A stretch of 52,671 nucleotides of DNA from Bacillota bacterium (GTDB taxonomy: Bacteria; Bacillota; Clostridia; Peptostreptococcales; Anaerovoracaceae): positions 1 through 52,671 of the forward strand of contig JAQXRN010000200.1 in the NCBI GenBank assembly GCA_029218545.1. The letters run 5' to 3'. Below are positions 1-52,671 of this stretch, one piece after another (positions within the stretch are counted from its first letter, which is position 1; each line of letters begins with the position of its first letter). The translations under genes were made by a program, and so were the position numbers. The notes under the pieces were generated by a model. It ran no database searches. It worked only from the letters and a program-made list of their open reading frames with translations, and was not told the origin of the DNA.

Positions 1-620
1 ATTCGTTCAATCATTCCATCGATGCTGCATGCTGTAGAAAACATTATTCCGCTCTTTAAACAATCTACGGTATTCGTACCGATTAATCGTTTAGGTGTAT
101 CAAAGGCAATCTTTGGAAGCTGTGCAGTCCTGCCGATTAAGGCATCAGTGGAAACAGACATCCCTGTTGTAATCATTCCGCCTAAATAATTCTTGTTCTC
201 ATCAATAACAGAGTATGTAGTGGCTGTTCCCATATCTATTATTATCTGCGGAACAGGATATTCATTTATCCCTGCTACTGCATCTACAACCAGGTCACTT
301 CCAAGCTGTGCCGGATTGTCTATTTTAATGCTTAGACCTGTCTTTATTCCAGGACCAACAACAAGAGGTTTTGTGCCGCATAATTTTTCAATGGCTCTCT
401 TGAATGTATTAGTAATAGAAGGCACAACTGAAGACATTATTACCCCGGAAATTCTATCGGGAGTAATTTTGTGCATTTCTAACGCAGTTTTAATGCTCAC
501 AGCATATTCCAAGTCTGTTGCTTTCTGGCTGCTTGATACTCTCTCTCTGAAAATAATTTCGTCCTTGTCAAAACATCCTATAACAATGTTTGTATTCCCT
601 ATATCTATTACTAGAATCAT
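1..620 (-). CDS. coaX: Type III pantothenate kinase, 3' end cut by window edge
   Basis: Reverse complement reads MILVIDIGNTNIVIGCFDKDEIIFRERVSSSQKATDLEYA...ISGVIMSSVVPSITNTFKRAIEKL...GTATTYSVIDENKNYLGGMITTGM; CoaX ASKHA motifs; RBS aggagg upstream. Not in the ORF track because it is open at the edge. Confidence 0.93.
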   Translation of the reverse strand, partial: MILVIDIGNTNIVIGCFDKDEIIFRERVSSSQKATDLEYAVSIKTALEMHKITPDRISGVIMSSVVPSITNTFKRAIEKLCGTKPLVVGPGIKTGLSIKIDNPAQLGSDLVVDAVAGINEYPVPQIIIDMGTATTYSVIDENKNYLGGMITTGMSVSTDALIGRTAQLPKIAFDTPKRLIGTNTVDCLKSGIMFSTACSIDGMIER

Positions 621-781
621 TTTTTCCTCCTAATCTTGTTGCCGCTTTCGCCGCATCATACCAACTACTTATTATAACATAAAAAATACAAAGTTCTAGT
701 TTTTTTCGTCTTGATTCTGACAGGAATATTGTGATATGTTCTTATTGTACTTTAAAACAAAATGAGATATACGAGGTAGTT

Positions 782-1975
782 ATGTTAAAAGGAAAAACAG
801 TTGTAATTGCCGTTTCGGGCAGTATTGCTGCATATAAAATCCCAAATTTGGCACGTATGCTAAAAAAGGCGGGCGCTGATGTACAGATTCTCATGACTCA
901 GAATGCCACCCAGTTTATTAATCCAATCACTTTTGAATCTCTGACAGGTAATAAATGTCTTATTGACACTTTTGACCGTAATTTCCAGTACAGCGTAGAG
1001 CATGTTGCCCTCGCAAAACGTGCTGATATAGTTATGGTTGCCCCTGCTTCTGCAAACGTTATCGGCAAAATCGCTAACGGTCTTGCCGACGATATGCTTA
1101 CTACAACGGTTATCGCCTGTCCATGTAAAAAAATCATCGCTCCTGCAATGAACCATAACATGTACCATAACCCAATAGTACAGGATAATTTAGAAAAGCT
1201 GAAGAAATTTGGTTATGAAATCGTCACTCCTGAAACAGGTATGCTTGCAAACGGAGATTCAGGAGACGGAAGAATGCCGGAAGAATCGCTTCTTTTTCAG
1301 CATATCATAAAGGAAATCGCCTTTGAGAAGGATCTTGCCGGCAAAAAGGTGCTGATTACTGCCGGAGCCACAAGAGAACCCATCGATCCTGTAAGATATA
1401 TTACAAATCATTCAAGCGGTAAAATGGGTTGCGCATTAGCTCAGGCTGCTATGCTACGTGGTGCAGAGGTTACTCTTGTTCACGGACATATGGATGTTGC
1501 TCCTCCGGAATTCATAACCTGTGTTCCAATAGTCAGTGCAGAAGATATGTTTATTGAAGTAGATAAAAGAAGAGTGTCAAGCGATATCATCATAAAGGCC
1601 GCTGCTGTTGCTGATTACACTCCTGTAACAGTGGCAGAAAACAAGATAAAGAAATCAGGTTCTGATGATTCAATGTCAATTCCGTTAAAGAGGACAAAGG
1701 ATATTCTTCTTCACCTTGGTCAAAACAAAAGAGAAAACCAGATAATCTGCGGTTTTTCAATGGAAACAGAAAACCTGCTTGAGAATTCACAGAAGAAGCT
1801 TACAAAGAAAAACTGCGACATGATATGTGCGAACTCTCTAAGCTCATCTGGCTCAGGCTTCAAAAGCGACACCAATATCATCACACTGATTACTAAGGAT
1901 TCCATTGAAGAACTTGAATTAATGTCAAAAGAGCAGGCTGCTCACGTGATATTAAACAAGATTCTCACCCTATAA
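782..1975 (+). CDS. coaBC: Bifunctional phosphopantothenoylcysteine decarboxylase/phosphopantothenate-cysteine ligase
   Basis: VIAVSGSIAAYKIPNLARMLKKAGADVQILMTQNA...APAMNHNMYHNP...GATREPIDPVRYITNHSSGKMG; start moved to internal ATG at 782 behind gaggtag. Confidence 0.95.
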   Translation: MLKGKTVVIAVSGSIAAYKIPNLARMLKKAGADVQILMTQNATQFINPITFESLTGNKCLIDTFDRNFQYSVEHVALAKRADIVMVAPASANVIGKIANGLADDMLTTTVIACPCKKIIAPAMNHNMYHNPIVQDNLEKLKKFGYEIVTPETGMLANGDSGDGRMPEESLLFQHIIKEIAFEKDLAGKKVLITAGATREPIDPVRYITNHSSGKMGCALAQAAMLRGAEVTLVHGHMDVAPPEFITCVPIVSAEDMFIEVDKRRVSSDIIIKAAAVADYTPVTVAENKIKKSGSDDSMSIPLKRTKDILLHLGQNKRENQIICGFSMETENLLENSQKKLTKKNCDMICANSLSSSGSGFKSDTNIITLITKDSIEELELMSKEQAAHVILNKILTL

Positions 1976-2008
1976 TGGATTAAATAATTGAATATAAAAC
2001 ACTGATTT

Positions 2009-2044
2009 AAAGCCACTTTTTCTGCCGGAAGAAGTGGCTTTTCT
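2009..2044 (+). terminator. Rho-independent terminator after coaBC
   Basis: aagccactt...aagtggctt stem followed by tttt. Confidence 0.7.
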
Positions 2045-2120
2045 GTTGACTGACAAGGCATAATGTCTCTTTTCTTGGAATACATTATATTTAACACAAA
2101 CTATTGAAAGGGGAATTACC

Positions 2121-3764
2121 ATGTCAAATGAAAACAATATTCCTGATTATGCTATGGTTCCTGCTAAGGAAATAAGTCCTTCGGAGCTGATCCCAATTAC
2201 CGAAGGACTCCAGTATGACAATGTGCAGGTAACAAATGTGGAAATACCGGAACCGTTTTTTTTCACAATTGAAGAAGATATACTTGTTCCCGACGTTAAG
2301 CCGGATCTTTCAGAAATACTATTGATGGATGGCAATGTAAGTCTTGCAACAAGAGAAATAGTTCATATGGCAAAAGATGATGAAATGCTTACCATTTCCG
2401 GCGACATACAGCTTCAAACGCTGTACCTGCCTGAAATAAATCAGGGTGCCTATACAATAATCTCAATTCACAACAAAATTCCGTTTAAAGATCAGATTAA
2501 GGCAAAGCCTTTTACGACTATCGTTCTCAGCTGTGAAATAGACAAAATAGAATTTTCGGTCATAAACGAGCGCAAATATAGAGCAAGGATTACACTGCGT
2601 TTACTTGAAAAGGAATACTCAGACCAGAAGCTGTCCATATTCCGGGGAATTGAAGGCGAAGATATTCAGTGTCTAAAAGAAATGCGTCTGATTTCTTCAG
2701 TAGCATCAAGAACCAAAGATATGTTATCAATTTCTGAGGAAATAACTCCATCCAGTGATTATTCTCCTGAAGAGATTCTTTTCTCCAGAATAACTGCCCT
2801 TGAAAACTACATGCAGATAACATCGGATAAGGCCATAATAAGCGGTTTCATCTATGTTACTCTCCTTTATAAAATTAAATCGTCTAATGACGATTTGAAC
2901 TGTGAAAGCTTCCAGCAAATAAAAGAAAAAGTTGAATTCACCCAGTTTATACCCCTTCATATTTCAACAGAAGCTATGGGTTACAGTCCTGTTTTCGACT
3001 CAAGCAACTTAAGACTTTATCTGGATAAGAATGAAGACGGAAGAAGCATCTTCAGGCTTGAAGGCAATCTAATAACCCATATCGAACTATACAACGCTTC
3101 ACAGGTTGAAATAATTTCCGATGCTTATCACAAAGAACGGACATTTAAATTTGATATCAACTCTTGCGAAAGCAGAATAACTGTTGCTAATTTAACTGGG
3201 GAAAACAGCCTTCGTGAGATTTTTAGTCCTGAGCTCAAAGACCGTGAAATACAATGTATTCTCTTTACCAGCAGCAAAATAATAGGTGCTGATACATATG
3301 CATCTCAGGGGCTTCTTACCACAGAAGGCATCATAGGGGTAAATATGTTATGTCTCTCTGCAGATGAAGATGCTGAAATTATTAAGGTGTCCGAGGAGTT
3401 TCCTTTTAGACTGTCCATGACACGCAGCAATAACGACTTGAGCGACGAATATGTTACAAAGGTCTTCATTAAGGATTTCTGGGCAGAAAAAATCAATGGT
3501 AAACAACTGGAGTTCAACGCAAGTCTCCTTGCAAATGTTGAAATCATCCGTACCTCTGCTTTTAGCCTTATTACCAATCCCGGCTTCGAAGGTTACCAAT
3601 CCAATGAATCTTCATGTCCGATTATCATTTACACCTGCAGAACCGATGATTCTCTTTGGGATATCGCAAAGCGGTTCAGGACTACAGTTTCATCAATATC
3701 GTCTATTAACGATTTAGAAGGCGCGACTATTGAACCCAACAAAAAACTACTCATATTGAGATAA
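2121..3764 (+). CDS. DUF3794 (SPOCS) domain protein with C-terminal LysM domain
   Basis: Repeated EDILVPDVKPDLSEIL-type SPOCS motifs; C-terminal YTCRTDDSLWDIAKRFRTTVSSISSINDLEG...LLIL LysM; RBS aaagggg. Confidence 0.88.
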   Translation: MSNENNIPDYAMVPAKEISPSELIPITEGLQYDNVQVTNVEIPEPFFFTIEEDILVPDVKPDLSEILLMDGNVSLATREIVHMAKDDEMLTISGDIQLQTLYLPEINQGAYTIISIHNKIPFKDQIKAKPFTTIVLSCEIDKIEFSVINERKYRARITLRLLEKEYSDQKLSIFRGIEGEDIQCLKEMRLISSVASRTKDMLSISEEITPSSDYSPEEILFSRITALENYMQITSDKAIISGFIYVTLLYKIKSSNDDLNCESFQQIKEKVEFTQFIPLHISTEAMGYSPVFDSSNLRLYLDKNEDGRSIFRLEGNLITHIELYNASQVEIISDAYHKERTFKFDINSCESRITVANLTGENSLREIFSPELKDREIQCILFTSSKIIGADTYASQGLLTTEGIIGVNMLCLSADEDAEIIKVSEEFPFRLSMTRSNNDLSDEYVTKVFIKDFWAEKINGKQLEFNASLLANVEIIRTSAFSLITNPGFEGYQSNESSCPIIIYTCRTDDSLWDIAKRFRTTVSSISSINDLEGATIEPNKKLLILR

Positions 3765-3814
3765 TTGTATAATTTCTCAAATCATGTCCATACTCTATAT
3801 GACGGAGGTAAAAT

Positions 3815-4477
3815 ATGGATAAAAGATTTGGGAAATTATTATTTTTTATTTTGCTGATTGCCTGTATTATGGTGCCTGCCTCAAACCTTGCAAATGAATA
3901 CCCAAATATTCTTAGATTTCACGTTATAGCAAACAGCGATTCCGATGAAGACCAGCAGTTGAAGCTCAAAGTAAGAGACTATGTGTTAGAAAGACTGCAG
4001 CCTGAAATAATGGAAGATTTTCAAGACAGCGAGGAGAATCTTGATTTCACTGAATACAGTCAGGAAGCCATTCGCTCATATATAAAAGAAAATATGAGCA
4101 GAATAACAACTTGGGCTGAAGAAGCCGTTGCTTCTGAGGGTTATGACTATAGCGTTAACTGCAGCCTTGGAGTTCGTCATATTCCTGCCAAATATTATGA
4201 CGACTTATTCTTCCCGGAAGGGAACTATGAAGCACTAACAATCTCAATAGGGGAAGGAAAGGGGCAAAACTGGTGGTGCGTTGTTTTCCCTCCTTTATGC
4301 CTTATTTCATCACAGCAAAGCGAAACAGAATTCAAAAGCGAAAAGGTTGAATCGTCTATTGCAGATGAGGAAAAACTAATTTTAAAATCTAAGACTATGG
4401 ATCTCTTGAAGGGCAACGAAAGCGTATCAAGGTCTTCTATTGAAGAGTCTCTAAAGTGTCTGTTTGAAAAGTGTTAA
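3815..4477 (+). CDS. spoIIR: Stage II sporulation protein R
   Basis: NILRFHVIANSDSDEDQQLKLKVRDYVLERLQP...NCSLGVRHIPAKYYDDLFFPEGNYEALTISIGEGKGQNWWCVVFPPLC is characteristic of SpoIIR. Confidence 0.93.
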   Translation: MDKRFGKLLFFILLIACIMVPASNLANEYPNILRFHVIANSDSDEDQQLKLKVRDYVLERLQPEIMEDFQDSEENLDFTEYSQEAIRSYIKENMSRITTWAEEAVASEGYDYSVNCSLGVRHIPAKYYDDLFFPEGNYEALTISIGEGKGQNWWCVVFPPLCLISSQQSETEFKSEKVESSIADEEKLILKSKTMDLLKGNESVSRSSIEESLKCLFEKC

Positions 4478-4490
4478 ACAGGCACTTTTT
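4453..4490 (+). terminator. Terminator hairpin containing the spoIIR stop codon
   Basis: aaagtgtctgttt-gaaaagtgtt-aaacaggcacttttt. Confidence 0.75.
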
Positions 4491-4513
4491 ATTTGTTTTC
4501 TTTGTGAAATTCC

Positions 4514-4550
4514 TTGACTGCTTTTTATAATGGTGGTATGCTTGTATACA
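4514..4550 (+). promoter_or_regulatory. Candidate promoter plus GntR-type operator of the citrate operon
   Basis: TTGACT (4514-4519)-17 nt-TATGCT (4537-4542), overlapped by palindrome TGTATACA (4543-4550) fitting the GntR GTM...KAC operator signature. Confidence 0.5.
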
Positions 4551-4609
4551 GGTATTCGCTTTCTTGCAGTAAAGCGATAGCAAATGAAGGGTAGTTGGAG
4601 GTCTATACA

Positions 4610-5983
4610 ATGTTAGAGTTATCAAAGAAAACAAATCTACTAGAAAAGAACATATATAAATACAGTTTACAGGACGTAGAAGAACCGGAGTTATACAGGG
4701 AAATGTTTAACTATGAGGAAGTGCCTAAAATTGCATTTAACCACAGACGAGTTCCAGTCAATATGCCTGAAGATATCTGGATTACTGATACTTCCTTTAG
4801 AGATGGTCAGCAATCTATGTCTCCATACAAAGTTAAAGATATCGTAAATCTTTATAAGCTATTGGCTCGTTTAGGCGGTCCTTATGGCGTAGTCAGACAA
4901 TCTGAATTTTTCATTTATACGAAGAAAGATCAGGAGGCTATATATAAATGCATGGAGCTAGGGTATAAATTCCCTGAAATAACCACGTGGATAAGAGCAA
5001 AAAAAGAAGACTTCAAAATGGTAAAAGATTTGGAAATAAAGGAAACAGGTATACTTGTGTCCTGCAGTGACTACCATATCTTTAAAAAGATGGGTATGAC
5101 AAGAAGACAGGCAGTTGACTATTATCTGGAAACCATTAAAGATGCCTTTGAGGCCGGTGTTGTTCCAAGATGCCATCTGGAGGATATTACCCGTGCGGAT
5201 TTCTATGGTTTTGTTGTTCCTTTTGTAAATGAAATCATGGAGCTTTCCAATGAGGTCGGCATTCCTGTTAAAATCAGAGCCTGCGATACTATGGGCTATG
5301 GTGTTCCATACACTGAAGTTGCACTTCCAAGAAGCGTGGCCGGTATTATCTACGGACTTCAGACCTATTCTGGTGTACCTAGTGAAATGCTGGAATGGCA
5401 CGGACATAACGACTTCTATAAAGCTGTTGCAAATGCTACTGTTGCATGGCTTTATGGGGCCAGCGCAGTTAACTGTTCAATGCTTGGAATAGGCGAAAGA
5501 ACAGGTAACATTCCTCTTGAAGCAATGGTCTTCGAATATGCATCCCTTAGAGGTTCTCTTGATGGAATGGATCCAACTGTAATAACAGAAATCGGCAGCT
5601 ATTTCAGAAACGAAATGGGTTACGATATTCCTCCGATGACTCCTTTTGTAGGAGAAAACTTCAATGTTACTAAAGCAGGCATTCATGCTGATGGTTTAAT
5701 GAAAGACGAGGAAATATATAACATCTTCAATACAAAGAAGCTGTTAAACAAGACTCCTGGCGTTTCCGTAAGCAAGACATCAGGCCTTGCCGGAATAGCT
5801 TATTGGATCAATGAACATTATGACTTAAAAGATGATAAAAAATATACCAAGAATGACAAGCTTGTTGCTGATTTAAAGGATTGGGTAGATGTTATGTATG
5901 CAGACGGCAGAACTACTGCCCTTTCTAATCATGAAATGGAAGATAAGATTAAAGAGCTAAACGGTGGAAAGGATTTGAAATAA
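4610..5983 (+). CDS. Re-citrate synthase-like enzyme (HMGL/IPMS-like superfamily)
   Basis: DIWITDTSFRDGQQSMSPYKV (TIM-barrel IPMS/homocitrate synthase signature), EWHGHNDFYKAVANATVAWLYGASAVNCSMLGIGERTGN; neighbours are aconitase and IDH; start at 4610 with ttggagg RBS. Confidence 0.8.
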   Translation: MLELSKKTNLLEKNIYKYSLQDVEEPELYREMFNYEEVPKIAFNHRRVPVNMPEDIWITDTSFRDGQQSMSPYKVKDIVNLYKLLARLGGPYGVVRQSEFFIYTKKDQEAIYKCMELGYKFPEITTWIRAKKEDFKMVKDLEIKETGILVSCSDYHIFKKMGMTRRQAVDYYLETIKDAFEAGVVPRCHLEDITRADFYGFVVPFVNEIMELSNEVGIPVKIRACDTMGYGVPYTEVALPRSVAGIIYGLQTYSGVPSEMLEWHGHNDFYKAVANATVAWLYGASAVNCSMLGIGERTGNIPLEAMVFEYASLRGSLDGMDPTVITEIGSYFRNEMGYDIPPMTPFVGENFNVTKAGIHADGLMKDEEIYNIFNTKKLLNKTPGVSVSKTSGLAGIAYWINEHYDLKDDKKYTKNDKLVADLKDWVDVMYADGRTTALSNHEMEDKIKELNGGKDLK

Positions 5984-6627
5984 TGATCGATTATAAGAGC
6001 CAGTCACTTGCAAACCAAGTGTATGAAACGATTGAAAGAAACATCTTAAACGGTGTATACAGCAAGGGAGCAGTAATCAGTGAAATGAAGCTTTCTGAGG
6101 AATTAGGCGTAAGCAGAACTCCTATCAGAGAAGCCATGACAAGACTTGAAACAGAAAGACTTATCGAAACTACTTCCACAGGAACTATTGTTGTCGGAAT
6201 TAGTGACAAAGATGTAAAGGATATGTTTCAGGTCAAACTTCACCTTGATCCGCTTATTATGAAAATGGCTGCTACAAATATTAGTGCTCATGCATTGGAA
6301 AAGCTCAAAGATAATCTTGAGCAACAGGAATTCTACAATTCAAAGGGGAACACTGAAAAACTGCGTGACCTTGATACAGAATTTCACGACATCATCTATG
6401 CAGAGAGCAAAAGCCCTATTTTACAGCATATCCTGACAGGTATACATCACAAGCTTTTAAAATACAGAAAAGCTTCTCTTGATAAAAGTGACAGAAGTGA
6501 CCATTCTGTAGAAGAACATGAAGCAATTTATGAAGCACTTGCTGCTCGAGATGAGATGAGAATTGAGCTTCTTGTATTACAGCATATAAACCACTCATAT
6601 GACACAATAATGAAGGGAGTAAAATAA
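5983..6627 (+). CDS. GntR family (FCD domain) transcriptional regulator
   Basis: GAVISEMKLSEELGVSRTPIREAMTRLETERLIETTSTGTIVVG winged helix; FCD-like C-terminal domain. Confidence 0.92.
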   Translation: MIDYKSQSLANQVYETIERNILNGVYSKGAVISEMKLSEELGVSRTPIREAMTRLETERLIETTSTGTIVVGISDKDVKDMFQVKLHLDPLIMKMAATNISAHALEKLKDNLEQQEFYNSKGNTEKLRDLDTEFHDIIYAESKSPILQHILTGIHHKLLKYRKASLDKSDRSDHSVEEHEAIYEALAARDEMRIELLVLQHINHSYDTIMKGVK

Positions 6628-8558
6628 TGGGATTAACAATCGCTCAAAAGATAATTAAAGAACATCTTCTCTCAGGAGAAATGATTACAGGAACAGAAAT
6701 TGCACTTAAAATAGATCAGACTTTAACACAGGATGCCACAGGAACAATGGCCTATCTTGAATTTGAAACTATGGGCGTTCCACGTGTAAGAACTGAACTC
6801 TCTGTAGCATACATAGATCACAATACTCTACAGTCAGGCTTTGAAAATGCAGACGACCATAGATTTATTCAATCAATGGCAAAAAAATACGGTCTTTACT
6901 TTTCAAGACCCGGTAACGGAATCTGCCATCAGGTTCACCTTGAAAGATTCGGTAAACCCGGCAAAACACTAATAGGCTCCGACAGCCATACCCCTACAGG
7001 AGGTGGTATCGGCATGCTTGCAATGGGAGCAGGTGGTCTTGATGTAGCTGTTGCTATGGGTGGCGGTGCATACAATATCACAATGCCCAAGATGTTTAAG
7101 GTCAATCTTACAGGCAAGCTCAACGACTTTGTAACAGCAAAGGATGTAAGCCTTGAAATTTTAAGAATTCTTTCCGTAAAAGGCGGTGTAGGCGCTATTA
7201 TTGAATGGGGAGGCGAAGGTGTGAAGACTCTCTCTGTACCTGAAAGAGCAACCATTACTAATATGGGAGCAGAGCTCGGTGCAACAACTTCTATTTTCCC
7301 TTCTGATGAAGTGACAAAAGCTTTCTTGGAAGCAGAAGGCCGCGCAGAAGACTGGGTTGAATTAAAGAGCGATGAAGATGCAGTATATGACAAGGTTATC
7401 GATATTAATCTTTCAGAGCTTAAGCCTCTTATTGCATGTCCTCACAGCCCTGACAACATCAAGACCGTAGAAAGCTTAAAGGGAACAAAGGTCGATCAGG
7501 TATGCATCGGTTCATGCACCAACTCCTCACTTTATGACATGCTGAAAGTTGCAGCACTTCTAAAGGGTAAGACAATTAAACCGGAAGTAAGCCTTTCCAT
7601 TTCTCCTGGTTCAAAGCAGGTTCTTTCAATGCTTTCAGATTGCGGCGCTTTATCAGATATTCTGGCAAGCGGAGCAAGAGTATTAGAATGTGCCTGCGGA
7701 CCTTGCATAGGTATGGGATTTTCTCCAAACTCCGGTGGTGTTTCATTAAGAACCTTCAACAGAAACTTCGAAGGTCGTTCAGGTACTGCCGACGGCAAGG
7801 TTTTCTTGGTTTCTCCTGAAACTGCAGTAGCTGCAGCTCTCACCGGCGAAATTACAGACCCGACACTATTAGGGGAAATGCCTAAGGTTACTATGCCTGC
7901 AGAATTTAAAATAGACGATAGTGCAATTATTGCTCCTGCTTCCGCTGAAGATGCTCCTTCTGTGGAAATCCTTCGTGGTCCGAATATCAAGCCTTTCCCT
8001 GAAAGCATGCCATTGGAAGATACTCTGGAAGTACCTCTGGTGCTTAAGGTCGGCGACAACATTACAACTGACCACATTATGCCTGCCGGTGCAAAAATTC
8101 TGCCATATCGTTCAAATATTCCACACCTTTCCCAGTACTGCTTTGCTGTATGCGATGAAACCTTCCCTGCAAGAGCAAAAGAAGCAGGTCAAAGCATCAT
8201 CGTAGGCGGAAACAACTACGGACAGGGCTCATCAAGAGAACATGCTGCTCTTGTTCCATTGTATCTTGGAGTACGTGCAGTTATCGCAAAGGGATTTGCA
8301 AGAATACATGCAGCGAACCTGATTAATGCAGGAATAATGCCTCTTTCCTTTGAAAATCCTGAAGATTACGATGCACTTATGCAGGATGATGTTCTTAAAA
8401 TAGAAAACATCTTTGAAGGTATGGATTCAGGCAAAATGATACTGAAAAATGTAACACAGAATAAGGAAATTCCTATTTCATGCCAGTTTACTGACAGACA
8501 AAAGAGCATTCTTAAGGCTGGCGGACTCCTCAAGTTTGTCGGTCAGGGAAATCTATAA
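6627..8558 (+). CDS. acnA: Aconitate hydratase
   Basis: LIGSDSHTPTGGGIGMLAMGAGGLDVA, CIGSCTNSSLYDM, CACGPCIGMGFSP, NNYGQGSSREHAALVP. Confidence 0.94.
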   Translation: MGLTIAQKIIKEHLLSGEMITGTEIALKIDQTLTQDATGTMAYLEFETMGVPRVRTELSVAYIDHNTLQSGFENADDHRFIQSMAKKYGLYFSRPGNGICHQVHLERFGKPGKTLIGSDSHTPTGGGIGMLAMGAGGLDVAVAMGGGAYNITMPKMFKVNLTGKLNDFVTAKDVSLEILRILSVKGGVGAIIEWGGEGVKTLSVPERATITNMGAELGATTSIFPSDEVTKAFLEAEGRAEDWVELKSDEDAVYDKVIDINLSELKPLIACPHSPDNIKTVESLKGTKVDQVCIGSCTNSSLYDMLKVAALLKGKTIKPEVSLSISPGSKQVLSMLSDCGALSDILASGARVLECACGPCIGMGFSPNSGGVSLRTFNRNFEGRSGTADGKVFLVSPETAVAAALTGEITDPTLLGEMPKVTMPAEFKIDDSAIIAPASAEDAPSVEILRGPNIKPFPESMPLEDTLEVPLVLKVGDNITTDHIMPAGAKILPYRSNIPHLSQYCFAVCDETFPARAKEAGQSIIVGGNNYGQGSSREHAALVPLYLGVRAVIAKGFARIHAANLINAGIMPLSFENPEDYDALMQDDVLKIENIFEGMDSGKMILKNVTQNKEIPISCQFTDRQKSILKAGGLLKFVGQGNL

Positions 8559-8583
8559 TACATATAGCTAGGAGAAAACTGAT

Positions 8584-9729
8584 ATGGATAAAGAAAAATA
8601 TATTGAATCCTGCGTCGCTCATTTTGAAAATCTTCTTAAGGAACAGCTTGCAAGAGCGGAAAAAATGAAAAACGCAGGAAAAGCTAAAGACTATAGTTCA
8701 CTTGACACCATAACAATCGGCCTCTGCGGTGGCGATGGCATTGGCCCAATCATCATGAAAGAGGCAAAAGCCTTATTAGAAACGCTTCTTGCTTCAGAGA
8801 TAGTTTCTGGAAAGATTGTCCTTAAGGATATCGAAGGTCTTACAATAGAAAACAGGCTGGCACTTAACCAGCCCGTTCCAGCCGATGTTCTGGCTGAAAT
8901 CAAGTCATGCGACGTAATTCTAAAGGGACCTACAACAACACCAAAGGGCGGCACTATGGAAAGTGCAAACGTAACCCTTAGAAGAGAACTTGATTTATAT
9001 GCAAACGTTCGTCCGGTATGTGTCCCTGAAGAGGGTATTGACTGGATGTTCTACAGAGAAAACACAGAAGGCGAATACGTTTTAGGCTCCAGCGGTGTCG
9101 AAATTCCTGATGAATTATCCATGGACTTTAAAGTTACTACCGATGAAGGAACTAAGAGAATCGCCCGTGCCGCATTTGAATATGCCAAGAACAACGGCAA
9201 AACCAATGTGGCCATCGTTACAAAAGCAAACATTATGAAGAAGACTGACGGAAAATTCTCTAAGATTTGTAACGAGGTTGCGGCAGACTATCCGGGAATA
9301 ACTGCAGAAGACTGGTACATCGATATTATGACTGCAAATTTAGTCAATAAATCCATAAGAAACCAATTCCAGGTGTTTGTATTGCCAAACCTTTACGGCG
9401 ACATAATAACTGATGAGGCCGCTGAAATCCAAGGTGGTGTTGGTACTGCAGGTAGTGCCAATATCGGTGACAATTATGCTATGTTTGAAGCTATTCATGG
9501 CTCTGCACCAAGAATGATTGAAGAAGGTTTAGCAGACTATGCAAACCCTTCAAGTATCTTCAAGGCTGCAGAAATGCTCCTTCGTCACATCGGCTTGACC
9601 GATAAAGCAGATAAGCTTGCTTCGGCTCTCTTTGTCTGCTGCGAAGAAGAAAAAAAGTTTGTAGTTACAGGTACAAAAGAAGGAAATACATGCAGGGAAT
9701 TCTCCGATTATGTGATTTCCAAGCTTTAG
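8584..9729 (+). CDS. icd: Isocitrate dehydrogenase (isocitrate/isopropylmalate dehydrogenase family)
   Basis: GGDGIGPIIMKEA, FYRENTEGEYVLGSSG, LPNLYGDIITDEAAEIQGGVGTAGSANIG; operon with aconitase. Confidence 0.88.
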   Translation: MDKEKYIESCVAHFENLLKEQLARAEKMKNAGKAKDYSSLDTITIGLCGGDGIGPIIMKEAKALLETLLASEIVSGKIVLKDIEGLTIENRLALNQPVPADVLAEIKSCDVILKGPTTTPKGGTMESANVTLRRELDLYANVRPVCVPEEGIDWMFYRENTEGEYVLGSSGVEIPDELSMDFKVTTDEGTKRIARAAFEYAKNNGKTNVAIVTKANIMKKTDGKFSKICNEVAADYPGITAEDWYIDIMTANLVNKSIRNQFQVFVLPNLYGDIITDEAAEIQGGVGTAGSANIGDNYAMFEAIHGSAPRMIEEGLADYANPSSIFKAAEMLLRHIGLTDKADKLASALFVCCEEEKKFVVTGTKEGNTCREFSDYVISKL

Positions 9730-9772
9730 TATTTTTATTAGTGCATACTAATTTTTTCATTCCAAACTTACC

Positions 9773-9816
9773 AAAAAGACAGCTTGCCTGTAACCTTCAG
9801 GCGACTGTCTTTTTTA
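9773..9816 (+). terminator. Rho-independent terminator after icd
   Basis: aaaaagacag..gcctg-taacctt-caggc..ctgtctttttt. Confidence 0.85.
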
Positions 9817-9898
9817 CTATACAAGGGCTCTATTCCTTGATATTACACAGTTTGCGTTGTATAATTATTTATTATATTTTAAGAAGAGAGAGACAAGT

Positions 9899-10777
9899 AT
9901 GAAAGTAATTGACTTATTAAAAAAAGAAACCTTATCCCTGTCCTTTGAGGTTTTTCCACCAAAGGTAGACTCCTCCTTTGACAGTGTAAAAAATGCAACA
10001 GAAGAAATTGCAAAGCTTAAACCTGCTTTTATGAGCGTAACTTACGGTGCAGGAGGCGGCACAAGTAAATATACCCTTGATATCGCAAAGAATATAAAAG
10101 ATAAATATGATGTTTCCACTCTGGCTCATCTTACCTGTGTTTCTTCAACCAGAGAAACCGTTAAACAGAGAATTGAAGACCTTAAGAATGCGGGAATAGA
10201 GAACATAATGGCTCTAAGAGGTGATATTCCCGCTGAACTTGCAAATTCAGACAGATCCACATGGTATTACAATCATGCAGTAGAGCTTATTCGCGATCTG
10301 AAGGAATCAGGAGCTGATTTCTGTATCGGCGGAGCCTGTTACCCGGAGGTTCATCCTGAAAGTTTAAATCAGAAGGATGATATCAAGTACCTAAAAGAAA
10401 AGGTTGATGCAGGATGCGAATTCCTCACAACACAGATGTTCTTCGATAACAATCTTTTATACAATTTCCTATATAAAATAAGAGAAGCAGGCATTACAGT
10501 TCCTGTAGTTGCAGGTATTATGCCTATTACAAATGCAAATCAGGTAGCAAGAGCACTTAGTCTTTCCGGCTCCTACGTTCCTCAGCGTTTTAAGAGCCTG
10601 GTTGATAAATTCGGCCACGACCCTGCGGCAATGAAACAGGCAGGAATAGCCTATGCAACAGATCAGATCATAGATTTGTTTGCAAACAATATAACCAATG
10701 TGCACGTATATTCAATGAACAAGCCTGATGTTGCAATGAAAATTCAAAGCAATCTGTCAGATATTTTAGGTAAATGA
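9899..10777 (+). CDS. metF: 5,10-methylenetetrahydrofolate reductase
   Basis: SLSFEVFPPKVDSSFDSVKNA...LKPAFMSVTYGAGGGTSKYTLDIA; RBS agagagaca; start at 9899. Confidence 0.93.
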   Translation: MKVIDLLKKETLSLSFEVFPPKVDSSFDSVKNATEEIAKLKPAFMSVTYGAGGGTSKYTLDIAKNIKDKYDVSTLAHLTCVSSTRETVKQRIEDLKNAGIENIMALRGDIPAELANSDRSTWYYNHAVELIRDLKESGADFCIGGACYPEVHPESLNQKDDIKYLKEKVDAGCEFLTTQMFFDNNLLYNFLYKIREAGITVPVVAGIMPITNANQVARALSLSGSYVPQRFKSLVDKFGHDPAAMKQAGIAYATDQIIDLFANNITNVHVYSMNKPDVAMKIQSNLSDILGK

Positions 10778-11439
10778 TGATAAAGATTAAGCAATATAAT
10801 GAAATACCTGTAGATTTAGGTGAAATTCTAAGGTATATGAATGCCGAGAATAATGCAGAAACAGTTTCCATTATTGAAGAATGTCTTAAAGAGCTTCATA
10901 GTAAGCTTTCATATAAGGTTTGCTATGATCAATTCGCCATCACTTTAAATGGTAATCTTGTTGACCTTGGATTTACCACTATTGAAAGTGACAATCTCTC
11001 CAATAATTTAAAAGACTGTCAAAGCGTTATTATTTTTGCAGCGACCATAGGTATAGAAATAGATCGTCTGATTGCAAGGTACGGAAGACTTTCTCCGGTT
11101 AAAGCCTTGGCTTTTCAGGCTATAGGAGCTGAAAGAATTGAAAGCCTTTGCAATGAGTTTAATAGGGAAATGACCTTAGAGCAAAGTGGGCTTGGTTTCT
11201 ATACAAGGGCGAGATTCAGTCCCGGATACGGTGATTTAGAACTTTCCTACCAAAAGGATATTTTTAGAGTACTTGACTGCTCAAGAAAAATCGGCCTGTC
11301 CCTTAATGACAGCCTGCTCATGTCTCCATCTAAATCTGTAACCGCTATAATAGGTGTTTCCAACATTGAAAAAAACTGCACAAAAAAGGGCTGTAGTTCT
11401 TGCGAAAAAAGAGACTGCAGCTTCAGGAGGAATGATTGA
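10774..11439 (+). CDS. Stand-alone B12-dependent methionine synthase activation (reactivation) domain protein
   Basis: Between metF and metH; GLGFYTRARFSPGYGDLELSYQKDIFRVLDCSRKIGLSLNDSLLMSPSKSVTAIIG matches MetH activation domain; Cys-rich tail. Confidence 0.85.
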   Translation: MMIKIKQYNEIPVDLGEILRYMNAENNAETVSIIEECLKELHSKLSYKVCYDQFAITLNGNLVDLGFTTIESDNLSNNLKDCQSVIIFAATIGIEIDRLIARYGRLSPVKALAFQAIGAERIESLCNEFNREMTLEQSGLGFYTRARFSPGYGDLELSYQKDIFRVLDCSRKIGLSLNDSLLMSPSKSVTAIIGVSNIEKNCTKKGCSSCEKRDCSFRRND

Positions 11440-13838
11440 TGAATGTTTTAGAATATATGAAAAGTAATATTTTATACCTGGATGGAGGAATGGGCTCTTT
11501 GCTCCAGGCTTTTGGTATAAAACCCGGTGAACATCCTGAAAGATGGTCTGTTTCTCACCCTGAGGTTATCACACAAATTCATAAGGACTATTTTGATGCC
11601 GGATCTAATGTAGTCCTTACTAACACCTTTGGAGCCAATACTCTTAAATTCGATATTGAAGAGGTGGATGCCATAATAAAGGCATCTATTGAAAACGCTA
11701 GAGAGGCTGCCCTTAAATCTGCAAATCCAAATCCCAAATTTGTAGGACTTGATATAGGCCCATGCGGTAAACTCCTCAAGCCTTATGGTGATTTAGACTT
11801 TGAAGATGCCGTAGAAGCTTTCGCCGGTATGGTCAAGGCTGGAGTTAAATACGGTGCAGATTTAATTTTTATTGAAACCATGAACGACAGCTATGAAACA
11901 AAAGCTGCCCTCCTTGCTGCCAAAGAAAACTCCAATCTTCCTGTCTTCGTTTCTAACGCATATGGAGAAGATGGTAAGCTCATGACAGGTGCCACTCCTG
12001 CCGCAATGGTGGCTATGGTGGAAGGGATGGGTGCAGATGCTATTGGATGCAACTGCTCTCTTGGTCCTGCCCAGCTTGCACCTATTATCGATGAACTACT
12101 TGAATATGCATCGATCCCTGTTATGGTTAAACCAAATGCAGGACTTCCAAGGGAATTAGATGGAAAAGCAGTATATGATGTTCTTCCCGAGCAGTTTGGC
12201 AGGGAAGTTTTAGCCCTGGTAGAAAAGGGGGTAAGAGCCGTCGGGGGCTGCTGCGGTACTACTCCTGAATACATCAAGGAGCTTACATCAATTACCAAAT
12301 GCTGCCACATTTCTGATATCGTTTCGAAAAACAGAACTTTAGTTTCTTCCTATACCCACGCTGTTGAATTTGATAAAAAGCCTATTCTTATTGGTGAACG
12401 TATCAATCCTACAGGCAAAAAGCGCTTTAAACAGGCTCTCGTAGAAAAGGATATGGACTATATCCTTCAAGAGGGTGTTAATCAGCAGGAAAAAGGTGTT
12501 CATATTCTCGATGTAAACGTAGGACTTCCTGAAATTGACGAAGCTACTATGCTTACAGATGCGGTTTGTGAACTGCAGGCCATCATAAATCTTCCTCTTC
12601 AGATAGACACAGCTGATGCTGACGCTATGGAAAGAGCCTTAAGAAGATATAACGGCAAGGCAATGATTAATTCCGTAAACGGCAAAGAAGAATCTATGAA
12701 ACAGATTTTCCCACTAGTTAAAAAATACGGCGGTGTTGTTGTTGCCCTTACTTTGGATGAAAACGGAATTCCGGAATCTGCAGAAGGAAGAATTGAAATC
12801 GCAAAGAAAATCTTAAGAACAGCTGACCAATACGGAATTCAGAAAAAGGATATTATTTTCGACACCCTTGCCATGACAATCAGTGCAGATCAGTCTGCTG
12901 CAAAAGCAACTCTTAAGGCACTTGAAGTGATTAGACATGAACTTGGATGCCATACATCTCTCGGAGTATCAAACGTTTCCTTTGGACTTCCTGTTAGAGA
13001 AGCTGTAAACAGTACCTTCTTTGCCTGCGCAATGGAAAGAGGGCTTTCCGCTGCCATTATGAATCCATATTCAGATGGCATGATGAAAACATATTATACA
13101 TACAACGCACTTCACGATTTAGATGAAAATTGCGGTGAATATATCGATTTTGCATCAAACTTGGATGAACCGGCGCCTGCAAAAGCTCCATCTCAATCAA
13201 AACCAAATAATTCTGAATCATATAAATCCGAACTCCAAAGATCCATCGTTAAAGGTCTGAAAGATCAAGCTGCCGGGCTTACATCAAACCTTCTTGCATC
13301 AGAGAATCCACTTGATATCATACAGAAAGAGGTTATTCCTGCACTTGATATCGTTGGAAAGGGTTTCGAGGAAAAAACAGTATTCCTCCCTCAGCTTTTG
13401 ATGGCTGCAGAAGCTGCAAAGGCTTCCTTTGAGGTAATAAAAACTAAGATGATTTCCGAAGGTGGGCAGTCCATCGATAAATATCCTGTGGTAATAGCTA
13501 CAGTCCATGGAGATATTCACGATATCGGTAAGAACATCGTAAAGCTGTTGCTGGAAAACTACGGATTTAAGGTTATTGACTTAGGAAAGGATGTACCAGC
13601 CGAGGAAGTGGTAAAGGCTGTAATAGAAAATAAAGCACCATTATGCGGACTTAGTGCACTGATGACTACTACAGTTCCTGCAATGGAAGAAACCATTAAA
13701 CGTCTAAGAGAAGAGGCTCCTTGGTGTAAGGTGGTAGTTGGCGGAGCAGTTCTAAATCAGGAATATTCTGATAGAATCGGTTCTGATAAATATGCCAAAG
13801 ATGCTATGGACACAATTCGCTATGCGGAGGGTATTTAA
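11439..13838 (+). CDS. metH: Cobalamin-dependent methionine synthase lacking the C-terminal activation domain
   Basis: LDGGMGSLLQAFGIKPGEHPERW; GGCCGTTPEYI zinc site; pterin-binding GERINPTGKKRFKQAL; B12-binding VHGDIHDIGKNIV. ATG at 11439 (track used TTG at 11436); caggagg RBS. Confidence 0.94.
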   Translation: MNVLEYMKSNILYLDGGMGSLLQAFGIKPGEHPERWSVSHPEVITQIHKDYFDAGSNVVLTNTFGANTLKFDIEEVDAIIKASIENAREAALKSANPNPKFVGLDIGPCGKLLKPYGDLDFEDAVEAFAGMVKAGVKYGADLIFIETMNDSYETKAALLAAKENSNLPVFVSNAYGEDGKLMTGATPAAMVAMVEGMGADAIGCNCSLGPAQLAPIIDELLEYASIPVMVKPNAGLPRELDGKAVYDVLPEQFGREVLALVEKGVRAVGGCCGTTPEYIKELTSITKCCHISDIVSKNRTLVSSYTHAVEFDKKPILIGERINPTGKKRFKQALVEKDMDYILQEGVNQQEKGVHILDVNVGLPEIDEATMLTDAVCELQAIINLPLQIDTADADAMERALRRYNGKAMINSVNGKEESMKQIFPLVKKYGGVVVALTLDENGIPESAEGRIEIAKKILRTADQYGIQKKDIIFDTLAMTISADQSAAKATLKALEVIRHELGCHTSLGVSNVSFGLPVREAVNSTFFACAMERGLSAAIMNPYSDGMMKTYYTYNALHDLDENCGEYIDFASNLDEPAPAKAPSQSKPNNSESYKSELQRSIVKGLKDQAAGLTSNLLASENPLDIIQKEVIPALDIVGKGFEEKTVFLPQLLMAAEAAKASFEVIKTKMISEGGQSIDKYPVVIATVHGDIHDIGKNIVKLLLENYGFKVIDLGKDVPAEEVVKAVIENKAPLCGLSALMTTTVPAMEETIKRLREEAPWCKVVVGGAVLNQEYSDRIGSDKYAKDAMDTIRYAEGI

Positions 13839-13840
13839 CA

Positions 13841-15274
13841 ATGAAAATAATATTAATATTATTATGCCTGTTTGTGCTGTTTATTCTTTTTCTTGTAGTT
13901 AGAGCTTTGTCCCTAAAGCCTACCGAAGCAAAAGATGGAAAGATTGTGTTGGACACATCGAAAAGAGCGGAAGGTTACGGCAGTAGTCTTGCAGAAATGA
14001 TCAGGTGTGATACTGTTTCCTTTAGAAACCAGGAAGATCGGTCAAAATTCTATGCTTTCCATGAGAAATTAGAAAAACTATTTCCAAATATTCATTCAAA
14101 ATGCGGGAAGCACGTTTTCAATGGAAGCCTTCTTTTCAAATGGGAAGGTAAAGGCGATACCGACCCTATTCTTCTCATGAGCCATCAGGACGTTGTAGAA
14201 GCAAACGGCACATGGGAACATGAACCCTTTAGCGGTGATATAGACGAAAAGGGAAGGGTATGGGGCAGAGGCACCGTGGATACAAAAGCCAGTCTTTTTT
14301 GTATTTTAACTGCAGTTGAAGAACTCCTTGCTGAAGGCTTTGTACCCTCGGGAGATATATATATTGCAAGCAGCTGTACCGAAGAATGGAGTGGTGATGG
14401 TGCTCCTTCCACTGTAGATTACTTAGAAAAAAATAATGTTAAACTCAAACTTCTTCTCGATGAAGGCGGCATGATTGTAGAAGAGCCCGTAGGCGGAGTA
14501 AAGGGTACATACGCAATGGTAGGTCTTGTAGAAAAAGGCTACGGTGATGTTAAGTTTACCGCTAAAGGAAACGGTGGTCACGCCAGTGCTCCCGGAAAGG
14601 ATACCCCACTTGTTCGTTTAGGTAAATTTATGGTAGACATTGAGAAGAAAAATCCATTTAAATCGGAATTTTCTCCTACTGTAGAGGAAATGTTCAAACG
14701 TATGGCTCCAAATATGAATTTTGGAATGAAAGTCTTATTTGCCAACATGGACATTTTAAAGCCTTTGCTTGTAAAAGTTATTCCTTCAGTAAGCACAGCT
14801 GCTGCGGCAATGTTAAGAACTACCCTTGCCTTTACAATGGCGAAGGGTGCTGATGGAGCAAACGTGCTTCCACAAGAAGCGAGTATCGTTGGAAACATGA
14901 GATTTATCCATCATCAGCCAAACAAGGAGAGTGTGGATATTTTAAGAAATATAGCTAAAAAATATGGTATAGAGACTGAAGTAATATACGAAGATGATCC
15001 TTGCCCTGTAGTGGATTATAACGGTCCTGAGTTTAAGCTGGTTGAAAAGACCATTAACGATATTTATCCCGGAATTGGTGTATGTCCATATACCATGACA
15101 GGAGGTACTGATGCTAAATACTACAGCACAATCAGCGAAAACTGTATCAGATTTGCTCCTTTATATATAGACTCCCAGCAATATGAAAGTATTCATGGAT
15201 TAAACGAAAATATATATCAGGGTGCGCTGCCTATGGGGGTTGATTTCTATAAGAAAATAATTACTGAAGCTTAG
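13841..15274 (+). CDS. M20 family metallopeptidase with N-terminal transmembrane helix
   Basis: LLMSHQDVVEANGTWEHEPFSGDIDEKGRVWGRGTVDTKAS; NGGHASAPG; N-terminal hydrophobic IILILLCLFVLFILFLVVRAL. Confidence 0.9.
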   Translation: MKIILILLCLFVLFILFLVVRALSLKPTEAKDGKIVLDTSKRAEGYGSSLAEMIRCDTVSFRNQEDRSKFYAFHEKLEKLFPNIHSKCGKHVFNGSLLFKWEGKGDTDPILLMSHQDVVEANGTWEHEPFSGDIDEKGRVWGRGTVDTKASLFCILTAVEELLAEGFVPSGDIYIASSCTEEWSGDGAPSTVDYLEKNNVKLKLLLDEGGMIVEEPVGGVKGTYAMVGLVEKGYGDVKFTAKGNGGHASAPGKDTPLVRLGKFMVDIEKKNPFKSEFSPTVEEMFKRMAPNMNFGMKVLFANMDILKPLLVKVIPSVSTAAAAMLRTTLAFTMAKGADGANVLPQEASIVGNMRFIHHQPNKESVDILRNIAKKYGIETEVIYEDDPCPVVDYNGPEFKLVEKTINDIYPGIGVCPYTMTGGTDAKYYSTISENCIRFAPLYIDSQQYESIHGLNENIYQGALPMGVDFYKKIITEA

Positions 15275-15294
15275 TATCATTAGATATTATAAAA

Positions 15295-15331
15295 AGAGCT
15301 ATTACCCAGATGATTCTGATGTAATAGCTCT
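15295..15331. terminator. Bidirectional terminator between convergent genes
   Basis: agagctattac...gtaatagctct with A-tract/T-tract flanks. Confidence 0.8.
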
Positions 15332-15341
15332 AAATTTTTAT

Positions 15342-16322
15342 TTATAATCCTAAACCGAAGTTTTCTTTAACTCTCTTTAATGTCTGTTTTGCGATTTCGT
15401 CGGCTTTTTTTGCACCTTCGTTTAATATATCAATTAACTCCTGAGAATGTCTGATTTCTTCATATCTTTCCTTTATAGGAGCCAGAGCATTAACAGTTAC
15501 CTCAACCAGATCCTTCTTAAAATCTCCGTAGCCTTTTCCTTCGTATTTCTTTTCCAGTTTTTCAATAGATTCTCCCGAAAGTACGCTGTATATGTTGAGC
15601 AGATTGCTGATTCCAGGCTTATTTTCAATGTCAAATCTTATTATACCTTCGGAATCTGTAGTCGCCTTCATTATGGATTTTTTAATCTTTGATGGTTCAT
15701 CTAAGAGGGAAATTCTTGAATGGATGTTTTCAGCTGATTTACTCATTTTCTTTGTAGGATCATCCAAAGCCATAATTCTTGCGCCTGCTTTCAGGAATCT
15801 TCCGTCAGGCATTACAAATGTGTTTGGATACTTACTGTTAATTCTTCCAGCAATATCTCTGCAAAGCTCAATATGCTGTTTCTGGTCGTTTCCAACAGGA
15901 ACTACATCTGTATCATATAACAAAATATCTGCTGCCATTAGAACTGGATAGGTAAACAGACCTGTAGGTGCAGATTCTTTATTCTTACTCTTGTCCTTAA
16001 ACTGGGTCATTCTTGAAAGTTCACCTGTGTAAGAATTGCATGTAAGAATCCAGTTTAATTCAGCATGACCTGGCACATCTGATTGAACGAAAACAATTGA
16101 TTTTTTTGGATCAACGCCAACTGCAAGGTACAGTGCTGCCACATCGAGAATATGCTCTTTCAGTTCTTTTGGATCCTGTGGAACTGTAATGGCATGCATA
16201 TCAACAATGCAATAAATACATTCATGATCGTCTTGTAATTCAACAAACTGTTTTAGAGCTCCTAAATAGTTTCCTAAATGGATATTTCCTGTAGGTTGTA
16301 CACCTGAAAAAACTCTTTTCAT
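15342..16322 (-). CDS. trpS: Tryptophan-tRNA ligase
   Basis: MKRVFSGVQPTGNIHLGNYLGALKQFV; KMSKS motif. Confidence 0.96.
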   Translation of the reverse strand: MKRVFSGVQPTGNIHLGNYLGALKQFVELQDDHECIYCIVDMHAITVPQDPKELKEHILDVAALYLAVGVDPKKSIVFVQSDVPGHAELNWILTCNSYTGELSRMTQFKDKSKNKESAPTGLFTYPVLMAADILLYDTDVVPVGNDQKQHIELCRDIAGRINSKYPNTFVMPDGRFLKAGARIMALDDPTKKMSKSAENIHSRISLLDEPSKIKKSIMKATTDSEGIIRFDIENKPGISNLLNIYSVLSGESIEKLEKKYEGKGYGDFKKDLVEVTVNALAPIKERYEEIRHSQELIDILNEGAKKADEIAKQTLKRVKENFGLGL

Positions 16323-16356
16323 AGGAATAATGCCTTCTTTCTTATGGTTTTTTTAT

Positions 16357-17088
16357 TTATTTTCTTATTTCTTTGTTAAACTCAGCTATTATATTTTTTT
16401 CTGCACGAGAAATAGTCATCTGAGAAACCCCAAGCTCCTTTGCAATAATTGCTTGTGATTTATTTTCGATGAATCTTTGTTTGAATATATATTTATATGT
16501 TTCGCTAAATTTATCAAGCACATTAGAAAAAATTTCGTGAAGTTCTACTTTTTCATAACCTGAATCTTCAAAACCAACATATCTGTCCATTGGGTTTTCA
16601 TCAGATTCATCCTGATTCTGGTTTGCAAAACCGTCAAGAGAATATGTACCATATGCTTTTGAACTTTCCATTGCCTGAATTATCTGTTCATTGGTAAAGC
16701 CCGTTTCTTCAGAAATTTCGTTAATGGTTGGAACTCTGCCCAGTTTCACAGTTAAATCGTTTTTTACGTCTTGAACCTTCATTGCAATTTCCTTGATTCT
16801 TCTTGGAACCTTGAGACTCCATTGTTTATCACGGAAATACTTTTTTATTTCACCTAATATTGTAGGTGTTGCAAAGCTTCTAAATTCAAAACCTTTACTG
16901 ATATCAAATCTTTCAACAGCAGAAACTAATGCCATTGCTCCAACCTGATAAAGATCATCATAATCGACGCCTTTACCAAGATATTTTCTAATGAGTATGT
17001 CTACCATGTACAGATTATCTTCAACAATTTTATTTCTCAGCTCAATGCTTGGGTTAGCCTGATACTGGTTGAATAAGTCTGTGTTCAT
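16357..17088 (-). CDS. SigB/SigF/SigG family RNA polymerase sigma factor
   Basis: DYDDLYQVGAMALVSAVERFDISKGFEFRSFATPTILGEIKKYFRDKQWSLKVPRRIKE; region 4 GVSQMTISRAEKNI. Confidence 0.92.
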   Translation of the reverse strand: MNTDLFNQYQANPSIELRNKIVEDNLYMVDILIRKYLGKGVDYDDLYQVGAMALVSAVERFDISKGFEFRSFATPTILGEIKKYFRDKQWSLKVPRRIKEIAMKVQDVKNDLTVKLGRVPTINEISEETGFTNEQIIQAMESSKAYGTYSLDGFANQNQDESDENPMDRYVGFEDSGYEKVELHEIFSNVLDKFSETYKYIFKQRFIENKSQAIIAKELGVSQMTISRAEKNIIAEFNKEIRK

Positions 17089-17489
17089 TATTTTGCCTTT
17101 GTCATCTTAATAGTATTTTTGCAATTTTCTTCTTTTATAATCTCAACATCACTCATAAGTGTTTTAATAACATAAAGAGATAAATCTCCCTCATTAGGGC
17201 AGTCAAGGCACGGTTTTTTCAGCTTTTTAAGGTTGTGACCTTCACTTGTATCTCTTACTGTTATTTGAATTTTTTCTTTTTCTATTACACATTCAACTTC
17301 ATATTCCTCAGCAAAACCTTCTGATCCATGACATGTAATATTCTTGCATGCCTCACTTACAGCTGTCTTTATATCTTCGATTTCTTCATAATCAAATCCT
17401 GCTGTATCGGCAATGGAACCTACTGCAAGTCTAACCATAGTAATGTAATCAGGTTTACCTGGAATGACAAATTTTAAATTGTCTGCCAT
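17088..17489 (-). CDS. RsbW/SpoIIAB-like anti-sigma factor, HATPase (GHKL) domain
   Basis: DIKTAVSEACKNITCHG N-box; start and stop codons overlap with the sigma-factor ORF. Confidence 0.88.
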   Translation of the reverse strand: MADNLKFVIPGKPDYITMVRLAVGSIADTAGFDYEEIEDIKTAVSEACKNITCHGSEGFAEEYEVECVIEKEKIQITVRDTSEGHNLKKLKKPCLDCPNEGDLSLYVIKTLMSDVEIIKEENCKNTIKMTKAK

Positions 17490-17509
17490 ATTTGGCCTCC
17501 TTCTTTATG

Positions 17510-19999
17510 CTACATCTGGATTTGTTCTTCGCCTGTTGAATCTTCTTCTGTTATTTCTTTTTCCAATTCATCTTGGCGCGCAACCTTTGCCAGGGAAATA
17601 ATATTTGCATCTTCAGAAATATTCATTATTTTAACACCCTGTGTAGCTCTACCTAATTTTGATATTTCCTTTGCCTGCATTCTGATGATTATTCCATCTG
17701 AATTGATTAGCATTACATCATCGTCGTCATCTACAACAATTGCGCCTACAAGTTCACCTGTCTTCTTAAATTTTGCCTTATCATAAGTCAGAAGACCTTT
17801 GCCGCCTCTTACCTGAACCTTGTATTCTTCAACTTTAGTTCTCTTACCAAAACCCTTCTGAGTTACTACTAAAAGCTCCTGACCTGGTTCAACAAGTTCC
17901 ATTGAAACGACTTCATCATCCTTTTCAAGCTTGATTGCTCTTACACCGCCGGCAATTCTTCCCATAGGTCTTACATCTTCTTCTGAGAAGCATATACATT
18001 TTCCATGTTTTGTTACAATTATTACATTGTTTTGTCCTGTTGTCTGTTTAATTCCAATTAACTCATCGCCTTCTTTTAAATTCATTGCAATTAAACCTGT
18101 TTTTCTGTTTGTATCAAAACTTGACAGGGAAGTCTTTTTAATTATACCGTCCTTTGTTACGCCAATTAGGAATTTATCTTCGGCAAATTCTTTAATTGGA
18201 ATTACTGCAGTGACTCTTTCTCTCTGGAGTAAATTTAAGAAGTTTACAACCGGAGTACCCTTAGCAGTTCTCGTTGCTTCAGGAATTTCATAAGCTTTTA
18301 TCCTATGTGCCTTTCCTGTATTTGTAAAGAATAATAGGTGATCGTGAGTAGAAGTGATAATCATATTCTTTACAAAGTCATTTTCACGGGTTGTTAAAGC
18401 AGTTATTCCTTTGCCTCCACGTTTCTGTGCCCTATATGTGTCTACAGGAACTCTCTTTACATAACCAAGATGGGAAAGAGTGATACATACTTTTTCTTCT
18501 TCTATTAAATCCTCTTCATCGATTTCATGTTCACCGGCTTTAATCTTTGTTTTTCTCTTATCGCCCCATTTATTTCTGATTTCGATGAGTTCGTCTTTAA
18601 TTACTCCCATTAATTTATTTTCGTCTTCAAGTAATTCTTTGTAATAAGCTATTTTCTTTAATAGTTCGTCATATTCATTTTGAATTTTCTCTTTTTCCAG
18701 ACCCTGCAGTCTACGTAGTTGCATGTCTAAAATTGCCTGAGCTTGGATTTCTGTAAATCCGAATCTTTCCATTAATTTTTCTTTAGCATCATTGTAGCTG
18801 CTTCTGATAATTTTAATAATTTCATCGATGTTATCAAGAGCAATCAGATAACCTTCTAAAATATGAGCTCTGGCTTCTGCTTTTTTCTTATCGTAAATTG
18901 TTCTTCTTGTAACAACTTCCTTCTGGTGCTTTAAATATTCAGAAATAATTTCCTTTAAATTAAGTACCCTAGGTCTTCCGTCAACAAGAGCAAGCATAAT
19001 CATTGAAAAACTATCCTGAAGCTGAGTATGCTTGTACAATCTATTGAGAATGATGTTAGCGTTTGCATCTCTTTTTAATTCGATAACAATACGCATTCCT
19101 TTTCTGTTGGACTCGTCACGAATTGCTGTAATTCCATCAACCTTTTTATCTCTAACTAATTCGGCTATTTTTTCAATCAATCTTGCCTTATTAACCTGAT
19201 AAGGTATTTCCGTAACAATAATCTGCTGCTTTCCATGTGAAGCTTCTTCTATTTCTGTAACAGCTCTGACAACAACCTTACCTTGACCTGTGCGATAGGC
19301 TTCTTTCATTGAGTTTTTGCCCATTATAATAGCACCGGTAGGAAAGTCAGGACCCTTTACAATTTTAGTCAGGTCATCAACTGTTGCGTCCGGTTCATCT
19401 ATAAGCTTTACACAAGCATCTATTACTTCAGTTAAATTATGCGGAGGTATTGATGTGGCCATACCTACAGCAATACCATTTGATCCATTTACAAGAAGAT
19501 TTGGAATTCTTGCCGGTAAAACCTTAGGTTCTTCCTCTTCACCATCGAAGTTAGGCATGAAATCCACTGTTTCCTTATCCAGATCTCTTAACATCTGCAG
19601 GGCAAGAGGTGTCATTCTTGCTTCAGTATAACGCATTGCAGCTGCGCCATCTCCGTCCACTGAACCGAAGTTACCATGTCCGTCTACGAGAGGGTAGTGA
19701 GTATTGAATGGCTGAGCAAGTCTGACCATTGCATCATATATTGAAGAGTCACCGTGTGGGTGATATTTACCCATTACTTCACCGACAATACGAGCCGATT
19801 TCTTATGAGGTTTATCAGGAGTAACACCTAATCCGGACATACCATAAAGAATTCTTCTGTGTACAGGCTTTAATCCGTCTCTTACGTCAGGAAGGGCACG
19901 GCCGACGATTACGCTCATGGCGTAGTCGATATATGAATCTTTCATTTCTTTATTAATTTCATGTTGAATTAATTTCTGATCTTCTAAAAATGTTGCCAT
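17510..19999 (-). CDS. gyrA: DNA gyrase subunit A
   Basis: [41 protein letters not shown] GyrA box. Confidence 0.98.
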
Positions 20000-20016
20000 T
20001 TATGCACCCTCCTTTC

Positions 20017-21939
<1,923 letters not shown>

Positions 21940-22060
21940 CTAAAAACTTCCTTTTTTTATAAATTATTTTTCTGTTAAAAATAAACAGTAATTCAACCTA
22001 CAGTATATCACAATTTTTTGTTTTTGTGGAATTAAATTTTTATTAATAAAATAATAAAAA

Positions 22061-22095
22061 CTCTAATAAACAGAGTATATATTTGTTTATTAGAG
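22061..22095 (-). terminator. Terminator downstream of recF
   Basis: On the minus strand: agctctaataaaca-loop-tgtttattagagttttta; overlaps the recF stop region. Confidence 0.7.
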
Positions 22096-23175
22096 CTTAA
22101 TTTTACCTTTTTCAATATTATAAATATTTCCCTTTTTAAGTTCTTCTTCGAGACAGGGTGTTATTTCTGTTGTTGTAATAAACAATTGTGTATCTGAGAG
22201 CGTTTTTACCAGAAATTTTTGACGTGTAGAGTCTAATTCTGACATTACATCATCTAAAAGAAGAATTGCGCTTTCTCCTGATTCTTCTTTAATTAAATTT
22301 AATTCCGCTAGCTTTAATGAAAGTGCTGCAGTACGCTGCTGACCCTGAGATCCGAAATTTCTTACATTTACATCATCAATAAAGAACTGTATATCATCTC
22401 TATGTGGTCCTTTCGTAGTCGTTCTTAATCTTAAATCATTATTAACTGATTTTTTTAATTCTTCATAAAGTGCTTTTTTATTATCATTTAAATTAAAAAC
22501 ATTTGGATCATATTCTATTTTTAATGATTCTTTTCCATTGGTTATTTTTTTATGTATATCACTGCTTATTACATCAATCTTTTTTATAAAATTCTGACGC
22601 ATTTCAATTATTTTTGAACCATACTCGGCCAATTGAATATCCCAAATATCTAAAATCGTAAAATCTATATCTTTTTCTTTTAAATATATATTTCTCTGAG
22701 ATAATACTTTTTTATAATTTGACAAACTGTTATAGTATGAAGGTTTTAACATACTGAGTTCTCTGTCAATAAATTTTCTTCTCTTTTCAGGCTCGTCTTT
22801 TACAATTTTTAGGTCTTCAGGTGAAAAAATAACTATATATACCTTTTCTAATAGGTCAGAAGCCTTGCTTGCACTTATACCATCAATTTTAATAAATTTA
22901 CCTTTATTTTTATCTATTTTTATTTCTATATTTACAGGAAAAAGTTCTTTTTCAGCCATAATTTTTATCGTGCAATAATCTTTGCCAAACCTTATCATTT
23001 CAAAATCCTTAGATGTTCTAAAGGATTTTGAAATTGAAGACATAAAAATTGCCTCAAGCAGATTTGTTTTTCCCTGAGCATTATCACCTATTATAAAGTT
23101 AATATTCTTGTTGAATTCCAGATGAATTTCATCGTAATTTCTGAAATTCTTTAATTCTAATTCTTTTATATACAT
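22090..23175 (-). CDS. recF: DNA replication/repair protein RecF
   Basis: KELELKNFRNYDEIHLEFN...GDNAQGKTNLLEAIFMSS; GSQGQQRTAALSLKLAELNLI. Confidence 0.97.
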   Translation of the reverse strand: MYIKELELKNFRNYDEIHLEFNKNINFIIGDNAQGKTNLLEAIFMSSISKSFRTSKDFEMIRFGKDYCTIKIMAEKELFPVNIEIKIDKNKGKFIKIDGISASKASDLLEKVYIVIFSPEDLKIVKDEPEKRRKFIDRELSMLKPSYYNSLSNYKKVLSQRNIYLKEKDIDFTILDIWDIQLAEYGSKIIEMRQNFIKKIDVISSDIHKKITNGKESLKIEYDPNVFNLNDNKKALYEELKKSVNNDLRLRTTTKGPHRDDIQFFIDDVNVRNFGSQGQQRTAALSLKLAELNLIKEESGESAILLLDDVMSELDSTRQKFLVKTLSDTQLFITTTEITPCLEEELKKGNIYNIEKGKIKL

Positions 23176-23188
23176 TTTTTTCCTTAAA

Positions 23189-23210
23189 AATCCGGCTGTT
23201 AAGCCGGATT
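23189..23210 (-). terminator. Hairpin between dnaN and recF (attenuator/terminator-like)
   Basis: Perfect 9-bp stem aatccggct-gtta-agccggatt in the 44-nt spacer. Confidence 0.55.
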
Positions 23211-23219
23211 AATTTTTAT

Positions 23220-24332
23220 TTATTGACTTATTCTTACAGGTAATACTAAATATTCAAAACTATCACCACTTATTGGCTTTATCAGACATGGACTTACATT
23301 TGTATTAAAAAGCATATTTATACTTTCATCATCAACAACCTTAAGCACATCTATTAAATATTTTGAGTTAAAGCCAATAGTTAAATCGTTACCTTCTTTT
23401 GAAATAATAATTTCTTCTTTAACATTACCTTCTTCAGACTTTGATGTAATTTCCATTATATTATCTTTTATTTCAAGTCTTACAAGATTATTTTTTCCTA
23501 CCTTTGCCAGAAGAGAAGCTCTTTCCACACTGTCTAAAAAGTCATTTTTATTTAAAACAACTCTGCATGAACTGTCAGCTGGAATTATTCTCTTATAGTT
23601 CATAAATTCTCCTTCGAGAAGTCTAATAACTATTTTTGTATTTTCCATAATAAATACAGCTTTTTTTGTATTTAATAGCATTGTAACATCATCATTATCT
23701 ATATCAGTTTCTGATATAATTCTGCTTATTTCATTTAAAATCTTTGCAGGAATAATAATATTCTGACGTTTTTTGTTTTTCATACTTTCTCTTGCAATAG
23801 CCATTCTAAATCCATCAATAGCTACCATATTTAAAGTGTTTTCTTCCATTTCAACAAGAACACCTGTCATTGCACCTTTATTTTCGTCAATGCTTGCTGA
23901 AAAAGAAGTCTTTTTAATCATATCCTTTAGAATTTCCTTATTAAATACCAGCTCTTCAGAATCCTTTTCATTAGGATTAATATTTGGAAATTCTTCTGCA
24001 GACAGACCAATAATATTGAATTCAGAATTAGAGCATTTTATCTGTACTTTTCCATTGTTTTCTTCAATATAAATATCACCGTCAGGCAGCTTTCTTATTA
24101 TGTCTCCAAAAAGCTTTGAAAGAACAACTATCTCACCTGGTTCACTGTTGTCAACTTTTATTTTCTTTTCAATACTAATGTCAAGATCAGAAGCCGACAT
24201 TGTAAGTATTCCATTATTATCTACTCTTAAAAGTATTCCCTTTAAAATTGGAATAGTAGTTCTTATTGTAACTGCTTTTGAAACTATATTAAGAGCTTTA
24301 GTTAAGGTCTGCTGATTGCAAGAAAATCTCAT
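23220..24332 (-). CDS. dnaN: DNA polymerase III beta sliding clamp
   Basis: MRFSCNQQTLTKALNIVSKAV...TTIPILKGILLRV; start corrected to 24332 with cggagg RBS. Confidence 0.97.
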   Translation of the reverse strand: MRFSCNQQTLTKALNIVSKAVTIRTTIPILKGILLRVDNNGILTMSASDLDISIEKKIKVDNSEPGEIVVLSKLFGDIIRKLPDGDIYIEENNGKVQIKCSNSEFNIIGLSAEEFPNINPNEKDSEELVFNKEILKDMIKKTSFSASIDENKGAMTGVLVEMEENTLNMVAIDGFRMAIARESMKNKKRQNIIIPAKILNEISRIISETDIDNDDVTMLLNTKKAVFIMENTKIVIRLLEGEFMNYKRIIPADSSCRVVLNKNDFLDSVERASLLAKVGKNNLVRLEIKDNIMEITSKSEEGNVKEEIIISKEGNDLTIGFNSKYLIDVLKVVDDESINMLFNTNVSPCLIKPISGDSFEYLVLPVRISQ

Positions 24333-24401
24333 TTTATACCTCCGCAATATTTATTAATTATATTATTTTGTAGTAATAGTTGTTGTTGGCAATATGGATT
24401 A

Positions 24402-24410
24402 TGTGGATAA
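24402..24410 (-). promoter_or_regulatory. DnaA box in the dnaA-dnaN intergenic region
   Basis: TGTGGATAA is the reverse complement of consensus TTATCCACA. Confidence 0.75.
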
Positions 24411-24503
24411 TTACCTCAGGCATTGAAAATTACTTTATTAACAGTTGTTAATAACTATATGGAAAACCTGTAAACAAAAATATAATAGTATGAAAAATTT
24501 AAT

Positions 24504-25877
24504 TTATTCTCTAATTTCTTCTTTTAGTTTTTCTATAACATTCTTTAAATTTTTATCTTCTTTTAAATCGTTTTCAATTTTTTCACATGCATATAAGACT
24601 GTAGTGTAATGTTTACCTCCAAATGCCTGTCCTATTTTAGGAAGGGAGTAGTCGGTGGTTTCTCTCAATAAATACATTGCAATCTGTCTTGGATATGCAA
24701 TATTATTTGTTCTTTTTGAAGATTCCATATCGGAAAGTTTTATTCCGTAATGATTGCATACTACTTTTTTTATCTTTTCAGGTGTTATTACAGATTCCAT
24801 TCCGCTTAAAATATCTTTTAAGACTCGTTTTGCAAATGCTTTATCAGGTTTTTCTTTTAATAATTGAGAAAATGATATTACTCTCGTAAGAGCACCTTCA
24901 AGTTCCCTGATATTATCCTTTATTTTTTCAGCTATTAAGCATATTACATCGTAAAATTCAGGGTTTTCTTCAAAATTAATATTTAGATTTTCAGCTTTTT
25001 TTACAAGAATTGCTACTCTTGTTTCATAATCCGGCTGCTGGATGTCAGCTATCAGATTCCATTGTAATCTTGAACGTATTCTTTCTTCAAGATTTACCAG
25101 TTTATTTGGAGCTTTGTCACTTGATATAATAATCTGTTTTTTTGAATTATATAATGCCTCGAATGTATGGAAAAATTCTTCCTGTGTACTTTCTTTTCCT
25201 TCGATAAATTGAATATCGTCTATAAGAAGAACATCTACTTTTCTATATTTAGATTTAAATTCATTAGTCTTTTTTTCTTGAATTGATCTGATAAGTTCTG
25301 TAGTAAACATTTCAGATGAAACATAAAGAACATTTAATTCAGGATTGTTTTCAAGAAGATGAATTCCTATTGCATGCATTAAATGGGTCTTACCAAGTCC
25401 TGACCCTCCATATATGTAAAGTGGATTGTATGCCTCTGAAGGAGATTCAGCTACTGCTAGAGCAGCTGCATGAGCATACTTGTTGCTGTTACCTACAACA
25501 AAGTTTTCAAAATTATATTTAGGATTAAATATCTTCTCTTTATCAAAACCGGAATTATTCTTTTTTATTATAGTAGATTCTTCCGTCTTTTTATTATCTT
25601 CAGAAGAATATTCATCAGAATTTTTTAATATAACGCGATATTCATCACCTATAACCAGCTTAAATGCTCCTTCAAGGGTGGTTAAATATCTATTTTTTAT
25701 CGTATTTATTATAAAATCATTTCTTTTATCATCAGAACTAATCTCTAAATATGCTATTTTTAATTCATAGTCTATTTTTCTTAGTTTGAGTGGTTTAAAC
25801 CATGTTTCAAAGCTTATTGGTGTAACATTTTCTTTTATTGTTTCAAGAACATCATTCCAAATTATTTTATTTTCCAT
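24504..25877 (-). CDS. dnaA: Chromosomal replication initiator protein DnaA
   Basis: PLYIYGGSGLGKTHLMHAIG; VDVLLIDDIQFIEGKESTQEEFFHTF; YPRQIAMYLLRETTDYSLPKIGQAFGGKHYTTVLYACEKI; start corrected to 25877 (MENKIIWND). Confidence 0.98.
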   Translation of the reverse strand: MENKIIWNDVLETIKENVTPISFETWFKPLKLRKIDYELKIAYLEISSDDKRNDFIINTIKNRYLTTLEGAFKLVIGDEYRVILKNSDEYSSEDNKKTEESTIIKKNNSGFDKEKIFNPKYNFENFVVGNSNKYAHAAALAVAESPSEAYNPLYIYGGSGLGKTHLMHAIGIHLLENNPELNVLYVSSEMFTTELIRSIQEKKTNEFKSKYRKVDVLLIDDIQFIEGKESTQEEFFHTFEALYNSKKQIIISSDKAPNKLVNLEERIRSRLQWNLIADIQQPDYETRVAILVKKAENLNINFEENPEFYDVICLIAEKIKDNIRELEGALTRVISFSQLLKEKPDKAFAKRVLKDILSGMESVITPEKIKKVVCNHYGIKLSDMESSKRTNNIAYPRQIAMYLLRETTDYSLPKIGQAFGGKHYTTVLYACEKIENDLKEDKNLKNVIEKLKEEIRE

Positions 25878-25924
25878 ATTAAACCCGCTTTTCTTAAAGT
25901 ATAATGTGTGTGTTTCTATTCTAT

Positions 25925-26025
25925 AAAAAAAGTTATCCACAAGCAAGTATCAATTATTAAATATAGTAAAATTAATTATTACATATAGTTATCCATATAT
26001 TGTGGATAAAGTTATGAACAACTTT
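25925..26025. other. oriC: Candidate replication origin (oriC), upstream cluster of DnaA boxes
   Basis: TTATCCACA 25933-25941, TTATCCATA 25989-25997, TGTGGATAA 26001-26009, degenerate TTATGAACA 26012-26020, very AT-rich, upstream of dnaA. Confidence 0.88.
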
Positions 26026-26043
26026 AAGATAAATAAAAATAAA

Positions 26044-26072
26044 TTGACTTTAATGATTTAAAGTAGTAAAAT
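26044..26072 (+). promoter_or_regulatory. Candidate sigma-A promoter for the his operon
   Basis: TTGACT (26044-26049)-17 nt-TAAAAT (26067-26072), then aaggag RBS before ATG 26104. Confidence 0.65.
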
Positions 26073-26103
26073 AGAAAAGTAATTTTTAAGGAGAAATAAT
26101 AAA

Positions 26104-27222
26104 ATGCAGATTGAAAATAACATTTTGAAAACAGACGAGAAAATAGCTTTTTTATTAAGATCACTATATCACAGATTCGGATACAGTCATTACAAAATGA
26201 AAAAGTTTGAAGAGTATGAATTATATGCAAGAAATAGAGATTTCTTATCTTCTGAGTCAATTATTTCCTTTACTGATGCGACAGGAAAACTTATGGCATT
26301 AAAACCTGATGTAACTCTGTCTATAATTAATAATTCTCAAGATGAAGAAAAACAGATAAAAAAATTATACTACGACGAAAACGTATACAGATTGAATAAA
26401 GGTTTCAGTTCTTTTAGTGAAATAAGGCAGATAGGATTAGAATGTATAGGTTACTTGAGTATTTATGAAATATGTGAAGTAGTAGGACTTGCTTTAAAAA
26501 GCCTTGAAAATATTACTGAAAATTACATATTTGAAATATCACATATAGGTCTTTTAAATTCAATATTTGAAGAAAACAAAATTGAAGATAGAATTAAGAA
26601 TAAAATTCTCAATTGTATAAGAAGCAAAAGTATTGATGAGTTCGATATGATTTGCAAAACTGAACAAATAGATGAAAATATAATAAATAAACTAAAGGTT
26701 TTCATGAAAAATTTCAGAAGCATTGATGAAGCAATTTCTGAATTGAAAAATATTTGTTCAACAGAAATTTCAAAAAAAGAAATGGATGAATTTAATGAAG
26801 TTCTTAACTTTATAAAGCAGATGGGATATGATGAAAATTCAAAAGTTAATTTTGCATTAACAAATGATATTAATTACTATAGTGGTGTCGCTTTTAAAGG
26901 ATATGTTATGGGTATTCCTTCTGGAATTATTTCCGGAGGACAATATGATAATCTTATGGAAAAAATGGGTAGAACATCAAATGCTATTGGGTTTGCAGTA
27001 TATTTAAATGAATTAAAGAGATTAGGTTCATCAAAATCTGAGTACGATGTTGATATTTTACTTCTTCATGAAGGTTATATGGCAGAAGCGGTTAATGAGG
27101 TTAAAATTTTATCTAAATACGGTAAATCTGTTTGGGTTTCTGATTTTATTCCAAAAAATATTAAGTACCGCAAACTACTAAAGATGACAGATAAAGGAGT
27201 AATAGAATATGAAAGTAATTGA
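26104..27222 (+). CDS. hisZ: ATP phosphoribosyltransferase regulatory subunit
   Basis: HisRS-like: LMALKPDVTLSI, YYSGVAFKGYVMGIPSGIISGGQYDNLM; directly before hisG. Confidence 0.92.
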   Translation: MQIENNILKTDEKIAFLLRSLYHRFGYSHYKMKKFEEYELYARNRDFLSSESIISFTDATGKLMALKPDVTLSIINNSQDEEKQIKKLYYDENVYRLNKGFSSFSEIRQIGLECIGYLSIYEICEVVGLALKSLENITENYIFEISHIGLLNSIFEENKIEDRIKNKILNCIRSKSIDEFDMICKTEQIDENIINKLKVFMKNFRSIDEAISELKNICSTEISKKEMDEFNEVLNFIKQMGYDENSKVNFALTNDINYYSGVAFKGYVMGIPSGIISGGQYDNLMEKMGRTSNAIGFAVYLNELKRLGSSKSEYDVDILLLHEGYMAEAVNEVKILSKYGKSVWVSDFIPKNIKYRKLLKMTDKGVIEYESN

Positions 27223-27841
27223 TGTAGCCCTTCCCAAGGGAAGATTGGGCGAAAAAGTATATGATTTATTTGAAGCCTCAGGTTATGAGTGTCCTTCAAT
27301 AAAAGAAGATAATCGTAAGCTTATTTTCGAAAACAAAGATCTCGGTTTAAGATTTTTCTGGGTTAAGCCTTCAGATGTAGCTATATATGTTGAAAGAGGA
27401 GCTGCAGATATAGGCGTATGTGGTAAAGATATTCTTTTAGAGTATGATCCCGATGTCTATGAACTATTGGATTTAAAAATAGGAAAATGCAGAATGGCAG
27501 TAGCAGCTAAAGATGGTTTTAAAGACGATTCAGATGTTCCGCTAAGAGTTGCCACAAAATTTTCAAAAATTACTGAAGATTTTTACTCAAAAAAATGCAG
27601 GGAGATAGATATTATCCATTTAAATGGTTCAATAGAAATCGCTCCAATATTAAATTTGTCCGATGTAATAGTTGATATTGTTGAAACAGGTAAAACTTTA
27701 TATGAAAATAACCTTAAACCCATAGAAACAATTATGCCAATCAGTGCAAGACTTATTTCTAATAAGGCAAGCTATCAGTTTAAGAATGAAATAATTGAAG
27801 ATATTAAAGAAAAGTTATCACTTCAGGTAAAAAATTTGTAA
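27209..27841 (+). CDS. hisG: ATP phosphoribosyltransferase catalytic subunit (short form)
   Basis: VALPKGRLGEKVYDLFEASGY; RGAADIGVCGKDILLE; VDIVETGKTL. Confidence 0.96.
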   Translation: MKVIDVALPKGRLGEKVYDLFEASGYECPSIKEDNRKLIFENKDLGLRFFWVKPSDVAIYVERGAADIGVCGKDILLEYDPDVYELLDLKIGKCRMAVAAKDGFKDDSDVPLRVATKFSKITEDFYSKKCREIDIIHLNGSIEIAPILNLSDVIVDIVETGKTLYENNLKPIETIMPISARLISNKASYQFKNEIIEDIKEKLSLQVKNL

Positions 27842-27854
27842 ATAAGAGGAAAAA

Positions 27855-29129
27855 ATGATAAAGATTTTTAGATACGGAGAAGTTTCAAATTCAGAAATTT
27901 TCTCAAGAGGCACAGTTGAAACTGATGTTTCATCAATAGTGTCAGAAATAATAGAAGATGTTAAAAATAATGGAGATGAGTCACTGAAAAAATACTCAAA
28001 AAAATTTGATGGTGCTGAACTCTCATGTCTTGAAGTTTATCAGGAAGAGATAGATGAAGCTTTTAGCAGTGTGGAACCTGAATTTATCAGAATTCTAAAG
28101 GATGCTGCATCTAATATAAGAAATTTCCACCAGAAGCAGGTGAAAAACAGCTTCATTATTAACGAAGAAGATGGAATCGTAATGGGACAGAAGGTTATTC
28201 CTATTGAAAAGGTTGGTCTTTATGTACCAGGAGGCACAGCAAGCTATCCTTCAACAGTTCTGATGGACAGCATTCCTGCAAAAATTGCAGGTTGTAAGGA
28301 AGTTTGCATTACAACACCGCCTAATGAACAGGGAAAAATAAATCCTGTAATTCTTGCTGCGGCTAAAATAGCAGGTGTTGACCGAATATTTAAAACAGGT
28401 GGAGCACAGGCAGTTGCAGCATTAGCTTATGGTACGGAAACTATTCCTAAAGTGGATAAAATTGTCGGTCCAGGCAATGCATTTGTTGCTGAAGCAAAAA
28501 AGCAGGTATTCGGTAAAGTTTCAATCGATATGATTGCAGGACCTAGTGAAATATTGGTTATAGCAGATGGAAAAAGCAATGCGGCATATGTAGCAGCAGA
28601 TATGCTTTCTCAGGCAGAGCATGATAAAATGGCAAGTGCTGTATTAATTACTGATGATATGAGTTTTGCTGAGGCTGTATCAATTGAAATAGAAAATCAG
28701 TTGTCCCTTCTTCCTAGAGAAGATATTGCCCGTGTTTCTATAGATAATAACGGCAAAATTATCGTCGCAGACAGTATTGAGGTAGGCATTGATATAGCAA
28801 ACGAAATTGCACCTGAGCATCTTGAAATATGTCTCGATCAGCCGTTTGACTATCTTGACAAAATAAAGCATGCCGGTTCTATTTTCATGGGTAGATATTG
28901 TCCTGAAGCACTTGGGGATTATTTTGCAGGCGCAAACCACACCCTTCCAACCAGTGGTACTGCACGTTTCTCAAGTCCACTTTCAGTAGACGACTTTGTT
29001 AAAAAATCCCAATACACATATTATACTAAAGAGGCTCTCAGCAAAGTTGCAGAGGATATTGCATTTTTCGCAGAAAAAGAAGGATTACATGCCCATGCAA
29101 AAAGTGCAGTAATAAGGTTTGAGGAATAG
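27855..29129 (+). CDS. hisD: Histidinol dehydrogenase
   Basis: VGLYVPGGTASYPSTVLMDSIPAKIAG; AGPSEILVIAD; GAIFMG/FAGANHTLPTSGTARFSSPLS-type motifs. Confidence 0.97.
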   Translation: MIKIFRYGEVSNSEIFSRGTVETDVSSIVSEIIEDVKNNGDESLKKYSKKFDGAELSCLEVYQEEIDEAFSSVEPEFIRILKDAASNIRNFHQKQVKNSFIINEEDGIVMGQKVIPIEKVGLYVPGGTASYPSTVLMDSIPAKIAGCKEVCITTPPNEQGKINPVILAAAKIAGVDRIFKTGGAQAVAALAYGTETIPKVDKIVGPGNAFVAEAKKQVFGKVSIDMIAGPSEILVIADGKSNAAYVAADMLSQAEHDKMASAVLITDDMSFAEAVSIEIENQLSLLPREDIARVSIDNNGKIIVADSIEVGIDIANEIAPEHLEICLDQPFDYLDKIKHAGSIFMGRYCPEALGDYFAGANHTLPTSGTARFSSPLSVDDFVKKSQYTYYTKEALSKVAEDIAFFAEKEGLHAHAKSAVIRFEE

Positions 29130-29138
29130 TAGAAGATT

Positions 29139-30209
29139 ATGAGCAGGTATTTAAATCCAAAATATAAAAATCTTGAGGCATATACTCCCGGGGAACAGCC
29201 TCAAAATATGAAATACATTAAATTAAACACCAATGAATCACCTTATCCTCCATCGGATGGTGTTCTTTCCGCTGTAAATGCAAAAGAGGCAAGCCTCTTA
29301 AGGCTTTATTCAGATCCGGAATCAAAAGACTTAAAAAAAGCAATTGCAGATTTATATGGTGTGAATGAAAAAAATGTATATCTGTCAAATGGTTCAGATG
29401 ATATACTTAACTTTTGCTTTATGGCATTCACTTCAGAAAATACTGGAGCTGCTTTCCCTGAGATAAGCTACGGTTTTTACAAGGTGTTTGCAGATTTATA
29501 TGGTATCGATTATGACAGAATTCCATTGAAAGAAGATTTTACTATCAATCCGGCTGACTATTATGGATTAGGTAAGCTTATAGTGATAGCAAACCCTAAT
29601 GCACCTACAGGATTGATGCTTTCTCTTGATGATATCGAAAAGATAATTCAAGAAAATCCAGAAAATGTTGTTCTTATAGATGAAGCATATGTTGATTTTG
29701 GCGGTAATTCAGCTTATAAGCTTATTGACAAATATAAGAACCTTATTGTAGTGCAGACATTTTCAAAATCCAGATCCATGGCAGGTGCAAGACTTGGTTT
29801 TGCATTTGCAGATGAGGAACTTATTGAAGATCTTGAAAAAATTAAGTTTTCTACAAATCCTTACAATGTAAACAGACTGACAACTGCTGCAGGTCTTGCG
29901 GCATTAAGGGATAATCAATATTACATGGATAGATGTAAGGAGATAATAGAAACAAGGAACTTTACAACAGAGGAACTTGTAAAGCTTGGCTTTGAAGTGT
30001 TACCATCCAATGCAAATTTCATTTTTGCAAAATCTAATGACATTGATGGACTTTCTTTATATCAGGAATTAAAGAACAAGGGAATATTAATCAGACATTT
30101 TTCAGATGAAAAGATTAAAGATTATAACAGAATAACCATAGGTACTCGCGAGGAAATGGAAGCATTTTTAGAGGCTGTTAAAACAATACTTAAGGAGAAA
30201 AAGATATGA
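29139..30209 (+). CDS. hisC: Histidinol-phosphate aminotransferase
   Basis: KLNTNESPYPPS; NPNAPTG; VVQTFSKSRSMAGARLGFAF PLP lysine. Confidence 0.95.
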   Translation: MSRYLNPKYKNLEAYTPGEQPQNMKYIKLNTNESPYPPSDGVLSAVNAKEASLLRLYSDPESKDLKKAIADLYGVNEKNVYLSNGSDDILNFCFMAFTSENTGAAFPEISYGFYKVFADLYGIDYDRIPLKEDFTINPADYYGLGKLIVIANPNAPTGLMLSLDDIEKIIQENPENVVLIDEAYVDFGGNSAYKLIDKYKNLIVVQTFSKSRSMAGARLGFAFADEELIEDLEKIKFSTNPYNVNRLTTAAGLAALRDNQYYMDRCKEIIETRNFTTEELVKLGFEVLPSNANFIFAKSNDIDGLSLYQELKNKGILIRHFSDEKIKDYNRITIGTREEMEAFLEAVKTILKEKKI

Positions 30210-30793
30210 GAAAAGCTGAAATTATCAGAAATACCAACGAAACAAAGATTAAACTAAATCTCAATCTTGATGGAAGCGGAATCAGTCATATAAAAACAGG
30301 ATGTGGATTTATGGATCATATGCTTACTCTTTTTGCAAAACACGGAAGATTTGATCTTGACATCTCCTGTCAGGGTGATACTGAAGTGGATTATCATCAC
30401 ACAGTGGAAGATATAGGTATTGCCCTCGGAAGTGCTTTTTCAGAGGCAGTTGGAGATAAAAAGGGAATAGTACGTTATGGATATTTTATTTTACCGATGG
30501 ATGAGGCTTTGATATTAAGTGCAGTTGATATATCGGGAAGAGCATGTTTAAGATATGATCTAGACGGTCTTACTGAAAAAGTAGGTGATTTTGATACAGA
30601 ACTTGTCGAAGAATTCTGGCAGGGCTTTGTTCGCAAGGCCGAAGTAAGCCTTCACATTAAAAAAATGGATGGAACAAACACACATCATATTATTGAAGGC
30701 GCTTTCAAGTCTGTTGCAAGATCATTTAAACAGGCTGTAAGCATCGATATGGACTATAAAGACGAAATACCATCAACAAAAGGAGTTTTATAA
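30206..30793 (+). CDS. hisB: Imidazoleglycerol-phosphate dehydratase
   Basis: GCGFMDHMLTLFAKHGRFDL; DYHHTVEDIGIALG. Confidence 0.97.
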   Translation: MRKAEIIRNTNETKIKLNLNLDGSGISHIKTGCGFMDHMLTLFAKHGRFDLDISCQGDTEVDYHHTVEDIGIALGSAFSEAVGDKKGIVRYGYFILPMDEALILSAVDISGRACLRYDLDGLTEKVGDFDTELVEEFWQGFVRKAEVSLHIKKMDGTNTHHIIEGAFKSVARSFKQAVSIDMDYKDEIPSTKGVL

Positions 30794-31407
30794 TGATTGC
30801 AATAATAGATTATGGTGTAGGAAATCTGTTTTCTCTTTTAAGTTCACTTAAAGCCTGCGGTGCAGAGGCAGTTGTTACAAATAACGTGGACGTAATCAGG
30901 AAGTCAGACAAGCTTATTCTACCGGGAGTAGGTGCTTTTGAAGATGCTGCAAAAAAGTTGTTCGATTCAGGACTAGATAAAGTAATTAAAGAGGAGGTGG
31001 CTTCAGGCAAACCTCTCCTTGGTATTTGTCTTGGAATGCAGTTATTGTTTGAGACAAGTTATGAGTATGGTGTTCACTCCGGCCTGGGACTGATCCCCGG
31101 AAAAATAATAGGAATGGAGGGAACAATTCCTGAAAATCTCAATATTCCTCACATAGGTTGGAATGCGCTCAAATATAAGAAAGAATGCCCTATTTTTAAA
31201 TATCTAAAAGAAGGTGATTTTGTATATTTTGTTCACTCTTTTTATGGTGTAGATTGTGATGAACATGTAACAGCTGTTGCTGAGTATGGGATTCCAATTA
31301 CTGCAGCTGTCCAGAAGGAAAATATCTTCGGATGTCAGTTCCATCCGGAGAAGAGTGGAAATGTTGGTCTTTCTATTTTAAAAGCTTATTGTGAATTAGG
31401 AGAGTAA
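30793..31407 (+). CDS. hisH: Imidazole glycerol phosphate synthase, glutaminase subunit
   Basis: IDYGVGNLFSL; LLGICLGMQLLFE; GCQFHPEKSG. Confidence 0.96.
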   Translation: MIAIIDYGVGNLFSLLSSLKACGAEAVVTNNVDVIRKSDKLILPGVGAFEDAAKKLFDSGLDKVIKEEVASGKPLLGICLGMQLLFETSYEYGVHSGLGLIPGKIIGMEGTIPENLNIPHIGWNALKYKKECPIFKYLKEGDFVYFVHSFYGVDCDEHVTAVAEYGIPITAAVQKENIFGCQFHPEKSGNVGLSILKAYCELGE

Positions 31408-32123
31408 TGATGAATATTTTTCCGGCAATTGATATAGTTAAGGGATGCGCTGTGCGTCTTTTTAAAGGTGATTATGATAAGATGACAGTATATAGCGAAA
31501 ATCCTGTTTCCGTAGCTCTTGATTTTGTAGCATGCGGTGCAGAATTTATTCATCTTGTTGATCTTGAAGGGGCAAAATCAGGCGATACTCCCAATATAGA
31601 TACAATTAAGAAAATACGTTCAAGCTGCAGCCTTTTTATGGAAATTGGTGGAGGAATACGCAGCATGGAAACTGTTAAAACATATTTGGATGCAGGAGTC
31701 AACAGGGTAATTCTCGGTACTGCAGCAGTTGAAAATGAAGATTTCTTAAAAGAAGCGCTTTCTGTATACGGTGAGAAAATCGCAGTAGGTGTAGATATTA
31801 AGGATGGCTTTGTTGCAATAAAAGGATGGACCGAAAAGTCTGAATATTCAGGAATGGATTTCTGCAAAAAAATGCAGGACTTAGGTGTAAAGACAATAAT
31901 ATGTACAGATATTTCAAAGGATGGTGCCATGAAAGGTACCAATAGACAGCTGTATAAACAGCTGCAGGATGAGCTGGATATTAATATAATAGCATCCGGT
32001 GGTGTTTCGTCCATAGAAGATGTTAAAGCTTTGGCTTCAATGAATCTATATGGTGCAATTATTGGAAAGGCTTATTATACCGGAGCAATTGATCTTAGAG
32101 AAGCCTTGGAGGTGTCTAAATGA
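31407..32123 (+). CDS. hisA: ProFAR isomerase
   Basis: IFPAIDIVKGCAVRLFKGDYDKMTVY; EIGGGIRSMET. Confidence 0.96.
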   Translation: MMNIFPAIDIVKGCAVRLFKGDYDKMTVYSENPVSVALDFVACGAEFIHLVDLEGAKSGDTPNIDTIKKIRSSCSLFMEIGGGIRSMETVKTYLDAGVNRVILGTAAVENEDFLKEALSVYGEKIAVGVDIKDGFVAIKGWTEKSEYSGMDFCKKMQDLGVKTIICTDISKDGAMKGTNRQLYKQLQDELDINIIASGGVSSIEDVKALASMNLYGAIIGKAYYTGAIDLREALEVSK

Positions 32124-32878
32124 TAACAAAGAGAATCATTCCGTGTCTTGATGTCAAAGACGGAAGAGTTGTAAAAGGTGTAAATTTTAAAAATCTCAAC
32201 GATGTATCTTCACCGGTTGAGCTTGCAAAATATTATACAAATAATGGGGCGGACGAACTGGTTTTTTATGACATTACCGCATCCTTTGAAGAAAGAAAAC
32301 TGTTTACTGATATTCTTAAAGAGGTAGCGTCACAAATATTTATTCCGTTGACCGTTGGCGGTGGAATAAATACTCTAGATGATTTTGACAGAGTTTTAAA
32401 ATGTGGTGCAGATAAGGTAAGTGTAAACTCAGGTGCAATTAGAAATCCTGAACTTATCACAGAGGCTGCAAAGAAGTATGGAAACCAGTGTGTTGTTTTA
32501 TCTGTTGATGTTAAGCGCGTTGATGGTGAGTTTCATGTTTTTGCAAAAGGCGGAAGACAGGATACAGGCATGGAAGCAATATCATGGATTAAGGATTGCG
32601 TTTCACGTGGTGCTGGTGAAGTAGTTGTCAATTCTATAGATACAGATGGAGTTAAGGGCGGATTTGATATCGAAATGCTGAGAAGAGTGTGCGATGTTGT
32701 ATCTGTTCCGGTGATTGCATCAGGTGGAGCAGGTAGCATTGAGCATTTTGTTGATCTTTTTAATCAGGTCCCTGATGCATCAGCAGGTCTTGCAGCTTCT
32801 ATTTTCCACTTTGGAGAAGTTTCCATAAAGGATTTAAAGGAAGAACTTGATAAAAAGGATATTATTGTGAGGTTGTAA
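32120..32878 (+). CDS. hisF: Imidazole glycerol phosphate synthase, cyclase subunit
   Basis: [37 protein letters not shown]. Confidence 0.97.
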
Positions 32879-32879
32879 A

Positions 32880-33530
32880 ATGATAAATATTGATGAACTA
32901 AAATTTGATGAAAAGGGTCTCATTCCTGCTGTTGTGGTTGATGCCCTTTCAAAAAAGGTGCTTACACTGGCCTATATGAACAAGGAAAGTCTCAAAATTT
33001 CTATGGAAAAAGGTCTTACATGCTTTTACAGCCGTTCCAGACAGGAACTATGGCTGAAGGGTGAAACCAGTGGAAACTACCAGCATATAGTTTCAATAAC
33101 AGCAGATTGTGATAAAGATGCTTTAGTTGTAATGGTGGAAAAGGATGGACCTGCATGTCATACGGGAAAAGAATCATGCTTTTTCGAACCGGTTTTTCAT
33201 GTCGAAGATAAAAATGAGTTTTCTATAGACGAATTATATTCTCTTTTGAAGGGAAGAAAGGAAACGATGCCGGAGGGTTCTTATACTACATATCTTTTTG
33301 AAAAGGGAATTGACAAAATTCTAAAGAAAATCGGCGAAGAATCAACTGAAGTCATCATTGCATCAAAGGCAGAAGACAAGGCTGAGACAATTTATGAAAT
33401 TTCGGATCTTGCATACCATGTTATGGTTATGATGGTTGAAATGGGAATAACCCTTGATGACATCAGACGTGAGCTTGGTTCACGCCATATAATAGATCAT
33501 AAAGTCAAACAGGAGAAAATGACAAAATGA
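32880..33530 (+). CDS. hisIE: Bifunctional phosphoribosyl-AMP cyclohydrolase/phosphoribosyl-ATP pyrophosphatase
   Basis: [47 protein letters not shown]. Confidence 0.95.
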
Positions 33531-34345
33531 TACCAAAAGTAGATTTTCATACACATACTTCGTATTGTGATGGCAAAGATACACCACGCCAGATGGTTGA
33601 GGAAGCATACAGGCGTGGCTTTTCATTCCTTGGAATTTCAGGACACAGTTTTACCTCTTTTGATGATGGCTGGTGTATGAGTCTTGAAAATACAAAAAAA
33701 TATATTGAAGAAATTAATCTCTTGAAAAAAGAATATCAAGGCAGAATGGACATTCTCTGCGGTATTGAAAGAGATTATTTTGCTACACCTTCAGAATTCA
33801 TTTTCGATTATGTAATAGGTTCTGTTCATTATGTAAAGGTTGGTGAAGAATATTTTTCGGTGGATTATACTCCCGAAGAAACGAAACGTATAGTGAATGA
33901 ATATTTTCAGGGAGATTTTGACGCTTTCGCAGAATCTTATTTTAGCAATGTTTCTGACATTGTCGAAAAAACTGATTGTGATATAATTGGGCACTTTGAT
34001 TTAGTTTCAAAATTTTCGGATTCTCTTGGCATTCACGAGTCTGAGAGATATCTTGAGGCAGGTTATAAAGCTATAAGAAATTTGATTAAATATGACAAGC
34101 CTTTCGAAATTAATATTGGAGCTATTATTAGAGGATACAAACAAGTTCCTTATCCTTCTGTAAAATTTATGAAAGAAATATTAAGGCTAGGAGGAAAGGT
34201 TTGCGTATCCGGCGATTGTCACAATTGTTCCAATCTTGGAAATAAGTTAGAAGTTGGATACAGCTTTGCAAAAAATTGTGGCTTCGATACCGTACATGTA
34301 TTTACAAAAGATGGGTTTCAAGAGTTAAAAATTGTTGACATTTAG
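33527..34345 (+). CDS. hisK: PHP-family histidinol-phosphatase
   Basis: [31 protein letters not shown] motif; last gene of the his cluster. Confidence 0.88.
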
Positions 34346-34437
34346 ATGTTTATAAATTATAATATCAAAGCATATGTGTAAATTGAAATTCAGATGTACA
34401 CAAAACTATTTCAAATTTGGAAAGGAGAATTACCACT

Positions 34438-34572
34438 ATGAAGATGACTTATCAGCCTAAAAAGAGACAGAGAATGAAAGAACACGGTTTCAGAAAGAGA
34501 ATGGCTACAAAGAACGGTAGAAATGTTCTTAAGAGAAGAAGAGCAAAAGGTAGAAAGAAACTTACTGCTTAA
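34438..34572 (+). CDS. rpmH: 50S ribosomal protein L34
   Basis: [44 protein letters not shown] (44 aa); aaaggag RBS; too short for the ORF track. Confidence 0.98.
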
Positions 34573-34597
34573 TTAAGAGCTAAAAGGTTTATTTAAA

Positions 34598-34951
34598 ATG
34601 CTAAAAAAGAATGTTTTGAGAAAAGATAAAGATTTTTCTGCTATCTATAGAAGAGGCAAGTCCGTTGGGGACAGATATCTGGTTTTGTTTTATCGTCCCA
34701 ACAATCTTACCTACAACAGAACAGGGTTTTTGGCAAGTAAAAAAGTAGGTAATAGTGTTAAACGAAATAGGGCAAAGCGCCTTATGAAAGAAAGCTTTAG
34801 AAAAATCGAAGCATATCTGCCTACCGGATATGATTTCATTATTATAGCTAGAAACACTATTAACAACAAAAAATGTGTAGAAGTAGAAAAATCCCTATTT
34901 TCTGCTTTTAAAAGAACCGGAGTAATGAGAAAAAATGAAGATATTAAGTGA
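34598..34951 (+). CDS. rnpA: Ribonuclease P protein component
   Basis: [29 protein letters not shown]; follows rpmH. Confidence 0.95.
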
Positions 34952-35165
34952 TTTTGTGAAATCATTGATGATATTGTTAATCAGATTTTATCAAAAGTTC
35001 ATATCTCCCCTTTTTCCACCTACTTGCAGGTTTCAACCTACCTGTTCCACCTATTTTATTCAGGCATTGAATAAGTATGGTGTAATTAAAGGTAGTTACT
35101 TAGGAATTAAACGAATTTTAAAGTGTCATCCCTGGAATGAGGGAGGCTATGACCCTTTAGAATAA
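34935..35165 (+). CDS. yidD: Membrane protein insertion efficiency factor
   Basis: [35 protein letters not shown]...[11 protein letters not shown]. Confidence 0.95.
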
Positions 35166-35177
35166 GGGAGGAAATTA

Positions 35178-35882
35178 ATGGGAATTTTAGCAAAACCTTT
35201 AGGATATTTACTAACTTGGCTTTACGACGTAATTGGTAGCTATGGTCTTGCTTTGGTTGTTCTTACAGTTATCGTTAAGCTTGCGCTTTATCCCGTTTAC
35301 GCTAAGCAGATAAAGACTACGGCTAATATGACAAAGATGCAGCCTAAAATCAAAGAAATTCAACAGAAATATGCTAAGAATAAAGAACTGATGAATGAAA
35401 AGCTTGCTGAGCTTTATTCACAGGAAGGTGGAAGCATGTATGGCGGTTGTCTTCCTATGGCTGTTCAGATGTTTGTTATCATGGGTCTGTTTGGTTTACT
35501 TAGAAACCCAATGGCTTATTTAGATAATGACAACATGCTTTTTGCAATTCATGAATCTTTTTTGTGGATTAACGACCTAGCTCAGCCGGACAAATGGATT
35601 TTACCTATCGTTTCCGGTGTAGCTACATTCATAGCTACTTATTTTTCACAGGTAAGTGCTAATCCTGGTACAAATGCAGATCAGATGAAGTTTATGAACG
35701 GTATCATGAGATACTTCTTCCCTGTTATGATTCTGCTTATGGCTAGAAGCTATCCTGCAGGATTAGCTGTATATTGGTCTGTGAGCCAGATTATGCAAAT
35801 ATTCTTCAACATCCGCTTTGCTCAGCTGAGAAAGAAAATAGTTGGTGACGGCAAGAAAGTTAAAAAGGCAGCAAGAGCATAA
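35178..35882 (+). CDS. yidC: Membrane protein insertase YidC/Oxa1 family
   Basis: GLALVVLTVIVKLALYPVYAKQIKTTANMTKMQPKIKEIQQKY. Confidence 0.95.
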   Translation: MGILAKPLGYLLTWLYDVIGSYGLALVVLTVIVKLALYPVYAKQIKTTANMTKMQPKIKEIQQKYAKNKELMNEKLAELYSQEGGSMYGGCLPMAVQMFVIMGLFGLLRNPMAYLDNDNMLFAIHESFLWINDLAQPDKWILPIVSGVATFIATYFSQVSANPGTNADQMKFMNGIMRYFFPVMILLMARSYPAGLAVYWSVSQIMQIFFNIRFAQLRKKIVGDGKKVKKAARA

Positions 35883-35905
35883 CTTATTTGGAGGAAATGT
35901 AAAAC

Positions 35906-36706
35906 ATGGCATTAGATTATTCAGAAAAGTGGGGGACAGACGTTGATACTGCCGTTAAATTGGCATTAGACGATTTGAAACTTACAATTGATGAAGTTGA
36001 TGTTACTGTTTTAGAGCAACCTTCAAGAGGTTTTTTTGGAATCGGTTCAAAATTGGCTCTAGTAAGAGTTGAAAAGAAAAAAGCTCCTGAAAAGAAAGTT
36101 GAAGAAACTGAGCTTAAAAACGATGAACATATTTCTAAAAAATCGCCAAAGGCGCAGACTCAGAAAACAGTAGCACCGAAAAAAGAAACAAAAAAAGAAA
36201 CAGTAAAAATTGAAGCAGAAGAAACTAAAGTATCAGAAGTAATTGACGAAAATTTAGTTCCATGCGAAGATCATGAAGCATTAAGATTTTTAAGAGAAGT
36301 TACTAAAGAAATGGGACTTGATCTTGAAATCAGTGCTAAAAAAGGCGAAGAATCTTTATATGTTGATATTCAGGGTAAAGATTCAGGTACAATTATAGGT
36401 AAACGTGGACAAACATTAGATGCTATTCAGTATTTAACAAGTCTTGTTGTAAACAAAGGTCAAGACGATTATACCAGAGTAGTTGTGGATGCTGAAAACT
36501 ACAGAGCAAAGAGAGAAAAAACACTTGAAGCTCTTGCCTATAGACTTGCGAACAAAGTAATTAAGACAAAGAGAAGTGTTAAACTTGAACCTATGAATCC
36601 TTATGAAAGAAAGGTTATTCATGCAGCACTTCACGATCATCCAAATGTGATGACAAGAAGCGAGGGACAGGATCCTTACAGAAGGGTTGTCATTGAGCTT
36701 AAATAA
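35906..36706 (+). CDS. jag: RNA-binding protein Jag/KhpB (Jag-N, KH, R3H)
   Basis: EQPSRGFFGIGSKLALVRV; DSGTIIGKRGQTLDAIQYLTSLVVNK; R3H tail PYERKVIHAALHDHPNV. Confidence 0.95.
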   Translation: MALDYSEKWGTDVDTAVKLALDDLKLTIDEVDVTVLEQPSRGFFGIGSKLALVRVEKKKAPEKKVEETELKNDEHISKKSPKAQTQKTVAPKKETKKETVKIEAEETKVSEVIDENLVPCEDHEALRFLREVTKEMGLDLEISAKKGEESLYVDIQGKDSGTIIGKRGQTLDAIQYLTSLVVNKGQDDYTRVVVDAENYRAKREKTLEALAYRLANKVIKTKRSVKLEPMNPYERKVIHAALHDHPNVMTRSEGQDPYRRVVIELK

Positions 36707-36709
36707 ATT

Positions 36710-36739
36710 AAAGGGCTGTCCTTGAGACAGTCCTTTTTT
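36710..36739 (+). terminator. Terminator/attenuator between jag and mnmE
   Basis: aaagggctgtc-cttga-gacagtcctttttt. Confidence 0.75.
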
Positions 36740-36772
36740 GAAATTTTGAGGTTTTTAACAGAGGAAAGATAT

Positions 36773-38140
36773 ATGAGAGAAGATACAATCGCTGCAATTG
36801 CAACTGCTGCCGGCGAAGGCGGCATTGGAATAGTTAGAATAAGCGGAGAGGAGTCCTTGGAAATTTTAAATAAGGTCTTTGTTCCTGTATCTAATAATAT
36901 TAAAAATAGAATGCTTTCATATGGGCATATAAAAGATCCTTCGTCTGGAAAAGTAATAGACGAGGTAATGTCTGTCTACATGAGAGGCCCTCATTCCTAT
37001 ACGGCAGAAGATGTGGTTGAAATTCAATGCCATGGCAGCAGTGTATCGTTGATGAGAATTTTGGATTTAGTATTAAAAAATGGTGCAAGACTTGCAGAAC
37101 GAGGTGAATTTACTAAACGTGCCTTTTTAAATGGAAGATTGGATTTAACTCAGGCGGAGGCTGTAATTGATTTAATTAAGGCCAAAACTGAAAAAACTTT
37201 TGACGTAGCTTTAAATCAGCTGGAAGGATTGTATTCAGAAAAAATCAGAGATATTAGAGCAGATTTAGTTGATGTTTTAGTTAATCTGACAGTTAATATA
37301 GATTATCCTGATGAAGATATTGAGGAGTTGACTTACAGCAAGCTGGAAGAATCTCTTAATGATATAAATAATAAAATTGTTAAGCTGCTCAGCACTTCGG
37401 ATACTGGAAGAATAATAAGAGAAGGCTTAAAGGTTTCCATTGTTGGAAAGCCAAATGTTGGTAAATCTTCTCTGATGAATGCCCTCATGGGTGAAAACAG
37501 AGCCATTGTAACCGACATCCCCGGAACAACAAGAGATACTATCGAAGAGAGTATTACAATAAAAAATATTCCAATTGTTTTAACGGATACTGCAGGCATT
37601 CACGAAACTGATGATGTTATTGAACAGATTGGAATTGAGAAGAGCAAGGAATCATTTAATAAAGCGGATTTAATAATTTTCGTATTAGATAGCAGCCGTG
37701 CTCTTGAAGAGGAAGATAAAAAAATAATTGATCATATAGGCATAAGAAAAACTATCGTTCTTCTAAATAAGCAGGATAAGGGAGCTGTTTTATCTGTTGA
37801 AGAAATAAAAACTCTTATTCCGGAAGCCGTTGTCCTTGAGAGCACTCTTGTTGAGGGTGCTGGAATTGACGCTTTAGCACAAGCTATAGAATCTATGGTA
37901 TATGGTGGAGAGGTTTCTCAGGGAGATAATGTTATGGTAACTAATGTTAGACATAAAAATCTTCTTGATGAAGGCAACAGATGTATATCTGACGCTCTTT
38001 CCATGATTGAAACAAGACAGCCACTAGAATTTATTGAAATTGACGTAAACAGATGTTATGAAGCTTTAGGCGAAATTATTGGTGAGACTGCATCAGATAT
38101 AATAGATAAAGTTTTTGAAAGATTCTGCCTTGGAAAGTAG
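36773..38140 (+). CDS. mnmE: tRNA modification GTPase MnmE
   Basis: DTIAAIATAAGEGGIGIVRISG; GKPNVGKSSLMNAL; C-terminal FERFCLGK; start corrected to 36773. Confidence 0.97.
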   Translation: MREDTIAAIATAAGEGGIGIVRISGEESLEILNKVFVPVSNNIKNRMLSYGHIKDPSSGKVIDEVMSVYMRGPHSYTAEDVVEIQCHGSSVSLMRILDLVLKNGARLAERGEFTKRAFLNGRLDLTQAEAVIDLIKAKTEKTFDVALNQLEGLYSEKIRDIRADLVDVLVNLTVNIDYPDEDIEELTYSKLEESLNDINNKIVKLLSTSDTGRIIREGLKVSIVGKPNVGKSSLMNALMGENRAIVTDIPGTTRDTIEESITIKNIPIVLTDTAGIHETDDVIEQIGIEKSKESFNKADLIIFVLDSSRALEEEDKKIIDHIGIRKTIVLLNKQDKGAVLSVEEIKTLIPEAVVLESTLVEGAGIDALAQAIESMVYGGEVSQGDNVMVTNVRHKNLLDEGNRCISDALSMIETRQPLEFIEIDVNRCYEALGEIIGETASDIIDKVFERFCLGK

Positions 38141-38166
38141 TTAAAGAAAGAAAATGAGGTTGACCA

Positions 38167-40047
38167 GTGGATTATATATTAATGGGAGATTATGATATTA
38201 TTGTCGTAGGCGCGGGTCATGCCGGCTGTGAGGCTGCCCTTGCTTCTGCAAGAATGGGCAATAAAACTCTTATGTTTTCTATGAATTTAGAAGCAGTTGC
38301 GATGATGCCTTGTAATCCTTCAATTGGAGGAACAGGTAAGGGTCATCTTGTTAGAGAAATCGATGCTTTAGGTGGAGAAATGGCAATAAACATCGATAAA
38401 ACTTTTCTACAGAGCAAGATGTTAAATACAGCAAAGGGTCCCGCAGTACATTCTCTTAGAGCCCAGGCCGATAAAAACAAATATCATATAGAAATGAAAA
38501 AGACGATTGAATCTACGCCTAATCTTGATATGAAACAAGGTGAGGTAACGGATTTGGTTATTGAGGATGGAGTAGTCAAAGGCGTTAGAACAAACACCTT
38601 CACCCAATATAATTCAAAGGCGGTTATTTTGGCTACGGGAACTTTCCTTGGTGGGAAAATATTTATTGGAAGCAGTGCTTATGAAAGTGGTCCAAATGGT
38701 CTTGCACCTTCCAATCTTTTGACTAAGAATCTTAAAGCTCATGGAATGAAGCTTCGCAGATTCAAAACAGGTACTCCTGCAAGATGTTTAGGAAGCAGTC
38801 TTGATTATTCAAAGATGGTTGAACAAAAGGGAGATGAAAAGACGGTTCCTTTTTCTTTTATGAATGATTCCATCGGAGAAAATCAGATTTCATGCTGGCT
38901 TACTTATACCAATGAGGAAACACATAAGGTTATAAGGGATAATTTTCACAGATCCGCTTTGTTTGGTGGACAGATTGAGGGAATTGGTCCAAGGTATTGT
39001 CCTTCTATTGAAGATAAAGTTAACAGATTTGCCGATAAGGAAAGACATCAGACTTTTATTGAACCAGAGGGCCTTGATACAGATGAAATGTACATCCAGG
39101 GAATGTCTTCAAGCTTGCCTGAAGATGTTCAGGAAGCTTTTTATAAAACAATCCCGGGTCTTGAGAATTTAAGAATCACAAGACCTGCCTACGCTATTGA
39201 ATATGACTGCATAGATCCTCAGGATTTAAAACTGAATCTTGAGACAAGGTTTATTGAAAATCTTTTCTGTGCAGGACAATTTAATGGAAGTTCAGGATAT
39301 GAGGAGGCAGCTGCACAGGGTCTTATGGCCGGTATTAACGCTTCTCTCAAAATTTCCGGAAAAAATCCGTTGATTCTCGGAAGAGACGAGGCTTATATTG
39401 GCGTTCTAATCGACGATTTAGTGACTAAAGGTACTAATGAACCTTATAGAATAATGACGTCCAGAGCGGAATATAGGCTGGTTTTAAGACAAGACAACGC
39501 AGATTTGCGTTTGACAGACAAAGGATATGCTATTGGACTTGCATCTGAAGAAAGATATCAGCGTTATCTGACAAAAAAGAATAATGTTGCAATGGAGGCT
39601 GAACGCTTAAGGAACAAAACCTTAACTCCTGCAGAGGTAAATGGATTTCTTGAAAAACATGGGACAACGATTGTTTCCTCAAGAATTTCCATGGAAGAAA
39701 TGCTTAAGAGACCTCAGATTCAGTACGCAGATTTATCTGAAATTGACGATGAAACGAGACCTGAACTTTCATACCACGAAATTACTCAGCTGGAAGTTCA
39801 GATAAAATATGAAGGATATATTAAGAAACAGATTGCTCAAATTGAAAGGTTTAAACGCCTTGAAGATAAAAAGCTTAGCCAGGACATAGATTATAGTGCA
39901 ATCGAAGGGTTAAGAATAGAGGCTTACCAGAAACTAAACCAGATTAAACCAGTATCTGTTGGACAGGCATCACGTATTTCAGGAGTTTCCCCTGCGGATA
40001 TAAATGTGCTCTTAGTTTATTTGGAAAAGAAGAGAAGAGGAAGATAG
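38167..40047 (+). CDS. mnmG: tRNA uridine 5-carboxymethylaminomethyl modification enzyme MnmG
   Basis: [49 protein letters not shown] start at 38167 or ATG at 38182. Confidence 0.97.
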
Positions 40048-40757
40048 TGAAAAATCTAATTAAATACTTAGAAGAGAATAACATTCCTTTCGATGATGAT
40101 GTTGTTAGAAAATTTGAAGAATATCGAAGCGGAATTCTTAAATGGAATGAGTTTGTTAACCTTACTGCAATAGTTAATCCCGAAGAATTTACAATGAAGC
40201 ATTTTGTTGATTCCGTTACATGCTACAATCTTGCTGAATATCAAGATGCTTCAAATGTCCTTGACCTAGGCACCGGTGCGGGATTTCCAGGGGTTCCCTT
40301 AGCAATTCTTTCACCTGAAAAAGAGTTTACTCTTGTGGATTCATTGAATAAGAGGTTAAAAATTATCAATGAGCTCTGCGAGAACATTGGCATAACAAAT
40401 GTAAGAACTGTACATGGGCGTGCAGAAGATTTGGCAAAAAATAAGGAGCATAGAGAAAAGTACAGTCTTTGTATTTCTCGCGCGGTGGCAAATCTCTCAA
40501 CTTTAAGTGAATATTGTCTTCCTTTTGTTGGAAAAGGTGGATACATGATGGCGTATAAAGGTGGAGATGGCTTGAAGGAAGCCGAAGACGCAAGAAATGC
40601 CATAAAAATTTTGGGCGGCGGACTGCATAGGATAGTCGATACTCCAATTGATGAAAAGGCAGAAGCTCATAAAATATTAATAATTAAAAAAATTGCAGAC
40701 ACTCCGTCGAAATATCCCAGAAAAGCTGGAAGCCCGTCGAAAGAACCCTTAAAGTAA
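40047..40757 (+). CDS. rsmG: 16S rRNA (guanine527-N7)-methyltransferase RsmG
   Basis: VLDLGTGAGFPGVPLAILSPEKEFTLVDSLNKRLKIINEL; GTG start. Confidence 0.95.
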   Translation: MKNLIKYLEENNIPFDDDVVRKFEEYRSGILKWNEFVNLTAIVNPEEFTMKHFVDSVTCYNLAEYQDASNVLDLGTGAGFPGVPLAILSPEKEFTLVDSLNKRLKIINELCENIGITNVRTVHGRAEDLAKNKEHREKYSLCISRAVANLSTLSEYCLPFVGKGGYMMAYKGGDGLKEAEDARNAIKILGGGLHRIVDTPIDEKAEAHKILIIKKIADTPSKYPRKAGSPSKEPLK

Positions 40758-40775
40758 AACTTTAGGGGTTTTTTG
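40744..40775 (+). terminator. Terminator overlapping the rsmG stop
   Basis: aacccttaaagt-aaa-actttaggggttttttg. Confidence 0.75.
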
Positions 40776-40839
40776 TTGTATTTTTTATTGTGCTTGTCTT
40801 CTTGGGAAATGTTATGATTTCCCTGAGGAGGGGTAAAAT

Positions 40840-41676
40840 ATGGAACGTGTAAGAAAAGGGCTGTTTGGCTTAAAAAATGAAGAAAAAAATAATCTGAATG
40901 TTGTTTCGGTTCCCATGTCAATTATCGAAGCAAATCCGGAGCAACCGCGAAAAACTTTTTATGATGAAGCACTAATTGAATTGAGTGGTTCTATTAAAGT
41001 ATATGGTGTATTGCAGCCAATTCTTTTAAGAGCCAACGGAAAACATTATTCCATCATAGCAGGGGAAAGACGTTTCAGGGCTGCTCAAATGGCAGGGTTG
41101 ACAGAGATTCCTGCAATAATAAAAGATATGGAAGATCAGGAAGTTGCATTCATAGCTCTCGTAGAAAATGTTCAGAGAGAAGATCTGAATTTTCTTGAAG
41201 AGGCCAGAGGTTACAAAAAACTTATGGATGATTTTGGCCTTACCCAGGTTGAAATTGCAGAAAAGATGAATAAAAAACAATCTACCATTTCAAATAAAAT
41301 CCGAATTCTCTCGTTGCCGGAGGATATACAGGAAAAAATATGCGAGAACAATTTAACTGAACGGCATGCCAGAGCACTGCTGAGATTAAACGATGAGGAG
41401 GACAGGAGGAAGGTAATCTTAAGAGTTATTGTCAACAAGCTCAACGTAAAACAGACCGAGAAACTTGTTGAGGAGATTATTACGAAGAATACTGAAAAAG
41501 CAAGGAAAATCAACAAGATCAACTACATAAGCTATAAGATATATGTCAATACTTTGAGAAAAGCATTTGACCAGATAAAAGAAATGGAAAAAAATGCCAG
41601 ATTCGTTCAGGAAGATAAAGGGGACTTCCTGGAAGTAAAAATCATTCTGCCTAAAAAAGATAGATGTTTCACGTGA
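40840..41676 (+). CDS. noc: Nucleoid occlusion protein (ParB-family paralogue)
   Basis: ParB-like NPEQPRKTF, GERRFRAA, LVENVQREDLN; recognition helix KKQSTISNKIRIL is Noc-like, not ParB-like (GKSRPYITNSMRLL); short basic/hydrophobic N-terminus MERVRKGLFGLK as in membrane-targeting Noc. Confidence 0.88.
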   Translation: MERVRKGLFGLKNEEKNNLNVVSVPMSIIEANPEQPRKTFYDEALIELSGSIKVYGVLQPILLRANGKHYSIIAGERRFRAAQMAGLTEIPAIIKDMEDQEVAFIALVENVQREDLNFLEEARGYKKLMDDFGLTQVEIAEKMNKKQSTISNKIRILSLPEDIQEKICENNLTERHARALLRLNDEEDRRKVILRVIVNKLNVKQTEKLVEEIITKNTEKARKINKINYISYKIYVNTLRKAFDQIKEMEKNARFVQEDKGDFLEVKIILPKKDRCFT

Positions 41677-41692
41677 AACATCTATCTTTTTT
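41653..41692. repeat. 40-bp perfect zero-spacer palindrome (terminator-like) containing parS
   Basis: aaaaaagatagatgtttcac|gtgaaacatctatctttttt; contains the noc stop codon. Confidence 0.95.
41665..41680. promoter_or_regulatory. parS: parS centromere site, perfect consensus
   Basis: TGTTTCACGTGAAACA. Confidence 0.96.
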
Positions 41693-41760
41693 TATAATAG
41701 GGTGGCAAAAAAGTAAAAAGTATTATATAATATCTGCATATCAAAACAGGAGGAAATATT

Positions 41761-42531
41761 TTGGGAAAAGCAATAGCAATATTTAATCAGAAGGGCGGAG
41801 TAGGAAAGACAACAACAAATATTAACCTTGCTGCCTGCCTTGCGTTAAAAGGGAAAAAGGTTCTTGTCCTAGATATAGACCCACAAGGCAATACAACTAG
41901 CGGACTGGGAATCTCAAAACGAGAACTTGAGGAAACAGTATACAGCATTTTGGTAGATAATGATTATGACCCTAGAAAAGCCATTATCCACACAGGGGTA
42001 GAAAACCTTGATCTAATTCCGGCCAGCGTCGATTTGGCAGGAGCAGAAGTAGAGCTTGTCCAGGTTGAGGGAAGAGAACGAGCGCTGAAAATCGGGCTTG
42101 ATAAAATCAAAGATGATTATGATTATATTTTTATAGACTGTCCTCCATCATTGGGGCTTCTGACTATTAATTCATTGGCCGCAGTGGACAGCGTTCTTAT
42201 TCCAATTCAATGTGAGTTCTATGCGCTTGAGGGCGTGAGCCAGCTTGTGAGCACAATTGAACTGGTAAAAAAGAGCCTAAACCCATCTCTTGAGGTTCAG
42301 GGAGTTATTCTAAGCATGTTCGATGGCAGAACTAATCTGTCAGCTCAGGTTGTACAGGAAGTAAAAAAATACTTTGGGGGAAAAGTGTATTCTACTGTCA
42401 TTCCGAGGAATGTAAGATTAGCAGAGGCACCAAGCTATGGCTTGCCTATTACAGAATATGATCCTAAATCAAAGGGAGCAGAAGCTTACATGGAGTTTGC
42501 GGAAGAGTTTCTTGATTTAGAGGAGGAATAA
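41761..42531 (+). CDS. parA: Chromosome partitioning ATPase ParA/Soj
   Basis: AIFNQKGGVGKTTTNINLAACLALKGKKVLVLDIDPQGNTTSGLG; TTG start after aggagg. Confidence 0.97.
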   Translation: MGKAIAIFNQKGGVGKTTTNINLAACLALKGKKVLVLDIDPQGNTTSGLGISKRELEETVYSILVDNDYDPRKAIIHTGVENLDLIPASVDLAGAEVELVQVEGRERALKIGLDKIKDDYDYIFIDCPPSLGLLTINSLAAVDSVLIPIQCEFYALEGVSQLVSTIELVKKSLNPSLEVQGVILSMFDGRTNLSAQVVQEVKKYFGGKVYSTVIPRNVRLAEAPSYGLPITEYDPKSKGAEAYMEFAEEFLDLEEE

Positions 42532-42532
42532 T

Positions 42533-43450
42533 ATGGCTACAGCAAAAAAAGGTGGACTGGGAAGAGGACTGGATGCTCTCTTTGCAGATGTTCCTGTAAA
42601 AGAACCAGCAAAAAAGGCAACAACAAAAGTCGAAGGAAACAACATCGAAGAAAACACCTCTTCAGAGAAGGATTCTGTGAAGTATATTAAAATCCATGAT
42701 ATAATGCCGAATTTAAATCAGCCAAGAAAAGTTTTTAATGAAGAAAAAATAGAAGAGTTGGCGGCATCTATTAAGGAACATGGAATTATACAGCCTATAG
42801 TGGTCAGAAAACATAAAAAGGGATATGAAATTGTAGCAGGTGAAAGAAGATGGCGTGCTGCAATGAAGGCAGAGCTTTCGCAGATCCCTTGCCTTGTAAG
42901 AGAGCTTGATGATGAGCAGAATATGCTTATTGCAATAATAGAAAATATGCAGCGTGAGGATTTGAATCCTGTTGAAGAAGCTGAAGGTTTGCGCCAGATG
43001 ACGGATACTTTCGGAATGACACAGGAACAGGTTTCAAAAAGTGTAGGAAAGAGTAGACCATACATTACAAACTCCATGCGTCTTTTAAAATTACCTGATT
43101 ATATTAAAGACAGTCTGTCTAAAGGAGAAATTACGGCGGGACATGGAAGAACTCTTGTAACAGTATCTGATGAGGATGAAAGAAAAAAGCTCTGGAACAA
43201 AATTGTTACGGAAGGTCTTTCGGTAAGAGAAGCAGAAAAACTTGTGTCAAAGGAAGCAAAGAAACCAAAGAGAAAGTCTGCGGCCAGAAAAAAAGATCCT
43301 AATGTTGCAAGAGTAGAGGAAGAGTTAAAAGGAATACTTGGAACCAAAGTAAACATTAACAGAACCGGAAACAAGGGTAAAATTGAAATAGAATTTTATT
43401 CCGGTGACGAGCTCGAAAGATTGCTGGAAATATTGAAAACCCTAGGTTAG
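42533..43450 (+). CDS. parB: Chromosome partitioning protein ParB/Spo0J
   Basis: GLGRGLDALFADVP; NQPRKVF; AGERRWRAA; IENMQREDLNPVEEA. Confidence 0.97.
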   Translation: MATAKKGGLGRGLDALFADVPVKEPAKKATTKVEGNNIEENTSSEKDSVKYIKIHDIMPNLNQPRKVFNEEKIEELAASIKEHGIIQPIVVRKHKKGYEIVAGERRWRAAMKAELSQIPCLVRELDDEQNMLIAIIENMQREDLNPVEEAEGLRQMTDTFGMTQEQVSKSVGKSRPYITNSMRLLKLPDYIKDSLSKGEITAGHGRTLVTVSDEDERKKLWNKIVTEGLSVREAEKLVSKEAKKPKRKSAARKKDPNVARVEEELKGILGTKVNINRTGNKGKIEIEFYSGDELERLLEILKTLG

Positions 43451-43457
43451 AGGAGCA

Positions 43458-43473
43458 TGTTTCACATGAAACA
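43458..43473. promoter_or_regulatory. Second parS-like site (15/16 match)
   Basis: TGTTTCACATGAAACA. Confidence 0.75.
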
Positions 43474-43738
43474 ATATGTTATAACTGCATTAATTGTATG
43501 GAATATAATAACGTTTCTATTAATGGGGATAGATAAGTATAAGGCAAAAAAAGCTTTGAAAAGAATACGTGAGAAAACTCTGATTTTGTGTAGCTTTGCT
43601 TTAGGAGCTCCGGGATCGTCTATGGGAATGCTCGTATTTCATCATAAAACAAGAAAAGTGAAGTTTAAAATACTTATACCTCTATCTCTTGTGCTAAACG
43701 TATTGTTAGTCTGGTACGCAATTAAATATATCTTATAG
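43466..43738 (+). CDS. DUF1294 family small membrane protein
   Basis: WNIITFLLMGIDKYKAKKALKRIREKTLILCSFALGAPGSSMGMLVFHHKTRKVKFKILIPL; start at 43466 preferred over 43457 because of RBS spacing. Confidence 0.85.
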   Translation: MKQYVITALIVWNIITFLLMGIDKYKAKKALKRIREKTLILCSFALGAPGSSMGMLVFHHKTRKVKFKILIPLSLVLNVLLVWYAIKYIL

Positions 43739-43767
43739 GAGGAAGTCCCTGCGAAGGGACTTTTGTT

Positions 43768-44289
43768 ATGGACGAAAAAGAATTGAACAAGCTGTTAAAC
43801 GAACTATCACAAAAGCTTAAAGATATTGGAATTCCAATATCTACGAGCATATATGGAATAAAAATTAATAAGCGAGCAAAAGCAAGGGTGGGAGCATGTA
43901 AGATTAATAAAGAAAGAGGAAAAATCGAATTTCTTATTGAAATTTCTTCAATGGTGCTGCACTGCAAAAAGGAAGAAATAGAAACAATCATAATACATGA
44001 ATTGCTTCATACCTGCAAGGGCTGTTTTAATCATGGTAAAAAATGGAAAGAATACTGTTCGACCGTAAAGGACCAGCTGGGTTACGAGATAACAAGTACA
44101 ATAAATTACGAAAAGTTGGGACTGGAGAAAGGGAGAACCAAAAAAGGCACAGTGTATGTAGTATCATGCAGTGGATGTGGACAGGAATATACAAGAAAAA
44201 GGATTTGTCCTCTAGTAAGGAATCCTGAAAACTATAAATGTGGAAAATGTGGCAAAAGGTTGTTTTTTAAAGGAAAAATAAACATCTAA
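43768..44289 (+). CDS. SprT-like zinc metallopeptidase domain protein
   Basis: IIIHELLHTCKGCFNHGKKWKEY (HExxH); C-terminal CSGCGQEY...YKCGKCGKRL zinc ribbon. Confidence 0.88.
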   Translation: MDEKELNKLLNELSQKLKDIGIPISTSIYGIKINKRAKARVGACKINKERGKIEFLIEISSMVLHCKKEEIETIIIHELLHTCKGCFNHGKKWKEYCSTVKDQLGYEITSTINYEKLGLEKGRTKKGTVYVVSCSGCGQEYTRKRICPLVRNPENYKCGKCGKRLFFKGKINI

Positions 44290-44442
44290 TTGATGAATTC
44301 CTACAAGAAATGTGTTATAATATCATATGCTCGATAACTATGCCCTCTGACATAGTATCGTCACATAAACTACACTTAGAATAACAAAAACAATGATAAA
44401 ATGGACGGGAAATCCCCCTTCGTTTTAGAAATGGAGAATCTT

Positions 44443-46197
44443 ATGACATCTGCTAATCTTGACAGGATTGTGTCAGGTTCCATTCCGATGCCTGTTTGCA
44501 TTATAAATAAAAATGGCAAGATAACAATGGCTAACGATAAAATAGGCGAAGTGTTTATTTATGATGCGATTATTGATGCGGATTTTTTTGCATTGACAGG
44601 AATAAAGACGGCGGAACTATATGAATCTGCAGAAACAAACACATATCACCTCATCAAAAGAAATGATAGGGTTTTTAAGTTAATATGCCAGATAACGCCT
44701 GAAGATGAGGAAGGTCACTTAACTATTCTTTTCAGCGATGTAACAGGCTTTGAAGAACTAAAAGAAAAGTATAACAATGAGAGAATATGCATAGGCAAAA
44801 TTCAGATAGACAACTATGATGAGCTGATTTCAAATATACCTCTTGATATCAGAGGTGAAGTGACCAATCAGATCGATAAGGCAGTTAGAAATTGGGCAGA
44901 GAAATTAAACGGATCCATCAACAGGTTAGGTGATGACAAGTATGTATTCTCTTTCCAACAGGTATATCTGGAGAAAATAATTGCACTAAAATTTGAAATA
45001 TTAGATGAAGTTAGAAATATAGAGACAGGTGCAGACTTCCCTGTCAGCTTAAGCATTGGCGTAGGAGCACTTGGCAAGAGTCCGATGCAAACCGAGTCTT
45101 ATGCGGATGCGGCCCTTGATCTGGCATTAGGTCGAGGCGGAGACCAAGCTGTAATTAAAAAGGGCTCACAGATAGAATACTTCGGAGGAAAGCTTCAGAC
45201 TGTTGAAAAAAGAAATAAAGGAAAATCAAGAATAGTAGGTCATGCTCTAAAGCAGCTTATAGATCAGTCTAAAAAAATATTCATCATGGGTCACGTAAAC
45301 CCTGATATGGATTGCTTCGGTGCGACTTTGGGCGTTATGCGTCTGTGTGCTCTTAGAGAAAAAGAACCATATATTATTATCGACAACTATAAAGAAGCAC
45401 TGAGCACAATTTATAAAGAAGCAAAAGACAGTGATGAATACAGGTTCATTAACAGTGAAAAAGCCATATCTTTAGCAGATAAGGACAGCCTTGTTATAGT
45501 GCTCGATACCCACAGAAGAAGCATAGTTCAATGTCCGGAGCTAATAAACATTTGTGAAAAAATAGTAATAATAGACCATCACAGAAGAGTAGAAGATTTC
45601 ATTGAAAATCCAACGCTGGCATACATGGAATCATACGCATCTTCAACATCCGAGCTTGTTGCAGAAATACTGCAGTACATGACTTCGAAGAAGTCGTTAA
45701 TCAAGCTTGAGGCCGAAGCTCTGCTGGCAGGAATGACTGTTGATACTAATGGTTTTACGGTAAAAACAGGGGTTAGAACTTTTGAAGCCGCAGCATGGTT
45801 AAGAAGACAGGGCGCCGATCCTACTGAAGTAAAAAGGTTTTTCCAGGAGGACAAGGACAGCTTTATAATAAAGACAAAAGCTCTTGCTGATGCAGTTTTC
45901 CATGAAGGTGGAATAGTAACATCAATATGCACAACAAAGCATGCCGATGAGCAGGTAATTTGTGCACAGGTTGCAGATGAGCTGTTGACTGTAAAGGGTA
46001 TAAAGGCCAGCTTTGTTACAGGAAAAAATGCTGAGGGGCTTACGGTAATAAGCGCAAGATCCCTTGGAGAAGTTAATGTACAGGTTATTATGGAAAAATT
46101 TAATGGCGGAGGACATCTGACCACAGCAGCTGCGCAGGTTGATATTTCGCCGGAAGAAGCTATAGAAAAAATATTAGAATATATGGAGGAAGAATAA
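44443..46197 (+). CDS. gdpP: GdpP-like cyclic-di-AMP phosphodiesterase (PAS, degenerate GGDEF, DHH/DHHA1) without N-terminal TM helices
   Basis: GHVNPDMDCFGATLGVMRL, VVLDTHRRS/VIIDHHRRVEDF DHH motifs; FNGGGHLTTAAAQ DHHA1; start at 44443 best fits the ggag RBS (ORF open from 44401). Confidence 0.88.
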   Translation: MTSANLDRIVSGSIPMPVCIINKNGKITMANDKIGEVFIYDAIIDADFFALTGIKTAELYESAETNTYHLIKRNDRVFKLICQITPEDEEGHLTILFSDVTGFEELKEKYNNERICIGKIQIDNYDELISNIPLDIRGEVTNQIDKAVRNWAEKLNGSINRLGDDKYVFSFQQVYLEKIIALKFEILDEVRNIETGADFPVSLSIGVGALGKSPMQTESYADAALDLALGRGGDQAVIKKGSQIEYFGGKLQTVEKRNKGKSRIVGHALKQLIDQSKKIFIMGHVNPDMDCFGATLGVMRLCALREKEPYIIIDNYKEALSTIYKEAKDSDEYRFINSEKAISLADKDSLVIVLDTHRRSIVQCPELINICEKIVIIDHHRRVEDFIENPTLAYMESYASSTSELVAEILQYMTSKKSLIKLEAEALLAGMTVDTNGFTVKTGVRTFEAAAWLRRQGADPTEVKRFFQEDKDSFIIKTKALADAVFHEGGIVTSICTTKHADEQVICAQVADELLTVKGIKASFVTGKNAEGLTVISARSLGEVNVQVIMEKFNGGGHLTTAAAQVDISPEEAIEKILEYMEEE

Positions 46198-46640
46198 TGC
46201 TTGTTATTTTAAATAAAGACGTAAAAGGAACAGGAAAAGCAGGAGATGTAGTAAAGGTTAATGATGGATTTGCAAGAAATATGCTTATACCAAAGGGTCT
46301 TGCGACAGAAGCAACTGCAGGTAATGTAAGACAGCTGGAAAAGAAAAAGGCCATTGAAGCCGAAAAGAAGGCAGAAGAAAAGGCCGCAGCAGTACAGCTG
46401 GCTGAAAAGATAAAAACTATTGCTGTTGTAATTAAGACAAAAGCTGGAGATAATGGTAAGATCTTTGGTTCCATTACTTCAAAAGATATTGCTGAAGAAC
46501 TGAAAAAGCAGCACAGTATCGATGTAGACAAAAAGAAGATTCAGCTAAGTTCCCCAATTAAAAATACTGGTGAAATTTCAGTTGAAATCAAGCTGTATTC
46601 TGAAGTAACTGCTACTTTAAAAGTAGTTGTTGAAGCATAA
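46197..46640 (+). CDS. rplI: 50S ribosomal protein L9
   Basis: VILNKDVKGTGKAGDVVKVNDGFARNMLIPKGLA. Confidence 0.96.
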   Translation: MLVILNKDVKGTGKAGDVVKVNDGFARNMLIPKGLATEATAGNVRQLEKKKAIEAEKKAEEKAAAVQLAEKIKTIAVVIKTKAGDNGKIFGSITSKDIAEELKKQHSIDVDKKKIQLSSPIKNTGEISVEIKLYSEVTATLKVVVEA

Positions 46641-46691
46641 GTTACACTAAATGGTATAAAACATATCAATAGAAGCTAAAGGAGGAAAAAA

Positions 46692-48107
46692 ATGGAAAGA
46701 ATACCTCCACATAATCTGGAAGCAGAGAGATCCACTTTAGGGGCTGCAATGCTAAGCAAGGATGCTCTTATGGACGTTTCGGAAGAAGTAAAACCAGAAG
46801 ATTTTTATAGTGAAAGCAACAAAGAAATCTTCGAAGCCATTATGGAGCTTTATCGCAACAATTCTGCGGTAGATATGCTTACTGTATGTGAAGAATTGAA
46901 TAAGAAGAAGGCTTTAGATATGGTAGGTGGAAGAGCATATATTGCAACTCTGACATCCGAGGTTCCTTCCACTGCAAACGCAGGCGAGTATGCAAAGATA
47001 GTTGCTGAAAAAGCAATGATTAGAAAACTGATATCTGCCACAGAGGAGCTTTCCGCAAGAGGCTATGAGGATAAGATTGCGGCTTCGGATTTGATTAATC
47101 AGGCAGAAGGCGACATATTCAGAATTGCCCAGCAGAGACAGAAGAATGACTATACAAAGATTCAGGATGTTCTCATGAAGAATCTGAAGATTCTCGATGA
47201 AGCACAGAAAAACGGTGGAAACGTAGTTGGATTACCGACAGGCTTTAAAACCCTTGACGAAAAAACGTCAGGGCTTCATAAATCTGATCTAATAATTCTT
47301 GCAGCAAGACCGGGTATGGGTAAAACTGCATTTGCATTAAACATTGCTCAGCAGAGTGCAATAAAAGCAGATGCTTCTGTATTGATTTTCAGCCTTGAAA
47401 TGTCTAAGGAACAGCTTGGACAGAGACTTATTGCCATGCAGGCAAGAGTTGAATCAGAAAAACTGAAAAAAGGTGATCTGGACAGAAAAGACTGGGACAG
47501 AATCAATGTTGCTCTAAATGAGTTAAACGGAACAAAGATTGTAATAGATGACTCTCCGGGCATTTCAATAATGGAGATGCGAAACAAATGCAGAAGATTA
47601 AAAGCAGAACAGGGGCTTGACCTCATTGTCGTAGACTATCTGCAGCTTATGACATATGATGGAAGGGCAGATTCCAGACAGCAGGAGATAAGTGCATTGT
47701 CAAGAAACTTAAAATTACTGGCGAGAGAAATGGATTGTCCGGTAATAGTCTTGTCTCAGCTTTCCAGAGCACCGGAGTTAAGACAGGATAAGCGTCCTAT
47801 GCTTTCTGACCTGAGAGAATCCGGCGCTATTGAGCAAGACGCGGATATTGTTATGTTTGTTTATCGTGAGAATTACTATATTCAAAATGAGGAGCCGAAA
47901 CAAAAAGCCGGCGAAAGCCCCGAGCATCTTCAGGCTCGCATGGAAGAATGGGAAAACCGCAAACGCGCCACCGCCAACCTTGCTGAAATCATCATCGGCA
48001 AACAGCGTCACGGCCCGACCGGTACGGTTCAGCTTTTCTGGAACGGTGACTTTGCCCAATTCGGGAATTTGGCTAAAGATGAATACTTACCTGACCAAAT
48101 CGGCTAA
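46692..48107 (+). CDS. dnaB: Replicative DNA helicase DnaB (apparently chimeric: Firmicutes-type up to about 47.8 kb, proteobacterial-type C-terminus)
   Basis: RIPPHNLEAERSTLGAAML; AARPGMGKTAFALNIA; VVDYLQLM; C-terminus KQRHGPTGTVQLFWNGDFAQFGNL. Confidence 0.93.
   Translation: MERIPPHNLEAERSTLGAAMLSKDALMDVSEEVKPEDFYSESNKEIFEAIMELYRNNSAVDMLTVCEELNKKKALDMVGGRAYIATLTSEVPSTANAGEYAKIVAEKAMIRKLISATEELSARGYEDKIAASDLINQAEGDIFRIAQQRQKNDYTKIQDVLMKNLKILDEAQKNGGNVVGLPTGFKTLDEKTSGLHKSDLIILAARPGMGKTAFALNIAQQSAIKADASVLIFSLEMSKEQLGQRLIAMQARVESEKLKKGDLDRKDWDRINVALNELNGTKIVIDDSPGISIMEMRNKCRRLKAEQGLDLIVVDYLQLMTYDGRADSRQQEISALSRNLKLLAREMDCPVIVLSQLSRAPELRQDKRPMLSDLRESGAIEQDADIVMFVYRENYYIQNEEPKQKAGESPEHLQARMEEWENRKRATANLAEIIIGKQRHGPTGTVQLFWNGDFAQFGNLAKDEYLPDQIG
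47800..47860. other. Probable chimeric junction (assembly or recombination)
   Basis: Abrupt change in composition and codon choice within the conserved SDLRESGAIEQDADIVMF-encoding segment. Confidence 0.8.
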
Positions 48108-48225
48108 ATTCGCTATTAAATATCTGATGATGGCCGTCAGCTTTTGCGCTTTAAGCTTGTTTGCTGGCTTGATGCTGTCTGCCTCACTCATTTGCAATCT
48201 GATTATCGACCGGAAAAAAATATGA
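48079..48225 (+). CDS. Putative small membrane protein overlapping the dnaB 3' end
   Basis: MNTYLTKSAKFAIKYLMMAVSFCALSLFAGLMLSASLICNLIIDRKKI; one TM helix; ATGA overlap with the next gene. Confidence 0.45.
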   Translation: MNTYLTKSAKFAIKYLMMAVSFCALSLFAGLMLSASLICNLIIDRKKI

Positions 48226-48602
48226 CTAAAAAACTGAGCGACTACAAGCCCGAAGAATGGGAAGCCGTCTGCAACCGCTGCGGCAAATGCTGCCTGATAA
48301 AACTTCAGGACGATGATACGGAAGAAATATATTATACCGACGTCGTCTGCCGTTATTTTGACGAACAAAGCTGTACCTGCACCCGTTATGACGAACGCTG
48401 TAAGCTGGTGCCGGAATGTCTGAAACTGACGCCCGAAAATCTGGATAAAATCGACTGGATGCCTCAGACCTGCGCCTATCGCGCGCTGCTTAACGGTCAG
48501 CCCAAACCGCCGCGCAATCCCATTACCGGCCGTTGCGTTTCCGAGCTTGATGTTTCCGAGGAAGAATTGGAAGACCATATTGTCGACTGGGAAGATTTAT
48601 AA
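48222..48602 (+). CDS. ycgN: YcgN family cysteine cluster protein (copy 1)
   Basis: LSDYKPEEWEAVCNRCGKCCLIKLQDDDTEEIYYTDVVCRYFDEQSCTCTRYDERCKLVPECLKLTPENLDKIDWMPQTCAYR. Confidence 0.92.
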   Translation: MTKKLSDYKPEEWEAVCNRCGKCCLIKLQDDDTEEIYYTDVVCRYFDEQSCTCTRYDERCKLVPECLKLTPENLDKIDWMPQTCAYRALLNGQPKPPRNPITGRCVSELDVSEEELEDHIVDWEDL

Positions 48603-48824
48603 TCTGTAGCGCGTAGAAACCGTCATCTCAAACCCCTGACCGCCACGCTCATTTTGACAGCTGCCGCATTCATTGACTGCGTTTTCTGACTGACTTTCGC
48701 CCTCTTCTCCCGACAAAATAGCCTTTTGCATTTGCCGTAACTGCTCTTTTTTTGCCTCACAGCAGGCACAACCCGAACCGGCTATCGGCGCCCTGATTAA
48801 TAAATTTGCCAACCAGCCGAACAT
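48597..48824 (-). CDS. Small Cys-rich protein of unknown function
   Basis: MFGWLANLLIRAPIAGSGCACCEAKKEQL...NECGSCQNERGG; purine-rich RBS gggggaaaaatg. Confidence 0.5.
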   Translation of the reverse strand: MFGWLANLLIRAPIAGSGCACCEAKKEQLRQMQKAILSGEEGESQSENAVNECGSCQNERGGQGFEMTVSTRYRL

Positions 48825-48853
48825 TTTTCCCCCTTTTAAATAATCCTTGATAA

Positions 48854-48873
48854 TTTATGATTATAATCATAAA
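48854..48873. promoter_or_regulatory. 20-bp perfect palindrome between divergent genes, candidate operator
   Basis: tttatgatta|taatcataaa. Confidence 0.6.
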
Positions 48874-48874
48874 C

Positions 48875-49417
48875 ATGATGAAAAACAACAACGATTCGCA
48901 CAAAATCATGACAGAGTCAGACAACAACCATTTCGTCGATGAATACGACCCGCAAAGCCGTTTTGACAACATAACGGACATTGAGCCTGAATTTTGGAAA
49001 CACAAAAAACTGGAACAGATGAACAAGCGGGAATGGGAGCTTTTATGCGACGGCTGCGGCAAATGCTGCCTGAACAAACTTGAAATCAAGGGAAAAATCA
49101 GGTTCACCAACACTTACTGCCGTTTTCTGAATCCCTGCAGCTGTTTATGCCGGATTTACGAGCATCGCTTTGCACAGGTACCCGACTGTCGTGATATTGA
49201 TTTGGCCGCCGTCAGGGAACAGCCGCACTGGCTGCCGAAAACCTGCGCCTACTGGCTGCTGGACAACGGTTTTGACTTGCCCGAATGGCACCCTCTGGTG
49301 ACAGGACGTGCCGACAGCGTACATCGCGCCGGACAATCCCTGCAAAATCGCCGCACGATAAGTGAAACAGGAATAGAGGACTATGAAAATTACATTGTTG
49401 ACTGGGAAGACTTATAA
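48875..49417 (+). CDS. YcgN family cysteine cluster protein (divergent copy 2)
   Basis: REWELLCDGCGKCCLNKLEIKGKIRFTNTYCRFLNPCSCLCRIYEHRFAQVPDC...WLPKTCAYWLL...YIVDWEDL; start uncertain (48857, 48875, 48878 or 48911). Confidence 0.87.
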   Translation: MMKNNNDSHKIMTESDNNHFVDEYDPQSRFDNITDIEPEFWKHKKLEQMNKREWELLCDGCGKCCLNKLEIKGKIRFTNTYCRFLNPCSCLCRIYEHRFAQVPDCRDIDLAAVREQPHWLPKTCAYWLLDNGFDLPEWHPLVTGRADSVHRAGQSLQNRRTISETGIEDYENYIVDWEDL

Positions 49418-50093
49418 TATCCAAGAGGCGTTTGATTTCCCGCTCAAAGTAATCCGGTCTTCCCGCGCCAAACGCCTGACTTTGAGAATCGACAACAAGG
49501 AACGCCTTCCCGTTTTATCTCTGCCGCCGCGCTGCACGCAAAAACAGGCGGTTGCGTTTGTCAACCTGCATCATGACTGGATAATCGACAGCTTAAGCAA
49601 ATTACCGCAGACAAAAAAATTCTGTTCAGGCCAGAGTATCAGCCTGTTTGGCAAACCGGTCACCATCTGTCACGCGCCGGAAAAACGCTGCGGCGCCCGT
49701 CAGGAGGAAGGAATATTATATGTTTCCGGCAGCAGCGAATTTACGCACCGCCGAGTAAAAGATTTTATAAAAAAAGAGGCTCAGGCTCAATTTTACAAAT
49801 TATCGCGGCAACTGGCCAAAAAAATCGGCTGTCAGGTAAACGATGTCGTGATTAAAGATACCAAATCGCGCTGGGGAAGCTGCTCGTCGTTAAATAACAT
49901 CAACTACAACTGGCGTCTGGCTTTAGCACCGCAATCCGTTATCAATTATATTGTCGCGCACGAAGTATCCCATTTGGCGCATCAGAATCATTCCGCCGCT
50001 TTCTGGCAATGCGTTGCCAACCTGTGTCCTGATTATGAAATCGGACAAAACTGGCTCAGAGAACACGGCAAAGAACTGTATGTTTTTGAATAA
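49383..50093 (+). CDS. YgjP-like M48/SprT-type metallopeptidase domain protein
   Basis: SRAKRLTLRIDNKERLPVLSLPPRCTQKQAVAFV; TKSRWGSCSSLNNINYNWRLALAPQSVINYIVAHEVSHLAHQNHSAAFW. Confidence 0.92.
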   Translation: MKITLLTGKTYNIQEAFDFPLKVIRSSRAKRLTLRIDNKERLPVLSLPPRCTQKQAVAFVNLHHDWIIDSLSKLPQTKKFCSGQSISLFGKPVTICHAPEKRCGARQEEGILYVSGSSEFTHRRVKDFIKKEAQAQFYKLSRQLAKKIGCQVNDVVIKDTKSRWGSCSSLNNINYNWRLALAPQSVINYIVAHEVSHLAHQNHSAAFWQCVANLCPDYEIGQNWLREHGKELYVFE

Positions 50094-50248
50094 AACTCTT
50101 TTGACAGCTTTATAGTCAAAATTTATAGACAAAATAACGGAAATGTGTTATAAATTAATTATTAACCAATGGGAATTATATTAAACTCACGAGGGTTTGT
50201 GCAAACTGCAATATGACAAAATTGCAAAAAGATTAGAGGGCTATTCCG

Positions 50249-52671
50249 ATGGCAGAGCAAAATTTAAGCTTAGAAACAATGGTTCAGAAATACAATCTGA
50301 CCTCCGAAGAGCTGGCATCAGTACAAGAACAAAACAAAACGAAAGAATTTACGGAAGACTCGCTCGCAAAATTTATTTCCGAAATGCGTGAAAAGAATGC
50401 CATCGCCACATCAAAAAAAGACGCGCTGGATATTCCCTATGATGAACTTCAGGTTGCATGGGAAACGCTTAAAGACGCCAAAGAAGGCGATGCCTTGGAG
50501 GCAAAGCAGAGCCTTCAGGTCAAGTCTGAAGAAATAATGCAACAGGTTGATCCGAACACAACAGACATGGCGACGGCACCGGAACTCTCCGAATGGTTGA
50601 ACATTAACAACAGTCTGGGAAATTCTGATAATGCCGTCCGTAATCAGGCGCTTGGTCAACGTCTTAAGGCTTATAACGCGCAGTTTGACGCGGCCAACGG
50701 TCTCGCCGGAATTTCTCAGGAAAATGCAGAGCAGATTTCCGAGGCCGCAGAACTTTTGAGCAAACAATACGAAGGTTTTAATCCGTTTGCTACCAATGAC
50801 AACGGTGAGCTGATATATCCCGAGTTTGCCAACGCCAAAGATTTCTACGACAAACTGAATATTCAAAATACAAACTCAAACTGTGAAAACGTCAACAAAG
50901 AACAGTTCATCCAAAATATGTCCGAGTTAGCCAGACGCGAGGCTATTACCCGTTTAAGCACCACTCCCGGTTTTCTTGATCTTCCCGCCTCGGAACAAAC
51001 AAAAATCTTTGCTAGTGTTTACGCCGGATGCTTGGAGGAAGGCGCTGTTTCGCTCATCGTCGCTCAGGCTACTCAAAATCTGAGTGAAGAACAAAAGAAA
51101 AATCCGCAGAAAAAAGAAGCGTTGGAAAAAGCTGCGACCGAAAATTTCCGCCATATTTCAGAAACAGAAACCGTCCAAATTGACAATTCCGCAGCCTTGG
51201 GAGCGTATGCCGGACGCCTGTCGGCTCAGACTAATATTGAAAAACGCATCTCGCAAAAAACCGGAAAAAGAAATTTCTGGGGCAAAATCAAAGACAAGAA
51301 AAAAGCCTTTGAGCAAAACCACCCGAAAATGGCAGGCGCGCTTAAGTTTGTCGGCAATATCGGACTGACGATGGGTGTCAACATGGCTTTCGGTGGTGCC
51401 GGTTTGGCCGTACTCAGTGCTTATAAAACCTATCAGGCAATAAAAAAAGCCAACGAAGAACGCAAGGCAGCCAATGAAAAATCCGATGAAAAACAAAGTC
51501 TGCTGAAGTTTCTGGTCAAGAATCCACGGCATTTAATCAGCATTACCAGCAACGTTGCCGGCGTTGCCTTGGCCGGTTGGAGTGCAAGCATGGGACTTGA
51601 CGCCAACGGTTTGGTCGGTCAGTCGATAAATCATGGCGCCGGACAGGCTCTGGATAATATGGGCAACGCCATGAGCAATTTCGCCGGACATTTCTCGGCC
51701 GACAATCTCAAAAATTCCCTGAGCGACGGCAATATCGGCCATGGTTGGGGCGATAAAATCTCAAATATGTTCAATACCGAAAATGCCCTGAGATTCTCTC
51801 GGACAATCCGTACGTTGGGCGTAGCCGCAGCCAATCTCGGTGTCGACATTGCGGACATTGCCAAACCGGAAAATAAAGGCAAGAGGATGAAAATGTTTTT
51901 CAAAGCCTTAGGTAAAGCAGGTTTGAGTTCTGCCGCCGTTTTTGCCACCACGCCGGTTGAAAATGCCGAGGCCTCTCCGGCAGACAGTACAGGCGTTAGC
52001 GCAGGAAACAATAGCGAAACGCCGTCACCCTTACAACCAACACCGCAGGAACAGCAAGAACCGGTAACCATGCCGTGGCAGCAGGAGCCGCAGGAACAAT
52101 CAGACCCGACCGTTATGCCGTGGCAGCAAAACTCTCAGGAAGCAACGGCCGACACAAACGGCGACAATGGAACCGTTGTGGAAAACGTTGCCTCTCAGAA
52201 AGACTTGGAATTTTGGGAAAACCGTACCGATAAATTCTTAGGCGAAGAAAACAAGCAATATATTTATGATATGGTCGAAAAAGGCGGGATAAAACTCCCC
52301 GAGGGCATTGAAACCAAAGAGGAATACGCCTACAAACTGGCCATGGACATTCAGCAGACACCGGCCGAAATCAACGAAGCTATGGGCGGATCTTGGAACA
52401 GTTCGGCGGCTTTGACAAATTCTATCAAATCATGGACAGCTGAAGATTTTAACAAATTAAACAACAGCGTGGACGATTTTTCTGACCGAGGTTATCACAA
52501 CGGAGAAATTTCTGGCGGACGGAGCCATACCGGCGGCGGACACTCAAGCGTTGAACCGATAAACAATACGCCGGAAGATACCCCGAACCATGATATTGAT
52601 ATCCGTGCCATGACCAAAGAAACATTGATTGATACGTTTGAAGATTTTCGCGGCATGGTCGGAGATCCGGC
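50249..52671 (+). CDS. Large protein of unknown function, open at window end (807 complete codons visible)
   Basis: ATG at 50249 after tagaggg; I translated it through to 52671 with no stop: MAEQNLSLETMVQKYNLTSEELASVQEQ...; hydrophobic central segments, Gln/Pro-rich linker. Missing from the ORF track because it runs off the edge. Confidence 0.85.
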   Translation, partial: MAEQNLSLETMVQKYNLTSEELASVQEQNKTKEFTEDSLAKFISEMREKNAIATSKKDALDIPYDELQVAWETLKDAKEGDALEAKQSLQVKSEEIMQQVDPNTTDMATAPELSEWLNINNSLGNSDNAVRNQALGQRLKAYNAQFDAANGLAGISQENAEQISEAAELLSKQYEGFNPFATNDNGELIYPEFANAKDFYDKLNIQNTNSNCENVNKEQFIQNMSELARREAITRLSTTPGFLDLPASEQTKIFASVYAGCLEEGAVSLIVAQATQNLSEEQKKNPQKKEALEKAATENFRHISETETVQIDNSAALGAYAGRLSAQTNIEKRISQKTGKRNFWGKIKDKKKAFEQNHPKMAGALKFVGNIGLTMGVNMAFGGAGLAVLSAYKTYQAIKKANEERKAANEKSDEKQSLLKFLVKNPRHLISITSNVAGVALAGWSASMGLDANGLVGQSINHGAGQALDNMGNAMSNFAGHFSADNLKNSLSDGNIGHGWGDKISNMFNTENALRFSRTIRTLGVAAANLGVDIADIAKPENKGKRMKMFFKALGKAGLSSAAVFATTPVENAEASPADSTGVSAGNNSETPSPLQPTPQEQQEPVTMPWQQEPQEQSDPTVMPWQQNSQEATADTNGDNGTVVENVASQKDLEFWENRTDKFLGEENKQYIYDMVEKGGIKLPEGIETKEEYAYKLAMDIQQTPAEINEAMGGSWNSSAALTNSIKSWTAEDFNKLNNSVDDFSDRGYHNGEISGGRSHTGGGHSSVEPINNTPEDTPNHDIDIRAMTKETLIDTFEDFRGMVGDP
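52043..52132 (+). repeat. Two 45-nt in-frame repeats encoding PQEQQEPVTMPWQQE/PQEQSDPTVMPWQQN
   Basis: ccgcaggaacagcaagaaccggtaaccatgccgtggcagcaggag then ccgcaggaacaatcagacccgaccgttatgccgtggcagcaaaac. Confidence 0.85.

Follow-up and report, generated by a model that had tools for sequence, protein, structure and literature searches.

The window analysed here, a single stretch of 52.7 kb (52,671 nt), carries the gene order mnmE, mnmG, rsmG, noc, parA, parB and a DUF1294-like gene. The labels mnmE, mnmG, rsmG and DUF1294 are presumptive ones that we assigned from the ORF sequences, and the identities of noc, parA and parB were checked against protein families. These three genes all lie on the forward strand: noc, encoding a Noc-type ParB paralogue, at 40840–41676, parA (soj) at 41761–42531 and parB (spo0J) at 42533–43450. 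The best family for the noc product is NCBIfam TIGR04285 (Noc), yet its score of 296.9 bits stays below the cut-off of 315. Specificity for the NBS type of site has been assigned to residues Q173, K179/K184 and R201, one of the two lysines being enough (PMC7383237). Read by eye, the Noc protein of the window (KKQSTISNKIRILS...TERHAR) carries Q173, K179 and R201 of the NBS type and a serine at position 184, and its ParB (GKSRPYITNS...TAGHGRTL) has the parS-type residues R173 and G201 in the same numbering (PMC7383237). Because Noc carries NBS-type and ParB parS-type residues, ParB rather than Noc would be the expected reader of the parS site at 41665–41680, which adjoins the parAB operon in this rsmG-noc-parA-parB neighborhood. 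NBS-like sites (ATTTCCCGGGAAAT, at most two mismatches) occur 30 times in the whole genome (G000) against 8 for the reversed pattern, an excess which suggests that a putative Noc system is in working order.

The end of noc runs into a gap-free perfect palindrome of 40 bp, AAAAAAGATAGATGTTTCAC|GTGAAACATCTATCTTTTTT, at 41653–41692. Its arms (41653–41672 and 41673–41692) are 100% complementary with no spacer, and no other perfect palindrome in the window comes near its arm length of 20, the runners-up having arms of 11, 10 and 9. At its center, at 41665–41680, lies an exact copy of the 16-bp consensus parS, TGTTTCACGTGAAACA, the predicted ParB loading site, for which 0.05 matches with up to two mismatches are expected by chance; the assembly holds no second exact copy. 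The palindrome thus consists of a parS core and a complementary arm of 12 bp on each side; given parS, another 12 matching pairs would arise by chance with a probability of about 1e-7 at the composition of the window, and RNA of the region folds far better than its shuffles (z = -7.7). The last five codons of noc and its TGA stop (41674–41676, forward strand, frame TGT TTC ACG TGA) fall within the palindrome, the stop lying inside parS itself and the protein ending in ...KKDRCFT. The initial annotation, made from the letters of the DNA, had described a perfectly symmetric 40-bp element around a consensus parS from which the noc stop and last five codons are read, and both the full complementarity with the exact 16-bp match and the end of the noc ORF at 41676 bear this out.

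Besides this site, the assembly has just one parS with no more than one mismatch, the variant TGTTTCACATGAAACA at 43458–43473, just 3′ of parB and outside any extended palindrome. The DUF1294-like gene probably starts inside this second parS, with the ATG at 43466 within CACATGAAA; a relative (L004) has a matching reading frame that begins there. Five relatives (G002–G005 and G098) retain a version with two mismatches in the corresponding position.

When transcribed in the sense of noc, the element is predicted to fold into a hairpin at 41659–41686, GATAGATGTTTC-ACGU-GAAACATCTATC, in which parS makes up the loop and upper stem and the arms the lower stem. Directly after this hairpin (GATAGATG...CATCTATC) come seven T at 41687–41693, and on the other strand the A6 tract at 41653–41658 is the corresponding U-tract, making a possible bidirectional terminator. 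A stable hairpin with an immediate U-tract, as expected of a terminator, is therefore present at the gene end at 41659–41693. A stock terminator scan made no call at the palindrome (41653–41692), probably because the scan's rule for stems counts the U-tract as part of the stem. We used a fixed rule of our own design, not trained on this clade, which strips terminal A-U pairs and asks for at least three G-C pairs in the stem, an energy of -6 kcal/mol or lower and at least five T within the next eight nucleotides; it calls a terminator on both strands of the window element, the A-U rich hairpin having an energy of -14.8 kcal/mol. Elsewhere in the window, the stop codon of rsmG lies within an ordinary terminator hairpin at 40740–40774, and parS is thus not the only place here where a stop codon falls within a terminator.

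To see the element among its relatives, a pattern search over the family, the order and the phylum yielded 209 distinct parS sites, picked by the parS core and not by palindromicity, each printed with 30 bases per side. Each of the five further species in the genus has parS at the same position at the end of noc, with paired arms that include substitutions such as G-U. Elsewhere in the family, other genera have arms of quite different sequence that are still complementary, for example AAAACCGGGAATG/CATTCCCGGTTTT (L016) and TTAGGAATG/CATTCCTTTTTT (L014). The noc stop lies inside parS in seven genomes, namely five of the genus together with two others (L136 and L161), and in L016 and L052, whose proteins were read, it sits 4–13 nt before parS. 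Perfect extension by at least 5 bp past the 16-mer was found at 39 of 125 sites of the family, where swapping flanks between loci gives an expectation of 1.0, and at 7 of 40 sites in the order and 6 of 44 in the phylum (0.5 expected in each). The idea that AT-rich flanks of parS pair by accident could appeal to the six outermost pairs of the window element, all of which are A-T, and is left with a negligible probability by the 1e-7 estimate for the 12 extra pairs and by the swapped-flank, shuffled and slid controls in relatives, which rule it out. Nor do the noc codons account for the conservation of the arms, since the 3′ arm does not code for protein and sites after rsmG show the pattern too.

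Within the family, 51 sites lie at gene ends, which here means upstream of parA and no more than 75 nt past rsmG or noc. Here 271 Watson-Crick arm pairs were counted against 167.6 ± 8.8 with swapped flanks, and swapping also weakens the median hairpin energy from -14.3 to -9.2 kcal/mol. A gap-free alignment of these sites, restricted to the eight arm pairs outside parS, gave a covariation score of 0.576, compared with 0.243 ± 0.026 after shuffling (0 of 500 shuffles reached it) and 0.145–0.245 in slid controls; kinship within the family inflates such counts, which are not fully independent, and the slid control preserves this relatedness. In the same alignment 75.2% of arm cells pair (55.8% shuffled), and changes on both sides occupy 106 cells where 41.8 are expected and occur in all eight pairs. 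As many as 21 distinct 5-nt left arms are found among the 33 sites extended by at least 4 bp. The first of the refuting results named in the initial annotation, a lack of conservation of the arms outside parS in related genomes, did not occur; what the relatives keep is the pairing and not the sequence, and T-tracts follow the stems, as they do at 37 of the 51 sites.

These data also bear on the possibility that the arms serve DNA binding only, either as an extension of the ParB site or by forming a cruciform that aids loading, with the resemblance to a terminator being incidental. The core is after all an exact parS, and A-T is the commonest pair directly flanking it (42 of 51 sites), which could be a preference of ParB. 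However, the arms vary freely in sequence while staying complementary, which a sequence-specific contact would not permit, and extensions of at least 4 bp are common after gene ends (33 of 51) but rare at parS elsewhere upstream of parA in the family (3 of 27). The strand adds to this: where a stem of at least 2 bp is first broken, the mismatch on RNA in the rsmG/noc sense is G-U at 16 sites and A-C at one (p = 0.004 against the background ratio in swapped flanks), a bias that DNA pairing would not favor, and T-tracts follow the stems. A role confined to DNA binding is thus very improbable, and since the breaks are G-U and not A-C on the sense RNA, the pattern points to selection acting on the sense transcript.

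By the fixed rule, a sense terminator is called at 31 of the 51 gene-end sites, where swapped flanks give a mean of 11.4 and a maximum of 17. An antisense terminator also qualifies at 19 of these 31 sites; the suggestion that the element is terminator-like in both directions thus holds as a potential of the sequence, with the G-U bias pointing to the noc/rsmG-sense RNA as the selected strand. Among the 58 family genomes in which both the upstream gene and parA are in view, 32 have a parS-terminator, comprising 17 of 18 with noc upstream and 15 of 40 with rsmG upstream. As 20 of the 51 sites fail the rule and most genomes of the rsmG type are without a parS-terminator, the pairing of parS with a terminator is common in the family but not obligatory. 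A second terminator within 300 nt occurs in none of the 32 parS-terminator genomes and in 6 of the 26 others (Fisher p = 0.006), a mutual exclusion that fits one terminator substituting for another. It could be argued that the hairpin shields the noc mRNA against exonucleases at its 3′ end without terminating transcription; a hairpin could act in this manner, and sequence alone cannot distinguish protection from termination. However, a terminator would be expected to have its T-tract right behind the stem and to exclude other terminators, as is seen here, and we regard protection by itself as improbable.

The same design is also met outside gene ends upstream of parA. It is present at 9 of 49 parS sites located 3′ of parB (0.7 expected), and in another family (L168) an unrelated ORF that ends at 1542 is followed by a parS at 1590 that forms a hairpin with a T-tract. 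One genome holds further copies of parS in strong G-C hairpins followed by T-tracts (CCCTG-parS-CAGGG; L135 at 2258 and G018:C69:12112), which sit several kb from parAB. At L154 (about 1579–1669) neither parS is a terminator, and half-parS pieces, GTGAAACG...CGTTTCAC, pair as a hairpin that is followed by a T-tract.

Downstream of the element, a parA promoter is predicted at 41702–41731 on the forward strand (GTGGCA, 18 nt, TATAAT). The arrangement GTGGNA-18-TATAAT between the element and parA is found in many members of the family. Its conserved -35-like hexamer GTGGNA, set at an 18-nt spacer from TATAAT and shared by many genera of the family, is unusual. Since this conserved promoter of its own lies directly downstream, parAB need not rely on read-through from noc, and the element may be viewed as a divider between the upstream unit and an independently started parAB.

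The hairpin with its T-tract, the covariation of the arms, the position at the gene end and the mutual exclusion with other terminators were all found in these genomes, and we judge it very probable that parS here forms the upper stem of an intrinsic (Rho-independent) terminator which ends noc and divides it from the parAB promoter. The initial annotation had proposed one element acting as parS, gene end and terminator just upstream of parA, and this proposal gains support from pairing conserved across the family with T-tracts following. Transcribed into RNA, the 16-bp parS would supply a ready-made hairpin tip, UGUUUC-ACGU-GAAACA, and seven T, together with the twelve complementary bases that flank it on either side, would complete the terminator and end noc transcription; within the genus the parS core also provides the noc stop codon. 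With parA starting at its own promoter some 20 bp further on, the element would form the boundary between the noc unit and parAB. Each noc transcript would entail one passage of RNA polymerase over parS, after which the hairpin would form and the transcript be released at the T-tract just beyond. From the expected footprint of the terminating polymerase over parS we infer that ParB, if bound at this site, would alternate with termination in the cell, loading and termination taking turns on the same DNA.

A further step, raised in the initial annotation as an effect of ParB loading on noc termination and parAB expression, would be that ParB on parS regulates the terminator, acting as a roadblock or altering polymerase pausing and so tuning noc termination and parAB expression, through read-through or through the adjacent promoter. 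The location of parS inside the hairpin, only about 20 bp from the conserved parA promoter, speaks for such regulation. Effects of ParB on neighboring genes vary by species: at parS3 and parS4 of Pseudomonas aeruginosa it represses them, but in Bacillus subtilis loss of Spo0J left the expression of parS-adjacent genes unchanged (reviewed in PMC7022226). Moreover, parA owns a promoter, and the sequence cannot tell regulation from plain sharing of one palindrome; we therefore hold the regulated version to be unlikely. There is likewise an outside chance of a putative physical switch, in which ParB at parS alters upstream termination or parAB expression, or a terminating polymerase clears or times ParB loading, with centromere activity thereby coupled to the transcription of the segregation genes.

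The element shares with chromosomal parABS (Spo0J/ParB and parS) the exact 16-bp consensus beside parAB, and differs from a standard parS by the extended palindrome, the T-tract and the stop codon inside. With ordinary intrinsic terminators that overlap a stop codon it shares the hairpin and U-tract at a gene end, whereas its hairpin tip is a fixed, predicted protein-binding site. The closest precedent is the DNA-uptake-signal (USS/DUS) terminators of Neisseria and Pasteurellaceae, where a DNA signal with an unrelated job has been co-opted as a terminator hairpin (PMC1852404; PMC2397512). The USS/DUS stem is built from two inverted copies of a non-palindromic signal and recurs in hundreds of places; at 41653–41692, in contrast, one palindromic copy is found, with parS as the tip, the lower stem being free covarying sequence, and sites are few per genome. 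In the open-access literature we found no description of parS terminators, and an older subscription paper could exist. What we rate as the new aspect is a dual-use terminator whose fixed part is a centromere site.

The parS site is among the most conserved DNA sites of bacteria and is usually viewed as purely protein-binding. In this bacterium and many of its relatives, a single element of 40 letters probably combines two roles that have nothing to do with each other, those of segregation mark and transcription stop. If parS regularly doubles as a terminator hairpin, transcription would shape where parS is placed and what flanks it, terminator predictors and parS annotation would overlap, and parS deletions made in segregation studies would also remove a terminator and shift the expression of neighboring genes. 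The sharing of one stretch of DNA between ParB clamps and RNA polymerase would then become directly testable.
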